Below are positions 1 to 64,000 of a DNA stretch of 64,000 nt, in pieces. The stretch is from Luteimonas sp. 8-5 (lineage in GTDB: Bacteria > Pseudomonadota > Gammaproteobacteria > Xanthomonadales > Xanthomonadaceae): the NCBI RefSeq assembly GCF_029763755.1, contig NZ_JARUVM010000014.1, positions 1 through 64,000 on the forward strand, read 5' to 3'. The first letter of the stretch is position 1, and each line of letters begins with the position of its first letter. The notes beneath the pieces were generated by a model. That model was not told the DNA's origin. It saw only the letters and a list, made by a program, of their open reading frames with translations, and searched no databases. The translations under genes and the position numbers were made by a program.

Positions 1-403
1 CCGCGGCGTCGCGGCGGCGGCGCTTGCCTTCGGCGCGCTCGCTGGCGAAGCGCTGCGCGGCCTCGATGGAACTGGAACGTTCGTCGACCAGCACCACCGG
101 CCGGTCGTAGCGCGCCGACAATTCGCGCGCGAAGGCGTGGGCCACGCGCCGGATCGGCTGGTCGCCACCATCCAGGGTCATGGGGTCGCCGACCACGAAG
201 CCGTCGGGGCGCCATTCGCGCTGCAGTCGGTCGATCGCCGGCCAGTCCGGGCCCTGCGCATGCACGTCCACCACCGCCAGTGCGCGGCCGCCGTGGCCGA
301 AGGCGCTGCCGACGGCAACGCCGATGCGGCGCGCGCCCACGTCGAAGGCGAGCACCGTGCCGTCGCGGCGGATCGTGGCCCCGGGCATGGCGGGCTCAGG
401 CAT
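1..403 (-). CDS. ruvX: RuvX/YqgF family nuclease-fold protein (3' end outside window)
   Basis: RNase H-fold protein (YqgF/RuvX, putative Holliday junction resolvase / pre-16S rRNA 5'-end processing). Read on the minus strand from ATG at 403, the N-terminus contains [15 protein letters not shown], the family's first catalytic-Asp strand (the D of FDVG). [11 protein letters not shown] and LVDERSSS follow, matching the family's later active-site segments. About 134 codons are present; the usual length is about 150, so only the last ~20 residues are missing past the left edge. The start overlaps the yqgE stop (ATGCCTGA), implying translational coupling; an in-frame ATG at 388 is an alternative. 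The yqgE-ruvX pair is a widespread gammaproteobacterial arrangement. Confidence 0.93.
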
Positions 404-965
404 GGCCGCTGTAGTCGGCGATCCGCGACATGTCCACGCCGATGCGTCCGGCCGCCGCCTGCCAGCGCGCCTCCAGCGGCAAGCCGAACAACAGTTCCGG
501 ATCCGCCGGCGCGGTGAGCCAGCTGTTCTCCACGATTTCGTGCTCGAGCTGGCCGGCGCCCCATCCTGCGCAACCCAGGGCCACCGTCGCCGACGCCGGG
601 CCTTCACCGCGAGCCATCGCCTCGAGCACGTCGCGGGAAGTGGTGACGTACAGGCGCTCGGCGATCTCCAGGCTCGAGTCCCAGCCGTGTTCGCCGTCGT
701 GGATGACGAAGCCGCGCTCCGGATGCACCGGGCCGCCTGCGATCACCTGCCGCGCGCACAGCGCCTCGTCGGCGCTCTCGATGCCCATCTGCCGGAACAC
801 CTCGCCCAGCGTGTACTCCGAGGCACGGTTGACCACCAGGCCCATGGCGCCTTCGGCGTCGTGCTGGCAGACCAGGGTGACGCTGCGCGAGAAATTCGGG
901 TCGGCCAGGGTCGGCAGGGCGATCAGCACCTGGCTTTCGAGGGAACGGGTCTCGAACGGGTCCAT
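396..965 (-). CDS. yqgE: YqgE/AlgH family protein
   Basis: 189-residue YqgE/AlgH (DUF179) protein of unknown biochemical role. The N-terminus [20 protein letters not shown] and the following GAMGLVVNR are the family signature, and [11 protein letters not shown] is the conserved C-terminal segment. The length is typical. It is first in a yqgE-ruvX operon and diverges from the M49 peptidase gene. The start codon has no Shine-Dalgarno, but a TAGAAT hexamer lies exactly six bases before it, so the mRNA is probably leaderless. Confidence 0.95.
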
Positions 966-971
966 GCAGCC

Positions 972-977
972 ATTCTA
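972..977 (-). promoter_or_regulatory. -10 element TAGAAT of yqgE, leaderless spacing
   Basis: TAGAAT is followed by GGCTGC and then the ATG at 965. A start of transcription 6-8 bases downstream would coincide with the start codon. No convincing -35 is visible. Confidence 0.6.
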
Positions 978-1021
978 GCCTGCGCTACGATGACAGCCCC
1001 CTGACCGACCCGGAGCCGCCC

Positions 1022-2716
1022 ATGACCGCCCGCCCATCCCGTGCACGCCACGCCCTGCTCCTGGCCGGACTGGCGGCCCTGGCCCTGGCCGGATGCCAGC
1101 GCGACGCGGCGGAACCGGCGTCGCCGGCCGCAGCGGGTACCGCTCCGGACGCGACGGCCGATTATGCCGCCAGGCATGCGGGCGACTACGCAACGGTGCA
1201 GCTCAAGGCCGACCTCTCCACCTTCGACGCCGACGGCAAGCGCATGATCGCGCTGCTGGTCCAGGCCAGCCAGGTGATGGACGACATCTTCTGGAAGCAG
1301 TCTTGGGACGGCGACCGCGAAGCATTGCTGGCGCGTGCACCGGACGCGGCCACCCGCGAGTTGATCGCCCTGAACTTCGGGCCCTGGGACCGGCTCAACG
1401 CCGACACGCCGCTGCTGCCCGACGTCGGCCCGCGCCCGCCGGGCGGCGTATTCTATCCGGCCGACATGACCCGCGCCGAGTTCGAGCAGGCGCCGCTGGC
1501 CGACAAGGCGTCCTGGTACACCCTGCTGCGCCGCGACGACGCCGGCAAGCTGGTCACCGTGCCCTACCACGTGGCCTACAAGGCCGAGCTCGAACGCGCC
1601 GCGGCGCTGTTGCGCGAAGCCGCCGAAGTCAGCGCCCACCGCGGCTTCGCCAACTACCTCACGATGCGCGCCGACGCCCTGCTCGACGACGACTTCCAGC
1701 CCAGCGACATGGCCTGGATGAACATGAAGGACAACCCGGTCGACATCGTGATCGGCCCGATCGAGAGCTACGAGGACCAGCTCTTCGGCTACAAGACCGC
1801 GTACGAGGGACTGGTGCTCATCAAGGACCAGGCCTGGAGCGAGCGCCTGGCGCGCTTCGCCGCGTTCCTGCCGGAGCTGCAGCGCGGGCTGCCGGTCGAC
1901 GCGAAGTACAAGGCCGAAACGCCCGGTTCCAACGCCGACCTCAATGCCTACGAGGTCGTGTACTACGGCGGCAACGCCAACGTCGGCGCCAAGACCATCG
2001 CCATCAACCTGCCCAACGACGAGGAAGTGCAGCTGGCCAAGGGGACCCGCCGGCTGCAGCTGGAGAACGTGATGCAGGCCAAGTTCGACACCATCATGGT
2101 GCCGATCGCCGGCGAACTGGTCGCGCAGGACCAGCTCGCGCACATCACCTTCGACGCCTTCTTCCAGAACACCATGTTCCATGAAGTCGCGCACGGCCTC
2201 GGCATCAAGAACACGCTGGACGGCAAGGGCACCGTGTCCGCGGCGCTGAAGGATTACGCCTCCAGCTTCGAGGAAGGCAAGGCCGACGTACTGGGCCTGT
2301 ACATGATCAATTCGCTGGCCGCCAAGGGCGAGCTCGACGAGTCGAAGCTGATGGACAACTACGTCACCTTCCTCGCCGGCATCCTGCGCTCGGTGCGCTT
2401 CGGCGCCACCGACGCACACGCCCGCGCCAACATGGTCCGCTTCAACTTCTTCGCAGAGCAGGGCGCGTTCGCGCGCGATCCGGACACCGGCCGCTACCGC
2501 GTCGACTTCGACAAGTTCCGCGCCGCCACCGATGCACTCAGCCGCAAGCTGCTGACCATCCAGGGCGATGGAGATTACGATGCGGCCAAGCAGCTCACCG
2601 ACGGCATGGGCCAGGTCGGCCCGGAGCTGGCCGCGGACCTGGAGAAGCTCTCCGCCGCCGGCATCCCGGTCGACGTGACGTTCGAGCAGGGGCTGGACGT
2701 GCTGGGGCTGGAGTAA
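1022..2716 (+). CDS. M49-like zinc peptidase lipoprotein
   Basis: 564-residue predicted lipoprotein: signal peptide with lipobox LALAGC near residue 24, then an Ala/Pro linker and a long catalytic domain. The zinc site reads HEVAHG (H387, E388, H391), followed about 30 residues later by EEGKAD, the second metal/catalytic motif typical of the dipeptidyl-peptidase III (M49) clan. Classical DPP III has HExxxH, whereas this one has HExxH, so it belongs to the bacterial M49-like 'Zn-dependent hydrolase' group and its substrate cannot be named. Probably anchored in the cell envelope. A GGAGCC ribosome site precedes the ATG, and TACGAT at 986-991 is a possible -10. Transcribed alone, ending at palindromic element 1. 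Confidence 0.82.
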   Translation: MTARPSRARHALLLAGLAALALAGCQRDAAEPASPAAAGTAPDATADYAARHAGDYATVQLKADLSTFDADGKRMIALLVQASQVMDDIFWKQSWDGDREALLARAPDAATRELIALNFGPWDRLNADTPLLPDVGPRPPGGVFYPADMTRAEFEQAPLADKASWYTLLRRDDAGKLVTVPYHVAYKAELERAAALLREAAEVSAHRGFANYLTMRADALLDDDFQPSDMAWMNMKDNPVDIVIGPIESYEDQLFGYKTAYEGLVLIKDQAWSERLARFAAFLPELQRGLPVDAKYKAETPGSNADLNAYEVVYYGGNANVGAKTIAINLPNDEEVQLAKGTRRLQLENVMQAKFDTIMVPIAGELVAQDQLAHITFDAFFQNTMFHEVAHGLGIKNTLDGKGTVSAALKDYASSFEEGKADVLGLYMINSLAAKGELDESKLMDNYVTFLAGILRSVRFGATDAHARANMVRFNFFAEQGAFARDPDTGRYRVDFDKFRAATDALSRKLLTIQGDGDYDAAKQLTDGMGQVGPELAADLEKLSAAGIPVDVTFEQGLDVLGLE

Positions 2717-2722
2717 AAAAGT

Positions 2723-2810
2723 AAAAAGGGGACGGAGGTAATTAATCGCTCCGTCCCCCAGTCGCTGCCGATGACCTCCGGCAGCGATTAATTACCTCCG
2801 TCCCCTTTTT
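2723..2810. repeat. Palindromic repeat element, copy 1 (bidirectional terminator-like)
   Basis: A 28-bp perfect inverted repeat (2723-2750 against 2783-2810) whose arms read AAAAAGGGGACGGAGGTAAT then TAATCGCT. Each end runs into five A/T, so either strand gives a GC-rich stem followed by a U tract. The 32-base centre holds a second inverted repeat (TCGCTGCCG 2762-2770 with CGGCAGCGA 2779-2787), and CTCCGTCCCC at 2749-2758 can pair with GGGGACGGAG at 2728-2737, so several folds compete. It sits between the convergent M49 gene and pilU, and its last T residues overlap the pilU stop codon. Confidence 0.85.
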
Positions 2811-3954
2811 ATTTCGCTTCGGAGACTTCGACGCCGTCGAGGCCCGCCGACAGCGTCTTCGCGTCGCCGCCCTGCGCGAGCTTGATGCGCAGGCGCACCT
2901 CGTTGGCGGAGTCGGCGTAGCGCAACGCGTCCTCGTAGGAGATCTCGCCGGCCTGGAACAGCTCGAACAGGGCCTGGTCGAAGGTCTTCATGCCGAGGTT
3001 GACGGATTCCTTCATCACTTCCTTGAGCTTGCCGACCTCGCCGTCGCGGATGTAGTCCTGGACCAGCGGCGTGCCGAGCAGGATCTCCATCGCCACGCGC
3101 CGGCCCTTGCCGTCGGGAGTCGGGATCAGCTGCTGCGCGACCACGCCCTTGAGGTTCAGCGACAGGTCCATCAGCAGCTGGCCGCGGCGGTCCTCGGGGA
3201 AGAAGTTGATGATGCGGTCCATCGCCTGGTTGGCGTTGTTCGCGTGCAGGGTGCACAGCACCAGGTGGCCGGTTTCGGCGAAGGCGATGGCATGGTCCAT
3301 GCCCTCGCGGGTGCGGACCTCGCCGATCATGATCACGTCCGGCGCCTGGCGCAGGGTGTTCTTCAGCGCCGCTTCCCAGCTGTCGGTGTCGATGCCGACC
3401 TCGCGCTGGGTGATGATGCAGCCCTCGTGCTTGTGCACGAACTCGATCGGGTCCTCGATGGTGATGATGTGGCCGGTCGAGTTCTGGTTGCGGTAGCCGA
3501 TCATCGCCGCCAGCGACGTCGACTTGCCGGTGCCGGTGGCGCCGACGAAGATGATGATGCCGCGCTTGGTCATCGCCAGGGTCTTGATGATCGGCGGCAG
3601 CGCGAGCTCGTCGATGCTCGGGATCTTGGATTCGATCCGGCGCAACACCATGCCCACCTGGTTGCGCTGGTAGAAGCAGGACACGCGGAAGCGGCCGACG
3701 CTGGCCACGCCGATGGCGAAATTGCACTCGTGGGTGCGCTCGAACTCCTCGCGCTGCGGCGGACTCATCACGTTGAGGACCAGGTCGCGCGCCTGCTGCG
3801 GCGTCAGCGGGCTCTGGGTGATGGGCGCGATCTTGCCGTGCACCTTCATCGACGGCGGCATGCCGGCGGTGATGAACAGGTCCGATGCCTTCTGGTGCGC
3901 CATCAGCTTCAGGAACGAAGTGAAGTCGATGCCGCTTCCGGGGGTTGTGCTCAT
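2809..3954 (-). CDS. pilU: Type IV pilus retraction ATPase PilU
   Basis: 381-residue secretion-type hexameric ATPase, a PilT paralogue that assists pilus retraction and twitching motility at the inner membrane base of type IV pili. Walker A GATGTGKS is at residues 138-145, followed by the Asp box ITIEDPIEF, Walker B (VIMIGEVR) and the His box region TGHLVLCTLHANNA. N-terminal FLKLMAHQKASDLFITAG and the long, charged C-terminal tail distinguish PilU from PilT. It lies 22 bases downstream of pilT, as in other Xanthomonadaceae and Pseudomonas, so the two form an operon. The stop codon merges with the palindromic element. Confidence 0.95.
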   Translation of the reverse strand: MSTTPGSGIDFTSFLKLMAHQKASDLFITAGMPPSMKVHGKIAPITQSPLTPQQARDLVLNVMSPPQREEFERTHECNFAIGVASVGRFRVSCFYQRNQVGMVLRRIESKIPSIDELALPPIIKTLAMTKRGIIIFVGATGTGKSTSLAAMIGYRNQNSTGHIITIEDPIEFVHKHEGCIITQREVGIDTDSWEAALKNTLRQAPDVIMIGEVRTREGMDHAIAFAETGHLVLCTLHANNANQAMDRIINFFPEDRRGQLLMDLSLNLKGVVAQQLIPTPDGKGRRVAMEILLGTPLVQDYIRDGEVGKLKEVMKESVNLGMKTFDQALFELFQAGEISYEDALRYADSANEVRLRIKLAQGGDAKTLSAGLDGVEVSEAK

Positions 3955-3976
3955 GCCTGTCTGCTCCTGCGGCCGC

Positions 3977-5014
3977 TCAATCGAACAGCCGCTTGTCCTT
4001 CGCGTACTCGCGCGCGTGCGCCTTGGTCACCATCGAGCGCTTCACCAGGTCCTGCAGGTGCTGGTCGAGCGTCATCATGCCCGCCTGCTGTCCGGTCTGG
4101 ATCGCCGAATACATCTGCGCGACCTTGTCCTCGCGGATCAGGTTGCGGATGGCCGGGGTGCCGACCATGATTTCCCACGCCGCGGTGCGGCCGCCGCCGT
4201 TCTTCTTCAGCAGCGCCTGCGAGATCACCGCGCGCAGGCTTTCCGAAAGCATGCTTCGCACCATCGGCTTCTCGCCGGCGGGGAACACGTCGATGATGCG
4301 GTCCACGGTCTTGGCCGCCGACGAGGTATGCAGGGTGCCGAATACCAGGTGTCCGGTTTCCGCGGCGGTCAGCGCCAGGCGGATGGTTTCCAGGTCGCGC
4401 ATTTCGCCGACCAGGATGTAGTCGGGGTCTTCGCGCAGCGCCGAGCGCAGCGCCTCGCCGAAGCCGTGGGTGTCGCGGTGCACCTCGCGCTGGTTGACCA
4501 GGCACTTCTGCGAGGTGTGCACGAATTCGATCGGGTCCTCGACCGAGAGGATGTGGCCGTATTCGCTCTTGTTGATGTGGTCGAGCATCGCCGCCAGCGT
4601 GGTCGACTTGCCCGAGCCGGTCGGCCCGGTCACCAGGATCAGGCCCTGGGGCTGGTCGATCAGTTCCTTGAAGATCGGCGGGCAGCCCAGGTGCTCCAGG
4701 GTGAGCACCTCGGACGGAATGGTGCGGAACACGGCGCCGGCGCCGCGGTTCTGGTTGAAGGCGTTGACGCGGAAGCGGGCCAGGCCGGAGATCTCGAACG
4801 AGAAGTCGACCTCGAGGAATTCCTCGTAGTCGCGGCGCTGCTTGTCCGACATGATGTCGTAGACGAGCGCGTGCACCTGCTTGTGGTCCAGTGCCGGGAT
4901 GTTGATGCGGCGCACGTCGCCATCGACGCGGATCATCGGCGGCAGCCCGGCCGACAGGTGCAGGTCCGAGGCCTTGTTCTTGACCGAGAATGCCAGCAGT
5001 TCGGCGATATCCAT
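3977..5014 (-). CDS. pilT: Type IV pilus retraction ATPase PilT
   Basis: 345-residue twitching-motility ATPase that powers pilus disassembly. Start chosen at MDIAELLAFSVKNKASDLHL, the canonical PilT N-terminus; the frame stays open upstream to 5107 but that extension is non-conserved. Walker A GPTGSGKS is at residues 130-137; the Asp box (LSVEDPIEFVH), Walker B (DYILVGEMRD) and His box (TGHLVFGTLHTSSA) follow in order. It ends with the conserved AREYAKDKRLF. First gene of pilT-pilU, divergent from yggS; TATACT at 5070-5065 is a plausible -10 with a leader of about 45 bases. Confidence 0.97.
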   Translation of the reverse strand: MDIAELLAFSVKNKASDLHLSAGLPPMIRVDGDVRRINIPALDHKQVHALVYDIMSDKQRRDYEEFLEVDFSFEISGLARFRVNAFNQNRGAGAVFRTIPSEVLTLEHLGCPPIFKELIDQPQGLILVTGPTGSGKSTTLAAMLDHINKSEYGHILSVEDPIEFVHTSQKCLVNQREVHRDTHGFGEALRSALREDPDYILVGEMRDLETIRLALTAAETGHLVFGTLHTSSAAKTVDRIIDVFPAGEKPMVRSMLSESLRAVISQALLKKNGGGRTAAWEIMVGTPAIRNLIREDKVAQMYSAIQTGQQAGMMTLDQHLQDLVKRSMVTKAHAREYAKDKRLFD

Positions 5015-5077
5015 TGGCTTTGCTTCCCCTGCGCCGCGCTGGATCGCGGCGGATGCGTTGTAGCAGTATATGGCGAA

Positions 5078-5788
5078 ATGCAAAACACCCCGCGCGACAA
5101 GTTGCACGCCCTCCTGCAGTCGCTCGATAACGCAGCGAGGCGCTCCGGGCGGCCAGCTCCAAGACTACTCGCCGTGAGCAAGCGGCATCCTGTGACGGCG
5201 GTCGCGGAAATGGCCTCCGCCTGGCGCCAGGAGCGCCCCGGCGAGGTCCCCGCCTTCGGCGAGAACTACGTCCAGGAAGCCCGGGCCAAGGCGGAGGCAC
5301 TCGCCGCGGCCGGAGGCCCCCCGGTCGAATGGCACCTCGTGGGCCACCTCCAGTCCAACAAGGCGGCACTGGCAGCGGACCTGTTCGACTGGGTCCAGAG
5401 CGTCGACAGCGTTCGCCTCGCCGCCGCCCTCGGCCGCCACCGCGACGCCGGGCGGTCCCCGATGAACGTGCTGCTGCAGGTGAACATCGATGCCGAGCCC
5501 GGCAAGCATGGCTGCGCCCCCGCGGACGTCCCTGCCCTTGCCGCCGCGGTCGCCGCGCAGCCGGCGCTGGCCTTGCGCGGCCTGATGGCGATCCCGGCGC
5601 CGCTTCCCGAACCCGAACGCCGTCGCGAAGCCTTCGCCCGCATGCGCGCACTGTTCGACTCGCTGCGCACGCAACACGCCGGTGTCGACACGCTGTCCAT
5701 GGGCATGAGCGACGATGCGGAGCTGGCGATTGCCGAAGGTGCGACCATGGTCCGCGTCGGCACCGCCCTGTTCGGCCCGCGCAACTAG
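5078..5788 (+). CDS. yggS: PLP homeostasis protein YggS/ProY family
   Basis: 236-residue alanine-racemase-fold, PLP-binding regulator of pyridoxal-phosphate balance (YggS/PLPBP). LLAVSKRHP carries the PLP lysine, and FGENYVQEARAK, WHLVGHLQSNKA and LSMGMSDDAELAIAEGATMVRVGTALFG are family hallmarks. It is upstream of proC with an 11-base gap, the widely conserved yggS-proC pair. The ATG at 5078 is preceded by TATATG five bases upstream and no Shine-Dalgarno; that hexamer overlaps the TATACT of divergent pilT. Confidence 0.95.
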   Translation: MQNTPRDKLHALLQSLDNAARRSGRPAPRLLAVSKRHPVTAVAEMASAWRQERPGEVPAFGENYVQEARAKAEALAAAGGPPVEWHLVGHLQSNKAALAADLFDWVQSVDSVRLAAALGRHRDAGRSPMNVLLQVNIDAEPGKHGCAPADVPALAAAVAAQPALALRGLMAIPAPLPEPERRREAFARMRALFDSLRTQHAGVDTLSMGMSDDAELAIAEGATMVRVGTALFGPRN

Positions 5789-5799
5789 AAGGTCCCGCC

Positions 5800-6651
5800 A
5801 TGCCCCCGAGTCCCGAGTCCCGAGTCCCGAGTCCCGCCGACGCCATCGCCTTCATCGGCGGCGGCAACATGGCCCGCAGCCTGGTCGGCGGCCTCGTCGC
5901 ACGTGGCACGCCGGGCAGCTCGATCCGCGTCGCCGAACCCGTCGACGCGCTGCGCGAGGCGCTGCAACGCGACTTCGGCGTGGTCGCGACCGCCGACAAT
6001 GCGCAGGCCGTGGCCGCCGCCGCGACCTGGGTGCTGGCGGTCAAGCCGCAGGTGCTGCGCAACGTGTGCGAAGCGCTTGCCTCGCAGGCGCGCGGACAAC
6101 GCCCGCTGGTGATATCGATCGCGGCGGGCATCACCGCGATCCAGATCGAACGCTGGCTAGGCGGCGACGTCGCCGTCGTGCGCTGCATGCCCAACACGCC
6201 GGCACTGCTCGGCGCGGGCGTGACCGGCCTGTTCGCCAACGACCGCGTGGACGCCGCGGGGCGGCAGGCGGCCGAAACGCTGCTCTCGGCCGCTGGCGCG
6301 ACGGTCTGGATCGACGACGAAGTGCGCATGGACGCGGTCACCGCCGTGTCCGGCAGCGGCCCGGCCTACGTGTTCCTCCTGGCCGAGGCGATGCAGGCCG
6401 CAGCGCTGGCCGAAGGCCTCGAGCCCGAGGCGGCGCGCACCCTGGTGCTGCAGACGGTGCTGGGTGCGGCGCGCATGCTCACCGAGGGCGACGCCGACGC
6501 AGCCGAGCTGCGACGCCGGGTGACCTCGCCAAACGGCACGACGCAGGCGGCGATCGAAACCTTCGAAGCCGGCGGCTTCCGCGGCCTGGTCGGCGACGCC
6601 ATCCACGCCGCCGCCGAGCGCGGCCGCCAGCTCTCAGCCGCCAACGACTGA
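5800..6651 (+). CDS. proC: Pyrroline-5-carboxylate reductase
   Basis: 283-residue NAD(P)H-dependent reductase making proline from pyrroline-5-carboxylate. The dinucleotide site IAFIGGGNMARSLVGGL is near the N-terminus. The C-terminal signature VSGSGPAYVFLLAEAMQAAA and RRRVTSPNGTTQAAIETFEA are intact. Oddity: the residues before the fold (MPPSPESRVPSPAD) are encoded by four tandem GAGTCCC heptads directly after the ATG. A change in heptad number would shift the reading frame. The 3' end overlaps the convergent BtuF-like gene by 18 bases. Confidence 0.96.
   Translation: MPPSPESRVPSPADAIAFIGGGNMARSLVGGLVARGTPGSSIRVAEPVDALREALQRDFGVVATADNAQAVAAAATWVLAVKPQVLRNVCEALASQARGQRPLVISIAAGITAIQIERWLGGDVAVVRCMPNTPALLGAGVTGLFANDRVDAAGRQAAETLLSAAGATVWIDDEVRMDAVTAVSGSGPAYVFLLAEAMQAAALAEGLEPEAARTLVLQTVLGAARMLTEGDADAAELRRRVTSPNGTTQAAIETFEAGGFRGLVGDAIHAAAERGRQLSAAND
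5808..5835 (+). repeat. Four tandem GAGTCCC heptads inside proC
   Basis: Perfect 4 x 7-bp direct repeat. The complementary strand is (GGGACTC)4, a G3N4 x4 arrangement compatible with an intramolecular G-quadruplex on the proC template strand. It belongs with the heptad groups at 10471, 15148, 49928 and 49976. Confidence 0.9.
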
Positions 6652-7446
6652 CCAGTCGCGGATGATGCGGGCGATTTCGCGGACGCCGTCGGTGAGCGCG
6701 GCGGGGCCTGGCTGCAGGATGATCGGCGACTTCACCTCGTGCAGCTGGCCGTCGCGCACCGCGGGAATCGCGCCCCAGCCCGGGCGCGCGGCGACCTTTT
6801 CCGGGCGGAACTTCTTCCCGCACCAGGAGCCGAGGATGATGTCCGGTGCGCGGCGTACGACCTCGCCGGCGTCCTCGAGGATCCTGGCCTTCGCCAGCGG
6901 CTCCAGCGCACGCTCCGGGAAGATGTCGTCGCCGCCCGCGATGCGGATCAGTTCGGCGACCCAGCGGATGCCGGTGATCGGCGGCTCGTCCCATTCCTCG
7001 AAGTAGACCTTCGGCCGGCGCGGCAGCGTCGCGGATTGCGCGGCGATCCCGTCCAGGCCGCGCTGCAGGTCGTCCGCATGGGCGTTGGCACGCTCCGCGG
7101 CGCCCACCAGCGCGCCGAGCCGTCGCACGTAGTCGACGATGCCGTCGACGCTGCGATGGTTGCTGATCCAGACCTCGACACCGCGGCGCACGAGCTCGGC
7201 GGCGATGTCGGCCTGGATGTCGGAGAAGCCGACGACGAAATCCGGTTCCAGCTTCAGGATCTCGCCGATCTTCGCGCTGGTGAATGCGCTGACCTTGGGC
7301 TTTTCGCGCCGCGCCCGCGGCGGGCGCACGGTGAAGCCACTGATGCCGACGATGCGGTCCTGCTCGCCGAGCGCGTACAGGACTTCGGTCGGCTCCTCGG
7401 TGAGGCAGACGATACGGCGCGGCCCGTGCCGCGCGGGCGCGCTCAC
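6634..7446 (-). CDS. BtuF-like cobalamin-binding protein without signal peptide
   Basis: 270-residue periplasmic-binding-protein-like (Fe/B12 type, TroA/BtuF fold) protein. [20 protein letters not shown] resembles the opening of BtuF, and [11 protein letters not shown] and the PGW stretch fit the family. There is no signal sequence: the GTG start is coupled to pdxH by a GTGA overlap and the protein enters the fold within ten residues. It is therefore probably cytoplasmic, unlike true BtuF, and no transporter genes are adjacent. A corrinoid-binding or sensing role is inference. Confidence 0.75.
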
Positions 7447-8057
7447 GGATACAGCATCCGCTTGGACCAGTGCGCGGCGACGTCGCGCTCGTACAACCAG
7501 CGCTCGTGCCAGCGGAACTGCGCGGCATACCAGAACTCGATCCAGCGCGGCCGCACGCGGAAGCCGGTCCAGCGCGGCGGACGCGGAATCTCGCGTCCCT
7601 CGAAACGCGCTTCGACCTCGGCGATGCGCTGCTCGAAGGTCGCGCGCGCATCCAGCGTTTCCGACTGCAGCGACGCCCAGGCACCGACCTGGCTTCCGCG
7701 TGCGCGGCTGGCGAAATAGGCGTCGGCCTCGTCGTCCGGCACGGTGTGCACGCGGCCCTCGATCCGCACCTGCACGCCCTCGCGCACGCGCGGCCAGTGG
7801 AACAGCAGCGCCGCGTACGGGTTGTCCTGCAACTCGCGGCCTTTGCGCCCGTCCATGTGGGTGTAGAACACGAAGCCGCGCGGATCGAAGGCCTTGAGCA
7901 ACACCGTGCGCGCGGCCGGCCGCGCGTCGAGCGTGGCCGTGGCCACCGTCATCGCGGTGCGATCGGGTTCGCCGGCCGCGCCGGCTTCCTCGAACAGGCG
8001 CGCGAACTCGGCCAGCGCCTCGGCGTACAGCGGATCGTCGGGAACGTTGTCGTCCAT
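7443..8057 (-). CDS. pdxH: Pyridoxamine 5'-phosphate oxidase
   Basis: 204-residue FMN-dependent oxidase converting pyridoxine/pyridoxamine 5'-phosphate to PLP. Family motifs are [20 protein letters not shown] (FMN region), [20 protein letters not shown], and the C-terminal signature [20 protein letters not shown]. Start chosen at [15 protein letters not shown] because it gives the normal length and CACAAT lies six bases upstream; the longer reading runs back into the tRNA. Its presence near yggS puts two PLP-related genes within 3 kb. The stop codon overlaps the next gene's GTG. Confidence 0.96.
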
Positions 8058-8063
8058 TGGCCT

Positions 8064-8069
8064 ATTGTG
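8064..8069 (-). promoter_or_regulatory. -10 element CACAAT of pdxH, leaderless spacing
   Basis: CACAAT, then AGGCCA, then the ATG at 8057. The upstream half of this promoter would overlap the 3' end of the tRNA-Lys gene. Confidence 0.55.
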
Positions 8070-8093
8070 GCCCGCTGTGGAAAGGGAGGCGAT

Positions 8094-8169
8094 TGGTGGG
8101 CCGTGATGGATTCGAACCATCGACCAGCGGATTAAAAGTCCGATGCTCTACCGACTGAGCTAACGGCCC
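8094..8169 (-). tRNA. tRNA-Lys (anticodon TTT)
   Basis: A 76-base cloverleaf on the minus strand. The acceptor stem starts GGGCCGT and pairs with ACGGCCC, with an encoded CCA end at 8096-8094. The D arm reads AGCTCAGTCGGTAGAGC, the anticodon loop CTTTTAA, and the T arm GGTTCGAATCC. The anticodon stem has a T-C mismatch at its outermost pair (27-43). It lies between queC and pdxH in the same direction, 14 bases after queC. Confidence 0.97.
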
Positions 8170-8183
8170 ACGAAGGATCGATT

Positions 8184-8882
8184 TTACCGGTAACGGGTCG
8201 GATCGGCGACGCCGGCGGCGGCGAAGCCCTCGGCGCGCAGCCGGCAGGCATCGCAATGGCCGCAGGCCCGGCCCTGCCCGTCGGCCTGGTAACAGGACAC
8301 GGTCTGCGCGAAATCCACCCCCAGGCGCAGGCCTTCACGCACGATGTCGGCCTTGGACATGTGCAACAGCGGCGCGTGCACGCGGAAGCCGGCTCCCTCG
8401 ACTCCGGCGCGGGTAGCGACGTTGGCCAGGCGCTCGAAGGCCTCGATGAACTCGGGCCGGCAGTCCGGGTACCCCGAATAGTCGACCGCGTTCACGCCGC
8501 AGAACAGGTCGGCGCTGCCGACGACCTCGGCCCAGCCCAGGGCCAGCGACAGCATGATGGTGTTGCGCGCCGGCACATAGGTCACCGGGATGTCCGCGCC
8601 GATCACGTGGCCGTCGCTGTCCTCGGGCACGGCGATGGTGGTGTCCGTGAGCGCCGAGCCGCCGATGCTGCCCAGGTCCACGGCCACGGTCTTGTGCGCA
8701 ACCGCCCCCAGCATCCGCGCAACGCGGTCGGCGGCATCGAGTTCCGAGGTGTGGCGCTGGCCGTAGCGCACGCTCAGCGCGTGCACGGCGAAACCCTGCT
8801 CGCGCGCGATCGCCAGCACCACTGCCGAGTCCATGCCGCCGGACACCAGCACCACCGCGGGATTGGAGACGCTTGCGTCCAT
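8184..8882 (-). CDS. queC: 7-cyano-7-deazaguanine synthase
   Basis: 232-residue ATP-dependent amide/nitrile synthase making preQ0 from 7-carboxy-7-deazaguanine for queuosine tRNA modification. The PP-loop SGGMDS is at residues 14-19; [19 protein letters not shown] and [17 protein letters not shown] are family motifs. The zinc cluster is the C-terminal [20 protein letters not shown]. Start placed at [19 protein letters not shown], eight bases after queE; a longer open frame upstream only shadows queE. Operon partner of queE. Confidence 0.97.
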
Positions 8883-8890
8883 GTCCTTCC

Positions 8891-9535
8891 TCAACGTCCT
8901 GGTTCGTCGTTCCACAGCAGCTTGTGCAACTGCAACTGGTAGCGCACCGGCGGGCGGTCGGCCACGATCCAGTCCGCCAGGTCGCTCGCCGGCAACTGGC
9001 CGAAGCTGGGCGAGAACAGCACGTCGCACCGTTCATGCAGGCGATGCTCGGCGACGACGCCGCAGGCCCACTCGTAGTCGGCGCGGTCGCAGACCACGAA
9101 CTTGACCTGGTCGCGCGGCGTCAGCAGCGCGATGTTCGACCACAGGTTGCGCGCCACCTCGCCGGAGCCGGGCGTCTTGATGTCCAGCACCCGCGACACG
9201 CGCGGGTCCACGGCACCGATATCGACCGCGCCCGAGGTCTCCAGCGACACGATGTAGCCGGCATCGCAAAGGCGTTGCAGCAGGCCGATACAGCGCTTCT
9301 GCGCCAGCGGCTCCCCGCCGGTGACGCAGACGTGGCGCACGCCGTGGCTGGCGACCTGCGCCAGGATCGCATCGATGTCGTGCCACTGTCCGCCGTGGAA
9401 GGCGTACGCGGTGTCGCAGTAACCGCAGCGCAGCGGGCAGCCGGTCAGGCGCACGAACACGGTGGGCCAGCCGGCGTCGCGTGCCTCGCCCTGCAGGGAC
9501 AGGAAGATCTCGGTGATGCGCAGGCGGTTTTCCAT
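8891..9535 (-). CDS. queE: 7-carboxy-7-deazaguanine synthase (radical SAM)
   Basis: 214-residue radical-SAM enzyme producing the 7-deazaguanine core from 6-carboxytetrahydropterin. [12 protein letters not shown] supplies the CxxxCxxC cluster (C33, C37, C40), [20 protein letters not shown] is the substrate-binding N-terminus, and [12 protein letters not shown] is the SAM-binding GGE motif. Start chosen at [11 protein letters not shown], four bases after the cpoB stop, rather than the longer open frame. It feeds QueC directly downstream. Confidence 0.97.
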
Positions 9536-9539
9536 CGCC

Positions 9540-10361
9540 TCAGCGCAGGCTCCCCAGGCGGATCGCGCGCAGGCGGTCCTCGGCGGTGCGGGCCGCGTCG
9601 CTGCCCGGATACCGCTGCGGCACCGCGGCCAGGGTGGCCTCGGCTTCGGCAATCTGCTGCATGCCGTACTGGGTCAGGCCGAGCTTGAGCATCGCGCCCG
9701 GCGCCTTGTCGTGCGCCGGATAGCGATCCAGCAGGGCCTGGAACTGCTGCAGCGCCAGCGGGTAGTTCTGGGTGGCGTAATAGCTTTCGCCCAGCCAGTA
9801 GATCGCGTTGGGCGCCAGCGCGCCATCCGGGAACTGCGCCAGGAAGGCGACGAACTGGCGCGCGGATTCGTCGTAGCGGCCGGCCTTGAGCACGTCGAAG
9901 GCGGCACCGTAGGCGATGCGCTCGGCGTCTCCGGCGACGGCAGGTGGCGTGGTGCTTGCGCCTGCATCGGACGCGGGCGCCGCTGGCGGCGGGACCGCAG
10001 CTGGCGCTACCGGGGCAGACGCCACGTCCGCCACGATCCCCGTCGGGGCCGGCACCGTGCCGACAGGCGTGCCACCCTCGAGGCGCACCAGCCGTCCGTC
10101 CAGGTCCAGGTACTGGTTGCGCGCGTCGGTCTGCGCCTTCTGCTGCTGGTGCTGCAGTTCCTCGAGCTGGGCGCGCAGCGCCTGCACCTCGGCCTTCAGC
10201 GCATTGACCTGGTTGAGCAGGTCGACGTTGCCCCGATCGGTCGCCGCGCGCTGCTCCAGCGCCGCCACCCGTTCGGACAGGCTGGCCCGCTGCGCCATCG
10301 CGCACGGCGCGGCCACCATCAGCCCGAGGGCCACCACGATTGCAGAAATTCCAGTCTTCAT
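9540..10361 (-). CDS. cpoB: Cell division coordinator CpoB (YbgF)
   Basis: 273-residue periplasmic Tol-Pal partner that coordinates peptidoglycan synthesis with outer-membrane constriction. A Sec signal peptide (ending ...PCAMAQ) is followed by a coiled coil (ERVAALEQRAATDRG through LEELQHQQQKAQ), a Pro/Ala linker and C-terminal TPR repeats (YGAAFDVLKAGRYDES, IYWLGESYYATQNYPLAL, KLGLTQYGMQQIAEAEATL). It is last of the tol-pal cluster, separated from pal by a hairpin and heptad repeats, so it may be transcribed at a different level. GGAAGG upstream is the ribosome site. Confidence 0.95.
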   Translation of the reverse strand: MKTGISAIVVALGLMVAAPCAMAQRASLSERVAALEQRAATDRGNVDLLNQVNALKAEVQALRAQLEELQHQQQKAQTDARNQYLDLDGRLVRLEGGTPVGTVPAPTGIVADVASAPVAPAAVPPPAAPASDAGASTTPPAVAGDAERIAYGAAFDVLKAGRYDESARQFVAFLAQFPDGALAPNAIYWLGESYYATQNYPLALQQFQALLDRYPAHDKAPGAMLKLGLTQYGMQQIAEAEATLAAVPQRYPGSDAARTAEDRLRAIRLGSLR

Positions 10362-10395
10362 GCGCCTTCCCACCGTTTCCGGAACCCCAAAAGAA

Positions 10396-10422
10396 TAAGG
10401 CAGCGGACTCCCCGCTGCCTTA
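10396..10422 (-). terminator. Hairpin between pal and cpoB, likely rho-independent terminator or attenuator
   Basis: A perfect 11-bp stem, TAAGGCAGCGG with CCGCTGCCTTA, and a 5-base loop. On the minus strand it is followed by TTCTTTT. Its position after pal suggests partial termination that sets CpoB below Pal. Confidence 0.7.
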
Positions 10423-10470
10423 CCCCGGACTGTCCGGAGGACCTGGAACCGGGAGGAGCGATCATCGCCC

Positions 10471-10498
10471 GTTCCCTGTTCCCTGTTCCCCGTTCCCG
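10471..10498 (-). repeat. Four tandem GTTCCCN heptads in pal-cpoB spacer
   Basis: GTTCCCT x2, then GTTCCCC and GTTCCCG. On the transcribed (minus) sense this is GGGAAC every seven bases, so the cpoB leader RNA could form a G-quadruplex. It lies in the 146-base gap between pal and cpoB. Confidence 0.85.
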
Positions 10499-10507
10499 CT
10501 GTTGCTC

Positions 10508-11020
10508 TTACTTCGCGGTATACACGATCTCGACGCGGCGATTCTTCGCCCAGCAATCCTCGCTCGACTCGGTGCAGGTCGGGCGCTCTTCGCCGTAGCT
10601 GATCACGCTGACCTGGCTGCCGGAACCGCCATTGGCCTGCAGGGCGGACGACACGGCGTTGCCGCGGCGCTCGGCCAGGCCCATGTTGTACTCGCGGCTG
10701 CCGCGCTCGTCGGCATGGCCTTCGAGGTTCATGCGCGAGGACGGGCGGTCGCTCAGGTACTTGGCGTGGCAGGCCATCGCGGCCTCGAACTCGGGACGCA
10801 CGGCATCCTGGTCGAAATCGAAGTACACGACGCGGGTGCGCAGGCAGCTGTCGGTGTCCAGGTCCTCGGGGGTGTAGACGCCGGAGACCGGAGCGGGCTC
10901 GGTGACCGCGGGCGGGGTCGGCTCGACAGGCGCCGGAGGCGTCTCCTTGACCTTCTTCGAGCAGGCGACCGCCGCCGTGCACAACAGCGCGGTCAGCAGG
11001 ATGCGGGTGGTGGTGTTCAT
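10508..11020 (-). CDS. pal: Peptidoglycan-associated lipoprotein Pal
   Basis: 170-residue outer-membrane lipoprotein that tethers the outer membrane to peptidoglycan and binds TolB. The lipobox is TAAVAC (Cys20), followed by a Pro-rich linker and an OmpA-like domain with YFDFDQDAVRPEF and the diaminopimelate-binding NLEGHADERGSREYNMGLAE. It ends RRVEIVY as usual. Two extra cysteines near the C-terminus (PTCTESSEDCW) could form a disulfide. Strong ribosome site GAGGAAT. Downstream of tolB by 71 bases. Confidence 0.96.
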   Translation of the reverse strand: MNTTTRILLTALLCTAAVACSKKVKETPPAPVEPTPPAVTEPAPVSGVYTPEDLDTDSCLRTRVVYFDFDQDAVRPEFEAAMACHAKYLSDRPSSRMNLEGHADERGSREYNMGLAERRGNAVSSALQANGGSGSQVSVISYGEERPTCTESSEDCWAKNRRVEIVYTAK

Positions 11021-11091
11021 GGTGATTCCTCGTCGGTTGGAACAGTTGGGATGACAACTACAACGGCTTACAGGTTACTAGGCGGGCGCAT

Positions 11092-12426
11092 TCAGCGGCG
11101 CGTCCGGTACGGCCCCCACGCGGGTTCGCGCACGTCCCCATCGGCCAGCACCAGGCGCTGGCGCACCCGGGCATCGGCCGAGACGGCATACAGTACCCCG
11201 CGGCCGCCTTCCTTGGCCGCGTACAGCAACATCCCCGCGTTCGGGGCAAAACTCGGCGATTCGTCCAGCGAACCGGGCGAGAGCATGCTCCAGCGCGGCG
11301 TGCCCAGACTGCGGTCCAGCAGGGCGATGCGGTAGTTGTTGCCGCTGCCCTGGGTGGTGGCGATCTTCTTGCCGTCGGAGGACACCGTCGGGTCGGCGTT
11401 GTAGCTGCCTTCGAAGGTCACCCGGGTGGCGCTGCCGCCGCTGGCCGGCACCTGGTAGATCTGCGGCTTGCCGCCGCGGTCGGAGGTGAAGTACAGGCTG
11501 TTGCCGTCGGCGCTCCAGGTCGGCGAGGTGTCGATGCCGAACTGGCGGGTGATCTGGGTCAGCGCCTTGCTGCCCAGGTCCATGACGTAGATCTCGGGGT
11601 TGCCCGACTTGGACAGGGTCAGCGCCAGGCGGCGGCCGTCGGGCGAGAAATCCGGGGCGCCGTTGATGCCGCGGAAACTGGCGACCTGCTCGCGCGCGCC
11701 GGTGGAGATGTCCTGGATCCAGATGGTGGAGTTGCCGCTTTCGAAGCTGACATAGGCCAGCTTGCGGCCGTCCGGGCTCCACGCCGGCGACAGCAGCGGC
11801 TCGCCGGAACGGACCACGGTCTGCGGATTCCAGCCATCGGAGTCGGCGACCATCAGCGCATAGCGGGTCGCGTTGCCGACGCCGGTGGCGGTGACATAGG
11901 CCACCCGGGTCCAGAAGGCGCCGCGCACGCCGAGGATCTTTTCGTAGATGGCGTCCGCGACCTGGTGGGCGACGTCGCGCATGGCGTTGGCACGCGCGGT
12001 CATCGCGAATCCGAGCAGGCGCTCCTGGCGGGCGACGTCGAACAGTTCGTATTCCACCCGGTAGCTGCCGGCCTCGGCGTCGACGACGCGGCCGACCACG
12101 AGGAAATCCTGCTTGAGCAGGCGCCAGGCCGGATAGTCGACGTCGGCGCCGCGCACCGGGCGCTGGACCATGTCGCGCTCGGGAAGGCTGCGGAACTGTC
12201 CGGAGCGGTCGAGGTCGGCGCGCACCACGGCGGCGACGTCGGTCTCGGGGGCCGTGGCGGTGCCCTGGTACGGCATGGGCACCACGGCGATCGGCAGCGC
12301 GGCGGCGTTGCCGCCGATGATGTCCAGTTCCAGCGGGCGGTCCTGCGCCAGCGCCAGCGCGGGCACGCAAAGGGCGGCCAGGAGCAGGGGCAACAGGCAG
12401 GTCAGGCGGCGCAGCAGGTGGCTCAT
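11092..12426 (-). CDS. tolB: Tol-Pal system translocation protein TolB
   Basis: 444-residue periplasmic protein. Start chosen at [19 protein letters not shown], which gives a proper Sec signal peptide ending at ALALAQ; an upstream in-frame ATG would bury it. N-terminal TolB domain ([20 protein letters not shown]), then a six-bladed propeller with repeats such as [52 protein letters not shown] and [13 protein letters not shown]. It links Pal to TolA. Confidence 0.97.
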
Positions 12427-12510
12427 CAGTGGGAATTCCGGCGCAAAGTTCAGAAGTCTTAACAGCTTGGCCGTGAACATCATCTCAAAGATGAATGGAC
12501 CCTGTCGCGA

Positions 12511-13421
12511 TCAGCGGTCGGCGGCTTCGAAATTGAGCCTCAGGTTGCGGTTGAAGACCGCCTCGAAGCCCGCATACGGCAAGGGCTGGGCCTTGAGCAC
12601 CGCGGCTTCGACCGATCGCCTGCCCAAGTCGTCGTAGGGGCAGCTTGGATCGACTTTTGCTTCGATGACCGTACCGCCGGGAACCTGCCGGATGACGATC
12701 ACGCAGCGCTGGCCCAGCGGCACCGACTCCGGCCGCGTCCAGTTGCGCAGGATCGCTTCGGTCAGCGCTGCGGCGTAACGCGAGGCCAGGTCTTGGTCGA
12801 CCCCTTCGTTGCCAGGGGGAGGCGGCGCAGCGCTGGTGGCCGCGGCTGCCCGCTTGGCGTCCTCGATCTGGCGCAGCCGTTGCTCGGCCAGCTCGGCGGC
12901 GCGCTTGGCCCTGGCCTGCTCGGCGCGGATCGCCTCGAGCTTGCGCGCGATCTCGCGCTGCTTGCGCTCGGCTTCCTCCTGGCGCTTGCGCTCGGTGAGG
13001 TCGATCTGCTCCTGGCGGCGCTTCTCTTCCTGTTCGCGCGCGGCCTGGCGCGCGGCCTCGGCCTCGCGCTCGACGCGTTCCTGCTCGCGGGTGTCCGGCT
13101 CGGGAATGCGCTCCTGCGGTTCCGGCTGCGCTTCCGGGGGCGAGGGCACGGGCTCGGTCACGGGTTCGGGGGGGGCCGGCTCGGGCTCGACCACCGGCTC
13201 CGGTTCGGGTTCCGGTGGGATGGCCGGGGCGTCCAGCGCGCGCCGCAATGGCACGGCCAGGGCATCGGGATCGACCAGGTCGGCCTCGATCACCGGGCCC
13301 GCCGCGGACACCGGCACGGCGCGGCGCGTCCACCACATCCCGGCGAACATCAACGCGAACAGCACGGCGTGCAGCACGACCGCCGCCATCACCGCCACCC
13401 GTGTATCGGCGCGGGTTTCCC

Positions 13422-13425
<4 letters not shown>
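12511..13425 (-). CDS. tolA: Tol-Pal protein TolA
   Basis: 304-residue inner-membrane protein spanning the periplasm. It has one N-terminal transmembrane helix (AVMAAVVLHAVLFALMFAGM), a Pro/Glu-rich stretch, a long charged helix (about residues 110-195, EQERVEREAEAARQ onward) and a C-terminal TolA/TonB-like domain with two cysteines (QRCVIVIRQVPGG and SCPYDDLG). The GTG start overlaps the tolR stop (GTGA), coupling translation. It transduces proton-motive force from TolQR to TolB-Pal. Confidence 0.95.
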
Positions 13426-13883
<458 letters not shown>

Positions 13884-13886
13884 GGC

Positions 13887-14609
13887 TCAGGCCTCGTCGG
13901 CGTGGGCTTGCCGCTGCAGGATCGAGGCGAATTCCTCGGAGAAGGTGTCGTACCGCACCGACAGGCGCTCGACCCTGGTGGCGTAGCGGTTGTAGGCCCA
14001 GACTGCGGGGATCGCCGCGAACAGGCCCATGGCGGTGGCCACCAGCGCCTCGGTGATGCCCGGCGCGACCGTGGCGATGGTGGCTTCCTTGACGCTGGAC
14101 AGGCCATGGAAGGACACCATGATTCCCCACACCGTGCCGAACAGGCCCACGTACGGCGCGATCGAACCGACGTTGGCGAGGAACTCCAGGTTGCGCTCCA
14201 GGCCGTCGAGTTCGCGCGACGCGGCCGCGCGCATCGCACGCTGCGCGCCTTCGAGCTGGATCCGGCTGTCGACGCCGCGGCGCTGGCGGATGCGGTCGAA
14301 CTCGCGGAAGCCGCCCTCGAAGATGGCCTCGAGCCCGCCGATCTCGCGGTTGCGCTCGGTGGCGCCGGCATAGAGCTTGGACAGCTCGGCGCCCGACCAG
14401 AAGCGCTCCTCGAAACGGTCGGCCTCGCGATCGGCGCGGTCGAACACGCGCTTCTTGCGGAAAATGATCACCCAGGAGGCGATCGAGCCGAACACCAGCA
14501 GCAACAGCACCAGTTGCACCGGCAGGCTCGCGTGCAGCACCAGGGCCAGCATGTCGATGCCGTTGCCGTCGGTGGCCGCGGCCGTGATGGGTTCGATGGG
14601 CTGCTGCAT
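13887..14609 (-). CDS. tolQ: Tol-Pal protein TolQ
   Basis: 240-residue MotA/ExbB/TolQ-family channel protein with three transmembrane helices: LPVQLVLLLLVFGSIASWVI, then NVGSIAPYVGLFGTVWGIMV and ALVATAMGLFAAIPAVWAYN. The last two contain the conserved TolQ Thr/Gly channel residues. The start ATG overlaps the ybgC stop by one base (TGATG), which fixes the start and gives normal length; upstream in-frame sequence is ybgC shadow. Confidence 0.97.
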   Translation of the reverse strand: MQQPIEPITAAATDGNGIDMLALVLHASLPVQLVLLLLVFGSIASWVIIFRKKRVFDRADREADRFEERFWSGAELSKLYAGATERNREIGGLEAIFEGGFREFDRIRQRRGVDSRIQLEGAQRAMRAAASRELDGLERNLEFLANVGSIAPYVGLFGTVWGIMVSFHGLSSVKEATIATVAPGITEALVATAMGLFAAIPAVWAYNRYATRVERLSVRYDTFSEEFASILQRQAHADEA

Positions 14610-15031
14610 CAGGGGTTTGCCTCCAGGGGCTTGAGTTGTTCGAGCAACGCCGGCGGGATCGGCCGCGGCTTGAAGCCGGCTGCATCCAGCGAGGCGATGC
14701 GCACCGTGGCGTCGAGCAGGAGCACGCCGTCGCGGCGGATCTCCTGGACCATCACCAGGCTCGCGCGCCTGCACTCGCGCAGCACGACGCCGACCTCCAG
14801 CGCATCGTCCAGCCGTGCCGGCAGGCGGAAGTCGACCTGCATCGCGCGCACCGCGAACACCAGGCCATGCTCGTGTCCGTCGCGCCCGCGCCGCATCGCT
14901 TCCTGGCCCTGCCCCAGCGCGCGCATCCACTCACTGCGCGCGCGCTCGAGGACGGCCAGGTACTGCGCGTGGTAGACCACGCCGCCGGCGTCGGTATCTT
15001 CCCAGTAAACGCGGACGGGGTGGATGAACAC
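14609..15031 (-). CDS. ybgC: Acyl-CoA thioesterase YbgC
   Basis: 140-residue hotdog-fold (4HBT) acyl-CoA thioesterase, the usual first gene of the tol-pal cluster. VYWEDTDAGGVVYHAQYLAV contains the catalytic Asp motif (DTDxxGVVYH), and RARSEWMRALG follows. The start codon is GTG at 15031; no better start lies upstream in frame. The 92-base gap to ruvB holds repeats described separately. Confidence 0.93.
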   Translation of the reverse strand: MFIHPVRVYWEDTDAGGVVYHAQYLAVLERARSEWMRALGQGQEAMRRGRDGHEHGLVFAVRAMQVDFRLPARLDDALEVGVVLRECRRASLVMVQEIRRDGVLLLDATVRIASLDAAGFKPRPIPPALLEQLKPLEANP

Positions 15032-15043
15032 TGGTTAAGGACC

Positions 15044-15079
15044 GGGAATGAGGGGAGTGAAGGGAATGGGGAATGGAAT
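15044..15079 (+). repeat. Degenerate GGGAATGAG nonamers between ruvB and ybgC
   Basis: GGGAATGAG, GGGAGTGAA and GGGAATGGG followed by GAATGGAAT: G-runs every nine bases on the plus strand. It faces the C-rich heptads at 15148, so the two blocks are in opposite orientation across the spacer. Confidence 0.75.
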
Positions 15080-15123
15080 GAGCAAGGTAGCCTGAAGGTA
15101 TTTCGACATGGGAGTACCAGGGA

Positions 15124-16170
15124 CTAGAACAACTCCCGAGGCCCCCCATTCCCTATTCCCGATTCCCTATTCCCCTTGGGCCGCAGGCCCAGATGCTGGT
15201 ACGCCTTCGCCGTCGCCATGCGCCCCCTGGCCGTGCGCACCAGGAAGCCCTGCTGGATCAGGTAGGGCTCGACCACGTCCTCCAGGGTGCCGCGCTCCTC
15301 GCTCAGGGCCGCGGCCAGCGACTCGACGCCGACCGGACCGCCATCGAAGGCCTCCACGATCGTGCGCAGCAGGCGCCGGTCGAGCTCGTCGAAACCCTCC
15401 GGGTCGACCTGCAGCATCTCCATGGCCGCTGCCGCCACGCCGGCATCGATGTGGCCGCCGGCGCGTACCTGGGCATAGTCGCGCACCCGCCGCAGCAACC
15501 GGTTGGCGATGCGCGGGGTGCCGCGCGCGCGCCGGGCAATGGCGCCGGCGCCCTCGGCCTCGCAGGCGATGCCGAGGATCTGCGCCGACCGGCGCACGAT
15601 CCGGGTGAGCTCTTCCGGCGAGTAGAACTCCAGCCGCTGGACGATGCCGAAGCGGTCGCGCAGCGGCGCCGTCAGAAGTCCGGCGCGGGTCGTCGCGCCG
15701 ACCAGGGTGAAGGGTGGCAGGTCGAGCTTGATCGAGCGCGCCGCAGGGCCCTCGCCGATCATGATGTCGATCTGGAAATCCTCCATCGCCGGGTACAGCA
15801 CCTCCTCGACCACCGGCGAGAGGCGATGGATCTCGTCGATGAACAATACGTCGTGCGGCTGCAGGTTGGTCAGCAGCGCGGCGAGGTCGCCGGCCTTCTC
15901 GATCACCGGCCCCGAGGTCACCCGCAGCCCGACCCCGAGCTCGTTGGCGATGACATGGCTCAGGGTGGTCTTGCCCAGGCCCGGCGGGCCGAAGATAAGC
16001 ACGTGGTCCATCGCGTCGCCGCGCTTGCGGGCGGCTTCGATATAGATCCCGAGCTGCTCCCTCACCGCGTTCTGGCCGAGGTATTCGTCCAGGCGCCGCG
16101 GCCGGATCGAGGCCTCGACGGCGTCGTCCTCGCGGGTGGCGTCGGCGGCGATGAGGCGTTCTTCGGTCAT
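15124..16170 (-). CDS. ruvB: Holliday junction branch migration ATPase RuvB
   Basis: 348-residue hexameric AAA+ motor of RuvAB. Walker A GPPGLGKT is at residues 61-68, Walker B is LFIDEIHR, sensor 1 is LVGATTRAG and sensor 2 lies in [19 protein letters not shown]; a winged helix follows ([20 protein letters not shown]). The normal protein ends near HLGLRP; the last ~15 residues ([17 protein letters not shown]) are encoded by heptad repeats and are not family sequence. CATAAT lies six bases before the ATG. Kup separates it from ruvA. Confidence 0.97.
15148..15175 (-). repeat. Four tandem ATTCCCN heptads at the ruvB 3' end
   Basis: ATTCCCT, ATTCCCG, ATTCCCT, ATTCCCC. On the coding (minus) strand this is GGGAAT at seven-base spacing (G3N4 x4). 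It encodes most of the RuvB C-terminal tail. Confidence 0.88.
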
Positions 16171-16176
16171 GGCTTG

Positions 16177-16182
16177 ATTATG
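16177..16182 (-). promoter_or_regulatory. -10 element CATAAT of ruvB, leaderless spacing
   Basis: CATAAT, CAAGCC, then ATG at 16170. It lies just after the large kup-ruvB hairpin, which would separate ruvB expression from kup. Confidence 0.55.
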
Positions 16183-16184
16183 CG

Positions 16185-16291
16185 GGGAATGAAGGGAATG
16201 AGGGGAATGAGGGGAATGGGCAGAACAGGAGCGCTTCCGGTCGTACTGCTCCTGCCATTCCCATCATTCCCCTCATTCCCCTCACTCCCGG
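16185..16291. repeat. Inverted pair of nonamer repeats in kup-ruvB spacer
   Basis: Four nonamers GGGAATGAA/GGGAATGAG/GGGAATGAG/GGGAATGGG (16185-16220) face four nonamers CATTCCCAT/CATTCCCCT/CATTCCCCT/CACTCCCGG (16256-16291). Between them CAGGAGC (16226-16232) pairs with GCTCCTG (16248-16254). Together they form a long imperfect hairpin filling almost the whole 127-base gap. Either arm also has four spaced G-runs on one strand. Confidence 0.85.
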
Positions 16292-16297
16292 CTCTTC

Positions 16298-18187
16298 TCA
16301 GATCTCCACCTGCGACCCGAGCTCCACCAGCCGGTTGCCGGGGATGTGGAAGAACCCGGTGGCCGGCGCGGCGTTGCGGTGCATGACCGCGAACAGCTTG
16401 TCGCGCCAGACCGGCATGCCGCCGCGGCGGCTGGCCACCACGTTCTCCCGGCTGGCGAAATAGGTCGTGTCCATCGGGTCGAAATGGATCCCTCCCTCGT
16501 CGCAGGAGCGCATCAGCGCCAGCGGCACGTCCGGAGTCTCCATGAAGCCGAAGCGGATCGTCACCCGGTGGAACTCGTCGCCGATCGGATCGATCTGCAG
16601 GCGGCTGCCCTTCGGCGCGTACGGCACGTTGAGGGTCTTCACCGTCAGGAACACGTTGCGCTCGTGCAGCACCTTGTTGTGCTTGAGGTTGTGCAGCAGC
16701 GCCTGCGGCACCATGCCCTGCTGCGCGATCAGGAACACGGCCGTCCCGGGCACCCGCACCGGCGGCGCCAGCATCAGGCCCGGCAGGAAGGTGTCGAGCT
16801 GGATGCCGCCCTTGCGGATCTGCTGGTACAGCAGTTCCCGGCCACGGCGCCAGGTACGCATCAGGGTGAACAGGACGATGCCCAGCACCACCGGGAACCA
16901 GCCGCCGTCCAGGATCTTGGCCGCGTTGGCCACGAGGAAGCCGATGTCGGCGACGACGAACAGCACGCACAGGCCGAACACCCAGTTGCGCGCGCGCGGC
17001 CATAGCTCGCCTGCGACGATGGCCAGCAGCAGGGTGTCGATGAGCATGGTTGCCGACACCGAGATGCCGTAGGCGGTGGCCAGGGCGGTCGAGGTCTGGA
17101 ACGACAGCACCAGGCCGATCACCAGCACCATCAGCGTCCAGTTGACCGCCGGGATGTAGATCTGGCCGATGGTTTCGCGCGAGGTGTGCTTGACCGCCAT
17201 GCGCGGGATGTAGCCCAGCTGCATGGCCTGTCGCGAAATCGAGAACGCGCCGGTGATCACCGCCTGCGAGGCGATCACGGTTGCGCACGTCGCCAGGAAG
17301 ATCATCGGCCAGCGCGCCCAGGCCGGCACGCCGACGTAGAACGGGTTGACGATCGCGGTCGGGTCCTCGAGCACCAGCGCGCCCTGCCCCAGGTAGTTGA
17401 GCATCAGCGCCGGCAGGACGAAGAAGTACCAGCCGCGCCGGATCGGTTCGGCGCCGAAATGGCCCATGTCGGTGTACAGCGCCTCGCCGCCGGTCACCGC
17501 CAGGACCACGGCGCCGAGGATGAAGATCCCGCCGAAGTGGTGTTCGGCGAAGAAGCGCATCGCCCACCACGGGTTGATCGCCTTGAGCACTTCCGGCGCG
17601 TGCAGGATGTTGACCACGCCCAGCACGGCCAGCGCCAGGAACCAGGTGATCATCACCGGGCCGAACACCAGCCCGACCTTCTCGGTGCCGTAGCGCTGGG
17701 CCAGGAACAATGCCAGCAGGACCATGACCACGACCGGCACCACCCAGTGGTGCAACTGTGGCGCGACCACTTCCAGGCCCTCGACCGCCGACAGTACCGA
17801 GATCGCCGGGGTGATCACGCCGTCGCCGAAGAACAGCGAGGCGCCGAAGATGCCGAGGATGCCGACCAGGTAGACGGAGCGCGAACCGGGCTTGAGCCTG
17901 CGCTGGGCCAGCGACATCAGCGCCATGATGCCGCCCTCGCCTTCGTTGTCGGCGCGCATGATCACGGTCACGTACTTCACCGTGACCACCATCGTCAGCG
18001 CCCAGAACACCAGCGACAGGATGCCCAGCACGGTGTCGTGGTTGGCGACCAGGCCGTAGTGCGGGCCGAACGCCTGCTTCAGCGTATACAGCGGGCTGGT
18101 GCCGATGTCGCCGAAGACGACGCCGATGGCGCCGACCACCAGGGCGGCGGCCCCGGTTTGGTTGCGTGGGTGCTTGGAAGTCGACAT
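16298..18187 (-). CDS. kup: Low-affinity potassium uptake protein Kup
   Basis: 629-residue K+:H+ symporter of the KUP/HAK/KT family. [20 protein letters not shown] is the family signature, followed by about 12 transmembrane segments to around residue 430 ([46 protein letters not shown]) and a cytosolic C-terminal domain. It starts 11 bases after ruvA and sits between ruvA and ruvB, so it is probably co-transcribed with the resolvasome genes although functionally unrelated. Confidence 0.96.
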
Positions 18188-18198
18188 GGACTCGGGCG

Positions 18199-18804
18199 TC
18201 AGCGGAGCGCGGACTGTAGCGCCTTGCGGATGATGGCGGCGGCTTCGTCGCCAGGGGCTGCGGCATCGCGTGCCATGCGCGCGGCCTCGGCGGGCTTGTA
18301 GCCCAGCTGCTGCAGGGCCACGGTCGCCTCGGACTGGGGATCGCCCGCGCCGGCGTTGCCGGCCAGCGGTCCGCCGCCGGCACCGAGGACACCCCAGTCA
18401 GAGCTGGCCGCACGATCGCGCAACTCCACGACCATGCGCTCGGCAGTCTTCTTGCCGATGCCCGGGATGCGGGTGAGCGCGGTGATGTCGCCGGCCTGCA
18501 GCAGCCGCGCGAACTCGTCGACGCTGGCTCCTGACAGGACCGCCAGCGCGATCTTCGCGCCGATGCCGGAGACCTTCTGCACGTCGCGGAACAGCCGGCG
18601 CTCGCCCTCGCGCAGGAAACCGTACAGCGCGACGCTGTCTTCCTTCTGCGCGTAGTGGGTGAACAACGAGACCTCGCGACCGACCTCGGGCAGGTCGTAG
18701 AAGGTGCTCATCGGCGCCTCGAGCTCGTAGCCGACGCCATTGACGTCCACCACCAGCCAGGGCGGCTGCTTGTGCGCAAGGATTCCCCTCAGCCTGCCGA
18801 TCAT
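18199..18804 (-). CDS. ruvA: Holliday junction branch migration protein RuvA
   Basis: 201-residue tetrameric Holliday-junction-binding subunit that recruits RuvB. It starts [13 protein letters not shown] and has two helix-hairpin-helix motifs ([20 protein letters not shown] and [20 protein letters not shown]) and a C-terminal RuvB-binding domain ([19 protein letters not shown]). The ATG overlaps the ruvC stop by four bases (ATGA), which sets the start. Confidence 0.97.
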
Positions 18805-19328
18805 CCGCCGCGCCTCCGCAACAGTTGCGTACTGACGCCGGTACGCCCGGCGGTGGCGCTCATGTGCGCGTGGGTCAACGCCACCGCCAGCGCATCGGCG
18901 GCGTCGGCCTGCAGCCTGGCGTCGGCCATGTTCAACAGCAGGCGCACCATGTGCTGCACCTGTGCCTTGTCCGCGGCGCCGCGTCCCACCAGCGACTGCT
19001 TGATCAGCCGCGGCGCGTACTCGCTGACCGGCAGCTTGCGCCGCACCACCGTGGCCAGCGCGGCGCCGCGCGCGTGCCCCAGCTTCAACGCCGAGGTCGC
19101 GGACTTGTCCATGAACACCGTCTCGATCGCGATCTGCTGCGGCTGCCATTCGTCGAGCAGGCTTTCCAGCCCGTCGCACAGCAGGCCCAGGCGCGACGGG
19201 AAATCGTCGGCGCCGAGCAGCACCAGTGCCTGCGCATGCACGTAGCGGCAGCGCCCCGTGGCATCCACGTCGATCACGCCGATTCCGGTGCGCTGGGAGC
19301 CTGGATCGATGCCGAGGATGCGGATCAC
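18801..19328 (-). CDS. ruvC: Crossover junction endodeoxyribonuclease RuvC
   Basis: 175-residue Holliday junction resolvase. [18 protein letters not shown] carries the first catalytic Asp, [20 protein letters not shown] the second acidic residue (Glu), and [17 protein letters not shown] the C-terminal Asp pair. Start is GTG with TAGACT six bases upstream; that hexamer shares its TAG with the yebC stop codon. Overlaps ruvA by four bases. Confidence 0.97.
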
Positions 19329-19334
19329 GGTCCC

Positions 19335-19340
19335 AGTCTA
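19335..19340 (-). promoter_or_regulatory. -10 element TAGACT of ruvC, overlapping yebC stop
   Basis: TAGACT, GGGACC, then GTG at 19328. The first three bases are the yebC stop codon TAG (19340-19338). Confidence 0.5.
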
Positions 19341-20069
19341 CGTCCAGGCGTCGGCGGGCAGGTCGGCGTTGGAATGCACGGCCTGCACGTCGTCCATGTC
19401 CTCGAGCCAGCGCAGCAGCTTGACCACCTGCTGGGCGGTCTCGCCTTCGGCCTTCGTGTCGTTGTCGGCGCGCATGGTGATCTCGGCGATGCCCGGCTCC
19501 AGTCCGGCGGCCTGCATTGCCGCCTTGACCTCGGCGAACGCGTCGGGCGAGGTGATCACGTCGATCGCGCCGTCTTCCGGATACACGACCACGTCGTCGG
19601 CGCCGGCCTCGATCGCGGCTTCGGTGATCTTCTCTTCGTCCGCCCCGGCCGCGTACGACAGCACGCCGACCTTGTGGAACATGAAGGCCACCGAGCCCTC
19701 GGTACCGAGGTTGCCGCCGAACTTGCCGAAGGCATGGCGCACGTCGGCCACGGTGCGCACGCGGTTGTCGGTGAGGCAGTCCACGATCACGGCGATGCCG
19801 CCGGGCGCATAGCCCTCGTAGCGGATTTCCTCATAGTCCACGCCCTCGAGTTCGCCGGTCGCCTTCTTGATCGCGCGCTCGATGACGTCCTTGGACATGT
19901 TGGACGACAGCGCCTTGTCGATCGCGCTGCGCAGGCGCGGGTTGCCGGCAGGATCGCCGCCACCGCTGCGGGCGGCAACCGAGATCTCGCGGATGATCTT
20001 GGTGAAAATCTTGCCGCGACGCGCATCCTCGGCGTTCTTGCGGCCTTCGATCGACGGTCCTCTACCCAT
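19338..20069 (-). CDS. yebC: YebC/PmpR family protein
   Basis: 243-residue YebC-family protein. Members act as transcriptional regulators or as ribosome factors at proline stretches; the role here is not decided by sequence. [20 protein letters not shown] and [19 protein letters not shown] are typical. The [17 protein letters not shown]-terminus is the Xanthomonadaceae variant in place of the MAGHSKWANIQHRK type. TAGAAT lies about 30 bases upstream, giving a short leader without a clear ribosome site. Downstream of the hydrolase gene by 35 bases, upstream of ruvC. Confidence 0.95.
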
Positions 20070-20104
20070 GGAACGTGGTGCCTGGTGCTGGAAAGGCCGG
20101 GATT

Positions 20105-20755
20105 CTAGCGCGTCCCGGCACCCGGCGCCCCGGCCTGGAACCGCCCGTCGCGCAGGAATGCCACGGCGTGGTCGGCGACAGCGCGCGAGAACAGCAGGCC
20201 GCTGTGGCTGGCATCGACCAGCGCATGGTCGGCCAGACCCTCGAGCCTGGTCTCGGCCACTGCCACCGTGCCGTCGTGCTCGCCGTCGAAGCCGGCGAAC
20301 AGCGCACCCAGGCCGACGCGCACGCGGCCGGCGATCGCCCCGACTTCGGCCCGGCCCTGCCAGCACGGGAATCCGGTCTGCAGCAGCGGCGCATTGCGCC
20401 CGAGCAATCCCGCGGCTCCGGGCCAACGTGCCATGCCTGCCGCCGCACGGCTCCCGGCGAGCGGCGAGCCGATGCACACCACCCGCGACACCGGCAGCGC
20501 CGGCGCCAAGCAAAGCGCCTGCAAGGCGACGAGACCGCCGAGGCTGTGGGCGACGATGGCTGTTTCGCCGCCATCGCCCAACACATCGACCAGCCGCCCG
20601 ATGGTCCGTTCGGGGCCGTCGACCACGCTGTGGTAGCTGAAGATTTCGGGGTCCCAGCCTTGCGCACGCAGTTGTGCGGCAAGCCAGTACATGGACACGC
20701 CGTGCATCCACAGGCCGTGCAGCAGGACCAGCCGGCGGCTGCCGGCCCGTGTCAT
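20105..20755 (-). CDS. Alpha/beta hydrolase (lipase/esterase-like)
   Basis: 216-residue alpha/beta-hydrolase. [11 protein letters not shown] is the oxyanion-hole HG motif, [13 protein letters not shown] supplies the nucleophile serine elbow, and the C-terminal [10 protein letters not shown] supplies the likely catalytic histidine. The overall pattern resembles PGAP1-like/serine esterases acting on acyl esters; the substrate is unknown. The start is fixed by an ATGA overlap with the GNAT gene, so the two are translationally coupled. Confidence 0.82.
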
Positions 20756-21291
20756 TCCGGGTCGCGCCGGTACATGAATTCGATGTCGCGATGGCGGCCG
20801 ACCGGGAACTCGTATTCGGCGACCTTGCCGAATCCGTGGCGCGCATAGAAGCGCTGCGCGCCGAAGTTCTCGGACCACACGCTGATCCATATCCGGTGCC
20901 GGCCCTCGCGTTGCAGCCAGTCGATGGCGGTGTCGAACAGCTTGCCGCCCCAGCCGCCGTTCTGGATTTCCGGCAGCAGGTAGAGGCGCTTGAGCTCGCC
21001 GTCCCCGGGTGCGACATCCGCATGCGGCAGGCCGCACGGTCCGGCGACCGCGAAACCCACAACTCGCGCGCCCGCGCCCTCGCCAGCCTCTTCCAGCAGC
21101 CACAAGCCGTAGCGCGGGTCGTCCAGCAGTGCCGCATACGACGCGACCGAATGGCTTTCGTCGAGGAAGGCCGCCAGGTCTTCCGGCGCGTACAGGTGAC
21201 CGAACGTGTGAATGAACGTCTCGCGCCCGATCGCCGACAGCACCGCCGCGTCGGGCGATGCCGCACGCCGGATCGCCAGCGCCCCGCTCAT
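20752..21291 (-). CDS. GNAT family N-acetyltransferase
   Basis: 179-residue acetyltransferase of the GNAT fold. [20 protein letters not shown] is motif A, with the acetyl-CoA loop, and [20 protein letters not shown] is motif B; the N-terminus has the usual [16 protein letters not shown]. The acceptor substrate cannot be inferred. It overlaps aspS at its 5' end and the hydrolase at its 3' end by four bases each. Confidence 0.87.
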
Positions 21292-23045
21292 TCCTTAGTC
21301 CGCACCGCCACGTGGACCTCGGCCAGCTGCTTGTCCGGAATCGGCGACGGTGCGTCGGTCATCAGGCACTGCGCGGTCGTGGTCTTGGGGAAGGCGATGA
21401 CGTCGCGGATCGACTCGGTGCCGGCCATCAGCGCGGCGATGCGGTCGATGCCGAAGGCGATGCCGCCGTGCGGCGGCGCGCCGTACTTCAGCGCGTCGAG
21501 CAGGAAGCCGAACTTGGCCTGCGCCTCGTCGGCGCCGATGCCGAGCAGGTCGAACACCGCACTCTGCATCGACGAGCGGTGGATGCGGATCGAGCCGCCG
21601 CCGATCTCGTTGCCGTTGAGCACCATGTCGTAGCCGCGGCTGACCGCGGTCGCGGCGTTGGCGCGCAGGTCGGCCTCGTCGTCCACCGCCGGCGCGGTGA
21701 ACGGGTGGTGCAACGCGACGTAGCGCTGCTCCTCGTCGTCCCATTCGAACATCGGGAAGTCGGTGACCCACAGCGGCTTCCAGCCCGCTTCGACCAGGCC
21801 GAAGTCCTTGCCGGCCTTCAGGCGCACGGCGCCCATGAAGTCGCAGACCGCCTTGTACGGGCCCGCGCCGAAGAACACCATGTCGCCGTTGCCCGCGCCC
21901 ACCGCCTGCAACAGCGCGGCGAAACCGGCCTCGTCGAAGAACTTGGCGATCGGCGAGTTGACCGCGCCCGCCTCGTCGATCTTCGCGTACGCCAGGCCCT
22001 TGGAACCGTACTTCGCAGCGTGCGCGGCGTACTCGTCGATCTGCTTGCGCGACAGCGAGGCGCCGCCGGGAATGCGCAGCGCGGCGACGCGGCCGCCGTC
22101 GGCGCCGGCCCAGTCGGCGAACACCTTGAACTGGCTGTCCCTGACCAGGTCGGCCACGTCCACCAGCTCCAGCGCGATGCGCAGGTCCGGCTTGTCGGAA
22201 CCGTAACGGCGCATGGCTTCGGCATAGGTCATGCGCGGGAAGGCGCCCAGGTCGACGTCCATCACTTCGGCGAACACGTCGCGCACCATCTGCTCGGTGG
22301 TGTCCTGCACGATCTTCTCGTCGACCCAGGCGAACTCCATGTCCAGCTGGGTGAACTCGAGCTGGCGGTCGGCGCGCAAGGCTTCGTCGCGGAAGCAGCG
22401 CGCGATCTGGTAATAGCGATCGAAGCCGGCCACCATCAGGATCTGCTTGAACAGCTGCGGCGACTGCGGCAGCGCGTAGAACTCGCCCGGATGCATGCGC
22501 GCCGGGACCAGGAAGTCGCGCGCGCCTTCCGGCGTGGCCTTGGTCAGGATCGGCGTCTCGATGTCCTGGAAACCGCGCGCATCCAGCCAGCGGCGCAGCG
22601 CCTGCACCAGGCGGATGCGGGTGCGCATCTTGCGCTGCATCTCCGGGGTGCGCAGGTCCAGGTAACGGTACTTGAGGCGGATGTCCTCGCCGGCGTTCTC
22701 ATGGGCGTGGAACGGCAGCGGCTCGGCCTTGTTCAGCACCTCGATGGCCGTGGCCACCACTTCCACCTGGCCGGTGCGGATCTTCGCGTTCACGCTCTCG
22801 CGCCGGCGCACGGTGCCGGTGACGCGCAGGCAGTCCTCATAGCCCACCTGGGCCGCGGTCGCGACGACGGCGGCATTGCCGGCGGCATCGGACGGCTCGG
22901 CCACGATCTGGACGATGCCCTCGTGATCGCGCAGGTCGATGAAGCACAGGCCACCCAGGTCGCGGGCGACGTCGGCCCAGCCGCAAAGGGTGACGGTCTG
23001 CCCGACCAGGGACTCGTCGATCAGGCCGCAGAAATGGGTACGCAT
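21288..23045 (-). CDS. aspS: Aspartate--tRNA ligase
   Basis: 585-residue class II aminoacyl-tRNA synthetase. It has an N-terminal OB-fold anticodon domain ([20 protein letters not shown]), motif 2 ([25 protein letters not shown], spread over about 25 residues), the bacterial GAD insertion, and motif 3 ([15 protein letters not shown]). Catalytic-site [10 protein letters not shown] and GGGSIRIH are intact. TAGAAT about 28 bases upstream is a candidate -10. Downstream genes are tightly coupled, making aspS the anchor of a long minus-strand operon. Confidence 0.98.
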
Positions 23046-23073
23046 GGACGATGGGGCCGCAGGGAACAGCCGA

Positions 23074-23373
23074 TCATTCTACCGGCTTGGCCTTGGCCTC
23101 CGCGGGCTTGGCGTCCGCGGGCTTGGCCTCGGGCTTCGATTCGGTGGCCGGCTTGGCGGCATCCCCGGCCAGGTTGCGCTTCCTGTCGCCGTCCTTCTTG
23201 AAGTCGGTCTCGTACCAGCCGCCGCCGGCCAGGCGGAAGCTGGGCGCGGTGAGCTGGCGCCGGACCGCCGCGGCGCCGCAGGACGGGCAGGCCTCGGGGT
23301 CCGGGTCGGAAAGCTTCTGCAGGCGGTCGAACGCGTGCCCGCAAGCGTCGCAGGTGAAGGCATAGATCGGCAT
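23074..23373 (-). CDS. FmdB-type zinc ribbon regulatory protein
   Basis: 99-residue protein with a CxxC/CxxC zinc ribbon (C8, C11, C29, C32: [10 protein letters not shown] and ACPSCG) characteristic of the FmdB/putative regulatory protein family, then a WYETDFKKD segment. A low-complexity Ala/Lys/Pro/Glu tail ([14 protein letters not shown]) follows. The start MPIYAFTC matches the family, and CAGAAT lies six bases upstream. It precedes aspS by 28 bases, a conserved neighbourhood in Xanthomonadaceae. Confidence 0.9.
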
Positions 23374-23379
23374 GCCGCT

Positions 23380-23385
23380 ATTCTG
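23380..23385 (-). promoter_or_regulatory. -10 element CAGAAT of fmdB-like gene, leaderless spacing
   Basis: CAGAAT, AGCGGC, then ATG at 23373. TTGATT lies 16 bases upstream as a reasonable -35, making this the best-supported member of the leaderless set. Confidence 0.65.
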
Positions 23386-23442
23386 GGGACTGCGCAGGCA
23401 CAATCAAGCCGTCCCCGTACAGACCACCTCCCAGGAGCCGTC

Positions 23443-24147
23443 ATGTCCGATCGCCATTCCATCTCCACCCTCGCCGCCCTGCTGATCGCCCTGGGCGTGC
23501 TGGGTGCCGGCTGGTTCGCCTCGCGCGGCCTGGTCGCGATCAAGACCCAGGACCGCTACGTCACGGTCAAGGGCTCGGCCGAGCGCATCGTCGACGCCGA
23601 CCTGGTGGTATGGCCGCTGCCGCATACCGTCGGCGGCAACGACCTGGCCGGCGTGCAGCGCCAGCTCGACGCGAATACCGCCGCCATCCGCGACTTCTTC
23701 CTCAACGCCGGCTTCAAGGAGGACGAGATCGTGGTCTCGCCGCCGCGCCTGGAGGACCGCTGGGCCTGGGCCTACGGCGACAACCGCCCGCCCGAACGCT
23801 ACCGCTACGGCAACACCGTGAGCCTGCGCACCTCCGACGTGCCCAAGGCGCTGGCCGCGCTGCGCCGCAGCGGCGAACTGGTAGGCCGCGGCGTGATGAT
23901 CGCCGAGGGCAGCCAGCCGGAGTTCGACTACACCAAGCTCAACGACATCAAGCCGGCGCTGATCGCCGAGGCCACCGCCAACGCGCGCGAATCGGCCGCG
24001 CAGTTCGCCGAGGATTCCGGCTCGCGCCTGGGCGGCATCCGCAGCGCCAACCAGGGCGTGGTCACCATCAACGACCGCGACCAGGGCAGCCCGCAGGTCA
24101 AGAAAGTCCGGGTGGTGACGACGGTGGAGTATTTCCTGAGGGACTGA
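23443..24147 (+). CDS. SIMPL (DUF541) domain protein
   Basis: 234-residue SIMPL/DUF541 protein. A single N-terminal hydrophobic helix (STLAALLIALGVLGAGWFAS) acts as signal or anchor; the domain opens with RYVTVKGSAERIVDADLVVW and ends KKVRVVTTVEYFL as in E. coli YggE relatives. Probably in the periplasm or facing it; the biochemical role of the family is unclear. Ribosome site AGGAG seven bases before the ATG. The last 50 bases overlap the convergent antiporter gene. Confidence 0.85.
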   Translation: MSDRHSISTLAALLIALGVLGAGWFASRGLVAIKTQDRYVTVKGSAERIVDADLVVWPLPHTVGGNDLAGVQRQLDANTAAIRDFFLNAGFKEDEIVVSPPRLEDRWAWAYGDNRPPERYRYGNTVSLRTSDVPKALAALRRSGELVGRGVMIAEGSQPEFDYTKLNDIKPALIAEATANARESAAQFAEDSGSRLGGIRSANQGVVTINDRDQGSPQVKKVRVVTTVEYFLRD

Positions 24148-25312
24148 CGTCCTCGGGGTGCCGCCATGGCTTGCCCGCGTCGAGCGGGTCGATGTCGAAC
24201 GGCTGGCGCAAGACCAGCGACGGCAGCATCGTGTTGAGCGTGGTGTACAGCACCAGGCCGCCGAACAGCGCGCCGGGGATCGCGAAGCGGCTGTGCAGCA
24301 CTTCGGCGATCACCAGGGTGAACACCAGGGTCGGGGCCAGCGCCACCGACACGTTCATCGCGCTCTTGTGGTCCTCCTTGAACAGGATCCGGCGTTGCAG
24401 CCAGATTACCGCCACGCGCAGCGGCAGCACCACGGCGGTAATGCCCAGGCCGAGCACCAGGGCATCCCAGCTCAGCGCGTCGCGCGAGATTTCCGTGCCG
24501 GCGTGGAAGAAGTAGAACGGCACGAAGAAGGTCGCGAACAGCCGCAGGGCATGGATATTCTCGAACGAGGCCAGCTTCGGCATGCGCTCCTGCAACAGGC
24601 GCGCGGCCAGCCCGGCAATGAAGGCGCCCACCAGGTAGTACACGCCGAGGTTGAAGGTGACGTAGGCGGCGACCATGCCGACCATCACCAGCAGCGAGAA
24701 CTCCGAGCCCGGCGCGTGCGGCACGACCCAGCGCCCCAGGGCCATGAACAGCAACGGCAGGCCGACCAGCAACGCGATCATCGCGCCACTGGCAGCGGCG
24801 AAGTGCAGGGAGTCGTCCGCCTGCAGCGCGACGAACAGCACTGCCAGCGCCAGCAGTTCGCCGGCGATCGCCTTGCTCGTGACCCAGAAGCGCTCCTCCT
24901 CGTCCAGGCCGAGGCGTTCGAGCGTATCGAGGATGAAGCCGGTCGACGGCGTCAGCAGGGCAAGCGCGATCAGCGCCGAGGCCTGCCAGCCCAACTCCAG
25001 GTAACGCCACGCCAGCCAGCCGACCAGCAGCATCGAGGCGATCCGGATGGCCAGGTGGGTGAGCAGCCGCCCGAGCCCGCGGCGCAACGCCTGGATCTCG
25101 ACCTCGAGGCCGGCGAACAGGAACAACGAGGAGATGCCCAGCGTCGACAGCAGCACCACCACGGGGTCGTGGGTGCGATCGCCCCAGGCCAGCATGGCGG
25201 CGATGCCCAGCGCCAGCGCGGTGATGGGTGCCGGGATCTTCATCCGCTGCAGCACGCGCGGCACCACCAGCAGGGAGAAGATCAGCAGCAGGTAGACCAG
25301 CTGCTGGCTCAT
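24098..25312 (-). CDS. CPA2-type cation:proton antiporter (KefB-like membrane domain)
   Basis: 404-residue Na+/H+ exchanger-fold membrane protein with about 12 helices (LVYLLLIFSLLVVPRVLQRM, LLTPSTGFILDTLERLG, FATFFVPFYFFHAGTEIS). The KTN/TrkA-N NAD-binding domain of full-length KefB/KefC is absent. A short hydrophilic tail (RHPEDVSPSGNTPPSSPPG) is encoded in the overlap with the SIMPL gene. The start overlaps the yheS stop (ATGA). In E. coli, yheS also neighbours kefB, so the pairing may be old. Ion specificity is unknown. Confidence 0.85.
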   Translation of the reverse strand: MSQQLVYLLLIFSLLVVPRVLQRMKIPAPITALALGIAAMLAWGDRTHDPVVVLLSTLGISSLFLFAGLEVEIQALRRGLGRLLTHLAIRIASMLLVGWLAWRYLELGWQASALIALALLTPSTGFILDTLERLGLDEEERFWVTSKAIAGELLALAVLFVALQADDSLHFAAASGAMIALLVGLPLLFMALGRWVVPHAPGSEFSLLVMVGMVAAYVTFNLGVYYLVGAFIAGLAARLLQERMPKLASFENIHALRLFATFFVPFYFFHAGTEISRDALSWDALVLGLGITAVVLPLRVAVIWLQRRILFKEDHKSAMNVSVALAPTLVFTLVIAEVLHSRFAIPGALFGGLVLYTTLNTMLPSLVLRQPFDIDPLDAGKPWRHPEDVSPSGNTPPSSPPGLS

Positions 25313-27162
25313 GCGGCGTCGTACAGCCCGAGCAGCGCGGCTTCGGCCTGTTCCAGCCGCTCGCGCAGCTTCGCCTGCTCGCGCGCGAGTTCGGCGGCGC
25401 GGGCGCCGTCGCCGGCATAGAGCACGGGATCGGCGAGCTGCGCATCGACAACGGCGAGCTGCGATTCCAGCGTCGCGACCTCGGCTTCGGCCTTGGCCAG
25501 CTTGTGCGGATTGACCTTCGCGGCGGGCCTGGGCGCGGGCGCCGGCGGGGCGGCGGGTGCCTTGCTCGCCTTCTCGCCCTTGGCCGCCTCGCTGCCCGGG
25601 CGCGAACGCAGCCACGCAGCGTATTCGTCGAGGTCGCCGTCGAAGGCCTCGACCTTGCCGCCGGCCACGCGCACGAACTTGTCGCAGACCAGGCCGATCA
25701 GGTGGCGGTCATGCGACACCATCACGATCGCGCCGTCGAAGTCGCTCAGCGCCTCGGCCAGCGCCTCGCGCATGTCCAGGTCGAGGTGGTTGGTCGGTTC
25801 GTCCAGCAGCAGCACGTTGGGCTGGCGCCAAGCGATCAGGGCCAGCGCCAGGCGCGCCTTCTCGCCGCCGGAGAAGCTGTCGATCGATTCGAACGCGCGG
25901 TCGCCGGCGAAGTTCCACTTGCCGAGGAAATCGCGGAAAGCCTGGTTGCTGCCGTCGGGCGACAGCTCGCGCAGGTGCTCGATCGGCGAATGCCCGGCCA
26001 GCAGCGACTCGACCGTGTGCTGGGCGAAGTAGCCGATGCGCATGTCCGGATGCGCGTTGCGCACGCCCGCCAGCGGCGGCAGTTCGCCGACCAGGGTCTT
26101 GACCAGGGTGGACTTGCCCGCGCCGTTGGGGCCGAGCAGGCCGATGCGGTCGCCGGCTTCCAGGCCGAATTCGACGTCGTGGAGGATGACCGGCGGGTAG
26201 CCGCAATCGGCGTGGTCCAGGCGGACGAGGCTGTTGGGCATACGCGCCGGCTGCGGGAACTCGATCCGGAACGAACGCTCGGCGCGCACCGCTTCGGTGC
26301 CGGCGAGCTTGGCCAGCCGCTTCATCCGCGACTGTGCCTGCTTCGCCTTGCTGGCCTTGGCCTTGAAGCGGTCGATGAAGCTCTGCAGGTGCGCGCGCTC
26401 GGCCTGTTCCTTCTCGTGCGCGATCTGCTGCTGCCGCAACTGCTCGGCGCGCTGGCGTTCGAACGCAGTGTAGTCGCCGGTGTACAGCTTCGCCCTGCCC
26501 TCGTGCAAGTGCAGGGTGTGGGTGGCGATGTTGTCGAGGAATTCGCGGTCGTGGGAGATCACCAGCAACGTGCCGGGGTACTTCAGCAGCCACTGCTCCA
26601 GCCACAGCACCGCATCGAGGTCGAGGTGGTTGGTCGGCTCATCGAGCAGCAGCAGGTCGCTGGGCGTCATCAGCGCGCGGGCAACGTTGAGGCGCACGCG
26701 CCAGCCGCCGGAAAAGTCGGAGACCGGCTTGCCGTGCGTCTCGGCCGGGAAGCCCAGGCCGTGCAGGAGCTTGCCGGCACGCGCGCTGGCGTCGTAGCCG
26801 CCCAGCTCCTCGAGCCGGTGGTGGGCCTCGGCGACGGCCTCCCAGTCCTCGCTGGCGAAGGCGTTGGCCTCGGCCTGGATGGCGGCATGCACTGCCCTGT
26901 CGCCGGACAGCACGAAATCCAGCGCGCTGTCGGGCAGCGACGGCGTCTCCTGCGCCACCCAGGCGATGCGCGCCTTGCCGGGCAGGTCCAGGTCGCCCTT
27001 GTCCGCTTCGATCTCGCCCATCAGCGCCGCGAACAGCGACGACTTGCCGGTGCCGTTGCGGCCGACCACGCCGACGCGCCAGCCGGCGTGCAGGGCCAGG
27101 TCGACCTCGGACAGGAGCAGGCGTTCGCCGCGCCGCAGGGCGAAATTGCGGAAGGAAATCAT
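25309..27162 (-). CDS. yheS: ABC-F family ribosome-associated ATPase YheS
   Basis: 617-residue soluble protein with two ABC ATPase domains and no membrane segments. The first Walker A is VGRNGTGKSS, the second LLGPNGAGKS; signatures are DFSGGWRVRLNVARAL and SFSGGEKARLALALI, each with LLLLDEPTNHLDLD. The inter-domain linker (AHEKEQAERAHLQSFIDRFK, KASKAKQAQSRMKRLAKL) and a C-terminal coiled coil match YheS. ABC-F factors bind the ribosomal E site. Start MISFRNFALRRGERL with TACAAT six bases upstream; the longer frame is not conserved. Confidence 0.93.
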   Translation of the reverse strand: MISFRNFALRRGERLLLSEVDLALHAGWRVGVVGRNGTGKSSLFAALMGEIEADKGDLDLPGKARIAWVAQETPSLPDSALDFVLSGDRAVHAAIQAEANAFASEDWEAVAEAHHRLEELGGYDASARAGKLLHGLGFPAETHGKPVSDFSGGWRVRLNVARALMTPSDLLLLDEPTNHLDLDAVLWLEQWLLKYPGTLLVISHDREFLDNIATHTLHLHEGRAKLYTGDYTAFERQRAEQLRQQQIAHEKEQAERAHLQSFIDRFKAKASKAKQAQSRMKRLAKLAGTEAVRAERSFRIEFPQPARMPNSLVRLDHADCGYPPVILHDVEFGLEAGDRIGLLGPNGAGKSTLVKTLVGELPPLAGVRNAHPDMRIGYFAQHTVESLLAGHSPIEHLRELSPDGSNQAFRDFLGKWNFAGDRAFESIDSFSGGEKARLALALIAWRQPNVLLLDEPTNHLDLDMREALAEALSDFDGAIVMVSHDRHLIGLVCDKFVRVAGGKVEAFDGDLDEYAAWLRSRPGSEAAKGEKASKAPAAPPAPAPRPAAKVNPHKLAKAEAEVATLESQLAVVDAQLADPVLYAGDGARAAELAREQAKLRERLEQAEAALLGLYDAA

Positions 27163-27168
27163 CCCGGC

Positions 27169-27174
27169 ATTGTA
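27169..27174 (-). promoter_or_regulatory. -10 element TACAAT of yheS, leaderless spacing
   Basis: TACAAT, GCCGGG, then ATG at 27162, with no Shine-Dalgarno in the six-base spacer. Confidence 0.55.
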
Positions 27175-27214
27175 ACGGCCGTGCGATGATTGGGCGCCAT
27201 TACCCGGAGCCTGG

Positions 27215-28897
27215 ATGCCGCACCACGACTCGCTGATCGCCATGCTGGTCTACGGCTTCGTGCTCGCCTTCGTCCTGGGCGCGGTGGCCAATCGCCTGCG
27301 GCTTTCGCCGCTGGTCGGGTACCTGCTGGCGGGCGTCGTGGCCGGGCCGTTCACCCCGGGCTTCGTCGGCGACGCCGAGCTCGCGCCGCAACTGGCCGAG
27401 ATCGGCGTGATCCTGCTGATGTTCGGCGTCGGCCTGCACTTCTCGCTGCGCGACCTGATGTCGGTGCGTTCGATCGCGATTCCGGGCGCGGTGGCCCAGA
27501 TCGCCGTCGCCACCCTGCTCGGCTGGGGCATGGCCGAACTGATGGGCTGGTCGCACGTGGCCGGCCTGGTGTTCGGCTTCTCGCTGGCCACCGCGAGCAC
27601 CGTGGTGCTGTTGCGGGCGATGGAGGAGCGGCGGCTGCTGGAGACGCGCCGCGGCAAGATCGCGGTCGGCTGGCTGATCGTCGAGGACCTGGCCTGCGTG
27701 GTCGCGCTGGTGATGATCCCGGCGCTGGCCGGGGCGATGGGCAGCGGCGACGCGGACGCCGGCGCGATCCTGAAGGCGCTGGCGCTGACCTTCGGCAAGG
27801 TCGCCGCCTTCGTCGCGTTCATGCTCATCGTCGGGCGCAAGGCCATCCCCTGGATGCTCGAGCGCGTGGCCGGCACCGGTTCGCGCGAGCTGTTCACCCT
27901 GGCGGTGCTGGCGATCGCGATGGGCGTGGCGTTCGGTTCGGCGGCGATGTTCGGCGTGTCGTTCGCGCTGGGCGCGTTCTTCGCCGGCATGCTGCTCAAC
28001 GAATCCGAATTCAGCCACCAGGCGGCGCAGGACTCGCTGCCGATGCGCGACGCGTTCGCGGTGCTGTTCTTCGTCTCGGTCGGCATGCTGTTCGACCCGC
28101 ACATCGTCCTCGAGCGGCCGTTCATGGTGCTGGCCACCACCCTGATCATCGTAGTCGGCAAATCGGCCGCGGCCTACCTGATCGTGCGCGCCTTCGGCCA
28201 CCCGCGTTCGACCGCGCTGACCATCTCCACCAGCCTGGCGCAGATCGGCGAGTTCGCCTTCATCATCGCCGGCCTCGGCCTCAGCCTGGGCATCCTCCCC
28301 AAGGACGGGCACAGCCTGGTGCTGGCCGGCGCGCTGATTTCGATCATGCTCAACCCGATCCTGTTCATCGCCCTGGATCGCTGGCAGGTGCGGGAGCAGG
28401 CACGCGAGGACGCGATCGCCGCGGCCAACGCCGAACCCGAGCCGGAGGTGGTGCCGGTCGACATCGCCGACCACGCGATCGTGGTCGGCTACGGGCGCGT
28501 CGGCGGCCAGCTCGCGCACCTGCTGCACGAGCGCGGCGTGCCGGTGGTGGTGATCGAGGACGACGCCGACCTGGTCGAACAGGCGCGCGCCTACGGCCTG
28601 CCCGCCGTGCGCGGCAACGTCGCCAACAAGCGGGTGATGCTGGAGGCCGCGCCCGAACGCGCCAAGCTGGCGGTGTTCGCGATCCCGCAGGCGCTGGAAG
28701 CCGGCGAGACCATCGAGCGGCTGAAGGCGATCAACCCGGCGATCACCGTGCTGGCGCGCGCGCACAGCGAACTGCAGGTGCGGCACCTGCTCGAGCACGG
28801 CGCCGATGCCGCGGTCCTGGCCGAACGCGAACTGGCCTACTCGCTGGCCGAGATGGTCATGGCGACGCCGCCCTACCGGCCGGCGCGCCGGACCTGA
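27215..28897 (+). CDS. ybaL: Cation:proton antiporter with TrkA-N domain, YbaL type
   Basis: 560-residue CPA2 antiporter. The N-terminal ~390 residues are a 12-13 helix exchanger (RLRLSPLVGYLLAGVVAGPF, GVILLMFGVGLHFSL, VLFFVSVGMLFDP, SLAQIGEFAFIIAGLGLS); the C-terminal KTN domain starts HAIVVGYGRVGGQLAHLL. Length and the full-length KTN arrangement match E. coli YbaL (558 residues) more closely than KefB/KefC. Ribosome site GGAG upstream. Divergent from yheS and convergent with the DUF4142 gene. Confidence 0.88.
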   Translation: MPHHDSLIAMLVYGFVLAFVLGAVANRLRLSPLVGYLLAGVVAGPFTPGFVGDAELAPQLAEIGVILLMFGVGLHFSLRDLMSVRSIAIPGAVAQIAVATLLGWGMAELMGWSHVAGLVFGFSLATASTVVLLRAMEERRLLETRRGKIAVGWLIVEDLACVVALVMIPALAGAMGSGDADAGAILKALALTFGKVAAFVAFMLIVGRKAIPWMLERVAGTGSRELFTLAVLAIAMGVAFGSAAMFGVSFALGAFFAGMLLNESEFSHQAAQDSLPMRDAFAVLFFVSVGMLFDPHIVLERPFMVLATTLIIVVGKSAAAYLIVRAFGHPRSTALTISTSLAQIGEFAFIIAGLGLSLGILPKDGHSLVLAGALISIMLNPILFIALDRWQVREQAREDAIAAANAEPEPEVVPVDIADHAIVVGYGRVGGQLAHLLHERGVPVVVIEDDADLVEQARAYGLPAVRGNVANKRVMLEAAPERAKLAVFAIPQALEAGETIERLKAINPAITVLARAHSELQVRHLLEHGADAAVLAERELAYSLAEMVMATPPYRPARRT

Positions 28898-28915
28898 GCG
28901 ATACAACGCCGGCGG

Positions 28916-29518
28916 TCAGTCGGCCTGCAGTTCGCGCGCGCGCTCCAGGTGCGCCGCGACCTGCTCGCGGGTCGACTGCAGGTGCTGGCGCACTGCAGCG
29001 TCGCGCGCGGCGGGAATCAGCCGGCTGTCGAGCATGGCCAGTGCATCCTGGTGACCGTTGACCATCGCGTCGATGTAGGCGTCCTCGTATTCGTCGCCCT
29101 GCAAGGCGCCCAGGCGGTCGAGTTCTGCCTGTCCCTTGGCCTTGAGGTCGGCGACCGCGGCCGGCTCGGCGGCATCGGCCATCATCAATGCGCGCGTGGC
29201 GGCCAGGTTCTGCGAATGCGCGGATTCCATCATGTTCGCGTAGTCGAGCTCGGCGCCGTCGACGTTCTTCGACTTCGCCTGCTGCGCCGCTGCGATCTCG
29301 TGTTCATCCACGGCCGCGAGCAGGCCGAGCGCCTCCTGCTGGCCGGTATCCGCCGAGGGCATGTCGGTGTCGGGCACGTTGGCGTTGGCGTCGGCGGCGG
29401 CGGTGTCCGCGGGCGGCGGCGTCGACATCGCGTCGGCGGCGGCGGGGGCGCGATCGCGGTTGCAGCCCGCCAGAGCCATCGCCAGCGTTGCGGCCAGGCA
29501 GATCATTCCTGTCTTCAT
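28916..29518 (-). CDS. DUF4142 lipoprotein
   Basis: 200-residue predicted lipoprotein: signal peptide MKTGMICLAATLAMALAGC, a Pro/Ala/Asp-rich linker, then a four-helix DUF4142 (ferritin-like) domain with EHEIAAAQQAKSKNVDGAEL, YANMMESAHSQNLAATRALM and NGHQDALAMLDSRLIPAARD. Members are envelope proteins of unknown function, sometimes stress-induced. The perfect AGGAGG ribosome site and ATG lie in and at the edge of the loop of a 12-bp hairpin, suggesting translational control. Confidence 0.85.
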   Translation of the reverse strand: MKTGMICLAATLAMALAGCNRDRAPAAADAMSTPPPADTAAADANANVPDTDMPSADTGQQEALGLLAAVDEHEIAAAQQAKSKNVDGAELDYANMMESAHSQNLAATRALMMADAAEPAAVADLKAKGQAELDRLGALQGDEYEDAYIDAMVNGHQDALAMLDSRLIPAARDAAVRQHLQSTREQVAAHLERARELQAD

Positions 29519-29549
29519 GTGGCGTCCTCCATGTGTGGAAGACAGGAAT
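29505..29549 (-). promoter_or_regulatory. 12-bp hairpin enclosing ribosome site and start of the DUF4142 gene
   Basis: ATTCCTGTCTTC (29549-29538) pairs perfectly with GAAGACAGGAAT (29516-29505), which is codons 1-5 of the gene. The 21-base loop contains GGAGG; the start codon AU lies in the loop and its G in the stem. The stem leaves the ribosome site exposed but clamps the start of coding, a layout for translational or temperature control, or for a dimeric DNA-binding protein. Confidence 0.6.
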
Positions 29550-29590
29550 CTGCCGCGGAGACGATGATGCCCGCGTGACTCGCGCCGCAT

Positions 29591-32170
29591 TCAGCCGAAC
29601 ACCATGCGCCCGCCTTCCGCATCGACGTGCACGGTGTCGCCGTTGCCGAACTCGCCGGCCAGGATCTTCTGCGCCAGCGGATTCTCGATCTGCGCCTGGA
29701 TCGCGCGCTTGAGCGGGCGCGCGCCGTAGACCGGATCGAAGCCGGCGTTGCCGAGCAGCGCGTACGCCGCATCCGACAGCTCGAGCGCGATGCCGCGCTC
29801 GGCCAGCCGCTTCTCCAGCCCGCGCAGCTGGATCTTCGCGATCTCGCGGATCTGCGCCTTGTCCAGCGGGTGGAACACCACGATGTCGTCGAGGCGGTTG
29901 ATGAACTCCGGGCGGAAATGCGCCTGGACCACGCCCATCACCGCCGACTTCATCTGCAGGTAGGCCTCCGGCGAGTCGTCGCCGGCAAGTTCCTGGATCT
30001 GGTGCGAGCCCAGGTTCGAGGTCATCACGATCACGGTGTTGCGGAAATCGACCGTGCGGCCCTGGCCGTCGGTGAGGCGTCCATCGTCGAGCACCTGGAG
30101 CAGGATGTTGAACACGTCCGGGTGCGCCTTCTCGACCTCGTCGAGCAGGATCACGCTGTACGGGCGGCGACGGACCGCTTCGGTCAGGTAACCGCCCTCC
30201 TCGTAGCCGACGTAGCCCGGCGGCGCGCCGATCAGGCGCGCGACCGAGTGCTTCTCCATGAATTCGCTCATGTCGATGCGCACCATCGCGTCGCTGCTGT
30301 CGAACAGGAATTCGGCCAGCGCCTTGGTCAGTTCGGTCTTGCCCACGCCGGTCGGGCCGAGGAACAGGAACGAGCCCGAGGGGCGGTTGGGATCCGACAG
30401 CCCGGCACGCGACCGCCGCACTGCATCGGACACGACCTTGATCGCCTCGTCCTGGCCGACGACGCGGGCGTGGAGCTGCTCTTCCATCTTCAGCAGCTTG
30501 TCGCGCTCGCCCTCGAGCATCTTCGATACCGGGATGCCGGTCCAGCGCGCGACGACCTGGGCGATTTCCTCGGCGGTGACCCGGTCCTGCAGCAGGGTGA
30601 AGCCGCGGTTCTCGGCCTCCTGCGCGGCGGCGAGCTGCTTTTCCAGCTCCGGGATGCGCCCGTACTGGATCTCGCTCATGCGCGCATAGTCCTGGCGCCG
30701 CTGCGCGGCTTCCAGGTCGAGCCGCGCCTGTTCCAGCTGCTCCTTGACCCTGGTCGCGCCCTGCAGCGTCGCCTTCTCGGCCTTCCACACTTCCTCCAGG
30801 TCGTTGTACTCGCGCTCGAGGACGGCGATCTCCGCCTCCAGGTCCGCCAGGCGCTTCTTCGACTCGGCGTCCTTCTCCTTTTTCAACGCCTCGCGCTGGA
30901 TCTTGAGCTGGATCAGTCGGCGCTCCTTGCGATCCATCTCTTCGGGCTTGGAGTCGATCTCCATGCGGATGCGCGAGGCCGCCTCGTCCATCAGGTCGAT
31001 GGCCTTGTCGGGCAACTGGCGATCGGCGATGTAACGATTGGACAGCGTGGCCGCGGCGACGATCGCCGGGTCGGTGATCTCGACGCCGTGGTGCACGGCG
31101 TACTTTTCCTTCAGGCCGCGCAGGATCGCGATGGTGTCCTCCACCGTCGGTTCGCCCACGAACACCTTCTGGAAGCGGCGTTCCAGCGCCGCGTCCTTCT
31201 CCACGTACTTGCGGTACTCGTCGAGTGTGGTCGCGCCGATGCAATGCAGCTCGCCGCGCGCGAGGGCGGGCTTGAGCATGTTGCCGGCGTCCATGGCGCC
31301 CTCGGCCTTGCCGGCGCCGACCATGGTGTGCAGTTCGTCGATGAACAGGATGATCTGGCCTTCGTTCTTGGCCAGGTCGTTGAGCACCGCCTTCAGCCGC
31401 TCCTCGAACTCGCCCCGGAACTTGGCGCCGGCGATCAGCGCGCCCATGTCCAGCGACAGCACGCGCTTGCCCTTCAGGCCTTCGGGCACTTCGTTGTTGA
31501 CGATGCGCTGGGCCAGGCCTTCCACGATCGCGGTCTTGCCGACGCCCGGCTCGCCGATCAGTACCGGATTGTTCTTGGTCCGGCGCTGCAGCACCTGGAT
31601 GGTGCGGCGGATCTCCTCGTCGCGGCCGACCACGGGATCGAGCTTGCCGGATTCGGCGCGCTCGGTGAGGTCGATGGTGTACTTCTCCAGCGCCTGGCGC
31701 GCCTCCTCGGCGTTCTCGTCCTGCACCTTCTCGCCGCCGCGCATTGCGTCGATGGCGGCTTCGAGCTTCTGCTTGGTGGCGCCGGCGGCCTTGAGCGCGC
31801 GCCCGGCCTCGCCACCGTCGTCGACCGCGGCCAGCAGGAACAGTTCGCTGGCGATGAAGGCATCGCCCCGCTGCTGCGCGAGCTTGTCGGTGACGTTGAG
31901 CAGGCGGCCCAGGTCGTTGCCGACCGAAAGGCTGCCTTCCTGCCCCGTCACCCTGGGCAGCTTGTCCAGGGCCTCGCCGAGGCGCTCGCGCAGCAGCGGC
32001 ACGTTGACGCCGGCCTGGGCCAGCAGCGGCCGGGTGCCGCCGCCCTGCTGGTCGAGCAGCGCCACCAGCAGGTGCGCCGGCTCGATCAGGTTGTGGTCGC
32101 GGCCGACGGCCAGCGACTGCGCATCGGCCAATGCCTGCTGGAACCGGGATGTGAGCTTGTCCATTCGCAT
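29591..32170 (-). CDS. clpB: ATP-dependent disaggregase ClpB
   Basis: 859-residue Hsp100 chaperone that dissolves protein aggregates with DnaK. N-terminal Clp_N repeats, AAA1 (Walker A GEPGVGKT), a long middle coiled coil ([20 protein letters not shown] onward) and AAA2 (Walker A GPTGVGKT, preceded by [20 protein letters not shown]) are all present; the ClpP-binding loop is absent, as expected. MDKLTSRF at the second ATG (32164) is an alternative start. A sigma32-type promoter lies directly upstream. An 860-codon antisense frame is a GC-bias artefact. Confidence 0.98.
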
Positions 32171-32177
32171 GCGGCGG

Positions 32178-32205
32178 ATATGCGGTCCCCGGGTGTCTTT
32201 TCAAG
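32178..32205 (-). promoter_or_regulatory. Sigma32-type heat-shock promoter of clpB
   Basis: CTTGAAA (32205-32199), a 13-base spacer, then CCGCATAT (32185-32178), close to the sigma32 consensus CTTGAAA-N13/14-CCCCATNT. The predicted transcription start, about 7 bases on, falls at or next to the ATG at 32170, and no ribosome site precedes that ATG. Confidence 0.75.
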
Positions 32206-32233
32206 GTGAAACCGGCGATGACGCGCGCTTTGA

Positions 32234-32239
32234 CACAAT
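32234..32239 (+). promoter_or_regulatory. -10 element CACAAT of otsB, leaderless spacing
   Basis: CACAAT, GGCCCG, then ATG at 32246; it is preceded by TTGA. The -35 region would lie inside the clpB promoter on the other strand. Confidence 0.5.
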
Positions 32240-32245
32240 GGCCCG

Positions 32246-33010
32246 ATGGCACCACGCGAACCGAAACGCGCGCGACCGCCCGCGCCCGCCGACGACTGGG
32301 CCCTGTTCCTCGATGTCGATGGCTGCCTGCTCGACCTCGCGCCCCATCCCGACCAGGTCAGCGTTCCGGCACGGCTGCGGGCCACGCTGGACGGCCTGGC
32401 GCAGCGCCTGGACGGCGCGCTGGCACTGGTCAGTGGCCGTTCGCTGGCCGCGCTCGACGCCCTGTTCGACCCCCTGCGCCTGCCGGCTGCGGGCCTGCAC
32501 GGTCTGGAATGGCGCGCGGGAACCGTGTCGCAGGCGGCCCCGGCATCGCCACCGGTCCTGGCCGCGATCCACGCCGAAGCCAGGGCCATCGCAGCCGAAT
32601 ATCCGGGCGCGGTGGTCGAGGACAAGGGGCCAGCGCTGGGCCTGCACTGGCGCGCCGCGCCGGCCGCCATGGAGGTGTTGCGCGGCTTCGCCGAGGCGGC
32701 GCTGCCGCGCCTGCCGGGATTCCGCCTGCAGCACGGCCACAGCGTGGTCGAGCTGCGCCCCGCCGGCGGCGACAAGGGCGCTGCGATCGCGGCGCTGATG
32801 CGCGAAGCGCCCTTCCGCGGCCGCGTGCCGGTGTTCGCCGGCGACGACATCACCGACGAGAGCGGCTTCGCCGTGGTCAACGCGAAGGACGGCATCAGCA
32901 TCCTGGTCGGCGCGCGCGAACCCAGCGCGGCGCACTTCGGCCTTTCCGGCCCGAAGGCGGTACGGCGCTGGCTCGAAGAAGGACAGTCAGGCATGGGGAG
33001 ACAAGCATGA
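32246..33010 (+). CDS. otsB: Trehalose-6-phosphate phosphatase
   Basis: 254-residue HAD-superfamily phosphatase releasing trehalose from trehalose-6-phosphate. [11 protein letters not shown] supplies the nucleophile D23 and acid/base D25, LALVSGRS is motif II, and [13 protein letters not shown] is the motif IV Asp pair binding Mg2+. First gene of otsB-GH15-otsA; its stop overlaps the GH15 start (ATGA). Confidence 0.95.
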
Positions 33011-34782
33011 GTAACCTCGACCTGGGCATGGTCGGCAACGGCAGCTTCGGTGCGCTGATCGACATGCGCGGATGCGTGGTCTGGAGCTGCCTGCCCGCCT
33101 TCGACGGCGATCCGGCGTTCTGCGCCCTGCTGCAGCCGAAGATCGATGGCGGCGACTGGTCGGTGGAACTGGAGGATTTCAGCCACTCCGAACAACACTA
33201 TCTTGAAAACACCGCGATCCTGCGCACGCTGCTGCACGACAGGCACGGCGGCACCGTCGAACAGATCGACTTCGCGCCGCGCTGGCGCCAGCACGGACGC
33301 TTCTACCGCCCGGTGATGCTGATGCGGCGCGTACGGCCGCTGACCGGCAGCCCGCGCGTGCGCGTGCGTTTGCGGCCGCTGGCCGACTGGGGCGCGCGCG
33401 TGCCCGAACACACCTGGGGCAGCAACCACATGCGCTTCCTGCTGTCGGGCATGACCCTGCGCCTGACCACGAATGCGCCATTGCGCCTGCTGCGCGACGA
33501 ACTGCCGTTCGTGCTCGACCGCGAGCTGTGCTTCGTCCTCGGCCCCGACGAGACCCTGACCCGGGCGGTGTCCGAATTCGTCGACGATGCCCAGCGCCAG
33601 ACCTCGGACTACTGGTTCGAATGGGTGCGCTACCTGTCGCTGCCGCTGGAATGGCAGGACGCGGTGATCCGCAGCGCGATCACGCTCAAGCTGAGCCAGT
33701 ACGAGGATACCGGCGGCATCGTGGCGGCGCTGACCACGTCGATCCCCGAAGCGCCGAACACCCCGCGCAACTGGGACTACCGCTACTGCTGGCTGCGCGA
33801 TGCGGCGCTGGTGGTACGCGCGCTCAACCGCCTCGGCGCGACCCGCAGCATGGAGGGCTACATCCGCTACATCTTCAACCTCGCCGCCGGCGAGCAGCCG
33901 CAGCTGCAACCGGTCTACGGCATCGATTTCCAGACCGAACTGGCCGAGGACGAAGTGCCCAGCCTGGCCGGGTACCGCGGCATGGGCCCGGTGCGGCGCG
34001 GCAACCTGGCGTGGGTGCAGAAGCAGAACGACGTCTATGGCAGCGTGGTGCTGGCCTCGGCGCAGCTGTTCTTCGACCAGCGCCTGCGCCAGCGCGGCGA
34101 CCTGGCGATGTTCGAGCGCCTGCAGCCGCTGGGCGAACAGGCGGTCGCCCTGCACGACAGGCCCGACGCCGGGCTGTGGGAATTCCGCGGCCACACCCAC
34201 GTGCACACCTATTCGGCGGTGATGTGCTGGGCGGCCTGCGACCGGCTGGCGAAGATCGCCACGCGCCTGGGCCTGGACGATCGCAGCGCGCACTGGCGCA
34301 AGTGCGCCGACACCATCCGCGAGCGCGTGTTCGCCTCCTCCTGGAACGAGGAGCGGGGCTATTTCGCCGATGCCTACGGCGGCGAACGCCTCGACGCTTC
34401 GCTGCTGCTGCTGGCCGACCTGGGGTTCATCGAAGCGCGCGATCCGCGTTTCATCGCCACCGTCGAGGCCATCGGCCGCGAACTCAAGCGCGGCGACAGC
34501 CTGTTCCGCTACATCGCGCCCGACGACTTCGGCACGCCCGAAACCAGCTTCATCATCTGCACCTTCTGGTACATCGACGCGCTGGCCGCCATCGGCCGCA
34601 AGGACGAGGCGCGGGCGATGTTCAACGAGATCCTGTCGCGCCGGAACCACCTGGGCCTGCTGTCCGAGGATCTCGCGTTCGACAGCGGCGAGCTGTGGGG
34701 CAACTTCCCGCAGACCTATTCGCACGTGGGCCTGATCATCGCCGCCATGGCCCTGAGCAGGCCGTGGCAGGACGCCGTATGA
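33007..34782 (+). CDS. GH15 family glycoside hydrolase (trehalase/glucoamylase type)
   Basis: 591-residue GH15 enzyme: an N-terminal beta-sandwich domain (LGMVGNGSFGALIDMRGCVV) and an (alpha/alpha)6 catalytic barrel. NWDYRYCWLRDAALVVRALN is the family hallmark. E392 in GLWEFRGHTHVHTYS is the likely general acid and E562 in SGELWGNFPQTYSH the likely base. It has no signal peptide, so it is cytosolic. Lying between otsB and otsA, coupled to both, it probably acts on trehalose or maltooligosaccharides; trehalase is the best guess because some GH15 enzymes are trehalases. Confidence 0.88.
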   Translation: MSNLDLGMVGNGSFGALIDMRGCVVWSCLPAFDGDPAFCALLQPKIDGGDWSVELEDFSHSEQHYLENTAILRTLLHDRHGGTVEQIDFAPRWRQHGRFYRPVMLMRRVRPLTGSPRVRVRLRPLADWGARVPEHTWGSNHMRFLLSGMTLRLTTNAPLRLLRDELPFVLDRELCFVLGPDETLTRAVSEFVDDAQRQTSDYWFEWVRYLSLPLEWQDAVIRSAITLKLSQYEDTGGIVAALTTSIPEAPNTPRNWDYRYCWLRDAALVVRALNRLGATRSMEGYIRYIFNLAAGEQPQLQPVYGIDFQTELAEDEVPSLAGYRGMGPVRRGNLAWVQKQNDVYGSVVLASAQLFFDQRLRQRGDLAMFERLQPLGEQAVALHDRPDAGLWEFRGHTHVHTYSAVMCWAACDRLAKIATRLGLDDRSAHWRKCADTIRERVFASSWNEERGYFADAYGGERLDASLLLLADLGFIEARDPRFIATVEAIGRELKRGDSLFRYIAPDDFGTPETSFIICTFWYIDALAAIGRKDEARAMFNEILSRRNHLGLLSEDLAFDSGELWGNFPQTYSHVGLIIAAMALSRPWQDAV

Positions 34783-34792
34783 GGGACGCCGC

Positions 34793-36144
<1,352 letters not shown>

Positions 36145-36172
<28 letters not shown>

Positions 36173-36837
36173 AGCCAGGCCAGCGTCGCCATCCTCTCCG
36201 TTGCCCTGTCGCGCCGGTACGAATGGAACCTCGACGGATCGGAAATCGTGCACAGACCGCCGCCGTGGATCGCTTCGGCTCGCATGCCGGCAGCAAGCAT
36301 GCGACGTCGCGCCAGCGCGTACAGGTCCACGCGCCAATGGCCGGGTTTCGTCGGCTCGAACGCCGCGGCGGCGCCGGCATCGCGGGCGACGAAGGCATCG
36401 CGCACTTCGGCGCCGATCTCGTAGGCGCCGGGACCCGCGGCCGGCCCCATCCAGGCCACGATGTCCTCCGGCGTCGTGCGCATTGCCGCGATGGTGGCTT
36501 CCAGCACGCCGGCGCTCAGGCCGCGCCATCCGGCATGGGCAGCGGCGACTTCGCTGCCGTCGCGCGCGGCGAACACCACCGGCAGGCAATCGGCGGTCCG
36601 GATCGCGAGCACTTTCCCCGGCGTGCGCGTGATGGACGCGTCCGCCTCGGGTCGCTCATCCGTGCCCGGCTCCACCACCACCGCGGTGCCATGCACCTGT
36701 TGCAGCCATGCGGGCGCCGATGGCAGTTCGAGTGTCCCGACGTCGCCTTCGCCTTCGCGCAACGTGACCAGCGCATGCACGCCCGGCGGCGCCAGCCAGT
36801 CGGCATGCAGCACGCGGGCGCGCAGCCGTTCGCTCAT
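36145..36837 (-). CDS. pgeF: Peptidoglycan editing factor PgeF (YfiH)
   Basis: 230-residue copper/laccase-domain protein (DUF152). [39 protein letters not shown] and the C-terminal [20 protein letters not shown] carry the metal-binding His/Cys residues. In E. coli it removes misincorporated L-Ser from peptidoglycan precursors; relatives also show purine nucleoside phosphorylase activity. Its start overlaps the rluD stop by four bases, the conserved rluD-pgeF pair. Confidence 0.94.
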
Positions 36838-37844
36838 CGCCGTCCGCCCGCCTCACGGGCCGACGTGTCCTCGCGCAGCGCGCGCAGCAAATCCTGCATG
36901 TCGGCCGGTACCGGCGCCACCACCCGCACCGGTTCGCCGCTGGCCGGATGCGCGAACTCCAGGGTTTCAGCGTGCAGCGCCTGGCGCTTGAATCCGCGCA
37001 GCGCGGCGACGAGTTCGTCCGAGGCCCCGCGCGGCAGGCGCAGCGGGCCGCCGTACAGCGGGTCGCCGACGATCGGGTGCCGAAGGTGCGCCATGTGCAC
37101 GCGGATCTGGTGGGTGCGCCCGGTCTCCAGCCGGCATTCGAGCAGGGTATGCGCGTGGAAGCGCTCGCGCAGGCGGTAGTGGGTTACCGCATCCTTGCCG
37201 TCCTCGCGCACGGCCATGCGGATGCGGTCGCGCGGATGGCGGTCGATCGCCGCGTCGGCGGTGCCGCCGGACACCAGAGCGCCGACCACCACCGCCAGGT
37301 ACTGCCTGTGCACTTCGCGCGCCGACAGCTGCGCGACCAGCGCGGTGTGCGCCTGCAGCGTGCGCGCGACCACCATCACACCGGAGGTGTCCTTGTCCAG
37401 GCGGTGGACGATGCCGGCCCGCGGCAACGCCGCCAGGCGCGGATCGCGATGGAGCAAGCCGTTGACCAGCGTGCCGGTCGGATTGCCCGCACCGGGATGG
37501 ACCACCAGGCCGGCCGGCTTGTCCAGCACGAACACCTCGCTGTCTTCGTACAGCACGTCGAGCGGAATGTCCTCGGGCTCGGCCCGGGTCTGCTCCTCGG
37601 CTTCGGCCACCAGGGATACCGCCTCGCCGCCCCGGACCAGGTCGCGCGGACGGGCCGGCGCGCCGTCGAGCAGGGCGTCGCCGGACTTGATCCAGGCCGC
37701 CAGCCGCGAGCGCGAGTATTCAGGGAACAGCTCGGCCAGCACCGCGTCGAAGCGGCGCCCGGCCGCAGCCTCGGGGACACGGGCCTCGCGCGGGGCGGAC
37801 GGCTCGTCATTGCGAACTTCGGGCATTCCTCGTGGTCCTTGCAT
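36834..37844 (-). CDS. rluD: 23S rRNA pseudouridine(1911/1915/1917) synthase
   Basis: 336-residue pseudouridine synthase modifying helix 69 of 23S rRNA. An N-terminal S4 domain ([20 protein letters not shown]) precedes the catalytic domain, where [17 protein letters not shown] contains the catalytic Asp; [15 protein letters not shown] is the conserved C-terminal motif. Divergent from bamD across 68 bases, the same bamD/rluD/pgeF arrangement as in E. coli. Confidence 0.96.
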
Positions 37845-37869
37845 GGCGGCACCGCGATAGCGCCGCTGC

Positions 37870-37875
37870 TATTAT
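37870..37875 (+). promoter_or_regulatory. Candidate -10 TATTAT upstream of bamD
   Basis: TATTAT lies 37 bases before the bamD ATG in the 68-base divergent rluD-bamD gap. No -35 at ideal spacing is apparent (TTGCAT at 37839 is 25 bases away). Confidence 0.4.
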
Positions 37876-37912
37876 CCGACCTTCGTGCCCCCGGCGCCTC
37901 GATCCCACCCAG

Positions 37913-38764
37913 ATGACCCCACGCTCCTCCCGTCCCCTCCTCGTCCTGCTGGTCCTGGCAGTGCTCGCCACCTCGGGCTGCGCCCGGTTCAAGGGCATGT
38001 TCAAGGACACGGACGCCAACGAGGGCGTGCCGGTGGCGCAGCTCTACGAGAAGGGCCACGAGGAAATGGTCGAAGGCAGCTGGACGCAGGCGATCACGGT
38101 GTACAAGCGGCTCGTCGCGCAGTACCCGTACGGCCCCTACACCGAGCAGGCGCTGATCGAAACCGCCTACGCCCAGTTCAAGTCGGGCCGCAACGAGGAA
38201 GCGATCTCCAGCATCGACCGTTTCATCCGCACCTACCCGACCCACCGCAACATCGCCTACCTCTATTACCTGCGCGGGCTGGTCAACAGCAACCGCGACG
38301 CGGTGCTCCTGCAGCGGGTGTGGAAGCTCGACGCCAGCCGCCGCGACCTGTCCACGCCGATGCAGGCGTACAACGATTTCAAGATCGTGACCGAGCGCTA
38401 TCCCAACAGCCGCTACGCCGCCGACGCGGGCCAGCGGATGATCGAGCTGCGCAACATGTTCGCGCGCCATGAACTCGATGTCGCGCTGTACTACATGCGC
38501 CGCGGCGCCTGGGTGGCGGCGGCATCCCGCGCCGCCTACATGCTGGAAACCTATCCGCAGTCCATCCACCAGGACGACGCGGTCGCGATCCTCGCCGAGT
38601 CCTACACCCAGCTGGGCAACACCCAGCTGGCTGCCGATGCCCGCCGGGTGCTCGAGGCCAACGACCCGCAGCACCCGTGGCTGAGCGGCAACTGGCCCGA
38701 CTTCCCCTGGAAGCTGCGCCGCGTCAATCCGTTCGCGGGCGAGAAGTCGCTGCTCACCCACTAA
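37913..38764 (+). CDS. bamD: Outer membrane protein assembly factor BamD
   Basis: 283-residue essential BAM-complex lipoprotein: lipobox LATSGC, then five TPR-like repeats (LYEKGHEEMVEGSWTQAITV, QALIETAYAQFKSGRNEEAI, LYYLRGLVNSNRDAVLLQRV) and a C-terminal HELDVALYYMRRGAWVAAAS segment typical of YfiO. Start chosen at MTPRSSRPLLVLL, which gives a proper signal peptide; the upstream in-frame ATG at 37832 lies within rluD. Stop codon followed immediately by palindromic element 2. Confidence 0.96.
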   Translation: MTPRSSRPLLVLLVLAVLATSGCARFKGMFKDTDANEGVPVAQLYEKGHEEMVEGSWTQAITVYKRLVAQYPYGPYTEQALIETAYAQFKSGRNEEAISSIDRFIRTYPTHRNIAYLYYLRGLVNSNRDAVLLQRVWKLDASRRDLSTPMQAYNDFKIVTERYPNSRYAADAGQRMIELRNMFARHELDVALYYMRRGAWVAAASRAAYMLETYPQSIHQDDAVAILAESYTQLGNTQLAADARRVLEANDPQHPWLSGNWPDFPWKLRRVNPFAGEKSLLTH

Positions 38765-38855
38765 AAAAAGGGGACGGAGGTAATTAAGTCGTCGCGTGGG
38801 CCCATCGCTGGCGTGGACATTGCTGACGACTTAATTACCTCCGCCCCCTTTTTTA
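38763..38855. repeat. Palindromic repeat element, copy 2 (bidirectional terminator-like)
   Basis: Arms 38764-38793 and 38825-38854 form a 30-bp inverted repeat with one mismatch (GGGGACGG against GGGGGCGG). They share the GGGGACGGAGGTAATTAA core with copy 1 and are flanked by seven A and six T. The 31-base centre differs from copy 1. The element starts at the end of the bamD stop codon and its final T/A bases are the nadE stop codon. Confidence 0.85.
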
Positions 38856-40511
38856 CTTGTACCCGTTGGTGATCGGGTAGCGGCGCTCGCGTCCGAACGC
38901 CCGCCGCGAGACCTTGGGCCCGGGCGCCGCCTGGTGGCGCTTCCATTCGCTGGTCCGCACCAGGCGCAGGACGCGCTCCACCGTCGCCGCGTCGAATCCG
39001 GCGGCGACGATCTCCTCGCCCGATTGTTCCTGGTCGACGTGGCGCAGCAGGATCGCGTCGAGCACGTCGTAGGGCGGCAGCGAGTCCTGGTCCAGCTGGT
39101 TCGCGCGCAGCTCCGCCGACGGCGGCCGCGCGATCACCGCCGACGGGATCACCTCGCCGCCCCCGGCAGCGCTGCCACCAACCGTATTGCGCCAGCGCGC
39201 GACCGCGAACACCTCCGTCTTGTACAGGTCCTTGAGCGGCGCGTAGCCGCCGCACATGTCGCCGTAGATGGTGGCGTAGCCGACCGCGTACTCGCTCTTG
39301 TTGCCGGTGGTGAGCAGCAGCCCGCCGAACTTGTTCGACATGGCCATCAGCAGCGCGCCACGCGTGCGCGACTGCAGGTTCTCCTCGGTGGTGTCGACCG
39401 CCTGGCCTTCGAACACGTCGGCCAGGGCATCCAGGTAGCCCTGGAACGGCTCCTCGATCGGCAACGTCAGCAGGCGCACGCCCAGCGATCGGCACTGCAC
39501 GTCGGCCAGGTCGTTGGACAGGCCGGCGGTGTAGCGCGACGGCATGCGCACCGCGGTGACGTTCTCCGCGCCCAGCGCATCGACCGCGATCGCCAGCACC
39601 ACGGCCGAGTCGATGCCGCCCGACAGACCGAGCCAGGCCTTCGTGAAGCCGTTCTTGCGGCAGTAGTCGCGGGTGCCGCGCACGATCGCGCGCCACGCCA
39701 GCGCATCGCGGCTCTCGTCGCCGTCGACCAGCCACTGCACCGGGCTGAACCGCCGCGTCGAAGCGTCGAAATCGGCGACCAGCCACTCGTCGGTGAACGC
39801 GGCCGCGGCCGGATGCACGATGCCATCGCCGTCGGCCAGCACCGAGGCACCATCGAACACCAGCGCATCCTGTCCGCCGACCAGGTTCAGGTAGGCCAGG
39901 GCCACGCCGCCGCCGACCTGGTTCTCGGAACTGCGCTGCGCCAGCAGCGCGTCGCGGCGCGCGTGCTTGTCGTGCTCGAACGGCGAGGCGTTGGGCACCA
40001 GCACCAGTTGCGCGCCGGCGGCGCAGGTATCGGCCAGCGGTTCGGGGAACCACAGGTCCTCGCAGATCACCACGCCCACGCGCACGCCGCCGACCTCGAA
40101 CACGCAGGGCTCGACATCGGGATCCACGTCGAAATAGCGGCGCTCGTCGAAGACCGCGTAATTGGGAAGTTCGCGCTTGCGGCAGGTGCGTTCGATGCGG
40201 CCGCCGCGGACCACGCTGGCCGCGTTGTAGACGATCGACCCGGCCGCCTGTGGCCAGCCCACCACCGCGACGACGCCGTCGCCGATGGCGGCCGCGATGC
40301 GGTTCATCGCCGCCTCGCAATCGGACAGGAACGACGGCCGCAGCAACAGGTCCTCGGGCGGATAGCCGCACAGGGCCAGCTCCGGGAACAGGACCACGCC
40401 AGCGCCGAACTCGTCGCGCGCCTCGCGGGTCATGGCGATGATGCGGTCGGCGTTGCCGGCGACGTCGCCGACCGGGAAATCGAACTGGGCCAGGGCGATG
40501 CGGAGGGTCAT
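38853..40511 (-). CDS. nadE: Glutamine-dependent NAD+ synthetase
   Basis: 552-residue two-domain enzyme. The N-terminal carbon-nitrogen hydrolase (about residues 1-260) contains VVICEDLWFPE with the glutaminase cysteine. The C-terminal ATP-pyrophosphatase has [17 protein letters not shown] and LTTGNKSEYAVGYATIYGDM, converting deamido-NAD to NAD. Length matches bacterial glutamine-dependent forms. Divergent from aroK across 37 bases. Confidence 0.96.
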   Translation of the reverse strand: MTLRIALAQFDFPVGDVAGNADRIIAMTREARDEFGAGVVLFPELALCGYPPEDLLLRPSFLSDCEAAMNRIAAAIGDGVVAVVGWPQAAGSIVYNAASVVRGGRIERTCRKRELPNYAVFDERRYFDVDPDVEPCVFEVGGVRVGVVICEDLWFPEPLADTCAAGAQLVLVPNASPFEHDKHARRDALLAQRSSENQVGGGVALAYLNLVGGQDALVFDGASVLADGDGIVHPAAAAFTDEWLVADFDASTRRFSPVQWLVDGDESRDALAWRAIVRGTRDYCRKNGFTKAWLGLSGGIDSAVVLAIAVDALGAENVTAVRMPSRYTAGLSNDLADVQCRSLGVRLLTLPIEEPFQGYLDALADVFEGQAVDTTEENLQSRTRGALLMAMSNKFGGLLLTTGNKSEYAVGYATIYGDMCGGYAPLKDLYKTEVFAVARWRNTVGGSAAGGGEVIPSAVIARPPSAELRANQLDQDSLPPYDVLDAILLRHVDQEQSGEEIVAAGFDAATVERVLRLVRTSEWKRHQAAPGPKVSRRAFGRERRYPITNGYK

Positions 40512-40517
40512 GGGGGA

Positions 40518-40523
40518 AGTCTA
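40518..40523 (-). promoter_or_regulatory. -10 element TAGACT of nadE, leaderless spacing
   Basis: TAGACT, TCCCCC, then ATG at 40511. It shares the 37-base divergent gap with the aroK element. Confidence 0.5.
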
Positions 40524-40536
40524 CCCGGCCAGCAGC

Positions 40537-40542
40537 TACCAT
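40537..40542 (+). promoter_or_regulatory. -10 element TACCAT of aroK, leaderless spacing
   Basis: TACCAT, CGCGCC, then ATG at 40549. No ribosome site is visible between it and the start. Confidence 0.45.
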
Positions 40543-40548
40543 CGCGCC

Positions 40549-41091
40549 ATGAAGACCGCCCCGAACCTGGTACTCGTCGGCCCCATGGGGGCGGGCAAGA
40601 CCGTCGTCGGCAGCCGCCTTGCCGGGCGTCTCGGGCTCGCGTTCATCGACCTGGACGCCACCATCGCCGATGCGGCCGGCAAGAGCGTTCCGGAGCTGTT
40701 CGCGACACGGGGCGAAGCAGCGTTCCGCGAACTCGAGCGCTCGGCGCTGGCCGGCGCCCTGGCCAACCGTGACCAGCTCATCGCCACGGGCGGCGGTGCG
40801 GTCCTCGATGCGGGCAGCCGCGAGCTGATGCGACGCCACGGATTCGTCGCCTGGCTGCAGGTCGACGTCGAAGGACAGTTGCGGCGCCTCGCCGATACGG
40901 ACGACCGTCCCCTGCTGCAGGTCGCCGATCGTGGGGAACGCATGCGTCGACTGGCCGCCCTCCGCGACCCGTTGTACGCGGAAGTTGCGGACCTCACGCT
41001 GGAAACCGGCGACGATCCACCCGGCCAGGTCGTGGCGACCCTGGAACGGCTGTTGCCGCTGCACTGGAAACACGGGGAGACCGCGGCATGA
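40549..41091 (+). CDS. aroK: Shikimate kinase
   Basis: 180-residue P-loop kinase phosphorylating shikimate in chorismate synthesis. Walker A GPMGAGKT is at residues 11-18, the shikimate-binding [20 protein letters not shown] follows, then [24 protein letters not shown] (GGG loop) and the lid region DDRPLLQ. Directly upstream of aroB with an ATGA overlap; aroK-aroB is a standard operon. Confidence 0.97.
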
Positions 41092-42182
41092 CTCCGATCC
41101 ACCGCATCGATGTCGGCGGCGACATGCCCTATCGCATCCATGTCGGTCCGGGCCTGCTCGACGACGGCGCCGCCCTCGTCGCGCACGTGCGTGGCCGCCA
41201 CGTCCTGCTGGCCAGCGACGGCAACGTCGCGCCGCTGTACGCCGCGCGGGTCATCGAAGCGCTTGCGGCGCACTCGCCCGTACGGGTGCATACGAGCAAC
41301 ATCGCGCCCGGCGAGGCATCGAAGACCATTGACGCCTTCGCCGCGCTCATGCACGCGCTTGCCGACTTCGGCGCCACCCGCGACGCCTGCGTGTTCGCGC
41401 TCGGCGGCGGCGTCGTGGGCGACCTCGCGGGCTTCGCCGCCGCCTGCTGGATGCGCGGCATCGACTGCGTGCAGCTGCCCACCACGTTGCTGGCAATGGT
41501 CGATTCCTCGGTCGGCGGCAAGACCGCGGTGGACCTGCCGCAGGGCAAGAACCTGGTCGGCGCCTTCCATCCGCCGCGCGCGGTGTTCGCCGACACCACC
41601 ACCCTGCGGACCCTGCCCGACCGCGAGTTGCGCGCCGGCATGGCCGAAGTCGTGAAGTACGGCGCGATCATGGACGCGGCGTTCCTGGACTGGCTCGATG
41701 CCAACGCCACCGCGCTGCTCGAACGCGACGACGACGCACTGGCCGCGGCCATCGCCCGCAGCTGCGCGCACAAGGCCGCGATCGTGGCCCGCGACCCGCG
41801 TGAACAAGGCGAGCGGGCGCTGCTCAACTTCGGCCACACTTTCGCCCACGCCATCGAGGCCGAACAGGGCTATGCCGGTGGCGGAGGCGGCCTCAACCAT
41901 GGCGAAGCGGTCGCCGTCGGCATGGTCCTGGCGGCCAGGCTCTCGACCGCGCTCGGCCTGGCGGATGCCGGGCATGCAATGCGCCTGGCCTCGCTGCTGC
42001 AGGCTTTCGGCCTCGACACCACCTTGCCCTCCGGCCTGGACCCGGGCGCCCTGCTGGCACGCATGCGCCTGGACAAGAAAGCGGCAGCCGGCGGCTTGCG
42101 TTTCATCCTCTGGGATGGTCCGGGCAGCGCGCGGATCGTCCCTGAAGTCCCCGAATCGGCGGTACTGGACGTCCTACAATAG
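41088..42182 (+). CDS. aroB: 3-dehydroquinate synthase
   Basis: 364-residue NAD- and zinc/cobalt-dependent cyclase converting DAHP to 3-dehydroquinate. [58 protein letters not shown] and the metal-binding [17 protein letters not shown] and [14 protein letters not shown] are all intact. Translationally coupled to aroK. Confidence 0.97.
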
Positions 42183-42189
42183 GCGCCCC

Positions 42190-42443
42190 ATGCGCCTGCT
42201 CCTGCAACAACGACCCGACGGCCGCGAAGCGCCCCGCTTCGTCCAGCTCATGCTCGAGCGCGACCTGCTCGGCGGCTGGACGCTGGTGCGCGAAAGCGGC
42301 CAGTCCGGCGGCAGGAGCACGGTGCGCCGCGAGCAGTTCCTCGAACAGGCCGCCGCCATGGCCGCGTTCGAACGTGCCCGCGACCTGCAACTGAAGAAAG
42401 GATTCCAGTTGATGTTCGCCCAGGGCGTCGATGCCCCCAAGTG

Positions 42444-42444
<1 letters not shown>
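42190..42444 (+). CDS. Small WGR-like domain protein
   Basis: 84-residue protein consisting of little more than a WGR-like fold: [20 protein letters not shown], then a Gly/Arg-rich turn, then [23 protein letters not shown] domains occur in PARPs and DNA-associated proteins; as a stand-alone protein its role is unknown. It begins 7 bases after aroB and its stop overlaps the hemE start, so it is expressed with aroKB-hemE. TACAAT nine bases before the ATG (overlapping the aroB end) could give it an additional promoter. Confidence 0.75.
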
Positions 42445-43544
<1,100 letters not shown>

Positions 43545-43553
43545 CGGGGCTGC

Positions 43554-44423
43554 TCAGGGTGCGACGTTGCCGTGCCCCATCGGGCAGCCGCCGATAGCGG
43601 TCCGGAAGCCCTGGACGACATTGCCGACGGCGATCACGTTGCCGCGGGCACTGCTGGTGCTGCAAACGATACCTAACTCGCCCTTGGAGACGACGACGTT
43701 GTCGCGCAGCACCAGGTCGAACGAGGTCGCGTCTACCCAGATGCCCCTGACGCCCCAGCTGTCGCCGACGTCCGGCAATCCTTCGATGCGGTTGCGGGCA
43801 ACGGTGCCTCGACCGGCTACGAGAATGCCGATCGAAAGCGGCGGCCATGCGTTGGTCCGAATACCGCTGACGACATTGTCGAGCACGTCGATCGAACCGT
43901 CCGCCGAAATCGCCTGCGGCGTCGTCTGGGGCACATCCGGCGCGTAGAGATCGAGCACCCGGTTTCGGCGAATGGTCGAACGCTCGGCCGTCATGTTGAT
44001 GCCGGAGGTAATGCTTCCCGACACTGTGTTGTCTTCCACCAGGTGGCCGCTCCCTCCGTACAGCCCGATACCGATCAGGTACCCACGGATGACGCAGTTC
44101 CGCACCGTGATGTTGTCGCCTTCATAGTCGCCCCCGGGACCGGAATAACGGATCGCAGTACCGTAGCCGCCCGCGAGATTCGCGGTACCGTCGATCAGAT
44201 GGCCCCTGCAGTCGATGGTGACATCGTCGGTGGCCACCGTGACTGCGGTCCACTCATCGGCCGTGGTGCGGATGTCATTGGCAAGGCACCATGTTCCCGG
44301 CTGGTCCGCCACTGCCGGTGCCGCGTCGATGTACGCAGTGCAACCGTCGGTACCGTCCGCCTGCGCCGGAAGCGCCAGCACGGCCAGGAGAGCGACCGCA
44401 ACCACCCGTGAGATGCCGTTCAT
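43554..44423 (-). CDS. Secreted right-handed beta-helix protein (paralogue 1)
   Basis: 289-residue exported protein: Sec signal peptide ending ALPAQA, a short N-terminal module (GCTAYIDAAPAVADQPGTWC), then a parallel beta-helix of NosD/pectate-lyase-like repeats (DDVTIDCRGHLIDGT, ITVRNCVIRGYLIGIGLYGG, STIRRNRVLDLYA). Six cysteines lie at positions equivalent in its two neighbours. No catalytic residues are identifiable, so substrate and function are unknown. Downstream of paralogue 2 by 21 bases. Confidence 0.85.
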   Translation of the reverse strand: MNGISRVVAVALLAVLALPAQADGTDGCTAYIDAAPAVADQPGTWCLANDIRTTADEWTAVTVATDDVTIDCRGHLIDGTANLAGGYGTAIRYSGPGGDYEGDNITVRNCVIRGYLIGIGLYGGSGHLVEDNTVSGSITSGINMTAERSTIRRNRVLDLYAPDVPQTTPQAISADGSIDVLDNVVSGIRTNAWPPLSIGILVAGRGTVARNRIEGLPDVGDSWGVRGIWVDATSFDLVLRDNVVVSKGELGIVCSTSSARGNVIAVGNVVQGFRTAIGGCPMGHGNVAP

Positions 44424-44444
44424 CGCTGTATCGCTCCCGCGTTC

Positions 44445-45305
44445 TTACGGATAAATCCGATTATTGATTGCAGACCCGCAGTTGTCCGGGACCGGCGCCA
44501 CGCCGATTCCGACATTGTCGATCACGTGGTTGGCGGAACTACCGACATAGTAGTTGCAGTCGAGGCTTCGGCCAGGCTCCGTGGAGATGATGACGTTGTC
44601 GCGGACGACGACATCCGCGGCACTGTTGAGCTTGATCCCCGAGCCAACCCGTGGCGGTTCGACGCCGCTTTGCGCCAGGACGATCCGGTTGCCCTTGACG
44701 GTGCCGCTCGTCGAGGACTGCATCACGATTCCCTCTGCCGCATCACTGTGCTTGTAGTTGACGAAACCGCGGATCACATTGTCGAGGACGTCGCCGCTGC
44801 CCCATACGGCGATCCCCTGGCCGCCTGTTTCGATGATGCGATTCCCCCGGACGACAGCGCGATTGCCAAATATCGCGATGCCGGTGATCAGGATATCCGT
44901 GGCAAGCAAGCCCTCGACGCGATGGCCGTTGCCCTCGAGGGAGACGCCCTCGGTGTAGCCGCGGAGCCGGCAATTCCTGACCACGGTGCGATCGTGCTGG
45001 CCGTCGCCACCCATCGACAAGACAGCGGACCGGCCCGGGTATTGCGTCCCGGTGCCGTCCATCAGGTGTCCCCGGCAGTCGATGGTCACGTCATCTGCAC
45101 GGACCCATACGCCCCAGATGCTGTCCTTGTCGGCAGGATCGCTGGCCAGGTCCGACGCCAGGCACCAGGTGCCAGGCGACGAGACCTCGATCGGCAACGC
45201 GGTGATGTAGTGGTCGCAGCCATCTCCACCGTCGGCCGCCAAGGCCGGCATTGCGGCACCGGCCAACAGGACGATGGCCGCCAGCAGCCGGAACACCGCC
45301 CTCAT
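44445..45305 (-). CDS. Secreted right-handed beta-helix protein (paralogue 2)
   Basis: 286-residue exported protein with signal peptide MRAVFRLLAAIVLLAGAAMP ending at ALAA. The N-terminal module GCDHYITALPIEVSSPGTWC and helix repeats DDVTIDCRGHLMDGT, TVVRNCRLRGYTEGVSLEG and NRAVVRGNRIIETGGQGIAV mirror paralogue 1, including the six cysteines (two in LDCNYYVG and PDNCGS). The start overlaps the paralogue 3 stop by four bases, so the three form one operon. Confidence 0.85.
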   Translation of the reverse strand: MRAVFRLLAAIVLLAGAAMPALAADGGDGCDHYITALPIEVSSPGTWCLASDLASDPADKDSIWGVWVRADDVTIDCRGHLMDGTGTQYPGRSAVLSMGGDGQHDRTVVRNCRLRGYTEGVSLEGNGHRVEGLLATDILITGIAIFGNRAVVRGNRIIETGGQGIAVWGSGDVLDNVIRGFVNYKHSDAAEGIVMQSSTSGTVKGNRIVLAQSGVEPPRVGSGIKLNSAADVVVRDNVIISTEPGRSLDCNYYVGSSANHVIDNVGIGVAPVPDNCGSAINNRIYP

Positions 45306-46165
45306 GGGCTCGGCGCCAGGTAGCTGTTGTCGCCCGCGTCCCGGCATCCGACGCTGGGGGTCGCAAAGCCCCCCACCGCATTGCCTTGCACCAGGCCTTT
45401 GGAATCCGCGCAGCGCAAGCCGATGCCCGGCCCCGCATGGGGGCCCGCAACGTCGTTCTCGCGCACGACGACCCAGCCCGGGGACGCGTTGTATATCCCG
45501 TAGGCCGAACCAGAGCCGCCCGGAACAATTTCGCGGACCCGGTTGCCGGAGATCACCCCTCCATCGTTCAAAGAGGTATCGATGCCGAAGGCGCTGCCAT
45601 TGCCTTCGCCGCCGCCGACGACGCCTGCGACCGTGTTGTCGATGATGTCCACCGATCCCTTGGTCATGATGCCCAGGGCCAGCGGCGAGAACGTGGCACC
45701 ACCCGTGTCCGATACTTCGTTGCGCTGCACGATGGAATGGTCCCCGGCGGCGTAGATTCCGACGAAGTGGTTGCCGACGACGCGATTGTCTTCGATGACG
45801 TTGCCTCGCCCGCCATCGCCGATGGCGATGACGCCGTACTGGAAGCCGGTGATGTAGCAATTCTTCACCGTCACGCCGCGCCGCGCCGACAGGTGCACGC
45901 CATGGCTGGTCACGTGGCCGCCGCCATTGCCGATGATCTTGTGCTGCGTGCAGTCCACCGTGGCGTCATCGGCCTCGACCAGGATGGCCGAGCCCAGGTT
46001 CCCCATGTAGCTGATGTCGTTGGCCAGGCACCAGGTTCCGGGCTGGTCGATCTTCGCCGGTGCGCGTTCGATGTAGCCTGTGCAGTCGGGAGCCGGTTCG
46101 GCCGCCTGCGCAGGCGCAGCCAGTGCCAGCGCCCACAGGACGACTGGAGCGAATGTCCGTAGCAT
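45302..46165 (-). CDS. Secreted right-handed beta-helix protein (paralogue 3)
   Basis: 287-residue exported protein, first of the three-gene operon. Start chosen at MLRTFAPVVLWALALAAPAQ (signal peptide) with GGAAG upstream; the longer frame adds a non-signal stretch. Module DCTGYIERAPAKIDQPGTWC, then repeats such as DDATVDCTQHKIIGN, VTVKNCYITGFQYGVIAIG, NVIEDNRVVGNHFVGIYAAG and HSIVQRNEVSDTGG. Same six-Cys pattern. Divergent from the proline iminopeptidase gene. Confidence 0.85.
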   Translation of the reverse strand: MLRTFAPVVLWALALAAPAQAAEPAPDCTGYIERAPAKIDQPGTWCLANDISYMGNLGSAILVEADDATVDCTQHKIIGNGGGHVTSHGVHLSARRGVTVKNCYITGFQYGVIAIGDGGRGNVIEDNRVVGNHFVGIYAAGDHSIVQRNEVSDTGGATFSPLALGIMTKGSVDIIDNTVAGVVGGGEGNGSAFGIDTSLNDGGVISGNRVREIVPGGSGSAYGIYNASPGWVVVRENDVAGPHAGPGIGLRCADSKGLVQGNAVGGFATPSVGCRDAGDNSYLAPSP

Positions 46166-46217
46166 CTGTGATCTTCCGTTGTTCCCCGCGTTCACTATAC
46201 CGCCGAGGCCATCCAAA

Positions 46218-47288
46218 ATGCGAGCATCCCGTGTCCGTTGCTGGTCAACCGGATTTTTCCTTTCGTTCGCCTTCGCAATTCCGGCATTCGCGCAGCAGGC
46301 GCCCGCGAACGGTTACTTCGACAACACCGGCCGCCAGGACGTCCTGTCCGGCGGCGTGCGCATGATCCCGATCACCACGCCGCAGGGCGAGTTCCGGGTG
46401 TGGACCAAGCGCGTCGGCAACAACCCGACGATCAAGGTGCTGTTGCTGCACGGCGGCCCCGGCGCCACCCACGAATATTTCGAGGGCTTCGACAGCTTCC
46501 TGCCCGGCGCCGGCGTGGAGTACTACTACTACGACCAGCTCGGCTCGGCCTACAGCGACCAGCCCGACGACATGACGCCGTTCCTGTCCATCGAGCATTA
46601 CGTCGAGGAAGTCGAGCAGGTCCGCCAGGCGTTGGGCCTGGACAACGGCAACTTCTACCTGCTGGGCAACTCCTGGGGCGGCCTGCTGGCGATCGAGTAC
46701 GCGCTCAAGTACCAGCAGCACCTCAAGGGCCTGGTGGTCTCGAACATGGTCTCCAGCATCCCGGCCTACAACCGCTATGCCGAGGAAGTGCTGATGAAGG
46801 AGATGGATCCGGCCGACCTGGCCGAGATCAAGCGCCTGGAAGCGGCGAAGCAGTACACCGATCCCAGCTACGAAAAGCTGCTGCAGCCCCACTACGAGCG
46901 CCACATCCTGCGCATGCCGTCGGAACAGTGGCCCGAGCCGGTGGTGCGCAGCTTCGCCCACATCAATCCCGAGGTGTACGTGCCGATGCAGGGCCCGAGC
47001 GAACTCGGCGCCAGCGGCATCCTGGTCGACTGGGACCGCACCGACGACCTCTCCCGCATCACCGTGCCGACACTGGTGATCGGCGCGCAGTACGACACGA
47101 TGGACCCGGCGTTCAAGCGCATGATGGCCGACCGCCTGCCCAACGGCCGCTACCTGCATTGCCCCAACGGCAGCCACCTGGCGATGTACGACGACCAGGC
47201 GGTCTACATGGAAGGCCTGATCGACTTCCTGCGCGACGTCGATGCCGGCCGCGCCATCAAGCCGGAGGCAACGGCAACGCCACGGTGA
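46218..47288 (+). CDS. Proline iminopeptidase family hydrolase (S33), exported
   Basis: 356-residue alpha/beta hydrolase with a predicted Sec signal peptide (FFLSFAFAIPAFAQ). LLLHGGPGATHEYFEGF is the S33 HGGPG oxyanion motif, GNSWGGLLAIEYALKYQQ holds the nucleophile serine, IGAQYDTMDP the Asp and CPNGSHLAMYDD the His. It would release N-terminal proline or related residues from small peptides in the periplasm. TATACC about 17 bases upstream of the leader is a candidate -10. Overlaps the histidine kinase gene by 32 bases. Confidence 0.9.
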   Translation: MRASRVRCWSTGFFLSFAFAIPAFAQQAPANGYFDNTGRQDVLSGGVRMIPITTPQGEFRVWTKRVGNNPTIKVLLLHGGPGATHEYFEGFDSFLPGAGVEYYYYDQLGSAYSDQPDDMTPFLSIEHYVEEVEQVRQALGLDNGNFYLLGNSWGGLLAIEYALKYQQHLKGLVVSNMVSSIPAYNRYAEEVLMKEMDPADLAEIKRLEAAKQYTDPSYEKLLQPHYERHILRMPSEQWPEPVVRSFAHINPEVYVPMQGPSELGASGILVDWDRTDDLSRITVPTLVIGAQYDTMDPAFKRMMADRLPNGRYLHCPNGSHLAMYDDQAVYMEGLIDFLRDVDAGRAIKPEATATPR

Positions 47289-48060
47289 ACCGGGTGCCGC
47301 GGCCGGGCGCGCTGTGCACGTCGATGCGCCCGCCCATCGCCGCGGCCAGTTCCGTGCAGATGGCCAAGCCGAGTCCGCTGCCTCCGTGGCGGGCCGTGGT
47401 ACGGGCTCCGTCTCCCTGTTCGTAGCGGCCGAAGACGCGCGCGCGCTGCACCCGGCGCAATCCGGGTCCGGTGTCGTGCACCGCCAGGCACAGCACCCCG
47501 GGCGTGGTCGGCTGGACGTACACGCGCAGGCCGACTTCACCGCGCTCGGTGAACTTGATCGCATTGCCGAGCAGGTTGAACAGCACCTGCCGGATCCGCA
47601 GCGCATCGCCGAGCACGCGCCCGGGTACGCCGTCCTCGACCGACTCCACGAAGCGCAAGCCGCGCCGCCGTGCCAATGGCGCCTGCAGCGCGCAAACACC
47701 GGCCACCAGGGCGCGCACCTCGAACGGCCGGGGATCCAGCGGCAGGCGACCCGCCTCCAGCCGGGCGATGTCGAGCGCATCGTCGAGCAGCCGCAACAGG
47801 TGGGCGCCGGCCTGGCGGATCGCCTCGGCGCGACGCCGCTGGCACGGATCCAGCGGCCCGTCGAGCAGCAGTTCGCTCATGCCCATCACGCCGGTGATCG
47901 GCGTGCGCACCTCGTGGCCGAGGTCGGCGAGGAACTGGCTGCGGTCCATGGAGGCCCGCTCGACCTCGCGGCGGCGCTCGCGCTCGCGCCATGCGGTTAC
48001 GGCCCAGTACGCGCACATCGGCACCAGCAATCCCGGCAGCATCCATGCGATCGGCGACAT
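47257..48060 (-). CDS. Orphan sensor histidine kinase
   Basis: 267-residue membrane kinase: one N-terminal helix (MLPGLLVPMCAYWAVTAW), almost no sensory domain, then HisKA with FLADLGHEVRTPITGVMGMS (phospho-acceptor H49) and HATPase with NLLGNAIKFT (N box), VHDTGPGLRRV (G1) and GGSGLGLAICTELAAAMGG (G2). It has no receiver domain and no response regulator gene nearby, so partner and signal are unknown. The start at 48060 is the first usable ATG; upstream sequence carries no other convincing start. Confidence 0.85.
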   Translation of the reverse strand: MSPIAWMLPGLLVPMCAYWAVTAWRERERRREVERASMDRSQFLADLGHEVRTPITGVMGMSELLLDGPLDPCQRRRAEAIRQAGAHLLRLLDDALDIARLEAGRLPLDPRPFEVRALVAGVCALQAPLARRRGLRFVESVEDGVPGRVLGDALRIRQVLFNLLGNAIKFTERGEVGLRVYVQPTTPGVLCLAVHDTGPGLRRVQRARVFGRYEQGDGARTTARHGGSGLGLAICTELAAAMGGRIDVHSAPGRGTRFTVALPLPPA

Positions 48061-48135
48061 GCCGGCATCACGCCATGCAACGCTGTGTCCCGCAAGCGGT
48101 GCTACCGTGAACGCGCACGCGACGCCGCGGCCGCC

Positions 48136-48141
48136 TAGAAT
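48136..48141 (+). promoter_or_regulatory. -10 element TAGAAT of yceI-1, leaderless spacing
   Basis: CCTAGAAT, then CCCCGC, then ATG at 48148; the same CCTAGAAT word precedes sdaA. Confidence 0.6.
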
Positions 48142-48147
48142 CCCCGC

Positions 48148-48780
48148 ATGCCCTTGCGCACGCACAAATGGAAGCGCCTGCTGCCCGCGGTCCTCGCCGG
48201 ATTGCTGTGGCCGGCGGCTGCCCTGGCGCAGGCGCAGGGCTACCGCCTGGACCCGGTGCATACGCGGGTCGCCTTCACCGTCGACCACGCGGGTTTTTCC
48301 GCCGCGCTCGGCACGGTCTCCGGAAGCACCGGTGCCATCGCCTTCGATCCCGCCGACTGGCGCGCCACCCGCGTCGACATCCAGGTGCCACTGCAGAAGC
48401 TGGATCTCGGCGACGACGCCTGGAACCAGGCGGCCAGGCGCATGCTCGACGCGCAGCGGTTCCCGGTGGCGCGTTTCGTCTCCGACTCGGTGGAACCGGT
48501 CGATGCCACCCACGCCGCCGTATGCGGCACGCTGACCCTGCACGGCACCGCTCGTCCGCTGTGCCTGCAAGCCACTTTCAACCAGCTCAAGCGCCAGCCG
48601 CTGCCGCCGTTCCGGCGCACGCTCGGCGTTTCCGCCACCACGGTGCTGTTCCGGACCGAATTCGGCATCGACGACTGGCTGTCGATGGTCGGCGACGTCG
48701 TCGAGTTGCGGATCGAGGTCGAGGCGCACCGTGACGACGACATGCTGGACCGTTTTCCGACTCCGAAGGGCGCCCAATGA
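48148..48780 (+). CDS. YceI family periplasmic protein (1)
   Basis: 210-residue YceI-like lipocalin-fold protein with a Sec signal peptide (LAGLLWPAAALAQAQ). YRLDPVHTRVAFTVDHAGFS is the family opening, and VCGTLTLHGTARPLCLQATF and the FGIDDWLSMVGDVVELRIEV end are typical. Members bind polyisoprenoids such as ubiquinone. It is coupled by ATGA to the cytochrome b561 gene, a common pairing that suggests periplasmic/membrane redox function. Confidence 0.9.
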   Translation: MPLRTHKWKRLLPAVLAGLLWPAAALAQAQGYRLDPVHTRVAFTVDHAGFSAALGTVSGSTGAIAFDPADWRATRVDIQVPLQKLDLGDDAWNQAARRMLDAQRFPVARFVSDSVEPVDATHAAVCGTLTLHGTARPLCLQATFNQLKRQPLPPFRRTLGVSATTVLFRTEFGIDDWLSMVGDVVELRIEVEAHRDDDMLDRFPTPKGAQ

Positions 48781-49370
48781 GCGCAGGCATCCAACTGAAG
48801 AACTCGCGCGACCGCTGGGGCGCGGTCAGCCAGGCGCTGCACTGGCTGATCCTGGCCTTGGTGTTGTGGATGGCTTGGCTCGGGCTGACCATGACCGACC
48901 TGCCCAATACGCCGCGCAAGGTCGAGACATACTCGCTGCACAAATCGCTCGGCCTGCTGGTGCTGGCGTTGATGCTGTTGCGCGGCGCGTGGCGCCTGTA
49001 CGCGGGCGCCCCCGAACCCGAGCCGGGCACGCCTGCATGGCAACACCGCATCGCCACGGCCACCCATGGCGCGCTGTACCTGCTGTTGCTGGCCATTCCG
49101 GTCAGCGGCTGGGTGATCAATTCCGCCTCCGGTTTTCCGTTGCGCTGGTTCGGCCTGTTCCGCGTGCCGCAGATCTCCGCGCGCAGCGAAGCGCTCGAGG
49201 AACTGGCCGAGACCTGGCACGAATGGATGTTCTGGGCACTGGTCGTGCTGGTGCTGGCGCACGCCGCGGCCGCGGTCTGGCACCACCTGTTCCAGCAGGA
49301 CGCCACCCTGGTGCGGATGCTGCCAGGCCGGCGTCGCCCGCCGGTCGATCCGTCCGCCCCTTCCCCATGA
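48777..49370 (+). CDS. Cytochrome b561
   Basis: 197-residue bacterial cytochrome b561 (YodB/CybB type) with four transmembrane helices. Haem-ligand histidines lie in VSQALHWLILALVLWMAWLG, TYSLHKSLGLLVLALML, THGALYLLLLAIPVSGW and the WHEWMFWALVVLVLAHAA helix. It passes electrons between quinone and unknown partners, and is flanked on both sides by yceI genes. Confidence 0.93.
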   Translation: MSAGIQLKNSRDRWGAVSQALHWLILALVLWMAWLGLTMTDLPNTPRKVETYSLHKSLGLLVLALMLLRGAWRLYAGAPEPEPGTPAWQHRIATATHGALYLLLLAIPVSGWVINSASGFPLRWFGLFRVPQISARSEALEELAETWHEWMFWALVVLVLAHAAAAVWHHLFQQDATLVRMLPGRRRPPVDPSAPSP

Positions 49371-49378
49371 GGTCCCCC

Positions 49379-49948
49379 ATGAACGATCGCACCATCGCTT
49401 CCCTGTCCGCACTGGCGCTTGCCCTGGCCGCCGCGCCCGCCCTGGCCGCCGACTACGTGCAGGCGCCGGGCTCGACGCTGGCTTTCGGCGGCATGTACCA
49501 GGGCGAAGCCTTCTCAGGCCGCCTGCCCGGCTTCGACACCAGGCTCAGCTTCGATCCGGCCGACCCGGCATCGGCGCGGCTGGACGTGACCATCCCGATG
49601 GCCGGCGCCACCACGGCCAATCCCGACTACGACAGCGAGATGCGCGGCGAAGCCTTCCTCTCGGTGGTGGCGTTCCCGCAGGCGCGCTACACCGCCAGCG
49701 GATTCCGCAAGCTCGACGACGGCAGCTATGCCGCCGACGGGATGCTGTCGCTGCACGGCGTGGAAAAGCCGGTCACGCTTACTTTCACCTGGACACCCGG
49801 CCCGAAGCCGCTGCTGGCCGGCAGGGCCACGGTGCGGCGCCTGGATTTCGGCGTCGGCGCCGGGGACTGGGCCGATACGGACCTGATTCCCAACGAGATC
49901 GCCGTGAGCACCCGGGTGTTTTTCGCACCGGTAGCCGGGAATCGGTAG
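49379..49948 (+). CDS. YceI family periplasmic protein (2)
   Basis: 189-residue YceI paralogue with a signal peptide ending APALAA. AFGGMYQGEAFSGRLPGFD and GMLSLHGVEKPVTLTFTWTP fit the family. Start taken at the ATG seven bases after GAGG; the ATG at 49367 overlapping the previous stop would add MRSP. The last residues (PVAGNR) are encoded by heptad repeats and mirror the end of the convergent glutaredoxin. Confidence 0.88.
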   Translation: MNDRTIASLSALALALAAAPALAADYVQAPGSTLAFGGMYQGEAFSGRLPGFDTRLSFDPADPASARLDVTIPMAGATTANPDYDSEMRGEAFLSVVAFPQARYTASGFRKLDDGSYAADGMLSLHGVEKPVTLTFTWTPGPKPLLAGRATVRRLDFGVGAGDWADTDLIPNEIAVSTRVFFAPVAGNR

Positions 49949-50005
49949 CCGGGAGCCGGAAAGCAACCGCGCCCTCCGGCTACCGGTTACCCGCTACCGG
50001 CTCCC
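49928..50005. repeat. Inverted heptad groups between yceI-2 and glutaredoxin
   Basis: Left: CCGGTAG, CCGGGAA, TCGGTAG, CCGGGAG (49928-49955). Right: CCGGCTA, CCGGTTA, CCCGCTA, CCGGCTC (49976-50003). The two sets of four heptads are roughly reverse complements and form an imperfect hairpin. Both genes' stop codons (TAG) lie in it. Confidence 0.85.
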
Positions 50006-50237
50006 CACCCATGAACGCCCGCAATTCCTCGACGCCGAACGGCCAATCCAGCTCCCGGCCGCCGACGCAGTCGCGCCACACCGGCACCCTCGTCCCGTAC
50101 TGCTTTTCCAGCTGCGCGTCGCCATCGACGAACACGCTGTCGAAATCAGGGACGCCGGCGTCGGCCAGGACCTCCAGGGCCAGGTCGCACAAGTGGCAGT
50201 CGTCGCGCTGGAACAGCAGGAATTCCGGGCTGGGCAT
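49980..50237 (-). CDS. Glutaredoxin family protein
   Basis: 85-residue thioredoxin-fold protein with active-site CHLC (C14, C17) in FQRDDCHLCDLALEVL, VFVDGDAQLEKQYGTRVPVW holding the cis-Pro (VPV), and an aromatic-rich end. This short 'glutaredoxin 2 / thiol-disulfide' type reduces disulfides in the cytosol. The C-terminal EPVAGNR is repeat-derived. TATTCT lies six bases before the ATG; the gap to divergent sdaA is 17 bases. Confidence 0.88.
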   Translation of the reverse strand: MPSPEFLLFQRDDCHLCDLALEVLADAGVPDFDSVFVDGDAQLEKQYGTRVPVWRDCVGGRELDWPFGVEELRAFMGGEPVAGNR

Positions 50238-50242
50238 CGGCC

Positions 50243-50248
50243 TAGAAT
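50243..50248 (+). promoter_or_regulatory. -10 element TAGAAT of sdaA, leaderless spacing
   Basis: CCTAGAAT, AGCCGC, then ATG at 50255. It overlaps the glutaredoxin element on the opposite strand by five bases. Confidence 0.6.
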
Positions 50249-50249
50249 A
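50244..50249 (-). promoter_or_regulatory. -10 element TATTCT of the glutaredoxin gene, leaderless spacing
   Basis: TATTCT, AGGCCG, then ATG at 50237. With the sdaA hexamer it makes the shared word TAGAATA. Confidence 0.5.
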
Positions 50250-50254
50250 GCCGC

Positions 50255-51631
<1,377 letters not shown>

Positions 51632-51669
51632 ACGCGCTAGGATGGCTCCGGGGATGGGGGTCCCCGTCC

Positions 51670-53922
51670 ATGCAAAAGTCGCCAGACCAGAGCTGGATGG
51701 AGCATACGGGCAGCCGGGTCCGTGGCCTGCTGGCGGGCGCGGGGTTTGCCGTGGCCTACGCAGTGGCCAGCCTCTATGGCGACCATTTCACCGGCCCCTC
51801 CGACGTGGCGCTGTACTGGCCCGCATCCGGGCTGGCATTCGCCGTGGTGGTCATCGGCGGCGTGCGCTGGGTGTGGTGGGTTCCCGTCGCGTTCGCGATC
51901 CAGGCGCTGTGGTCGCCCAATACTCCCCTGTTCCAGGCGATGAGTGCCGCCAGCAATGTCCTCGCCCTGTCGGCGGGCGGCTGGCTGGCCCGGCGCGAAA
52001 CCCCGCTTCGGCCCGGAACCGTGGGCTACGCGGTATGGATGATGATTGCCGGGCTGGTCGCGGCGGCCGTCGGCGGCGGACTGGGCGGCTATGTCCTCTG
52101 GTCCAACGGGATGGCGCCCGGTGGCCTGTTCGGCGCGCAGGTGCTTTGGGCTTTGGGCGACTTCCTCGGCATTGCCAGCGTGGCGCCGGCGCTGATGATC
52201 GGCGCGGCACGCTGGCAGAGCGGGCACCTGCGTGGCGGGCGCCCGCAGCTGATCGGCGAGCGCACGCTGTGGAACCTGGCGCTGCTCGCCAGTTTCCTGG
52301 TGATGGCCTGGGGCATGCGCGCCAGCACCCAGTTTGCCCTCGGCCTGACCGCGCTGCCGCTGGCGGTGATGATGTGGAGCGCGGTGAGCTTCACCCCGCT
52401 GCGCACTTCGGTCTCGGCACTGCTGACGGTAGCCGTCGTCGCCGCGCTCGCCTCGCAGGCCGTGTCGGGATTCCCGCAGCCGCAGAGCGTGCTGGAGACC
52501 GCGATCCTGATCGGCTACCTGTGCCTGCTGGCGATGCTGCCGCAGGGGCTCGCCCTTTCGATCGACGAGCACCGCTGGCTCAACCGCCGGCTCGAGCGCC
52601 GCGCCACCACGGATGCCCTCAGCGGCCTGCCAAACCGCGCCGCATTCGAACTGGCTGCGCAGGCGGCGCTGGAAGATCCCGGCAACCAGCCGATGGCGCT
52701 GGCGTACCTGGACCTGGACAACCTCAAGCTGGTCAACGACACCGCCGGGCACCGCGCCGGCGATGCGGTGATCGTCGCAGTCGCCGCGGCACTGGCGTCG
52801 GCCGTCGAGAAAGGCGACCTGCTCGCGCACCTGGGCGCCGACGAGTTCATGGTACTGATGAGAAACGCCCCGCCGCCCGTTGCGCGGGAACGGGCACGCG
52901 ACCTGCTGCATGCGGTCGAGGTCGCGCGCGGCCACTATCGCGGCGGTGAGTTCACCGCCACCGCCAGCATCGGCCTGGTACCGGTGCAGCCCGGCCAGAC
53001 GGAATTCGCCGAGTTGCTGTCGCAGGCCGACGCCGCCTGCTTCGCGGCAAAGGAAACCGGTGGCGACCGGGTCCGTGTCGCCTCGCTGGGTGGCAACGAG
53101 CTTGCCGACCCGTCCTCGGGCATGCGCTGGACGGTGCGCATCCGCGATGCCCTGCGCCACGACCGCTTCATGCTGTACGCGCAGTCGATCGTGCCGCTGG
53201 CCGCCGCCCAGGATGCCGACGACGGCGCGCGCTTCGAGCTGCTCCTGCGCATGCGCGATGTCCAGGGCGGGCCGCCGCACGGCCCTGACAGCTTCATCGG
53301 CGCGGCCGAGCGCTTCCGCATGGCGGTGCGGATCGACCGTGAGGTCGTGCGCAAGACCATCGCCCACCTCGAGGCGCAACCGGGCATCGCCGACCGCATC
53401 TCGCTGTGCACCATGAACCTGTCGGCCGGTGCACTGCTGGACGAAGGATTCGTCGATTTCGTCGCCGGCTATGTCCAGGACAGCGGATTCCCCACCAGCA
53501 AGCTGTGCTTCGAGATCACCGAGACCAGCGCCATGCGCGACCCCACGCGGGCGCAGCGCGCGATCGACGACATGCGCGCGTTGGGCATGCGCTTCGCCCT
53601 GGACGACTTCGGCACCGGCTTCTGCAGCTTCGGCCACCTGCGCTCGCTGGACGTCGACTTCATCAAGATCGACGGCAGCTTCGTCCAGGACATGTGCAGC
53701 TCGGCCATGTCGTTCGAGGTGGTGTCGTCGATCAACCGCATCGCCCACCTGCTGCGCAAGCGCACCATCGCCGAGCATGCCGAATCGTCGCGGGTACGCG
53801 CGGCGCTGGAGTCGCTGGGCGTGGATTACGCGCAGGGCTACGCCATCGATCTCCCGCGGCCGCTGGACGAGTACCTCGGTGCGCTGGTGCGCAATCCGGC
53901 GATGGCCGCCGCCGGCTCGTAG
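51670..53922 (+). CDS. MASE1-GGDEF-EAL cyclic-di-GMP protein
   Basis: 750-residue membrane protein. MASE1 sensor of about eight helices (residues ~20-290; [20 protein letters not shown]), a GGDEF domain (~310-470; [40 protein letters not shown]) and an EAL domain (~490-745). The GGDEF signature is GADEF (389-393), so cyclase activity is doubtful. The EAL tripeptide is ELL (523-525), but catalytic positions remain: [35 protein letters not shown] and YAQGYAI. Most likely a phosphodiesterase or effector. Overlaps hom by 85 bases. Confidence 0.93.
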
Positions 53923-54920
53923 GAACGCGCCATGCGCGCGATCTCCATCACGTCGTCCAGCAGGGCCGCCGCGGTCACGCCGGCACCGGCCCCGGGCCCC
54001 TGCACCAGCAGCGGCTGCTCGAGGTAGCGGTCGGAGCGGATCACGATGCGGTTGTCGCTGCCGGCACCGGCTAGCGGATCGTCCCTGTCCAGGGCCTCGA
54101 CCCCGACCCGCGCATGGATGCCGTCTCCGTCGCGTTGCAGGCGGGCCACATGCCGCAGGACGCGGCCTTCGGCGGATGCGCGCGCATGCAGGCGCTGCAC
54201 GTCGTCGACCTGCAACGGCTCCACCTGCACCGCGTCGGCCTCCAGGGCGATTCCCGCGGTACGCGCCAGGATCAGAAGCTTGCGGCACACGTCCTCGCCG
54301 CTCAGGTCGATGCGCGGATCGGGTTCGGTGTAGCCGAGCACGCGTGCCTGTTCCACCAGTTCCTCGAACGGGCCGCTGCCGTCGTAGCGCGAAAGCAGCC
54401 AGGCCAGGGATCCCGAGAGCACGCCGGCAACCCCATGGATGCGGTCGCCGCCGTCCTGCAATGCGCGAATCGTGCGCAACACCGGCAAGCCGGCGCCGAC
54501 CGTGGCGCTGTCGCCGTAGCGGCAACCGCCGGCCGTGGCCGCGGCGCGGATCGCATGCCAGCGCGACAGCGACGCCCCCTGCCCCAGCTTGCAGGCGGTG
54601 ACCACGTGGATGCCCGCAGCCAGCCAGGCGGCATGCTGCGCTGCGATGGCGTCGCTGGCAGTGGCGTCGACCACTATCCTCGCGCCACGCGTGCCGAGTG
54701 CGTGCAGCGCGGCTTCGGCGTGGCCATTGCCGTCATTGGCCATGCATGCCTGGTGCGCGCCGGGCAGGAGCCGGAGCGATCGCGTGTTCGCCACTGCGAC
54801 CAGGTGCAGGGCCGATGCATGCTCGTGCGGTCCATGCGACTGCAGGTGCCCCAGCCGCGCCAGCACGGCGCTGCCGACGGTGCCCGTACCCAGCAGGGCG
54901 ATCCGCACGCCCGCACTCAT
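53838..54920 (-). CDS. hom: Homoserine dehydrogenase (short form)
   Basis: 360-residue NAD(P)-dependent enzyme reducing aspartate semialdehyde to homoserine. LLGTGTVGSAVLARL is the dinucleotide site, VTACKLGQGASLSRWHAIRA and GDSATVGAGLPVLRTIRALQ precede the active-site region YTEPDPRIDLSGEDVCRKLL. The ACT regulatory domain of longer forms is absent. The last ~28 residues ([20 protein letters not shown]...) lie in the antisense overlap with the EAL gene. Start fixed by ATGA overlap with metB. Confidence 0.93.
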   Translation of the reverse strand: MSAGVRIALLGTGTVGSAVLARLGHLQSHGPHEHASALHLVAVANTRSLRLLPGAHQACMANDGNGHAEAALHALGTRGARIVVDATASDAIAAQHAAWLAAGIHVVTACKLGQGASLSRWHAIRAAATAGGCRYGDSATVGAGLPVLRTIRALQDGGDRIHGVAGVLSGSLAWLLSRYDGSGPFEELVEQARVLGYTEPDPRIDLSGEDVCRKLLILARTAGIALEADAVQVEPLQVDDVQRLHARASAEGRVLRHVARLQRDGDGIHARVGVEALDRDDPLAGAGSDNRIVIRSDRYLEQPLLVQGPGAGAGVTAAALLDDVMEIARMARSYEPAAAIAGLRTSAPRYSSSGRGRSMA

Positions 54921-56116
54921 CGCGCGCTGCTCGCGGCGATGCTGCGCGAAGCGCGCTCCAGCCCGGCGGCGATGTCGGCGACCAGGTCCTCGGCGTGCTC
55001 GATGCCGACCGACAGCCGCAGCAGGCCATCGCCGATCCCGGCCTTGGCCCGCACCTCGGGCGTCATCGCCGCGTGGGTCATCGTGGCCGGATGCGCGACC
55101 AGGCTTTCCACGCCACCCAGCGACTCGGCCAGGGTGAAACACTCCAGCCCGTCGAGGAAAGCGCACACCGCCTCCACGCCACCCTCGAGCTCGACGCCGA
55201 GCATGGCGCCGAAGCCGCGCTGCTGCCGCGCGGCGATGGCATGGCCCGGGTGCGTGGACAGGCCGGGATAGTGCAAGGCGCGTACCGTGGGATGTCCATC
55301 GAGCAGGCCGAGCACGGCCAGGGTGTTCTCCTGGTGCACGCGCAGCCGCGCGTCCAGCGTGCGCAGGCCGCGCAGTGCCAGGAAACTGTCGAACGGCGCG
55401 CCGGTGATGCCCAGCGCATTGGCCCACCACGCCAGCTTCTCGTGCACGGCCGCCTCGCGCGCGATCACCGCGCCGCCGACTACGTCGCTGTGGCCGTTGA
55501 TGTACTTGGTGGTGGAATGCACTACCAGGTCGGCGCCGAACGCGATGGGGTGCTGCAGTGCCGGCGAGAGGAAGGTGTTGTCGACCACCGCCAGCGCACC
55601 GGCGCGGTGCGCGGCATCGATCACGAAGCGCAGGTCGGTGATGCGCAGCAGCGGATTGGACGGTGTCTCGATCCACACCAGCGCCGGAGGTTCGCGCAGG
55701 GCCTCGGCCAGTGCGCGCGGATCGGTGAGGTCGGCGACCACCAGTTCGAAATGGCCCTTGCGCGCCAGCGCGTCGAACAGGCGCCAGCTCCCGCCGTAGC
55801 CGTCGTGCGGCACCACGATGCGGTCTCCGGGTTGCAGCAGCGCGTTGAGCACCAGGTTCACCGCGGCCATGCCGCTGGCGGTGACCACCGCCCCGGCGCC
55901 GCCCTCGAGCGACGCCAGCGCGTCGGCAAGCAGGTCGCGGGTGGGATTGCCGCTGCGGGTGTAGTCGTAGCGTCGCTTGCAATCGAAACCGGCGAAGCTG
56001 AAGTTGCTCGACAGCACCAGCGGCGGCGTCACCGCGCCGAAGGCTTCGTCGCGATCGATGCCCGCGCGCACCGCCAGGGTCTGCGCGCGCGGGCCGCCCT
56101 GGATCGCGGCGCTCAT
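54917..56116 (-). CDS. metB: Cystathionine gamma-synthase / O-succinylhomoserine sulfhydrylase type enzyme
   Basis: 399-residue Cys/Met-metabolism PLP enzyme. YDYTRSGNPTRDLLADALAS, GDRIVVPHDGYGGSWRLFDA, VVDNTFLSPALQHPI and the PLP-lysine motif HSTTKYINGHSDVVGG are present, as is the C-terminal SLGGVESLVAHPATMTHA. The operon with metX and hom supports transsulfuration or direct sulfhydrylation of an O-acyl-homoserine; the two activities cannot be separated by eye. Confidence 0.92.
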   Translation of the reverse strand: MSAAIQGGPRAQTLAVRAGIDRDEAFGAVTPPLVLSSNFSFAGFDCKRRYDYTRSGNPTRDLLADALASLEGGAGAVVTASGMAAVNLVLNALLQPGDRIVVPHDGYGGSWRLFDALARKGHFELVVADLTDPRALAEALREPPALVWIETPSNPLLRITDLRFVIDAAHRAGALAVVDNTFLSPALQHPIAFGADLVVHSTTKYINGHSDVVGGAVIAREAAVHEKLAWWANALGITGAPFDSFLALRGLRTLDARLRVHQENTLAVLGLLDGHPTVRALHYPGLSTHPGHAIAARQQRGFGAMLGVELEGGVEAVCAFLDGLECFTLAESLGGVESLVAHPATMTHAAMTPEVRAKAGIGDGLLRLSVGIEHAEDLVADIAAGLERASRSIAASSAR

Positions 56117-57126
56117 GCCAGCGCCTCGCGCAGCACGTTGTCGATCGCCGCGGTTTCCTTGAGGAACGCGTCGTGTCCATACAGCGAGCGCAGCACCCGC
56201 AGTTGCGGGCGGCGCTGGCCGTTGGCCGCCACCAGGCGCTCGAACAGGGCGTAGGCGTCGTCCACCGGCACCAGCCGGTCCTCGGCCACCGCGACGACCG
56301 TCACCGGCACGCGGATCGACTCGGGTTCCAGCGCCTGCAGGTCGATGGACTCGGACAGGCGCAGGAAAGCGGTCGGCGGCGTGCGCGCGATGTAGGCGGC
56401 CGCGCAGTGGTCGAGGTAGTCCTCGGCATCGGTGCGCACGCGCCCGCCCACGACCTGGGCGCCTCCGAAGCGCGCGTCGAATTCCTGCGGCGTGCGATAG
56501 CCCAGGATCGCCAGCTGCCGCGCCAGGGCCAGGCCGTCGCGCTCGTCGCACTGCAAGGCCCCTAGGGCGACCGCGCGACGCTGCAGCGCGCGACAGGCGC
56601 TGGCATAGGGATGGGCGCGATGGGTGCCGCTGATCGCGACCAGGCGACGCAGCCGCGGCGCATGCAGGGCCGCGAACTGCAGCCCGACCATCGCGCCGTA
56701 GGAACAGCCGACGAAGGCATCGAGCGTCTCGATGCCCAGCGCGTCGAGCACCGCCACGATCGCGTCGGCCTGGTCGGCCGGGTCGATCGGTACATCGAGC
56801 AGCCCGTCGCTGCCCAGCCAGTCGATCGCCAGGATGCGGCGGCGCGCGGGATCCAGCGTCCGGCCCGCATCGCACTGCGCGTCCCACCAGCCGGGCTGCG
56901 GGAACGTTTCGGTGGCCACGACATGGCGATCTGCGGAGATGCCGCCTGCGACCAGGACGACCGGAAGCCCGGGCTCGCCTGCCAGTTCGTAGCGCAGCTG
57001 CACCTGGCGGCGGCCGGCATGGCGGAGGTCCAGCGTGCAGGCGAGCGCGCCGCGGCGCGCGTCGCCGACGGAGTCGGGGGCGGAGGTGATGAAGGGTTCG
57101 CAACCGGCTGCGATGGCGAGGCTCAT
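56113..57126 (-). CDS. metX: Homoserine O-acyltransferase MetX (probably succinyltransferase)
   Basis: 337-residue alpha/beta-hydrolase-fold acyltransferase. LVAGGISADRH replaces the usual oxyanion loop, VGCSYGAMVGLQFAALHAP carries the nucleophile serine, and VAEDRLVPVDDAYALFERLV and LYGHDAFLKE supply Asp and His. Xanthomonadaceae MetX proteins are reported to use succinyl-CoA, so the product may be O-succinylhomoserine. Start chosen at MSLAIAAGCEP, downstream of the SAM-I riboswitch; the frame stays open through the riboswitch but that is not coding. Confidence 0.93.
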   Translation of the reverse strand: MSLAIAAGCEPFITSAPDSVGDARRGALACTLDLRHAGRRQVQLRYELAGEPGLPVVLVAGGISADRHVVATETFPQPGWWDAQCDAGRTLDPARRRILAIDWLGSDGLLDVPIDPADQADAIVAVLDALGIETLDAFVGCSYGAMVGLQFAALHAPRLRRLVAISGTHRAHPYASACRALQRRAVALGALQCDERDGLALARQLAILGYRTPQEFDARFGGAQVVGGRVRTDAEDYLDHCAAAYIARTPPTAFLRLSESIDLQALEPESIRVPVTVVAVAEDRLVPVDDAYALFERLVAANGQRRPQLRVLRSLYGHDAFLKETAAIDNVLREALA

Positions 57127-57162
57127 GGCGGTTCCTGTCGTGGAAGGGCCATCGAGTCGCGC

Positions 57163-57211
57163 GGGGCAGTGCCGGAAGTTGCAGCCACCGCCCCGGGGGG
57201 AGACCGGGCGG
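57163..57211 (-). promoter_or_regulatory. Putative expression platform between SAM riboswitch and metX
   Basis: Two GC-rich stems share the same strand: CCGCCC (57211-57206) with GGGCGG (57193-57188), or GGGGCGGTG (57194-57186) with CACTGCCCC (57171-57163, one G-U pair). They cannot coexist. No U tract follows, so control may be translational or Rho-linked. Confidence 0.5.
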
Positions 57212-57218
57212 ATCGCAA

Positions 57219-57356
57219 CCATCTTCCGGTGGACCGACAGGTCCCCGCAGGATTTGGCACCGCGAAGGAACCCGCCACATGGCCTGGCCATGGCTGGCGT
57301 GCTCCATCAGGTTGCCCCGGCGTCGTCGGGCCTGTCCCTCGGCCGGTCTCGATGGA
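57219..57356 (-). ncRNA. SAM-I (S-box) riboswitch in the metX leader
   Basis: Minus-strand sequence contains the S-box core GAGGGACAGGCCCGACGACG, then CCGGGGCAACC, and later GCGGTGCCAAATCCTGCGGG. The P1 helix CCATC (57355-57351) with GATGG (57223-57219) closes the junction. It lies 92 bases before metX and would reduce metX-metB-hom expression when S-adenosylmethionine is plentiful. Confidence 0.93.
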
Positions 57357-57362
57357 TGGAAC

Positions 57363-57392
57363 TAGCCTGCCAGCGCTTCCCGGCATTGTCAA
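57363..57392 (-). promoter_or_regulatory. Candidate sigma70 promoter of metX-metB-hom
   Basis: TTGACA (57392-57387) with an 18-base spacer to AGGCTA (57368-57363). Transcription would start just upstream of the SAM-I riboswitch. Confidence 0.5.
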
Positions 57393-57415
57393 TCGCTTTA
57401 TGCGCATGAAGCGAT
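57392..57415. promoter_or_regulatory. 24-bp near-perfect palindrome upstream of the metX promoter
   Basis: ATCGCTT-T-ATGCGCAT-G-AAGCGAT: every position is symmetric except one T/G pair. It abuts the metX -35 and lies 49 bases from the divergent lipoprotein start. A dimeric regulator site is the simplest reading; no known consensus was recognised. Confidence 0.5.
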
Positions 57416-57451
57416 AGATTTTGGGGGGAAGCGGCGGGAGCCGTGAATCGG

Positions 57452-57457
57452 CATAAT
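57452..57457 (+). promoter_or_regulatory. -10 element CATAAT of the propeller lipoprotein gene, leaderless spacing
   Basis: CATAAT, TCGCGC, then ATG at 57464. It favours that ATG over the in-frame GTG at 57443, which would lie upstream of the promoter. Confidence 0.5.
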
Positions 57458-57463
57458 TCGCGC

Positions 57464-58618
57464 ATGCCGATCCGACCCCTAGCCGGCGCCTGCGCCGCCC
57501 TGCTGCTGGCTGCGTGCGCCAGCACGCCTGCCCCTTCGCCCCAGGCGACCGCCGCCGTTGCCGCCGAGGCCGCCGCCGAACAGGCGCCCACCGCGCTGCC
57601 ATCCCCGCATGCCCCGCTGGAAATCGCCGAAGCGTGGATTTCCGAGCCGATGCCCAGCGAGGAACTCGACTCGCTCGCCACCTGGACCAGCGAGAACGGC
57701 GACACCTGGCTGATCGCCAGCGCCAAGTCGACCCACCGCCTGGTCGTGCACGACGCCGCGACCGGGGCGCTGTTGCGCACCGTCGGCGGCAGGGGCCAGG
57801 GCCCGGGACAGTTCCTGCGACCCAACGGCCTGGCCGTGTTCGCCGACCGCCTGTACGTGGTCGAACGCGACAACCACCGCGTCCAGGTGCTGTCGCTGCC
57901 CGGCTTCGAGCCGGTGGGCACCTTCGGCGAGGACGTCCTGCGCAGCCCCTACGGCATCTGGCTCAACGAGACCGAGCCCGGCGAACTGCAGGCCTACGTC
58001 ACCGACAGTTTCATGTACGGCGCGCGCTACGACGTGGTGCCGCCCTACGAGGAACTGGACCAGCGCGTGCGCCGCTTCCGCGTGCAGACCGACCAGGACG
58101 GCCGCCTGCGCGTGCACTACACCGGCGCATTCGGCGACACCGCCCCGGCAACCGCGCTGCGCATGGTCGAGTCGCTGGCCGGCGACCCCGCGGGCAACCG
58201 CCTGATGATCGCCGACGAGTCGCGCTCGGACGACGACGGCCACCGCGGGTCCACGCTGCGCGAGTACACCCTCGACGGCGAACCGACCGGCCGCAGCATG
58301 CCGCAGGGCAGCTTCGCCGCCGAAGCCGAAGGCGTGGTGCTGTGGAACTGCCCGGACGGCGGCGGCTACTGGATCGCGGTGGACCAGCTTGCGCCGCTGA
58401 CCATCTTCCACCTGTTCGACCGGCTCACGCTGGAGCCGCGCGGCAGCTTCCAGGGCAGGACGACGGCGTTCACCGACGGCGTCGCGCTCGATGCCACCGC
58501 CAGCGCGCGCTTCCCGGGCGGCGCCGTGTATGCCGTGAGCAACGACATTTCCGTGACCGCCTTCGACCTGCGCGACGTGGTGGCCGGACTCGGCCTCTCC
58601 AGCGACTGCGTGCAGTAA
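57464..58618 (+). CDS. Beta-propeller (NHL/phytase-like) lipoprotein
   Basis: 384-residue predicted lipoprotein: lipobox LLLAAC, an Ala/Pro linker, then propeller repeats of NHL character ([48 protein letters not shown]). A second half ([57 protein letters not shown]) recalls phytase-like/3-phytase propellers that use metal-bound acidic clusters. Enzymatic activity is uncertain. Its TAA stop overlaps the prfC start, an unexpected coupling of an envelope protein with a release factor. Confidence 0.8.
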
Positions 58619-60225
58619 TGGCAGGCATTCCCAGCGAAGCGGCCCTGCGCCGCACGTTCGCCATCATCTCGCATCCTGACGCGGGCAAGACCACGCTCAC
58701 CGAGAAGCTGCTGCTGTTCGGCGGCGCGATCCAGCTCGCCGGCTCGGTCAAGTCGCGCAAGACCACCCGCAGCGCGACTTCCGACTGGATGGCGCTGGAG
58801 AAGGAACGCGGCATCTCGGTGACGTCCTCGGTGATGCAGTTCCCCTATGCCGGGCGCATCGTCAACCTGCTCGACACCCCCGGCCACGCCGACTTCGGCG
58901 AGGACACCTACCGCGTGCTCACCGCGGTGGACAGCGCCCTGATGGTGATCGACGTGGCCAAGGGCGTCGAGGAACGCACGATCAAGCTGATGGAGGTGTG
59001 CCGGCTGCGCGACACGCCGATCATGACCTTCATCAACAAGCTCGACCGAGAGGGGCGCGAGCCGATCGAGCTGCTGGACGAAGTGGAATCGGTGCTCGGC
59101 ATCCAGTGCGCGCCGGTCACCTGGCCCATCGGTATGGGCAAGCGGCTCAAGGGCGTGGTCCACCTGGTCAGCGGCGAGGTGCACCTGTACGAACAGGGCC
59201 GCAACTTCACCCGCCAGGACTCGACCATCTTCCCGACGATCGACGACCCGCGGCTGGAGGAGCGCATCGGCGCGCAGATGCTGTCCGAGCTGCGCGACGA
59301 ACTGGAGCTGGTGCAGGGCGCCTCGCACCCGTTCGACCTCGACGCCTACCTGCGCGGCGAACAGACGCCGGTGTTCTTCGGCTCGGCGGTGAACAATTTC
59401 GGCGTGCAGCCGCTGCTCGACTTCTTCGTCGAACACGCCCCGGCGCCGCGCCCGCGCGAGACGACCACGCGCGAAGTCGCGCCGACGGAGCCGAAGCTGA
59501 CCGGTTTCGTGTTCAAGATCCAGGCCAACATGGACCCGCAGCACCGCGACCGGGTGGCGTTCATGCGCGTGTGCTCGGGCGAGTTCAGGGCCGGCATGAA
59601 GGCGTTCCACGTGCGCACCGGCAAGGAAGTGAAGCTGGCCAATGCGCTGACCTTCATGGCCAGCGACCGCGAGATCGCCGAGAGCGCGTTCGCCGGCGAC
59701 GTGATCGGCATCCACAACCACGGCACGATCTCGATCGGCGACAGCTTCACCGAGGGCGAGGCGCTGTCGTTCACCGGCATTCCCAACTTCGCGCCGGAGC
59801 TGTTCCGCCGCGCGCGGCTGCGCGATCCGCTCAAGCTCAAGCAGTTGCAAAAAGGCCTGGCGCAGCTCAGCGAGGAAGGCGCGACCCAGTTCTTCCGCCC
59901 GCTGATGTCCAACGACCTGATCCTGGGCGCGGTGGGCACGCTGCAGTTCGACGTCGCTGCGTACCGCCTCAAGGACGAGTACGGCGTGGAGGCGGTGTTC
60001 GAGCCCGTGCAGGTGGCCACCGCCCGCTGGATCCGTTGCGACGACGCGAAGAAGCTCGAGGAATTCCGCGAGAAGAACGCGCAGCACCTGGGCATCGATG
60101 CCGCCGGGGAACTGGTCTACCTCGCGCCGACCCGGGTCAACCTGCAGCTGGCCCAGGAGCGAGCGCCCGCGGTGCAGTTCCTGGCCACCCGCGAGACCGC
60201 GCACGCGGCCACCACGGACGGCTGA
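58618..60225 (+). CDS. prfC: Peptide chain release factor 3
   Basis: 535-residue translational GTPase that removes RF1/RF2 from the ribosome. G1 HPDAGKTT (residues 19-26), the switch region [21 protein letters not shown]3 [16 protein letters not shown] and G4 FINKLDRE; domains II and III follow ([40 protein letters not shown]). The ATG overlaps the upstream TAA (TAATG). Length is normal. Confidence 0.97.
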
Positions 60226-60260
60226 CCTGCGCTTCACGGCGCCTGGCGGATGCTGCCGCC

Positions 60261-62225
60261 ATGCCTGCGCCCCAGCGAACCAACATTGCCGGCACCGTGC
60301 GCCGGCACCCCTGGCTCACCGCGCTGGCGGTGTTGCTGCTCGCGCTTGCCGTGCTGGTCGCCCTGTGGGACTGGAACTGGCTCAAGGGACCCATCGAACG
60401 CCAGGTACAGGCGCGCACCGGACGCAGCCTGGACATCGGCGGCAACCTCGACGTCGACCTCGGCCGCGTCACCCGCATCAGCGCCGAGCGCGTGCGCTTC
60501 GGCAACGCGGACTGGTCCGATGAGAAGGACATGGCCAGCACCGACCGGATCGAGTTCGGCGTGCGCGTGTGGCCGCTGCTGCAGCGCAAGCTCATCGTGC
60601 CCGACATCCACCTGGCCAAGCCGGAGCTGCGCCTGGAGAAGACGGCGAAGCAAGGCAACAACTGGAGCTTCCTTTCCGGCGACGACGAAGGCGACAGCGG
60701 CTGGAAGGTGCAGTTCCGTCGCCTCTGGGTCGACGACGGCCGCCTGGTGTTCCTCGACCCGGCCGCGAAGACCGACATCGACGTCGCCGTCGACAGCCTC
60801 GCCCAGGCCAAGGACCAGACCGCGCCGCCGATCGCGGTGAAGGGCGACGGCCACTGGAAGGGAAATCCGTTCACCCTGCGCGGCACGGCCGAATCGCCGC
60901 TCGACCTGCAGGATCCGCAAAGCCCGTACCGCATCGACGCCCACGCGCAAGCCGGCGCCACCCGCGCGCATGCACGCGGCACCCTGCTCGACCCGCTGCG
61001 CCTCACCGATTTCGACCTCAAGCTGGCGCTGTCGGGCAAGGACCTCGACGACCTGTATCCCCTGCTGGGCGTGGCGTTGCCGCCGTCGCCGCCGTACGAA
61101 CTCGACGGCAGGCTGACACGCGACATTGAAGGCAAACAGACCACCTGGCACTACGACGACTTCACCGGCAGGGTGGGCGACAGCGACCTGGGCGGCGACG
61201 CCAGCGTCACCACGGGCGGCGCCCGCCCCTACCTGCGGGCCAACCTGGTCTCGCGCAAGCTCGACTTCGACGACCTCGCCGGCTTCGTCGGCGGTGCGCC
61301 GGACACCGGCGACGGCGAAAGCACCAATCCCGAGCTCGCGGCGCTGGCGGCGCAGCGCGAAGCCAGCGGCAAGCTGCTGCCGGACACGCCCTACAACCTG
61401 GAGAAACTGCGCGCCATGGATGCCGACGTGCGCTGGAAGGCGCACCGGATCGAAGCGCCGAAGCTGCCGCTGGACGACATGGACGCGCACCTGCTGCTCG
61501 AAGCCGGGTTGCTGCGCCTGGATCCGCTCAACTTCGGCGTGGCCGGCGGCGACATCCGCTCGAACATACGCATGGACGCGCGCGAATCGCCGATCCGCAC
61601 CCGCGCGGACATCGACGCGCGCAACCTCGACATCGGCCCGATGCTGCCCGACGTGGAGCTGGCGCAGGATGCCATCGGCAAGCTCGGCGGCGACATCGTC
61701 CTTGCCGGCACGGGCAACTCGGTGGCGGCGATGCTCGGTAGCAGCGACGGTACGGCGGTGGTCGGCATGGGCCGGGGCCAGGTCAGCAACCTGGTGATGG
61801 AGCTGGCTGGCCTGGATATCGCCGAAGCGCTGAAGTTCCTCATCCAGGGCGACCGCAAGATCCCGATCCGTTGCGCGTTCGGCGACTTCGAGGTGCAGGA
61901 CGGGCTGATGACCGCCAAGGCCCTCGCCTTCGACACCACCGACACCATGATCGTCGGCGAAGGCACCATCAGCCTGAAGGACGAAACCCTGGACCTCCGG
62001 CTGCGCCCGCGCCCGAAGGACCGCAGCCTGCTGGTGCTGCGCTCGCCGCTGATCGTCGAGGGCACGTTCAAGGACCCGAGCTTCCACCCGGACATGGCGC
62101 GCGTCGGCCTGCGCAGTGCGATCGCCCTGGTGCTCGGCAACATCGCGCCGCCGGCGGCGCTGCTGGCCACGCTCGAACTGGGCCCGGGCGAAGACATCGA
62201 ATGCGGCGGCAAGTACGCGAAGTAA
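60261..62225 (+). CDS. AsmA family protein
   Basis: 654-residue AsmA-family protein: one N-terminal transmembrane helix (LTALAVLLLALAVLVALWDW), then a long beta-rich periplasmic region opening IERQVQARTGRSLDIGGNLD and ending with the AsmA_2-type LDLRLRPRPKDRSLLVLRSP and GTFKDPSFHPD. AsmA-like proteins are proposed lipid-transfer bridges between membranes. Transcribed with prfC (35-base gap). The stop codon's last base begins palindromic element 3. Confidence 0.9.
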   Translation: MPAPQRTNIAGTVRRHPWLTALAVLLLALAVLVALWDWNWLKGPIERQVQARTGRSLDIGGNLDVDLGRVTRISAERVRFGNADWSDEKDMASTDRIEFGVRVWPLLQRKLIVPDIHLAKPELRLEKTAKQGNNWSFLSGDDEGDSGWKVQFRRLWVDDGRLVFLDPAAKTDIDVAVDSLAQAKDQTAPPIAVKGDGHWKGNPFTLRGTAESPLDLQDPQSPYRIDAHAQAGATRAHARGTLLDPLRLTDFDLKLALSGKDLDDLYPLLGVALPPSPPYELDGRLTRDIEGKQTTWHYDDFTGRVGDSDLGGDASVTTGGARPYLRANLVSRKLDFDDLAGFVGGAPDTGDGESTNPELAALAAQREASGKLLPDTPYNLEKLRAMDADVRWKAHRIEAPKLPLDDMDAHLLLEAGLLRLDPLNFGVAGGDIRSNIRMDARESPIRTRADIDARNLDIGPMLPDVELAQDAIGKLGGDIVLAGTGNSVAAMLGSSDGTAVVGMGRGQVSNLVMELAGLDIAEALKFLIQGDRKIPIRCAFGDFEVQDGLMTAKALAFDTTDTMIVGEGTISLKDETLDLRLRPRPKDRSLLVLRSPLIVEGTFKDPSFHPDMARVGLRSAIALVLGNIAPPAALLATLELGPGEDIECGGKYAK

Positions 62226-62284
62226 CAAAAAGGGGACGGAGGTAATTAAGCGCGCGCGCTTAATTACCTCCGTCCCCTTTTTGT
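62225..62284. repeat. Palindromic repeat element, copy 3: perfect 60-bp palindrome
   Basis: AC-AAAAAGGGGACGGAGGTAATTAAGCGCG joined with no loop to its exact reverse complement. It shares the GGGGACGGAGGTAATTAA core with copies 1 and 2. The outermost A is the last base of the asmA TAA and the outermost T is the last base (minus strand) of the CBS gene's TGA. Either strand gives a terminator-like stem followed by UUUUU. Confidence 0.9.
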
Positions 62285-62712
62285 CAGCCGACGATGTAGC
62301 GCTGCAGCTGGTCCAGTTCCAGTTGCTGGTCCTCGATCACCGCCTTGACCAGGTCGCCGATGGAGACCACGCCGAGCACGCTGTCGCCTTCGACCACCGG
62401 CAGGTGGCGGATGCGCCGGTCGGTGACCAGCTGCATGCAGCGGTCGGTGGTTTCGTCCAGGCCGACCGCGACGACCTCGGCGGTCATGATCTCGCGCACC
62501 GGGGTGTCGCGCGAGGAGCGCCCCTGGAGCACGATCTTGCGCGCGTAGTCGCGCTCGGACACGATGCCGGCGAGCTTGCCGGCCTGCATCACCAGCAGCG
62601 CGCCGATGCGCTTTTCCGCCATCAGCCGGATCGCGTCGATGACCGGGTCGTCCGGCCCGATCGCGAAGACTTCAGGCGCCTTGGCCTCCAGCAACTGCCG
62701 TACCGTGCGCAT
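62284..62712 (-). CDS. CBS domain pair protein
   Basis: 142-residue protein made of two CBS motifs: VFAIGPDDPVIDAIRLMAEK with GALLVMQAGKLAGIVSERDY, and VVAVGLDETTDRCMQLVTDR with RHLPVVEGDSVLGVVSIGDL. Such small proteins bind adenosyl nucleotides and regulate unknown partners. Start set at the second ATG (MRTVRQLL) because AAGGAG lies six bases before it but abuts the first ATG at 62718. The 5' end overlaps the glycosyltransferase gene by 41 bases. Confidence 0.93.
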   Translation of the reverse strand: MRTVRQLLEAKAPEVFAIGPDDPVIDAIRLMAEKRIGALLVMQAGKLAGIVSERDYARKIVLQGRSSRDTPVREIMTAEVVAVGLDETTDRCMQLVTDRRIRHLPVVEGDSVLGVVSIGDLVKAVIEDQQLELDQLQRYIVG

Positions 62713-63691
62713 CGCCATCTCCTTCGCCAGGGGACTGGGGCGAGCATACCCCCGGCTGCCATGCCCGGACCAGATACAGCGGCCGCTGCTTGGATTCCAT
62801 GTACAGCCGGCCCAGGTATTCGCCGATCAGCCCCAGCGCCACCAGCTGCACGCCGCCCAGCAACAGGATCACCGCCATCATCGTCGGCCAGCCGGCGACC
62901 GGATCGCCCCAGGCCAGCGCCTTGACCACGATCCAGGCCGCATACAGGAAAGCCAGCAACGCCGTCGCCACGCCAAGGTAGGTGGCCAGCCGTAGCGGCG
63001 CCGTGGAGAAACTGGTGATGCCTTCGAGGGCGAAGTTCCAGAGCCGCCACAGGTTGAACTTGCTGCGTCCGGCCAGGCGCGGATCGCGCTGGTAGGCAAT
63101 GGCGACCTGCTCGAAACCGATCCAGCCGAACAGGCCTTTCATGAAGCGATGGCGCTCGCGCAACTGCCGCAGCGCTGCCAGGGCGCGCGGCGAAAGCAGG
63201 CGGAAGTCGCCGGTATCGCGCGGAATGGGCGTGTGCGACAGGCGCCCGATCACCCGGTAGAACATGTGCGCGGTGCCGCGCTTGAGCGCGCTTTCGCCTG
63301 CCCGCCCGGTCCGCGTGCCGTGGACGTCGTCGTGGCCTTCCCGCCATCGTGCGACGAACTGCGGGATCAGCTCCGGCGGATCCTGCCCGTCGGCGTCGAG
63401 GATCATCGCCGCGCCGTCATCGACCAGGTCGAGGCCTGCGGTAAGCGCCGCCTCCTTGCCGAAGTTGCGCGACAGGCGCAGCAGCGATACGCGCGGATCG
63501 GTCGCGGCGATGCCGCGCATCACCTCCCAGGTCGCGTCGCGGCTGCCGTCGTCGACGTACAGCACGCGCCCGTCGATGCCGTCGCCGGCCAGGTCGTCGA
63601 GTACCGCCGCGATGCGCGGGTGCAGCAACGGCAGCGATTGCGCCTCGTTGAAGGCGGCGACGACGACGGTCAGGCGGGCGGGGCGATCCAT
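62672..63691 (-). CDS. GT2 polyprenyl-phosphate glycosyltransferase (GtrB/ArnC-like)
   Basis: 339-residue membrane glycosyltransferase: an N-terminal GT-A domain (LTVVVAAFNEAQSLPLLHPR, VLYVDDGSRDATWEVM, MILDADGQDPPELIPQF with the DxD, GRSKFNLWRLWNFALEGITS) and two C-terminal helices (YLGVATALLAFLYAAWIVVK, TMMAVILLLGGVQLVALGLI). It probably attaches a sugar to undecaprenyl phosphate for surface glycan or lipid modification. The final ~30 residues after RPLYLVRAWQPG are a non-conserved tail that runs into the CBS gene. Confidence 0.92.
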   Translation of the reverse strand: MDRPARLTVVVAAFNEAQSLPLLHPRIAAVLDDLAGDGIDGRVLYVDDGSRDATWEVMRGIAATDPRVSLLRLSRNFGKEAALTAGLDLVDDGAAMILDADGQDPPELIPQFVARWREGHDDVHGTRTGRAGESALKRGTAHMFYRVIGRLSHTPIPRDTGDFRLLSPRALAALRQLRERHRFMKGLFGWIGFEQVAIAYQRDPRLAGRSKFNLWRLWNFALEGITSFSTAPLRLATYLGVATALLAFLYAAWIVVKALAWGDPVAGWPTMMAVILLLGGVQLVALGLIGEYLGRLYMESKQRPLYLVRAWQPGVCSPQSPGEGDGDAHGTAVAGGQGA

Positions 63692-63697
63692 GGATAG

Positions 63698-63703
63698 ATT
63701 CTA
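63698..63703 (-). promoter_or_regulatory. -10 element TAGAAT of the GT2 gene, overlapping the mtgA stop
   Basis: TAGAAT, CTATCC, then ATG at 63691. The leading TAG is the mtgA stop codon (63703-63701). Confidence 0.55.
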
Positions 63704-64000
63704 CCGGTCGAGATAGCCCGGACCGCCGAGCTGGCGCATCTGCCGCTCGATGTTGCGGGTGCGCCGCTGGACGTACGGACCGGGGTTGCGGGCGTTGTAG
63801 CGCCGGGGGCTGGGGAGCACCGCGGCCAGGCGCGCGCTCTGCGTCACCGTCAGGGCATCGGCGTCGCGGCCGAAGAAGGTACGCGCAGCGGCCTGGACCC
63901 CGTACACGCCGTCCCCGAACTCGGCGATGTTCGCGTACACCTCCAGGATCCGCTCCTTCGGCCACAACGCCTCGATCAGCAGCGCGTACCAGGCCTCGAT
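63701..64000 (-). CDS. mtgA: Monofunctional peptidoglycan transglycosylase MtgA (5' end outside window)
   Basis: C-terminal ~99 residues of a GT51 glycosyltransferase polymerising lipid II. It is open to the right edge, where it reads [20 protein letters not shown], followed by [40 protein letters not shown] and [14 protein letters not shown], matching the end of MtgA. No transpeptidase domain follows, so it is the monofunctional form. The N-terminal membrane anchor and catalytic Glu lie outside the window. Nine bases upstream of the GT2 gene. Confidence 0.93.

Follow-up and report, generated by a model that had tools for sequence, protein, structure and literature searches.

The β-helix class is used largely on polysaccharides, and its fold also serves non-glycan roles, as in NosD and in adhesins; β-helix proteins are common, and generic names tell little about what they do. 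In mannuronan epimerases, the catalytic motif is DPH. WceF of Pantoea stewartii is a β-helix glycosidase encoded in an exopolysaccharide cluster (PMC7949094). Here we analyse three adjacent genes, A, B and C, that encode small β-helix proteins in a window of Luteimonas sp. 8-5 (the whole 64,000-nucleotide stretch of DNA analysed). In the literature listings scanned by title and abstract opening, we recognised no description of this family or of its expansion.

The locus and its origin

An earlier note on this DNA had described an operon of three secreted tandem paralogues, and the arrangement is borne out: three minus-strand open reading frames occupy exactly positions 43554-46165 (Table 1), the stop of A overlapping the start of B by 4 nt and B being spaced from C by 21 nt in the ORF list. 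The three proteins are adjacent and related (34-40% pairwise identity in a three-way alignment), and each starts with a hydrophobic, signal-peptide-like leader, read by eye, whose A-x-A end follows the usual rule for leader ends. Judged by these starts, A, B and C are probably exported.

Table 1. Features of the three-gene locus and its borders, in window coordinates
Feature	Position	Strand	Remarks
Gene A (P0001, 287 aa), first in the trio	45302..46165	-	leader, Cys-bearing cap and β-helix
Gene B (P0002, 286 aa)	44445..45305	-	architecture as A
Gene C (P0003, 289 aa)	43554..44423	-	architecture as A
A, probable signal peptide, residues 1-21	46103..46165	-	by eye; A-x-A end; pLDDT <50 at residues 4-18
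B, probable signal peptide, residues 1-23	45237..45305	-	by eye
C, probable signal peptide, residues 1-22	44358..44423	-	by eye; pLDDT <50 at residues 5-24
A, cap, Cys1-Cys2, C28 to D50	46016..46084	-	PGTWCLAND; alignment
B, cap, Cys1-Cys2, C30 to D52	45150..45218	-	PGTWCLASD; alignment
C, cap, Cys1-Cys2, C28 to D50	44274..44342	-	PGTWCLAND; alignment
hemE (name from the earlier note), left border	42441..43544	+	ORF; convergent with gene C, 9 nt away
pip, proline iminopeptidase-like (name from the earlier note), right border	46227..47288	+	ORF, start by eye; divergent from A

The flanking ORFs, read by eye as hemE, pip, a histidine kinase and yceI, are housekeeping-like. The placement of the trio in an accessory site between hemE and pip holds up, as that site carries no family copy in a congener (tblastn); a pip homologue adjoins hemE in both G005 and G003, where the tblastn matches end 42 nt and about 190 nt apart, respectively. 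In the best tree, whose bootstrap had not settled and in which several rows, B included, sit on long branches, B and C are sisters (support 100/94) and A falls beside the G233 copy (93/95). The best tree does not group A, B and C as a local triplication would, yet a single common origin of the three is not rejected (p-AU 0.377). A search for a mobile carrier gave no match to gene C in the phage collection (50,697 records, threshold 1e-3) or in the plasmid collection, and none to A-C in PADLOC; nor did A-C match PHROGs at 0.01.

Fold and family assignment

The NosD-like helix repeats previously read from the sequence are recovered by Pfam above the gathering score in all three proteins, both for Beta_helix (PF13229; 40.5, 39.5 and 47.6 bits for A, B and C against 25.9) and for NosD (PF05048). 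These are generic repeat models that imply no function, and their best matching stretches begin after the N-terminal cap. AlphaFold models A (pLDDT 82.8) and C (pLDDT 80.2) as single right-handed β-helices, A with β-strands throughout in the same strand pattern as C, and C recognised as a β-helix by fold comparison against the PDB. For C, VIA-align returned an alginate epimerase/lyase (Z 25.1), lacto-N-biosidase (24.3), AlgE6 (24.2), an alginate lyase (24.0) and NosD (23.4); its best fold matches include GH136, DFA-IIIase and tailspikes, and the Foldseek matches include the β-helix adhesin PfbA. Because the family and fold libraries gave generic β-helix matches only, no enzyme family is assigned. 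No characterised lyase or epimerase family was matched at its curated cut-off.

Among these matches, NosD raises the possibility that the trio are periplasmic accessory factors for a metalloenzyme, in line with the PF05048 scores, the fold likeness of C and the best PDB profile match, which is to NosD (E 4.6e-4). We regard this as highly improbable, however, as the NosD subfamily model TIGR04247 scores 15.4, 22.3 and 14.1 bits against a cut-off of 300, and the match covers just a part of the profile, which is what shared helix repeats would produce.

Three cysteine pairs and the N-terminal cap

A, B and C each contain exactly six cysteines, which occupy the same columns of the three-way alignment, as the earlier note had claimed. 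To follow them in homologues we aligned 70 full-length rows, namely the trio and 67 relatives drawn from 11 further genomes. The search profile was built from the trio, so that the set leans towards six-cysteine members. All six cysteines are kept in 69/69 in-frame rows, a pattern beyond chance. The exception, L077, is a frameshifted copy with its C-terminal part out of frame, and Cys5 and Cys6 are therefore counted over 69 rows. Cys5 occupies either of two nearby columns (42 rows versus 28).

In a wider set of 95 rows, cysteines are mostly gained or lost as the pairs 1-2, 3-4 and 5-6. One group of eight rows has, of the six, Cys1 and Cys2 only (seven rows with two cysteines in all and one with three), Cys3 and Cys4 are jointly absent from three rows of G309 and G306, and Cys1 and Cys2 from two rows of G069. 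This paired gain and loss predicts three disulfides, and each protein thus probably carries the bonds Cys1-Cys2, Cys3-Cys4 and Cys5-Cys6. The pairing pattern of the six cysteines in relatives is new here, as are the empty site in the congener described above and the findings below on the wider cap, the copy number and the sulfotransferase neighbourhoods.

The motif PGTWCLA[NS]D is common to the trio, and the module PGTWCL had been suggested to define the family, a role that the relatives do not support: its tryptophan is present in 53/70 rows, a 37-row consensus has Q in place of its proline, relatives without the other cysteines retain the cap as QG-x-YC[FL], and a distant relative has a cysteine-less cap, PGSYYL. 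In these alignments, PGTWCL is one cysteine-carrying variant of a more widespread N-terminal cap. As a DNA pattern, PGTWC has nine matches in the trio's own genome; the window's three are family members and the other six are not. One of the six, near the secretion locus of this genome, sits at the junction of a dsbC-like and an xerD-like ORF (names by eye).

A conserved scaffold with a variable helix body

The divergence of the helix proposed earlier is reflected in the mean column entropy, which is 1.44 bits for residues 25-80 against 2.29 for residues 131-220 and 2.64 for residues 221-289 of the helix body. A polar residue, Cys or Trp is carried in ≥70% of the 70 rows by 27 columns, and past residue 132 the conserved columns are asparagines 22-31 residues apart, with the exceptions of R152, T159 and Cys6.

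These columns bear on a rival reading, in which the proteins are polysaccharide lyases, epimerases or glycosidases that share one mechanism, each copy serving another substrate. Such a role would suit the fold matches to alginate epimerases/lyases, GH136, DFA-IIIase and tailspikes, the precedent of WceF as described above, and the well-kept D71 (67/70 rows), R108 (66/70) and E130 (61/70). No Asp, Glu, His, Lys, Arg or Tyr is invariant across the 70 rows, however, the kept charged residues, as neighbours of Cys3, Cys4 or the asparagine ladder, seem to be structural, and DPH occurs in just 1/70 rows; we consider a shared enzymatic mechanism unlikely.

Distribution and copy number

The family is patchily distributed yet has multiplied explosively in places, ranging from none to about 49 loci, the latter in a single 3.93-Mb genome, within one bacterial family. 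Matches at E 1e-3, weak generic β-helix matches included, were found in at least 37 of 297 genomes, and matches at E <1e-20 in at least 14, with the best 6-8 candidates scored per genome and all candidates for eight genomes; gene calls in unannotated genomes were crude ones made for this analysis. Three partial relatives lie on viral contigs. G106 harbours a large lineage-specific expansion, decayed copies included. In 22 stretches of this genome we noticed no repeated DNA peculiar to the family copies, and the longest repeats outside the family genes looked, by eye, like common GC-rich intergenic elements or other genes.

An expansion of this kind, with its decayed copies, would also fit proteins that act at the surface as adhesins, receptors or antigens and are diversified by selection for partner recognition or for avoidance of phages or predators, with no specificity for glycans. 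The likeness to PfbA fits this, as does the raised dN/dS in young pairs: 0.47-0.71 in four young G106 paralogue pairs, three of which share three genes, against 0.09-0.27 in three between-genome pairs, whose synonymous sites are near saturation. Yet dN/dS stays below 1 in 12/12 closest pairs and 8/8 part-comparisons, giving no sign of gene-wide positive selection, and the Pfam scan found no anchor or autotransporter domain in A-C, whose chains stop soon after Cys6. A role as adhesins or antigens thus appears distinctly unlikely.

Sulfotransferase and type II secretion neighbourhoods

That the copies diversify on different glycans, as the earlier note suggested, gains indirect support from five other genomes, in which sulfotransferase and, in some, glycosyltransferase (GT)-like genes lie near family copies, but not from the present genome. 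Four of these genomes belong to the bacterial family and one lies outside it, and three have their copies at a type II secretion locus: in G007, G071 and G106, the copies sit between purL and the T2SSE gene, in islands that also hold a 186-aa lipoprotein-like gene and a sulfotransferase, for which Pfam shows PF13469 in G106. Both T2SSE and T2SSF genes stand beside copies in three genomes apart from that of the trio, with GspH shown in two. The linkage in G007, G071 and G106 may be one shared ancestral event. In G160, a sulfotransferase and the 186-aa lipoprotein-like gene adjoin a family copy, and around the G357 copies lie three proteins with four PF13469 domains between them, together with a GT2-like protein and with UDP-glucose and GDP-mannose sugar genes. 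A GT2-like gene shares islands with copies and sulfotransferases in G007, G106 and G357, whereas G071 and G160 have a sulfotransferase but no GT match in view. The GT2 label is weak, as the G357 protein scores 22.8 bits where 23.3 is required and that of G007 has no match at 1e-5.

The sulfotransferase of the purL-T2SSE islands (E 1e-10) occurs in at least 4 of the 297 genomes. Each of the four is one of the 37 that have family matches, and in each the gene lies within 3.2 kb of family copies; the other 33 of the 37 lack it at this threshold among the best candidates scored (up to seven per genome). The same holds for the candidates scored in the window's genome, where purL adjoins the T2SSE gene with no family copy between them, and the queried cassette proteins have no match in the window. 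No recurring partner emerged at other sites, the commonest Pfam match among 86 neighbour proteins being TPR, with four; the survey took in 86 of 116 listed proteins and left out some others and most of those from the secretion locus, several of which were scanned separately. Co-occurrence with PF03934 (T2SSK), tried as a test of type II secretion, proved unspecific, with matches in 285/297 genomes and in Gram-positive controls. From the neighbourhoods in other genomes, we infer that family proteins may be exported by the type II route.

The islands of G007, G106 and G357, with their family, GT2-like and sulfotransferase genes, could alternatively mean that the proteins are the targets of the sulfotransferases and GT-like proteins encoded nearby, as glycoproteins, secreted or on the surface, whose β-helix is decorated before or after export. 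Heptosylated β-helical autotransporters are a precedent, and 22-29% of the residues of five relatives are Ser, Thr or Asn (17-19% in the trio). Against this, 33 of the 37 genomes lack the sulfotransferase, the sugar genes of G357 fit a polymer equally well, and no modification motif stands out on inspection of the conserved columns; we find this distinctly unlikely.

A proposed role

The explanation that we favour, tentatively and as somewhat short of probable, is that A, B and C are exported, disulfide-stapled β-helices that act on carbohydrates outside the cytoplasm, each with a varied surface. Each would be a single-domain right-handed β-helix in which Cys1-Cys2 pins the N-terminal cap, Cys3-Cys4 spans neighbouring coils and Cys5-Cys6 closes the C-terminal end. 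The scaffold of cysteines, glycines and asparagine ladder would stay fixed and the helix surface differ between copies, so that each may grip, and perhaps slowly remodel, a different polysaccharide of its own cell or of a neighbour. The disulfides, export across the outer membrane, a carbohydrate partner and a specificity particular to each copy are the parts we infer. The kept cysteines and their paired presence, the fold matches, the asparagine columns, the raised dN/dS of the young G106 pairs and the sulfotransferase islands speak for this explanation; the lack of that sulfotransferase (at E 1e-10) in the trio's genome and in 33 of the 37, the housekeeping-like neighbours and the non-glycan uses of the fold speak against it. 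In a further-reaching version, improbable in our judgement, the family would form a repertoire of disulfide-stapled mini β-helix lectins that recognise or remodel sulfated extracellular glycans. Lineages would have built up dozens of variants as copies were duplicated in tandem, dispersed and diverged rapidly at the surface, from a founding site between purL and the type II genes where sulfation genes are retained alongside.

The three predicted disulfide pairs give the family a clear and testable signature, to which come its copy-number range within one bacterial family and, in several genomes, its linkage with sulfotransferase and type II secretion genes. If copies do bind different glycans, they would offer bacteria a ready repertoire for recognition and could also supply small, stable binders; otherwise, the cysteine pairs are still a useful guide to naming the family.

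Comparison with known systems

The alginate epimerases and lyases (AlgE, AlgG, PDB 8jaz and 6kfn) are among the closest folds (VIA-align Z 22-25), but share only about 14-15% identity with the trio, and their DPH is absent in 69/70 rows. NosD (TIGR04247; PDB 7o0y) resembles the trio in fold (Z 23.4) and weakly in profile, and is set apart by score (14-22 bits against 300) and by length (286-289 aa against 377 model positions). WceF is likewise a bacterial β-helix protein; it comes from a polysaccharide locus, shows lectin-like aggregation with its polymer and differs in being a native trimer with measured activity (PMC7949094). The cysteine-poor relatives in other bacteria (G357, G613 and G625; L045) have a cap and helix as in the trio; unlike it, those of G357, G613 and G625 keep Cys1-Cys2 and lack the other cysteines and L045 has a cap without cysteine, and the G357 and G613 copies stand in tandem, as A, B and C do.

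The trio and its genomic site

The earlier note described an operon of three secreted β-helix paralogues, here A, B and C (listed in the table), each with six cysteines in equivalent places, and our alignment bears out this pattern, with exactly six cysteines per protein in equivalent columns. Genes A and B overlap by 4 bases, and 21 nt separate B from C. A scan for promoters and terminators returned a single promoter-like site, against 0.7 expected, and detected no terminator, so the operon assignment depends on gene spacing and orientation. All three proteins share the motif PGTWCLA[NS]D and carry an N-terminal hydrophobic leader with A-x-A at its end (by eye), and would presumably be exported. 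Their genes have a GC content of 64-66% and a GC3 of 79-82%, against 65-73% and 87-91% in six flanking genes, a mild shift that would be compatible with an insert but does not prove one. The flanking gene names (hemE, pip, histidine kinase, yceI) were assigned in the earlier note or by eye.

In two genomes of the same genus, hemE and pip matches (tblastn) lie 42 nt (G005) and about 190 nt (G003) apart without the family in between, while no pip match was found within the stretch read from six others (that from G006 being short). Between hemE and a histidine-kinase-like gene the genomes vary, and at this spot the trio either was inserted or has been lost elsewhere.

Coordinates of the trio, of family loci and of associated features (G, genomes compared; L, DNA stretches read from them)
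Feature	Location	Strand	Remarks
Gene A	window 45302-46165	-	ORF, 287 aa
Gene B	window 44445-45305	-	ORF, 286 aa
Gene C	window 43554-44423	-	ORF, 289 aa
hemE to histidine-kinase-like gene	window 42441-48045		content and length vary across genus genomes
G106 family loci	L066-L087 (G106 C1)		arrays of up to seven
Sulfotransferase islands, five genomes	L094 8858-13095; L066 8304-10880 + L067 1017-2467; L089 785-2064; L101 227-1365; L150 3131-7783		
G007 sulfotransferase match	L094 12286-13095		one in-frame stop (TGA)
dsbC-like gene near secretion locus	L094 18583-19497		occurs there without the family as well
G625 DsbC-like disulfide isomerase gene	L153 9086-9814		close to family copy (Pfam)
G076 relative of 186-aa lipoprotein-like protein	L098 2782-3087		about 3 kb from family copy
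G233 pair of family genes	L099 6744-8518		4-nt overlap like A/B; starts chosen by script
Partial relatives of the profile	L106, L107, L108		encoded on three viral contigs
G106 GC-rich intergenic repeats	L070 2888-3452; L078 10081-10569; L079 4604-4959		REP-like by eye; some near family genes

Fold class

Pfam Beta_helix and NosD repeats exceed the gathering score in A, B and C, and an NCBIfam repeat model is matched as well (for B slightly below the cut-off), with scores far under the cut-off for the NCBIfam NosD model. AlphaFold models of A (pLDDT 82.8, pTM 0.82) and C (pLDDT 80.2, pTM 0.82), each built from a three-sequence alignment, both display a β-helix strand pattern. Known folds were compared with the model of C only: Foldseek against the PDB gave 6 of 551 matches at E ≤0.001, all of them HK620 tailspike or AlgE4, and the 50 matches listed by VIA-align (Z 25.1 to 21.8, identity 9-16%) include alginate epimerases and lyases, phage proteins and lacto-N-biosidases, with NosD at rank 12. 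The trio is firmly predicted to belong to the β-helix fold class, which does not by itself reveal a function.

Cysteine pattern and N-terminal cap

Conservation of the six cysteines in homologues was upheld: across the trio and 67 full-length relatives from 11 other genomes, Cys1 to Cys4 occur in 70 of 70 rows and Cys5 and Cys6 in 69 of 69, leaving out one copy (L077) whose last two cysteines are accidental after a frameshift near its end. Cys3 and Cys4 are 28-38 residues apart, and Cys5 occupies either of two columns (42 vs 28 rows), a median of 22 or 15 residues upstream of Cys6. In a wider set of 95 rows, cysteine presence varies mostly pairwise. Eight rows from G613, G357 and G625 have Cys1 and Cys2 without Cys3, Cys4 and Cys6 (seven total two cysteines, one totals three); the G309 row and both G306 rows are without Cys3 and Cys4 and have the remaining four; and both G069 rows are without Cys1 and Cys2 and have Cys3, Cys4 and Cys6. 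The poorly fitting rows are those of G422 and G645, which have the cap pair, miss the others and carry additional cysteines elsewhere, and that of G751, which has a single cap cysteine. Because cysteines are mostly gained and lost in pairs, we predict disulfides 1-2, 3-4 and 5-6.

The suggestion that PGTWCL could define the family did not hold, as relatives frequently show QG-x-[WY]-C-[LF] in its place and one locus (L045, the sole GTDB locus confirmed among 88 pattern matches) has PGSYYL, with no cysteine. The stretch caps the N-terminus in a broader β-helix group, and in the family of the trio this cap carries a cysteine pair.

Distribution, expansion and divergence

A, B and C are the only family copies in their own genome, and the family occurs in 2 of 9 genomes of the genus, the other carrier being G007, with three copies at two sites distinct from that of the trio. 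Matches at E 1e-3 were obtained in 37 of the 297 genomes searched from the bacterial family, against 14 when the threshold was E <1e-20; with a fuller profile (A3, E 1e-15), matches were found in 29 of 398 genomes of an order sample (14 of the 29 from the same bacterial family, including the own genome) and in 6 of 369 of a class sample, again including the own genome. G071 has 12 matches. In G106, whose sequence forms one contig of 3,933,292 bases, there are 54, or about 49 gene loci once grouped by position. So many loci in 3.93 Mb are an unusual expansion for a bacterium. Of the G106 copies, 41 satisfy the full-length filter (median pairwise identity 38%, maximum 74%) and a stop or frameshift interrupts seven, of which L077 alone still passed the filter.

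In the 95-row tree, array neighbours are often sisters (e.g., G106 pairs in L071, L072, L073 and L076, and five of six G071 copies in L088), which indicates that local tandem duplication is common; copies of one genome are also spread over many branches (14 changes for G106). The first gene of the G233 pair clusters with A (93/95).

Most of the polar or cysteine columns conserved in ≥70% of rows are accounted for by the six cysteines, cap residues, D71, R108, R113, E130 and asparagines, the latter forming a ladder at positions 132, 154, 183, 211, 242 and 268. Mean entropy rises from 1.44 bits at residues 25-80 to 2.64 at 221-289. For the 12 closest pairs, dN/dS is 0.47-0.71 in four young G106 pairs (three drawn from the same three genes), 0.23-0.47 in five older within-genome pairs and 0.09-0.27 in three between-genome pairs, where synonymous sites are close to saturation; when cap and body of the four young pairs were compared separately, the body was not consistently the faster. 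By these estimates, the paralogues diverge fast, and gene-wide positive selection is not demonstrated in the 12 closest pairs.

Sulfotransferase and type II secretion islands

G007, G071 and G106 represent three genera; in each, family copies sit between purL and a type II secretion ATPase gene, T2SSE, which T2SSF follows (GspH demonstrated for G007 and G106). Within the genus of the window, purL directly adjoins T2SSE without a family match in the own genome, G002, G003, G005 and G008 (both genes in view), and likewise in G004 (purL end only in view); G001 and G006 had no usable T2SSE orthologue. Besides family copies, each of the three islands encodes a sulfotransferase and a lipoprotein-like product of 186 aa (lipobox by eye); those of G007 and G106 additionally have a glycosyltransferase-like gene. 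The sulfotransferase and the lipoprotein-like gene adjoin the family copy of G160 too. Around four family loci of G357, from a different bacterial family, we found three PF13469 proteins (four domains), a homologue of the G007 glycosyltransferase-like protein (51% identical; its GT2 label is weak, 22.8 bits vs a cut-off of 23.3), as well as genes of the UDP-glucose dehydrogenase and GDP-mannose dehydratase types. Over the five island genomes, the glycosyltransferase-like gene is present in three and the lipoprotein-like gene in four.

A search at E 1e-10 recovers the sulfotransferase from 4 of 297 genomes. Each of these also belongs to the 37 with family matches and has the gene ≤3.2 kb from copies; were the genomes independent, which they are not, such an overlap would have a probability of roughly 2 in 10,000 by hand arithmetic. 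At the same threshold, 33 genomes with family matches lack it, the window genome included; no sulfotransferase match was found near the family copy in the stretch read from G076, and neighbours of other family sites include no recurring partner gene.

It is in the copy-number expansion, and in the linkage to sulfation and secretion genes, that the main interest of the family lies. The analysis establishes its predicted fold class, cysteine pattern, paralogy and linkage. We take its members to be putative secreted scaffolds that would bind glycans or remodel them slowly, with specificities that may differ between copies. The family is a six-cysteine variant inside a known kind of protein, the β-helix.
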